Shown piece after piece: positions 1 through 11,337 of a stretch of 11,337 nucleotides of DNA. The notes under the pieces were generated by a model. It saw only the letters and a list, made by a program, of their open reading frames with translations. It made no database searches and was not told where the DNA came from. The DNA is taken from contig CADAGG010000027.1 in NCBI GenBank assembly GCA_902787415.1, forward strand, positions 1 through 11,337, written 5' to 3'. The DNA is from a methanogenic archaeon (lineage in GTDB: Archaea; Thermoplasmatota; Thermoplasmata; Methanomassiliicoccales; Methanomethylophilaceae). A program made the translations under genes and the position numbers. How positions within the stretch are numbered: the first letter of the stretch is position 1; each line of letters starts with the position of its first letter.

Positions 1-552
1 TTCAAGAACGTCGAGGCCAAGATCAACTTCATCAGGCAGGCGGGCTTCCAGCCGGTCATCCCCTCGGGATACCGCTTCCCCCCGAGCCGCTTCGAGATCG
101 GCGACAACCCCGAGAAGTACAAGGCTCTGGCACTTACGCTCAAGGCCTACACCGACACCTACTATCAGTTCGCCGAGAGCATCGTTGTGTTCCTCGACAT
201 CGTGAACACGCTGTTCGTCAACAAGACGGTGGAGATCAACGACAAGGGATTCCCGCAGGCACGTATGGACCGCAGCGGCACCATCATCCCCATCTCCAAG
301 TTCTCCTCCGGAGAGAGGCAGATCCTCATCATGTTCTACCTGCTCCTGTTCAAGGCCGGGACCGATTCCCTGGTCATCATGGACGAGCCCGAGGTCTCGC
401 TCCACGTATCGTGGCAGCAGCAGATCGGCAAGTTCGTGGGCGACGTCGCCCGCATAAGGAACCTGCAGGTCATCATATCCACCCACTCGCCCTCCATCAT
501 ACACGATGACTGGGACAAGACCGTGGAACTCGCCACCACCCGCAAAGACTGA
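1..552 (+). CDS. ABC/AAA-type ATPase, C-terminal part (5' end outside window); possible AriA-like subunit
   Basis: The frame is open from base 1, so the GTG at 187 is internal and the gene begins upstream; 183 residues are visible. In order they carry an ABC-type signature SSGERQ (residues 102-107), a Walker B block LVIMDEPEVSLH with D128-E129, and a switch histidine in ISTHSP (H162). This is the C-terminal lobe of the SMC/OLD-like AAA_15/AAA_21 ATPases, in which the signature lies far from the Walker A motif, here out of view. The DUF4435 gene starts 7 bases after the stop, so the two are probably translated together. Known relatives pairing such an ATPase with a Toprim/DUF4435 protein include PARIS AriA; OLD and Gabija systems are looser parallels. 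The ATPase would act as phage sensor and scaffold for the nuclease. The family call is firm; the defence role is inferred from the pairing. Confidence 0.85.
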   Translation, partial: FKNVEAKINFIRQAGFQPVIPSGYRFPPSRFEIGDNPEKYKALALTLKAYTDTYYQFAESIVVFLDIVNTLFVNKTVEINDKGFPQARMDRSGTIIPISKFSSGERQILIMFYLLLFKAGTDSLVIMDEPEVSLHVSWQQQIGKFVGDVARIRNLQVIISTHSPSIIHDDWDKTVELATTRKD

Positions 553-559
553 TGTTAAC

Positions 560-1411
560 ATGTTAGACCAGCTCACCTCATCTGACATCGCCAACGAAGT
601 CTCCATGATGCGTTCGGTGTTCAAGGGCACCGTGCTCATAGTGGAGGGAGTAAGCGACAGCCGTCTCTACGGGAAGTTCACCGACAGGGAGAACGTCAGG
701 ATCATGATCGCCCATTCCAAGAACAACGTGATGCAGGCGGTCAGCATGCTCCGCGACAGGAGGAAGGACAACGCGGTCCTGGGGATCATCGACCGCGACA
801 TGGACGCCCTCCTGGGCAAGAAACGTTCCCCGCCCCTCTTCCAGACCGATAAACGCGACCTCGAATCCACGATACTCGCCTCCCCCGCGCTGGAGGCGGT
901 GATCGCGGAGTACGGCGACACCGATAAGGTCCGCGCCTTCGAGGACCGCTACGGCCCCCTCAGGGACTGCCTGGCCCGGGCGGCCAGCCCGGTGGGCCTC
1001 CTCATGTTCGTCTCCTACAAGAAGGGGATGAACCTGAGCTTCAAGGACCTCGACTTCACATTCTTCGTCAACCCCCATACCCTCAAAACGGACCTCCCGA
1101 AGCTGGTGGCCCACGTGTACTCCGTGTCCATGGGGCAGAGGTATCAGCGGGCCGCGGTGGTCGACATGGTCGCCGAGCTGATGAACGACTTCGGAGAGTC
1201 GTGGGACGTCACCCGCGGACACGATGCCGTCACCGTCCTGAAGCTCGGGCTGAGGGCCGGCCTCGGATCCTACAACGCCAAGGGCCTCACCGACGGGGAG
1301 CTGGGCGGTGCCCTGCGTCTCGCGTATTCGAGAGGTGCGTTCGAATCCACCGTCCTCTATCGCGCCACTTGGGACTGGTGCCGGGAGAACGGGCTGAAAC
1401 TCTGGTCTTGA
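560..1411 (+). CDS. DUF4435 (Toprim-like) protein, possible AriB-like nuclease
   Basis: A 283-residue protein. The open frame extends back to an ATG at 506, but that start lies inside the ATPase gene; the ATG at 560, just after the ATPase stop, is preferred and gives a first strand with the expected motif. Toprim-like features are the strand VLIVEGVSD with E29, the strand GIIDRDMD with D78, D80 and D82, and a TDKRDLEST segment (residues 97-104) typical of DUF4435. A GHD motif (220-222) lies in the helical C-terminal part. In PARIS, the DUF4435 protein AriB is held by the ATPase AriA and, when released by a phage trigger, cuts host tRNA. The Toprim acids are present, so activity is plausible. 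No strong Shine-Dalgarno is visible; the 7-base gap suggests coupling to the ATPase. Domain call good, nuclease function inferred. Confidence 0.82.
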   Translation: MLDQLTSSDIANEVSMMRSVFKGTVLIVEGVSDSRLYGKFTDRENVRIMIAHSKNNVMQAVSMLRDRRKDNAVLGIIDRDMDALLGKKRSPPLFQTDKRDLESTILASPALEAVIAEYGDTDKVRAFEDRYGPLRDCLARAASPVGLLMFVSYKKGMNLSFKDLDFTFFVNPHTLKTDLPKLVAHVYSVSMGQRYQRAAVVDMVAELMNDFGESWDVTRGHDAVTVLKLGLRAGLGSYNAKGLTDGELGGALRLAYSRGAFESTVLYRATWDWCRENGLKLWS

Positions 1412-1450
1412 TCGGTGTCAAAAGTTAACGGTGCTGGCACATCGTCAATC

Positions 1451-1459
1451 CTTAAATAT
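1451..1459 (+). promoter_or_regulatory. Archaeal TATA box for the SMR pair
   Basis: CTTAAATAT is centred about 28 bases upstream of the ATG at 1483. That spacing puts the transcription start at or just before the start codon, i.e. a leaderless mRNA. It is the only AT-rich element in the 71-base gap after the DUF4435 gene, so the pumps are probably transcribed separately from the ATPase pair. Confidence 0.6.
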
Positions 1460-1482
1460 GACGATGCAGGTCGCCTGTAACC

Positions 1483-1815
1483 ATGGTTAACCTTGACCTG
1501 CTTTGGGTTGTGGCCGCCGGACTCAGCGAGCCCATATGGATGGTGTCCCTGAAGAAGTACAACGACTCCAAGAACATACTGTGGGGAGCCGTCGTACTGG
1601 CATTCATGTTCATCGGACCCACCTGCCTCTCCATGGCCACCAGGGGGACCATACAGGTCAGCATAGCGTATTCGGTATGGGTGAGCATCGGCGCCGCCAT
1701 GGTCACCATAATCGGATGGCTGTTCTATAAGGACCCAATCGACAGGCAGACGCTCGCCTTCCTCGGGATGATCATCGTCGGAGTGGTCGGACTCGACCTC
1801 ATAACGGGGGCCTGA
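1483..1815 (+). CDS. Small multidrug resistance (SMR) family transporter, subunit 1
   Basis: A 110-residue, four-helix membrane protein of SMR size. Helix 1 carries the family's essential glutamate (E16 in GLSEPIW), the site where substrate and protons exchange in EmrE. Helix 3 has the family pattern AYSVWVSIGAA followed by GWLFYKDP. Positive charges sit in loop 1 (K24, K25, K30) and loop 3 (K82, R87), with one (R54) in loop 2, predicting N-out/C-out topology. The partner gene follows after 2 bases and shows the opposite charge pattern, as in paired SMR systems such as EbrAB and YkkCD. Substrate is unknown: quaternary cations or guanidinium-like compounds are the family's range, and no guanidine riboswitch was recognised upstream. 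Family call secure, heterodimer inferred. Confidence 0.92.
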   Translation: MVNLDLLWVVAAGLSEPIWMVSLKKYNDSKNILWGAVVLAFMFIGPTCLSMATRGTIQVSIAYSVWVSIGAAMVTIIGWLFYKDPIDRQTLAFLGMIIVGVVGLDLITGA

Positions 1816-1817
1816 AG

Positions 1818-2183
1818 ATGAACAACGGATGGCTCTGGGTCATTGCGGGAGGAATCGTTGAGGCGGTGTACACCACCTTCATGGGACTGGCCGACGGAAT
1901 GACCGATCTCCTCTATTCCGCGCTCGGATTCGGGCTCAGCATCGTGGGCACCCTGCTCCTAAACCAGGGACTCAAGGCAGGACTCGCCATGGGCGCGAGC
2001 TATGCCGTATGGGTCGGGGTCGGAGTGGCCGGGGCCGCCGTGGCGGATATTTTGGTATTCTCCAACGGACTGAGCATCCTCGGATACTTCTTCGTTGCAC
2101 TCGTCCTCGGAGGAGTGGTCGGTCTGAACCTCAAGACCGATAAGAAAGCGGAGGAACTCCGCGAAGCTCTCGAAGAGAACTAA
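1818..2183 (+). CDS. Small multidrug resistance (SMR) family transporter, subunit 2
   Basis: A 121-residue SMR protein with four predicted helices. It keeps the helix 1 glutamate (E15 in GGIVEAVYT) and the helix 3 pattern SYAVWVGVGVAGAA. It starts 2 bases after the stop of subunit 1, with GAAG just upstream and part of the ribosome-binding context inside the first gene. Loops 1 and 3 lack lysine and arginine, while loop 2 has K52 and the C-terminal tail from residue 105 has several lysines, predicting N-in/C-in topology. That is opposite to subunit 1 and fits an antiparallel heterodimer. Its charged tail (KTDKKAEELREALEEN) extends beyond the usual SMR end. It ends with the only TAA stop among the complete genes. 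Confidence 0.92.
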   Translation: MNNGWLWVIAGGIVEAVYTTFMGLADGMTDLLYSALGFGLSIVGTLLLNQGLKAGLAMGASYAVWVGVGVAGAAVADILVFSNGLSILGYFFVALVLGGVVGLNLKTDKKAEELREALEEN

Positions 2184-2189
2184 AAAGGA

Positions 2190-2195
2190 TTATAA
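2190..2195 (+). promoter_or_regulatory. Candidate TATA box for the cysteine-rich small protein
   Basis: TTATAA is preceded by purine-rich AAAAAGG and lies about 26 bases upstream of the ATG at 2219, the spacing expected for a leaderless archaeal transcript. Confidence 0.45.
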
Positions 2196-2218
2196 CGGCA
2201 CAACGCGAGTTACCGTTC

Positions 2219-2362
2219 ATGGCAGAGCTCAATCCGAACTGCAACTGCCCCAGGACCGACTGCCCCAGGCACGGAAACTGCATGGAGTGTGTGGAGAACC
2301 ACAAGGGAGAGGGGAAGAAGATCCCCTTCTGCCTCAGGTTCATGGTCGAGGGACCCAACTGA
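2219..2362 (+). CDS. Cysteine-rich small zinc-ribbon-like protein (PF04071-type)
   Basis: A 47-residue ORF beginning MAELNPNCNCPRTDCPRHGN. Six cysteines (8, 10, 15, 21, 24, 38) and two histidines (18, 28) form the pattern CxCx4CxxHxxCxxCxxxH followed by a distant C, which I recognise as the cysteine-rich small domain (zf-like, PF04071). This suggests a single folded metal-binding unit, probably zinc. The ATG at 2219 sits about 26 bases after a TATA-like box, and a strong hairpin follows the stop, so the gene looks like a separate transcription unit. Family members are known as free small proteins or fused to other domains; their biochemical role is not established. Coding is supported by the motif and by flanking signals, not by length. 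Confidence 0.78.
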   Translation: MAELNPNCNCPRTDCPRHGNCMECVENHKGEGKKIPFCLRFMVEGPN

Positions 2363-2366
2363 AACC

Positions 2367-2387
2367 GGGCGGCAGGGAATGCCGCCC
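2367..2387. terminator. Hairpin between convergent genes, probable bidirectional terminator
   Basis: A perfect 8-bp inverted repeat, GGGCGGCA (2367-2374) and TGCCGCCC (2380-2387), around a GGGAA loop, followed on the plus strand by pyrimidine-rich CTTCCTTCTC. It lies between the stop of the cysteine-rich protein and the stop of xseB, where a terminator for both is expected. Archaeal termination depends mainly on U-rich tracts, so the hairpin may instead stabilise mRNA ends. Confidence 0.6.
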
Positions 2388-2395
2388 CTTCCTTC

Positions 2396-2650
2396 TCACT
2401 CGAGCTCGCTGAAATCTTCTTTCTTTGTGCCGGAGGCCGTCTCCATGATGGCCTGCACCTTGCGGTCGCTCTCGTCGAGGATCTTCCTGCAGTGCTCGCG
2501 GAGGGCGACGGCGTTCTCGTACACCTTGAGGCTCTCATCCAGATCGAGGTTGCCTCCCTCCAGCTTCTTCACGAGCTCCTCGAGCATGCTCATGCTCTGC
2601 TCGAAGCTCAGTTTCTCTACGTCAATCTTTCCGGTCTCGGTGTCGCTCAT
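2396..2650 (-). CDS. xseB: Exodeoxyribonuclease VII small subunit
   Basis: An 84-residue protein, the usual XseB length (about 60-90). It shows the family pattern LSFEQSMSMLEELVKKLEGG then LDLDESLKVYENAVALREHC, predicted as two long amphipathic helices that wrap the coiled-coil arm of XseA. Several XseB copies bind one XseA to form exonuclease VII, which degrades single-stranded DNA from both ends to acid-soluble oligonucleotides in repair and recombination. The start ATG overlaps the xseA stop in an ATGA (2647-2650), so the subunits are translationally coupled. The C-terminal tail (TASGTKKEDFSELE) is acidic and probably disordered. The call is secure. ExoVII is a bacterial-type enzyme, so its presence here suggests ancient acquisition from bacteria. 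Confidence 0.95.
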   Translation of the reverse strand: MSDTETGKIDVEKLSFEQSMSMLEELVKKLEGGNLDLDESLKVYENAVALREHCRKILDESDRKVQAIMETASGTKKEDFSELE

Positions 2651-3978
2651 TGCAATTCCTCCTTCTCGACTATGTCTGCGAGGGCCCTTCCGTCCCTCAT
2701 CCTTACTGTGATCCTCGAACCCACGGCCAATCCTTTGACCGAGGTCACCGCCTGTCCGTCAGGACCGGCCACGAAGCTGTATCCCCTGTCCAGGACCTTG
2801 TACGGGCTCAGCGCGTCCAGCCTGGCCGCCAGGGTCTGCTCTTTGTAATCCTTGGTGGTGAGGATGGCCTTCATGCCGGGCTCGATCCTCCCGAACACCC
2901 TGTCCGACTGGTTGCGTTTGTTGGCGACCATCGCTTTCAGGGCGGGTTCCGGACGGCTCTCAACCGACAGGAACCTCTTGTGCATCTCGGAGACGGTGTC
3001 CTTCACCGCCGAGGATGCCCTGGAGGACAGGTCGTCCAGTTTCATTCCCAGGTATTCCACCTTCTCCTGCGCCCTGGCCGGAGATAGCTTGCCGTCCACC
3101 GCCACGAACCTGCCCCTCATGTGCTCTATGACCGAGGATAACGCTTTGTTCATCCTGACGGTGAGGTCGCTGAACTGGCGGAGGATCTCCGACTTGTCCC
3201 TGACCGCGAACTGGGCCGCGGCGGTCGGGGTGGGAGCGCGCTTGTCGGCCACGAAGTCCGCCAGCGTGAAATCGGTCTCGTGACCCACCGATGATATGAC
3301 AGGTACCTTGGAGGCGGCGATGGCCCTGACCACGGGCTCCTCGTTGAACGCCCACAGGTCCTCCAGGGAACCTCCTCCGCGTCCCACGATGATGACGTCC
3401 ACGCCCTCCCTGTTGAGCAGCTCGATGCCCGCCACGATGGACTTGGCCGCACCCTCGCCCTGCACCTGCGCCGGCGCGAGGAGGATGTCCGCGGGGAAGA
3501 GCCTCTTGGTGGTCGTAAGTATATCATGAATGACGGCTCCCGTGGGGGAGGTGACCACGCCGATGGTCTTGGGATACTGAGGGATGGGGCGCTTGCGGGC
3601 GCTCTCGAACAGCCCCTCGGCCTCCAGCTTCTTCTTCAGCGCCTCGTACTTCAGGTATAGGTCGCCGATGCCCGAGCGCTTCATCGATTCGACTATGAAC
3701 TGGTAGGAACCGCGCTCCACGTACATGTCGAGATGCCCGTAGGCCTCGATCTTCTGGGAGTCGCCCGGTTCGAAGTCTATGCGGGATCTGGCACTTTTGA
3801 ACATGACAGCTCTGATCTCGCTCCCGGCGTCCTTGATGGTGAAGTAGGAATGGCCGGAGGTGTACAGTTTGAAATTGGAGATCTCACCGATTACCCAAAT
3901 ATCCTTCAGCCCTGGGGTGGAGCCGAAAAGCTCCTTCACGCGGGTGTTCAGTTCGGTTACGGTGACTCTCTCCGACAT
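2647..3978 (-). CDS. xseA: Exodeoxyribonuclease VII large subunit
   Basis: 443 residues, the normal XseA size. The N-terminal OB-fold (about 1-100) contains IWVIGEISNFKLYTSGHSYF (27-46). The catalytic region carries IGVVTSPTGAVIHDIL (139-154), VGRGGGSLEDLWAFNE (198-213) and SSVGHETDFTLADFVADKRA (229-248) followed by PTPTAAA; these are the conserved ExoVII blocks, including the GHETD and DKRAPTPT metal/catalytic motifs. Residues 255-400 are a long charged helical arm where XseB binds, and the C-terminus has the DRGYSFV and RDGRALADI elements. On the minus strand a purine stretch GGGAG lies 4-8 bases before the ATG. It is first in a two-gene operon with xseB and diverges from the thioesterase gene across 131 bases. 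All catalytic motifs are intact, so an active enzyme is expected. Confidence 0.97.
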   Translation of the reverse strand: MSERVTVTELNTRVKELFGSTPGLKDIWVIGEISNFKLYTSGHSYFTIKDAGSEIRAVMFKSARSRIDFEPGDSQKIEAYGHLDMYVERGSYQFIVESMKRSGIGDLYLKYEALKKKLEAEGLFESARKRPIPQYPKTIGVVTSPTGAVIHDILTTTKRLFPADILLAPAQVQGEGAAKSIVAGIELLNREGVDVIIVGRGGGSLEDLWAFNEEPVVRAIAASKVPVISSVGHETDFTLADFVADKRAPTPTAAAQFAVRDKSEILRQFSDLTVRMNKALSSVIEHMRGRFVAVDGKLSPARAQEKVEYLGMKLDDLSSRASSAVKDTVSEMHKRFLSVESRPEPALKAMVANKRNQSDRVFGRIEPGMKAILTTKDYKEQTLAARLDALSPYKVLDRGYSFVAGPDGQAVTSVKGLAVGSRITVRMRDGRALADIVEKEELQ

Positions 3979-4000
3979 CTCTCCCGGGAACTCGATACGG

Positions 4001-4021
4001 ATAGAAAAACACTATCGTGTT
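4001..4021 (-). promoter_or_regulatory. Candidate xseAB promoter with adjoining palindrome
   Basis: Read on the minus strand, GTTTTTCTAT (4010-4001) is the only A/T-rich element about 27 bases before the xseA ATG. It overlaps a small palindrome, AACAC-TATC-GTGTT (4008-4021), which could be an operator covering the TATA/BRE. Both elements are short, so confidence is low. Confidence 0.3.
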
Positions 4022-4079
4022 ATCTCTGCCGAAGGATGGCACGCGGACCCATCGATTGACTAAACCCCGTTAAGACAAG

Positions 4080-4087
4080 CCATATAA
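4080..4087 (+). promoter_or_regulatory. TATA box for the thioesterase gene
   Basis: The element CCATATAAC is centred about 26 bases upstream of the ATG at 4110, giving a transcription start at the start codon and a leaderless mRNA. No Shine-Dalgarno is visible in the following sequence TCTCTTTTCGGCGC, which fits. Confidence 0.6.
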
Positions 4088-4109
4088 CCCAGAGTTCTCT
4101 TTTCGGCGC

Positions 4110-4547
4110 ATGGACAGGTCGGAAGCCGAGAAACTGGTGTCTGAGGACTGCAGGCAATACCTTGACAACATCGTTGACATGCTCAACGCCCCCTTCTTCA
4201 GGGACAACGGCATGGAGGCCGTGAGGATCTCCCTGGAAGAGGTCGAGGTCAGGAAGAAGGTGGTCCCATCCGACCGCAACAGCAACGGCTTCTGGCACGG
4301 AGGAATCATCTACGGCGTCATGGACCACGCCTTCGCCATCCTCACCAACATCGAGGGCCACGCGGTAGGGCAGAACTCCAACGTCAACTTCTACCGTCCC
4401 GGCAGGGGAGATATTATCTCAGTGAAGGCGAGGTTCGTCAACGTCTCCCGCTCCCTCTACCACGTCTATGTGGAGGCCTTCGACGGGGAGAAGCTCGTAG
4501 CATCCGGGATATCCACCGCGTTCAGGCTGCAGGAAGTGCATTCCTGA
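4110..4547 (+). CDS. PaaI-like hotdog-fold acyl-CoA thioesterase
   Basis: 145 residues, typical of single-domain hotdog (4HBT/PaaI) thioesterases, which hydrolyse acyl-CoA thioesters as homodimers or tetramers in the cytoplasm. The active-site block is NSNGFWHGGIIYGVMDHAFA (57-76), with the HGG motif at 63-65 at the start of the central helix and D72 as the likely catalytic acid. The following strand GQNSNVNFYRPGRGD (87-101) is the usual PaaI pattern. The N-terminal helix (1-35), with LNAPFFRDNGM, also fits. The gene stands alone, divergent from xseAB, and has its own TATA box. The substrate cannot be read from the sequence: aromatic acyl-CoA (phenylacetyl-CoA-type) is known for PaaI itself, but many archaeal members are uncharacterised. 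Family call strong, reaction likely, substrate open. Confidence 0.88.
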   Translation: MDRSEAEKLVSEDCRQYLDNIVDMLNAPFFRDNGMEAVRISLEEVEVRKKVVPSDRNSNGFWHGGIIYGVMDHAFAILTNIEGHAVGQNSNVNFYRPGRGDIISVKARFVNVSRSLYHVYVEAFDGEKLVASGISTAFRLQEVHS

Positions 4548-4635
4548 CAACCCATGAACTTGGATACGGAAATCGAAAGAAATCGTCGAAAAACGACCAT
4601 AGGCCTTTTATTTTATGAGCAGATACGAAGGCCAT

Positions 4636-4727
4636 CGCCCGGGTTCTTAACCATTCGTACCGGGTGCTAGGCCGCTCCAGACGTTCTCAAGTCGTCTGTA
4701 TGTCGGAGCGGCCGAACAATTTTCGGG
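4636..4727. other. Structured non-coding stretch: three nearby inverted repeats
   Basis: No gene is visible from 4548 to 4835 (288 bases). Within it, CCCGG (4638-4642) pairs with CCGGG (4660-4664). GGCCGCTCC (4670-4678) pairs perfectly with GGAGCGGCC (4705-4713) and encloses a second stem AGACG (4679-4683)/CGTCT (4693-4697). CCGAA (4712-4716) pairs with TTCGG (4722-4726) but shares two bases with the large hairpin, so those two would compete. A T-rich element (4606-4615) upstream could be a TATA box for a small RNA or a terminator for the thioesterase gene. It does not fit a tRNA, 5S rRNA, RNase P or SRP RNA. Confidence 0.4.
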
Positions 4728-4745
4728 ATGATTTTCCTTCAAAAC

Positions 4746-4784
4746 ATGCGTAGTCCGCGTCGGTTCTGCAATTTGTCTACGCAT
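4746..4784. promoter_or_regulatory. Inverted-repeat operator candidate next to a TATA box
   Basis: ATGCGTAG (4746-4753) and CTACGCAT (4777-4784) are a perfect 8-bp inverted repeat with half-site centres 31 bases apart, about three helical turns. The right arm ends 4 bases before the TATA element at 4788. A dimeric or tetrameric repressor or activator could bind here to control the gene at 4836 and perhaps the MarR-type gene after it. This is inference from position and symmetry. Confidence 0.45.
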
Positions 4785-4787
4785 CCG

Positions 4788-4795
4788 CTTTATAG
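4788..4795 (+). promoter_or_regulatory. TATA box upstream of the 111-residue protein
   Basis: CTTTATAG, identical to the element before the kinase-like gene at 8478. The expected transcription start is near 4816, leaving a leader of about 20 bases with a weak GGGAG (4820-4824) before the ATG at 4836. Confidence 0.5.
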
Positions 4796-4835
4796 TAAAT
4801 CCCCGTGGAGAAGATAACAGGGAGAACCGCGTAAC

Positions 4836-5171
4836 ATGTGCCCTCAGATACAAGAACTCACCATGGTGTCCTCAGTAGGAAAGAACTTCGCCAACGTCTA
4901 CGTCTCCGAGAGCTTCGAGGAAGTGGACCGCACCGTGGTCACCGTGTATCTCGAGGCGGACGGCGTCGAGTACAAGCACTTCACCTTCGTGCTCGGCAAA
5001 GGCAAGACCCGTGTCACCCTGACCGAGCTCGGCGCGGGGAAGTACAACTGTTACGCCATCCAGTTCGCCGGTGACGAGAAGGCGGAAGCGAAGATCTCCT
5101 TCGAGATCGGCGACTCCGACAGCGTCGTCGGAATGCTCGGAGAGATCAGGGACCGCCTCGACAGACTCTGA
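4836..5171 (+). CDS. Hypothetical protein, 111 residues
   Basis: I do not recognise this family. The protein is soluble, with alternating short strands (FANVYVS, TVVTVYLEADG, KHFTFVLGKG, TRVTLTELGAG, KYNCYAIQFAGD, AKISFEIGD), suggesting a small all-beta sandwich. A short amphipathic helix closes it (VGMLGEIRDRLDRL, 98-111) and could drive oligomerisation. No signal peptide or membrane segment is seen. A second in-frame ATG at 4863 (residue 10, in CCATGG) is an alternative start and would remove MCPQIQELT; 4836 is preferred because the TATA box at 4788 gives a short leader with a weak GGGAG. The gene is preceded by a probable operator and followed 41 bases later by a MarR-type regulator on the same strand, so the two may share control. 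Confidence 0.72.
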   Translation: MCPQIQELTMVSSVGKNFANVYVSESFEEVDRTVVTVYLEADGVEYKHFTFVLGKGKTRVTLTELGAGKYNCYAIQFAGDEKAEAKISFEIGDSDSVVGMLGEIRDRLDRL

Positions 5172-5183
5172 GAACCCCAATCT

Positions 5184-5190
5184 TCTATAT
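5184..5190 (+). promoter_or_regulatory. Candidate TATA box for the MarR-type gene
   Basis: TCTATAT is centred about 26 bases upstream of the ATG at 5213, matching the leaderless spacing seen elsewhere in the window. It overlaps an in-frame ATG at 5189 that would otherwise be a possible start, which argues against that upstream start. Confidence 0.4.
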
Positions 5191-5212
5191 GTCTCCGCCA
5201 ATCTCTCCTGCG

Positions 5213-5668
5213 ATGAACGGTTCCAGGAACATGGACGACGAGGAATACATCCGCATGATGGTCTACATGCCGGACAAGATCGGCAAATGCGTGGACGCCC
5301 TCGCCGCCGCACATTTCTCGGATCCCGACATGAAATCCTATTTCTTCGCCTACATCCTGAGGCTTCATGCCATCGACGGGGCCACCCAGAAGGACCTCGC
5401 CGAGGTCATCCCCTTCGACAAGTCCCGCATCTCCGTGGTCGTCAACCAGCTTATCAAGCTCGGCTACGTCTACGACAGCGGCAGGGGCAGGAACAGCTCC
5501 CTCCACCTTACCGAGAAGGGAAAGAAGGCCTACCCCGAATGCCGCAGCTTCCTCGACCTCCTCGCCGAGGAGATCTTCGGCCTCGAGGAGGACGGCATCG
5601 AGATCAGGCGCATCAACACCGAGTTCAACGACCGTCTCGACAGGCTCCTCGAGAAGTACAAGCGCTGA
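5213..5668 (+). CDS. MarR-family winged-helix transcriptional regulator
   Basis: 151 residues from the ATG at 5213. Alternatives are 5189, which overlaps a TATA-like element, and 5231. The layout is MarR-like: an N-terminal dimerisation helix, a winged helix-turn-helix with GATQKDLAEVIPFDKSRISV (56-75) then VNQLIKLGYVYDSG (77-90), a glycine/arginine-rich wing GRGRNSSLHLTEKG (90-103), and a long C-terminal helix region (115-151). Such proteins bind palindromic operators as dimers and usually release DNA when a small ligand binds. The local inverted repeat at 4746-4784 is a candidate target, though its half-site separation is wider than usual for one MarR dimer. Its stop lies 3 bases from that of the convergent exchanger gene. 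Family call strong; ligand and targets unknown. Confidence 0.88.
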   Translation: MNGSRNMDDEEYIRMMVYMPDKIGKCVDALAAAHFSDPDMKSYFFAYILRLHAIDGATQKDLAEVIPFDKSRISVVVNQLIKLGYVYDSGRGRNSSLHLTEKGKKAYPECRSFLDLLAEEIFGLEEDGIEIRRINTEFNDRLDRLLEKYKR

Positions 5669-5671
5669 GGA

Positions 5672-6628
5672 TCACATCGCGAGCGACGGGACCGCCACCA
5701 TGGCGGCGAGGTACGCCGCGTATATGCCCAGAAGAATGAACGCGGTGGGGCGGCTTATGCGGTGCTTCCAGCGGACCGCGGCGTACATCGCGAGGGCGAG
5801 GATTATCATCACGGGCAGGTGGAAGTAAAGAACCGTATCCGAGACGGGGATCTTCGCCACGATGCATCCGACACCGAGGACGGCGCAGGCGTTGAAGATG
5901 TTGCTGCCGACGATGTTCGCCACGGCGAGGTCGTTCTCCCCGCGGGAGGCAGCGATGAGGCAGATGCAGATCTCCGGGAGGGAGGTGCCGATGGCCACCA
6001 CGATGAGTCCCACGAGGAGGTCGGAGATGCCAATCATGTGAGCTAGCTCGACGGCACCGTCGATGAAGAAGTTGGCCCCGTAGTAGAGGAGGATGAGTCC
6101 GACGGCGATGAGCGCGATGAGGATCGGATATCCCTGCTGCGTCTCCTCGCCCACCTCGTCGAGGTAGGCCTCCTGACCCACTCCGCTGTCGCCCTTGGCG
6201 CGGTAGACGACGTAGAGGAACGCCACCAATATAATGAGCAGGATGATGCCGAACCACAGGGAAAGCAGCCCGAAGATCGCTAGTGCCAGCACCACGAATG
6301 AGATCACCACCATCATGTTGATCTCGAGCTTCATGTCGTGGTATTTGGCGACCAGGGGACATACGATGGCCGCCAGTGCGATGGCCAGTCCGATGTTCGC
6401 CACGTTGCTCCCGATTACGTTACCCAGAATGATTGCGGGGGTGTTGGCGCTGACGACGGAGGTCACCATCTCGGGCGCGGAGGAACCGAAGGCCACGACG
6501 GTGAGTCCGACGACGAAGGGTGCGACGCCCAGGCGCAGGGCGAGGTTCTTGGCACCCCTGACGAGCCATTCGGAACCGAAGTAGAGCATGACGATCCCGA
6601 GAGGTATACCGAGCAACACCCAATCCAT
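5672..6628 (-). CDS. CaCA-family sodium/calcium (cation/Ca2+) exchanger, YrbG-like
   Basis: 318 residues and about ten predicted membrane helices, the standard prokaryotic CaCA length. The two inverted alpha repeats are clear: alpha-1 GLTVVAFGSSAPEMVTS (41-57) with ILGNVIGSNVANIG (67-80), and alpha-2 GLIVVAIGTSLPEI (207-220) with VANIVGSNIFNACAVLG (236-252). E53 and E219, with N75 and N243, are the expected ion-coordinating residues. A charged loop (144-167: AKGDSG then EAYLDEVGEETQQG) separates the halves and is probably cytoplasmic. The protein would extrude Ca2+ using Na+ or H+ influx; the coupling ion cannot be told from sequence. It diverges from the ABC-F gene over a shared TATA region and converges on the MarR-type gene. 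All core motifs are intact. Confidence 0.93.
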   Translation of the reverse strand: MDWVLLGIPLGIVMLYFGSEWLVRGAKNLALRLGVAPFVVGLTVVAFGSSAPEMVTSVVSANTPAIILGNVIGSNVANIGLAIALAAIVCPLVAKYHDMKLEINMMVVISFVVLALAIFGLLSLWFGIILLIILVAFLYVVYRAKGDSGVGQEAYLDEVGEETQQGYPILIALIAVGLILLYYGANFFIDGAVELAHMIGISDLLVGLIVVAIGTSLPEICICLIAASRGENDLAVANIVGSNIFNACAVLGVGCIVAKIPVSDTVLYFHLPVMIILALAMYAAVRWKHRISRPTAFILLGIYAAYLAAMVAVPSLAM

Positions 6629-6648
6629 GCAGGGACAATAAAGGGGGT

Positions 6649-6658
6649 GCTTATACTT
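6649..6658. promoter_or_regulatory. Shared TATA region of divergent exchanger and ABC-F genes
   Basis: The element reads GCTTATACTT on the plus strand and AAGTATAAGC on the minus strand. On the minus strand it lies 26 bases before the exchanger ATG (6628), giving a leaderless start. On the plus strand it would start transcription near 6680, about 30 bases before the ABC-F ATG. One TATA element, or two overlapping ones, may therefore serve both genes. Confidence 0.45.
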
Positions 6659-6711
6659 TTTTTGATACCCGATAACATCAAAAACGATGAACCGATGGTG
6701 TGGCAGATACG

Positions 6712-8469
6712 ATGCTCATCAAAGCCCAGTCCGTCTCCAAGTCCTTCGGCCCCATGAAAGTCCTCACCGACGTGAGTCTGCAGATCAACGAGGGCGACCG
6801 CATAGGGCTGGTGGGAGCGAACGGGGCGGGCAAGTCCACCTTCCTGAAGATCCTCCTGGGGGAGGAGAAGGAGGACACCGGCGAGATCGTCCGCAGGACC
6901 GAGAAGATCGGGTACATGCAGCAGTTCACCGACCTCCCCGAGGACAAGACGGTCAGGGAGGTCCTGGAGGAATCGTTCTCGTACGTCGAGAACCTGAAGA
7001 GGAGGATGCAGGAGATCGACGACATCATGACCGCCGGCGGGGACATCGACTGGAACGCACTGGCGGAGGAGAGCGCCGAGCTCCAGAGCAAGATGGACCA
7101 GTTCAACGGCCAGATCGGCGACCGCCTCCTCGAGGTGCTCAGGGAGGTGAACTTCCCGGAGGACGGTCTCGACAGGGCCATCGGCACCCTCTCCGGAGGG
7201 GAGAAGTCCAAGGTCGTCATGGCCAGGACAGCGGTGGAGGTCGGTGACTGCGACGTCATCTTCATGGACGAGCCCACCTCCCACCTGGACATCGGCACCA
7301 TCGAGTGGATGGAGCGCTCCATCCTCGCCTCCAAGTGCGCCGTGGTCATCGTGAGCCACGACCGTTACTTCCTCGACAGGATAGCCCTGAAGGTGCTGGA
7401 GATCGAGAACGGCAAGTCCACCGAGTACAGGGGGAACTACTCCCAGTACGTGGAGAAGAAGAACATAGCCGTCGAACGCCAGATGAAGGAGTACGAGAGG
7501 TACGCCAGCGCCAAGAAGAAGCAGGACGACCTCATCGAGGCGATGTTCCACGACTCCCGCAGGTACATGGCCACCTACAAGACCCGCAAGATGATGGCCT
7601 CCAAGATCGAGGAGAAGGAGCGCCCGGAGGAGCAGAAGGAGATCAGCATGAAGCTCACCGCCGCCCAGAAATCCGGCAAGAACGTGATCATCGCCGAGGA
7701 TATGTCGATAGAAAGGGGCGGCAAGACCATCCTCTCCGGTGTGAACCTCGACATTCAGAAAGGCGACAAGATCGGTATCTTCGGAGTCAACGGGGCAGGG
7801 AAATCAACCCTCGTCAAGGCCCTTCTCGGAGAGCTGCCGGTCAAAGGAAACCTGTGGGTCGCACCCGGCGCCAAGATCGGTTACTACTCTCAGGAACATG
7901 AAGGATTGGACCTCGGCCTCACGGCGGAGGAACAGCTCCTGATCACCATCGGACCCGACAAGAAAGCGGAAGCACGCAACCGTCTGGCACAGTTCCTTAT
8001 CACCGGCGAGAACGCCACCAACAAGATGTCCTCCCTCTCCGGAGGACAGAGGGCGAGAGTTGCGCTATGCGTCATGATGTGCGGCGACACCAACCTCCTC
8101 ATCCTTGACGAGCCCACTAACTATGTGGACATCCCCTCCAAGCACATGATGGAGCAGGCCCTTTCGGAATACGATGGAGTGGTCATCACCGTCACCCACG
8201 ACAGGTTCTTCCTGGACAACGTCTGCAATAAGGTCATCGAGGTTGCCAATGGAAAAGCGATATGCCACAACGGCAACTACTCCGACGTCAAAGGGGCACC
8301 GGAACCCGTCAAGATGGCCGAGAAGGGTCAGATGTACAGAGTTGTGGAACCGTTCACCAACTGGACCACCCGCAAGAAATACGCCAAGGGAGACAGGATC
8401 TCCATCACACCTTCCGAGATGCCCGGTTTCCAGGACGCTCTCGACAAGGGCAAGATAAGGAAGAGCTGA
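6712..8469 (+). CDS. ABC-F family ATPase (Uup/EttA-like)
   Basis: 585 residues with two ABC domains and no membrane segment, as in ABC-F proteins, which bind ribosomes near the E site. Domain 1 has Walker A GANGAGKST (35-43), signature LSGGEK (160-165), Walker B VIFMDEPTSHLD (182-193) and H216. Domain 2 has GVNGAGKST (358-366), LSGGQ (442-446), LLILDEPTNYVD (462-473) and H496. A long charged linker between the domains (SQYVEKKNIAVERQMKEYER and on) is the P-site tRNA-interaction motif region. A small C-terminal extension follows (about 543-585, FTNWTTRKKYAKGDRI). An in-frame GTG at 6700 is possible, but the ATG at 6712 is chosen because GGTG at 6697-6700 makes a Shine-Dalgarno for it and the protein then starts at the usual strand. 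Whether it is translational or resistance-related is open. Confidence 0.93.
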   Translation: MLIKAQSVSKSFGPMKVLTDVSLQINEGDRIGLVGANGAGKSTFLKILLGEEKEDTGEIVRRTEKIGYMQQFTDLPEDKTVREVLEESFSYVENLKRRMQEIDDIMTAGGDIDWNALAEESAELQSKMDQFNGQIGDRLLEVLREVNFPEDGLDRAIGTLSGGEKSKVVMARTAVEVGDCDVIFMDEPTSHLDIGTIEWMERSILASKCAVVIVSHDRYFLDRIALKVLEIENGKSTEYRGNYSQYVEKKNIAVERQMKEYERYASAKKKQDDLIEAMFHDSRRYMATYKTRKMMASKIEEKERPEEQKEISMKLTAAQKSGKNVIIAEDMSIERGGKTILSGVNLDIQKGDKIGIFGVNGAGKSTLVKALLGELPVKGNLWVAPGAKIGYYSQEHEGLDLGLTAEEQLLITIGPDKKAEARNRLAQFLITGENATNKMSSLSGGQRARVALCVMMCGDTNLLILDEPTNYVDIPSKHMMEQALSEYDGVVITVTHDRFFLDNVCNKVIEVANGKAICHNGNYSDVKGAPEPVKMAEKGQMYRVVEPFTNWTTRKKYAKGDRISITPSEMPGFQDALDKGKIRKS

Positions 8470-8477
8470 CCCATCCC

Positions 8478-8485
8478 CTTTATAG
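8478..8485 (+). promoter_or_regulatory. TATA box for the kinase-like/PAP2-like operon
   Basis: CTTTATAG, about 39 bases before the ATG at 8521, predicts transcription from near 8507 with a leader of about 13 bases. The leader contains GTGAT (8513-8517), complementary to the 16S rRNA 3' end, 3 bases before the ATG. Confidence 0.55.
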
Positions 8486-8520
8486 AAGACATAACATTAC
8501 GAGACTATCCCTGTGATATT

Positions 8521-9111
8521 ATGTGGTATGTGGTTGACGGTATGGACGGCTGCGGCAAATCGAGTGCCGCCTCATGCATCACCGCCCAGCTGGAATCCGA
8601 GGGCCGCAGGGTCCTGGAGATCACGCACCCCAACAGGGACACCGACATCGGACGGAAGGAGGCCGACTACCTCCTGCAGGAAGGGAAGTACGCCAAGATC
8701 ATGGCCACCGTCATGTACATCTTCGACGTCATCCACTCGGTCCGCGTCATGAGGAAGGCGAAGAAGAACAACGAGTACGACGACTTCGTCTTCGTCAGGT
8801 ACATCATGGCCGTCTCCTATCTGCCGAGGCCGCTGGCGAAGCTCGCCTACAAGTTCTTCGAGATCGCCCTCCCCACACCCGATGTCAAGATCTTCGTGGA
8901 CGTCACCGGGCCCACCGCCATGGCCCGCATCAACTCCCGCGGGGAGCAGCTGGAGACCTTCGAGACGGAGGAGCAGCTCACCGCCACCCGCGAGAAGATG
9001 CTCATGTTCATCCCCAAGGGATGGTATCTCGTGGACAACAACGGAAGCTTCGAGGAATCGAAGACCCAGATATACGGAATCCTGAAAGAGGTGAACGATG
9101 GCGATCCATGA
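8521..9111 (+). CDS. Thymidylate-kinase-like P-loop protein
   Basis: 196 residues, near the length of thymidylate kinases (about 200-215). The N-terminal strand and Walker A are YVVDGMDGCGKSS (3-15). The segment VKIFVDVTGPTAMARINSRG (122-141) followed by ETFET matches the TMPK core strand and lid-proximal region, where the RxxxR lid normally lies. The DRY/H motif that binds the nucleotide sugar and phosphates is replaced by FVRYIMAVSY (91-100), with valine (V92) in place of aspartate, and the following segment to 118 is unusually hydrophobic (LPRPLAKLAYKFFEIALP). It is therefore a divergent TMPK-fold protein and may not act on dTMP. A membrane protein gene overlaps its 3' end by 14 bases. Fold call good, substrate unknown. 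Confidence 0.78.
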   Translation: MWYVVDGMDGCGKSSAASCITAQLESEGRRVLEITHPNRDTDIGRKEADYLLQEGKYAKIMATVMYIFDVIHSVRVMRKAKKNNEYDDFVFVRYIMAVSYLPRPLAKLAYKFFEIALPTPDVKIFVDVTGPTAMARINSRGEQLETFETEEQLTATREKMLMFIPKGWYLVDNNGSFEESKTQIYGILKEVNDGDP

Positions 9112-9721
9112 TCCCACCCATCTCTTCGACGGCCACATCTCCGATAGGACCAGGGACAGGGCGAAGATCATATCCGCCCTCACCCAGCCCCAGTTCGCAT
9201 CCATCATCCTGTTCGCGATCGTGTGCCTGGTGTGCACGTCGGTGACGGAATACGTCGTGAACTATGCCATCTGCGTGTTCTTCGGCTGCATCTTCCCCAT
9301 CATCGAGGTCCTGTACTACTCCAAGAAGTTCCACAACGACGACGGCGACGTGGTCAGGCGCGAGGACCGTTTCGCACCTTTGCTACTGGGGACATTCTCT
9401 TACATCCTGGGAGTGCTGGCACTATGGCTCGTGCACGCTCCGAGGCTCATCTTCGTGCTGATGATATGCTACGCCGTTGTGACCTTCGCCATCACCATCA
9501 TCACCACCTGGTGGAAGATCAGCATCCACGCCTGCGGCATGATCGGTCCCGGCATGGCTATCACCTACGCCTTCTTCCCCTGGGGGCTCCTCATCTACAT
9601 AACGGTGCCCTTCATCTGCTGGTCCCGCTACGTCCTGAGGAAGCACACCCCTGCCCAGATGGCCGGCGGCATCACCGTGGGATTCGCCATCACGCTCGCC
9701 ATCTTCCTGCTCATGCTCTGA
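9098..9721 (+). CDS. PAP2-like integral membrane protein (degenerate phosphatase motifs)
   Basis: 207 residues with about five to six hydrophobic helices after a charged N-terminus (1-30). Late motifs recall the PAP2/phosphatidic-acid-phosphatase fold: KISIHACGM (140-148) with H144 in the place of the PSGH histidine, and SRYVLRKHTPAQ (176-187), which fits SRx5H with H183 as nucleophile-type histidine but Q187 where aspartate is usual. DVVRREDRFAP (84-94) resembles the polar loop found in related PAP2-like proteins, while a clear KX6RP motif was not seen. The start ATG lies inside the upstream kinase-like gene (14-base overlap), so the pair is translationally coupled. It could act on isoprenoid or lipid phosphates in the membrane; activity is uncertain because of the altered residues. 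Confidence 0.72.
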   Translation: MAIHDPTHLFDGHISDRTRDRAKIISALTQPQFASIILFAIVCLVCTSVTEYVVNYAICVFFGCIFPIIEVLYYSKKFHNDDGDVVRREDRFAPLLLGTFSYILGVLALWLVHAPRLIFVLMICYAVVTFAITIITTWWKISIHACGMIGPGMAITYAFFPWGLLIYITVPFICWSRYVLRKHTPAQMAGGITVGFAITLAIFLLML

Positions 9722-9737
9722 GCTGGGACCGATAAGC

Positions 9738-9757
9738 AATTATTAACGCGCGTAATT
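9738..9757 (+). promoter_or_regulatory. Candidate promoter/operator of the PEP-synthase-like gene
   Basis: AATTATTAA (9738-9746) lies about 25 bases before the ATG at 9767, the leaderless spacing. It forms the left part of a small inverted repeat, AATTA (9738-9742) and TAATT (9753-9757), around a CG-rich centre. GGGAGGG (9759-9765) directly before the ATG is too close for an ideal Shine-Dalgarno. Confidence 0.4.
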
Positions 9758-9766
9758 AGGGAGGGC

Positions 9767-11337
9767 ATGGCATCAGGAACATCCCGCCCCGTCGTGCAGC
9801 TTGATTCCTCCGACCTTGGTATCGAGCTCGTCGGAGGCAAAGGAGTCAACATCGCAAAGATGATCTCCAACGGATTCAACGTCCCCCCGGCATTCGCCGC
9901 CACCGTGGACGCGTACGAGATGTTCCTTGACCGCAACGACCTGAGGGGCCGTATCGCCGAGATCCTTGAGCAGACGGATTTCGACGACGATGCCTCCCTG
10001 AACGCATCCTCCGAGAAGATCCGCGGCATGTTCCTGCATGCGGACATCGGGGACGACGAACTCGTAGATCTGAAGAAGGCGCGCGGAGAACTCGTCGGGG
10101 AGTACTTCGCCGTCCGTTCCTCCGCCGTGGCCGAGGACCTCGCGGATGCCAGCTTCGCGGGTCAGCAGGACACCTATCTCAACGTGCAGAGGCATGAGGT
10201 CGTGCAGATGATCCTCACCTGCTGGGCATCCTACTGGAACGCCCGCGCCATGAAGTACCGCCACGACGCCTCCAAGGGACATCTCTCCTCCGGCATGGCC
10301 GTGGTCGTGCAGAAGATGGTCAAATCCGAGATCAGCGGAGTCATGTTCACCGCCGACCCCGTCACCGGCGCCGACAGCGTCGTCATAGAGGCCTCGTGGG
10401 GACTGGGGGAGTCCATCGTCTCCGGACTCGTCACCCCCGACAGCTACATCCTCGACAAGAACACCCTCTCCGTCAAAGAGGCCAACATAAACGTCAAGGA
10501 GCAGGGCTACTACCTCGTGGACGGCAGGGACCAGCTCATCAAGCTCCCCGAAGAGAAGGCTAAAGCGCGCTGCGCCGACGATTCCATACTCAGGGCCATA
10601 GCGGAGCAGGGTCTCGCCCTGGAGAAGCACTTCGGCTGCCCCCAGGACGTCGAATGGGGAGTGGAGGACGGGAAGGTCTACATCCTCCAGTCCAGGAACA
10701 TCACCACCCTGCCCGACAAGTCCGAGAAGGACGACATCCTGTGGTCCAGGGGCTACGGGGACGAGTACTGGGCCGACGCCACCACCCCCATGTTCTACAC
10801 CGTCATGGGAAGGATGCTCACCGACTACGTAAACCACGAAGGGGCGCACATGATGGGCTACAAGGACCTGGAGTCCGGACCCCTCACCAAGCTCCACAAA
10901 TCGAGGGTGTACTTCTCCGCCACCGTCCTGGAGAGGATCTTCGCCCACTACCCCAAGTTCATCCGCTCGAGGGAGCTCCTGGAGTACTTCCCCGCCAAGG
11001 AGCAGGAGAGGATCGCCGCCTACGGCAACGACTACTACGGCACCATAAAGTCCCAGATATGCCTTCTGTTCAGGGACAGGGACGGTATGATCTGGAAGAC
11101 CGACAAGGTCTACAGGAAGTGGGCCGAGGGATTCCTGGAGCTCTGCAGGGAGTTCGACGGGACCGATCTCACGGAGATCTCCGACGGGGAGCTCGCCGAC
11201 TGGTACTTCCGCATACAGAAGGGCTCGACCAAGCACTACCAGCTCATCCGCTACGGAATGGTCTCCCATTCCATCATGACCAACCTCCTGGTCAAGAACT
11301 GGTGCGCCAAATGGCTGAAGGACGACGGCACCATCTA
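9767..11337 (+). CDS. PEP synthase/rifampicin-phosphotransferase-like dikinase, N-terminal part (3' end outside window)
   Basis: 523 complete codons are visible and the gene runs off the window. Residues 1-315 form a PPDK/PEP-synthase-type ATP-grasp domain: VGGKGVNIAKMISNGFNVPP (22-41), FAVRSSAVAEDLADASFAGQ (114-133), VVVQKMV and GVMFTADPVTGAD in the middle, and EWGVEDG then YILQSRNITTLP near 290-316. Such domains move phosphate from ATP to a swivelling histidine. Canonical PEP synthase then has a TxHAA-type histidine domain (H421 in E. coli PpsA). No such motif is seen to residue 523; instead there is a separate block starting ILWSRGYGDEYWADATTPMF. That suggests an ATP-domain, central domain, histidine-domain order like rifampicin phosphotransferase or the broader PEP-utilising family. 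A gluconeogenic role is possible but not shown. The ATG at 9767 follows a TATA-like box. Confidence 0.85.
   Translation, partial: MASGTSRPVVQLDSSDLGIELVGGKGVNIAKMISNGFNVPPAFAATVDAYEMFLDRNDLRGRIAEILEQTDFDDDASLNASSEKIRGMFLHADIGDDELVDLKKARGELVGEYFAVRSSAVAEDLADASFAGQQDTYLNVQRHEVVQMILTCWASYWNARAMKYRHDASKGHLSSGMAVVVQKMVKSEISGVMFTADPVTGADSVVIEASWGLGESIVSGLVTPDSYILDKNTLSVKEANINVKEQGYYLVDGRDQLIKLPEEKAKARCADDSILRAIAEQGLALEKHFGCPQDVEWGVEDGKVYILQSRNITTLPDKSEKDDILWSRGYGDEYWADATTPMFYTVMGRMLTDYVNHEGAHMMGYKDLESGPLTKLHKSRVYFSATVLERIFAHYPKFIRSRELLEYFPAKEQERIAAYGNDYYGTIKSQICLLFRDRDGMIWKTDKVYRKWAEGFLELCREFDGTDLTEISDGELADWYFRIQKGSTKHYQLIRYGMVSHSIMTNLLVKNWCAKWLKDDGTI

Follow-up and report, generated by a model that had tools for sequence, protein, structure and literature searches.

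The window analysed here, the whole stretch of 11,337 nucleotides at the left end of contig G000:C27, opens with an ABC-type ATPase gene followed directly by a gene for a DUF4435 protein, which raises the question of whether the two form a PARIS-type pair (AriA plus AriB) and, if so, whether it still serves in defence. The genes that bear on this question are the following:

1-552, plus strand: C-terminal 183 aa of an AriA-like ABC/AAA ATPase, with the SSGERQ signature, DEPE Walker B and STHSP H-loop
560-1411, plus strand: AriB-like DUF4435/Toprim nuclease of 283 aa, with E29, D33, D78, D80, D82 and RGHD at 219-222
1483-1815 and 1818-2183, plus strand: two small multidrug resistance (SMR) transporter genes, between ariB and xseB
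2396-2650, minus strand: xseB, exonuclease VII small subunit, a conserved convergent flank of the ariAB locus
2647-3978, minus strand: xseA, exonuclease VII large subunit, a conserved flank that 96 of 102 family genomes have

Since the window begins where the contig begins, the 5' half of the ATPase gene lies off the contig, and the frame from 1 to 552 reads open from the contig edge. The initial annotation had described an ATPase lobe with SSGERQ, DEPE and STHSP, followed 7 bases later by a DUF4435 gene; both the motifs and their coordinates are correct in this frame, and bases 553-559 separate the ATPase stop from the DUF4435 start. An earlier ATG at 506, taken as that start by the ORF caller, finds no support in the start positions of aligned relatives. 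Rfam gave no match in the window. In Pfam, the pair scored 62.1 bits (AAA_21), 57.3 bits (AAA_15) and 34.5 bits (DUF4435), each above its cut-off. The PARIS detection rule, as excerpted from PMC9122126, calls for adjacent genes with AAA_15 (at least 32 bits) or AAA_21 (at least 27) and DUF4435 (at least 27), and the window pair, 7 bp apart, is called as PARIS by it.

PADLOC identified the two proteins as AriA (7.9e-26) and AriB (7.5e-14). A profile search of the PDB matched the ATPase to AriA (2.4e-32) and found nothing meaningful for AriB by sequence alone; structure comparison matched both proteins to AriA/AriB and was the only PDB comparison that recovered AriB. The PDB entries 8ux9 and 8v45-8v49 are solved PARIS complexes of AriA and AriB, of E. 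coli origin. For both proteins the best profile or fold matches were AriA/AriB: the ATPase is closest to AriA and has complete N and C lobes, and the effector is closest to AriB and has an intact Toprim metal site. OLD-family nucleases, GajA, Septu PtuA and retron effectors, which share an ATPase fold, a Toprim fold or both with the pair at the superfamily level, gave lower scores and might still be remote kin. We consider it unlikely that the Toprim protein is an OLD/RNase M5-like nuclease rather than a tRNase, one that would cut rRNA or DNA and might work alongside exonuclease VII in repair. PADLOC, the PDB profile match of the ATPase and the structural matches of both proteins back the AriA/AriB composition first proposed for the pair, and the second protein belongs to DUF4435/Toprim. 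The two genes almost certainly encode homologues of AriA and AriB.

The active site of the nuclease is conserved in every family copy aligned. In 55 aligned family AriB sequences, the window included, E29, D33, D78, D80, D82, D97, D100 and R219-G-H-D222 are invariant, and the Toprim-like acids E29, D78, D80 and D82 and the GHD motif read from the window alone lie where they had been placed. The ATPase was completed from relatives. G012, a single-contig genome with an AriB 86% identical to that of the window, encodes the full ATPase of 347 aa (L003/L032), with both lobes and the P-loop NGFGKS, and the gene ends 7 bp upstream of ariB; the missing N-terminal lobe is therefore present in relatives. 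Across 53-54 AriA rows, no change occurs in DEPE, in N, G35 and K of the P-loop or in S, G and E of the signature, and the remaining motif positions vary in at most three rows; in G025, Gln replaces the H-loop His. These motif counts leave out 36 of the 92 AriB-bearing genomes; G035 (L085), which has no full pair, was dropped, as was G049 (L077) from the AriA counts, and G063 (L084), which is included in alignment A1 and also serves as outgroup, was left out of the conservation and synteny counts. With starts chosen by script, ariA and ariB overlap in 35 of 53 full pairs.

The pair resembles PARIS in the order of its adjacent genes (ABC ATPase, then DUF4435 Toprim nuclease), in the best matches of both proteins and in its conserved P-loop, signature, Walker B, H-loop and Toprim acids, but it differs in the size of AriA. 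The family protein is 342-359 aa long in 52 of 53 copies (265 in G027), compared to 464 aa, and the part between the lobes takes up ~114 residues in the family profile compared to ~206 in E. coli AriA. Likewise, the span from P-loop to signature is 228-234 residues in 52 of 53 family copies (149 in G027) and 267-339 in ten outsiders. Because this part is shortened, trigger sensing or AriB binding may differ from E. coli. The net charge of AriA (lysine plus arginine minus acids) is negative, with a median of -16, a value that says little about any surface patch.

A six-frame search with the AriB alignment found AriB in 92 of the 102 Methanomethylophilaceae genomes, in 42 of the 45 that are at least 90% complete, and across 13 of the 14 genera of the family; 89 genomes gave one match, and three (G035, G107 and G140) have it as complementary pieces split between two contigs. 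An even sample of the phylum had AriB in 25 of 292 genomes, all 25 of them Methanomethylophilaceae, and G063, a member of another family of the order, also has it. The protein is annotated as hypothetical in Candidatus Methanoplasma termitum (Mpt1_c06840) and in archaeon BRNA1 (TALC_01029). Among controls in the same 102 genomes, xseA was found in 96, Cas1 in 27 and N6_Mtase in 52; the last count contains many weak matches, probably non-restriction methylases, and Cas1 was preferred as control. A PF14491 scan gave matches in 60 of these genomes, 59 of them over the cut-off; its initial pass missed the window, and it therefore provides no census. Defence systems are known to be gained and lost rapidly. 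A near-universal, fixed chromosomal ariAB is unusual for a defence system, and it raises the question of continued antiviral use.

AriB is absent from ten genomes. In four (G102, G109, G141 and G022) the contig ends inside ariA at the same locus, in G130 it ends in the gene preceding ariA, and G058 and G127 contain neither of the flanking markers xseA and trkH, so that absence there is uninformative. The other three, G014, G036 and G045, are real losses within genus g2, with trkH, the TPR gene, xseB and xseA on one contig. G014 encodes an intact AriA of 346 aa (PADLOC 2.3e-29) and has no ariB before xseB or elsewhere in the genome, whereas in G036 and G045 both genes are gone and a clean empty site is left. 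The 265-aa AriA of G027, also of genus g2, stands next to an intact AriB. No AriB without AriA was seen among the 54 fetched pairs, with 36 of the 92 AriB genomes outside this set. Stepwise loss, seen in few genomes, fits a toxin that may be lost while its keeper AriA stays.

The position of the pair is conserved as well. In 52 of 54 family loci, xseA lies on the opposite strand, 206-1552 bp downstream of the pair; of the two exceptions, one contig ends and the other has no match in its remaining 1.7 kb. On the other side, 44 of 54 loci have trkH no more than 4 kb upstream, with four contigs ending and six loci having no trkH in the searched range. Pfam confirmed trkA, trkH and the TPR gene in G012, the TPR match being weak. 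In the window and in G012 (where they were named by eye), two SMR genes part ariB from xseB, a gap that most relatives do not have; the tandem (1483-2183 in the window) appears as an insertion between ariB and xseB. On the xseA side of G012 (L032:15006-19849) there are CRISPR genes, Cas3-like and Cse1 by Pfam, and G012 gave no Cas1 match. In an unsystematic look at the neighbours, no constant defence gene was noticed beside the pair.

The trees point to vertical descent. In AriA and AriB trees of 26 genomes, all seven multi-member genera were recovered, and the tree distances of each protein correlated with those of EF-2 (r 0.64 for both; none of 2000 permutations was as high). EF-2 was sought in 30 genomes, of which three had no full EF-2 and one had it split over two contigs. 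The EF-2 tree recovers five of the seven genera, g1 and g4 not being kept together, and it is therefore an imperfect proxy for the species. In that tree (L174-L200), some g1 and g4 members are mixed with good support, unlike in the AriA and AriB trees, possibly by transfer or paralogy of EF-2. When bacterial outsiders were added, the family formed one clade (99/89) with G063 as sister (98/98), followed by Clostridia and Nitrospirota.

Both genes are under purifying selection. Across 14 close pairs, genes with any number of calls other than one were left blank, and no ratio was taken where dS was saturated. Where estimable, dN/dS of ariA and ariB was 0.05-0.19 (one near-identical pair gave zero), comparable to the neighbours xseA (0.03-0.22) and trkH (0.05-0.45) and inside their range. 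Between the window and G012, dN/dS was 0.11 for ariA and 0.06 for ariB, above the 0.03 of xseA, and identity was 86% for AriB compared to 96% for XseA. The middle region of AriA showed a mild rise (0.126, compared to 0.085 and 0.077 for the lobes), and at this coarse level the 14 pairs gave no sign of diversifying selection.

We conclude with high confidence that ariAB is a resident, inherited locus of the Methanomethylophilaceae, a family of gut methanogens. The patchy presence and changing locus of a mobile defence system were not what we found: AriB is in 92 of 102 genomes, with four more ending in ariA, and xseA follows the pair in 52 of 54 loci. The initial annotation had named three outcomes that would speak against its reading, and one of them, a pair fixed as housekeeping in all relatives at an invariant locus, is largely what the family presents (92 of 102 genomes, syntenic, vertical), while the other two, an ATPase with no N-terminal lobe and a second protein outside DUF4435/Toprim, did not occur. 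As a statement of homology, its proposal of a PARIS-like system whose trigger may differ stands; the ordinary accessory defence that it implied does not, since the pair is near-universal, syntenic and vertically inherited. An ordinary accessory PARIS made common by repeated transfer would agree with the published picture, in which, as excerpted from PMC9122126, PARIS was described from P4-like satellites and occurs in 5.2% of genomes of diverse clades, and with an additional fused AriAB at another locus in G059. The family pair, in contrast to PARIS on P4-like satellites, is archaeal, syntenic and vertically inherited, and the single clade, single locus and genus-level congruence make repeated transfer a very improbable, already disfavoured account.

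At the sensitivity used, mobile elements also offered little to that account. Viral contigs encoded no relative (13 pattern matches, 0 confirmed), phage records gave no match, and plasmids gave three distant matches with 23-27% identity. The fused AriAB of G059 (646 aa, L287:7979-9919 on G059:C2, PADLOC PDLC02982 at 2e-73) has the same two domains as the family pair but in a single polypeptide at another locus; the PF14491 scan found it in one genome of the family, and it forms a very long branch in the AriB tree. G059 thus carries it in addition to the two-gene core pair, and the fused copy lies near chaperone-like genes, as read by eye.

Outside the family, AriA is directly upstream in each of eleven loci (L161-L166 and L168-L172). 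The nearest outsiders are five Clostridia loci (one from Cellulosilyticum ruminicola), 32-36% identical to AriB. Pfam places NUDIX and HD genes after the pair in four of them (L162, L163, L164 and L166) and a GH94 gene after it in four (L162, L163, L165 and L166), with a chemotaxis receptor in its place in L164, and a GNAT gene precedes the pair in three (L162-L164). This shared GNAT/NUDIX/HD/GH94 setting means that the archaea are not alone in having the pair in a repeated setting, and from these five loci (L162-L166) the locus may be fixed in Clostridia too. An assignment of the Clostridia relatives to a ctsR-mcsA-mcsB-clpC heat-shock operon, made from gene lengths, was dropped, as Pfam showed GNAT, RDD, NUDIX, HD and GH94. 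In one Clostridia genome, a SWI2/SNF2-type helicase with type I restriction R-subunit domains (L163:3-2552) lies upstream of the pair.

The main rival of a defence function takes these same observations as signs of domestication. It holds that the pair is a stress or growth regulator, for example one that cuts tRNA and makes the cell dormant when it starves or when its DNA is damaged or its envelope stressed, and that it is no longer primarily antiviral: a PARIS module captured once by the family ancestor, its sensor shortened, would now be a permanent cellular tRNA-cutting switch, as a stress response or a guard of a core process. Near-fixation, a fixed locus and vertical descent across 13 of 14 genera speak for it, as do selection in the range of xseA and trkH, the failure to find close mobile copies, the contrast with Cas1 (27 of 102 genomes) and the five Clostridia loci, likewise in a repeated setting beside ordinary metabolic genes. 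Yet loss does occur, of one gene in G014 and of both in G036 and G045, the motif residues of ATPase and Toprim protein persist, and the neighbourhood, with xseBA convergent, suggests no specific pathway. We regard domestication as a serious but rather unlikely explanation.

If the nuclease does cut tRNA, candidate targets are present. The E. coli enzyme, as excerpted from PMC12409363, acts on tRNA Lys-UUU and Thr-UGU and to a lesser degree on Asn-GUU and Thr-CGU, making its nick near U36AAUCA41 between C and A41, and cleavage also requires further distal contacts. In G012, where 43 of 44 tRNA matches were read (one of the 43, from L235, is doubtful), exact U36AAUCA41 occurs in three of 43 tRNAs, Lys-UUU, Thr-UGU and Asn-GUU. 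By sequence, these correspond to the isoacceptors most attacked by E. coli AriB in the excerpted part of PMC12409363; the motif is evidence of available targets and not of cleavage. At least three motif copies were found in 33 of 61 family genomes compared to one of 40 other genomes of the order, a difference confounded by shared ancestry. The three loss genomes, in which AriB or the pair is gone, retain the motif, so that no coevolution of motif and nuclease is visible.

The explanation that we favour, with modest confidence, is a resident, vertically inherited PARIS-type module made of a compact AriA and AriB. In E. coli PARIS, an AriA hexamer holds up to three AriB until a viral trigger frees them, and the freed AriB dimer cuts tRNA (PMC11455837; PMC12409363). 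The family's module would have become fixed in the common ancestor of the Methanomethylophilaceae, between the TPR gene and xseB. By analogy with E. coli, an AriA oligomer would bind ATP and sequester AriB, releasing it on a trigger that is probably a protein of viral origin or one associated with stress. Free AriB would dimerise and nick a small number of host tRNAs in the anticodon stem, with Lys-UUU, Thr-UGU and Asn-GUU the likeliest targets, and the resulting stop in translation would keep an infected cell from releasing virus. Because the module belongs to the core genome, the trigger is probably something common to the viruses of the family, or a guarded host process, rather than the anti-restriction protein of one phage group. 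The sequestered-nuclease logic probably extends to the family pair, and the chance that its purpose is mainly antiviral seems slightly better than even. The loss of the nuclease from G014, which left its partner AriA behind, counts in favour of the PARIS-type module. The shortened inter-lobe part of AriA, the tRNA motif retained in the loss genomes and the lack of a noticed constant defence neighbour count against it, and so does the low, neighbour-like dN/dS, as a defence sensor might be expected to diversify and turn over.

Among the matches listed from open-licence PMC papers, we found no description of a family-wide core PARIS locus in archaea. In Neisseria meningitidis, PARIS is among four system families and defence content follows phylogeny, according to the authors of DefenseFinder in the excerpted part of PMC9090908; that case concerns one bacterial species, whereas the pair described here spans 13 of 14 genera of an archaeal family. 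A locus-locked, catalytically intact, family-wide PARIS pair would be either a rare instance of permanent archaeal innate immunity or an immune toxin recruited for housekeeping, and if domestication were true, a domesticated immune toxin would be part of core archaeal physiology, carried by nearly every species. Both readings are testable, as the protein is present in organisms with a name, Candidatus Methanoplasma termitum and archaeon BRNA1. The family also includes Methanomethylophilus alvi, which has reportedly been isolated. Genus g2, with its stepwise loss, offers a natural experiment, and the pair might suggest which tRNAs are candidates for cutting in the methanogens of livestock.
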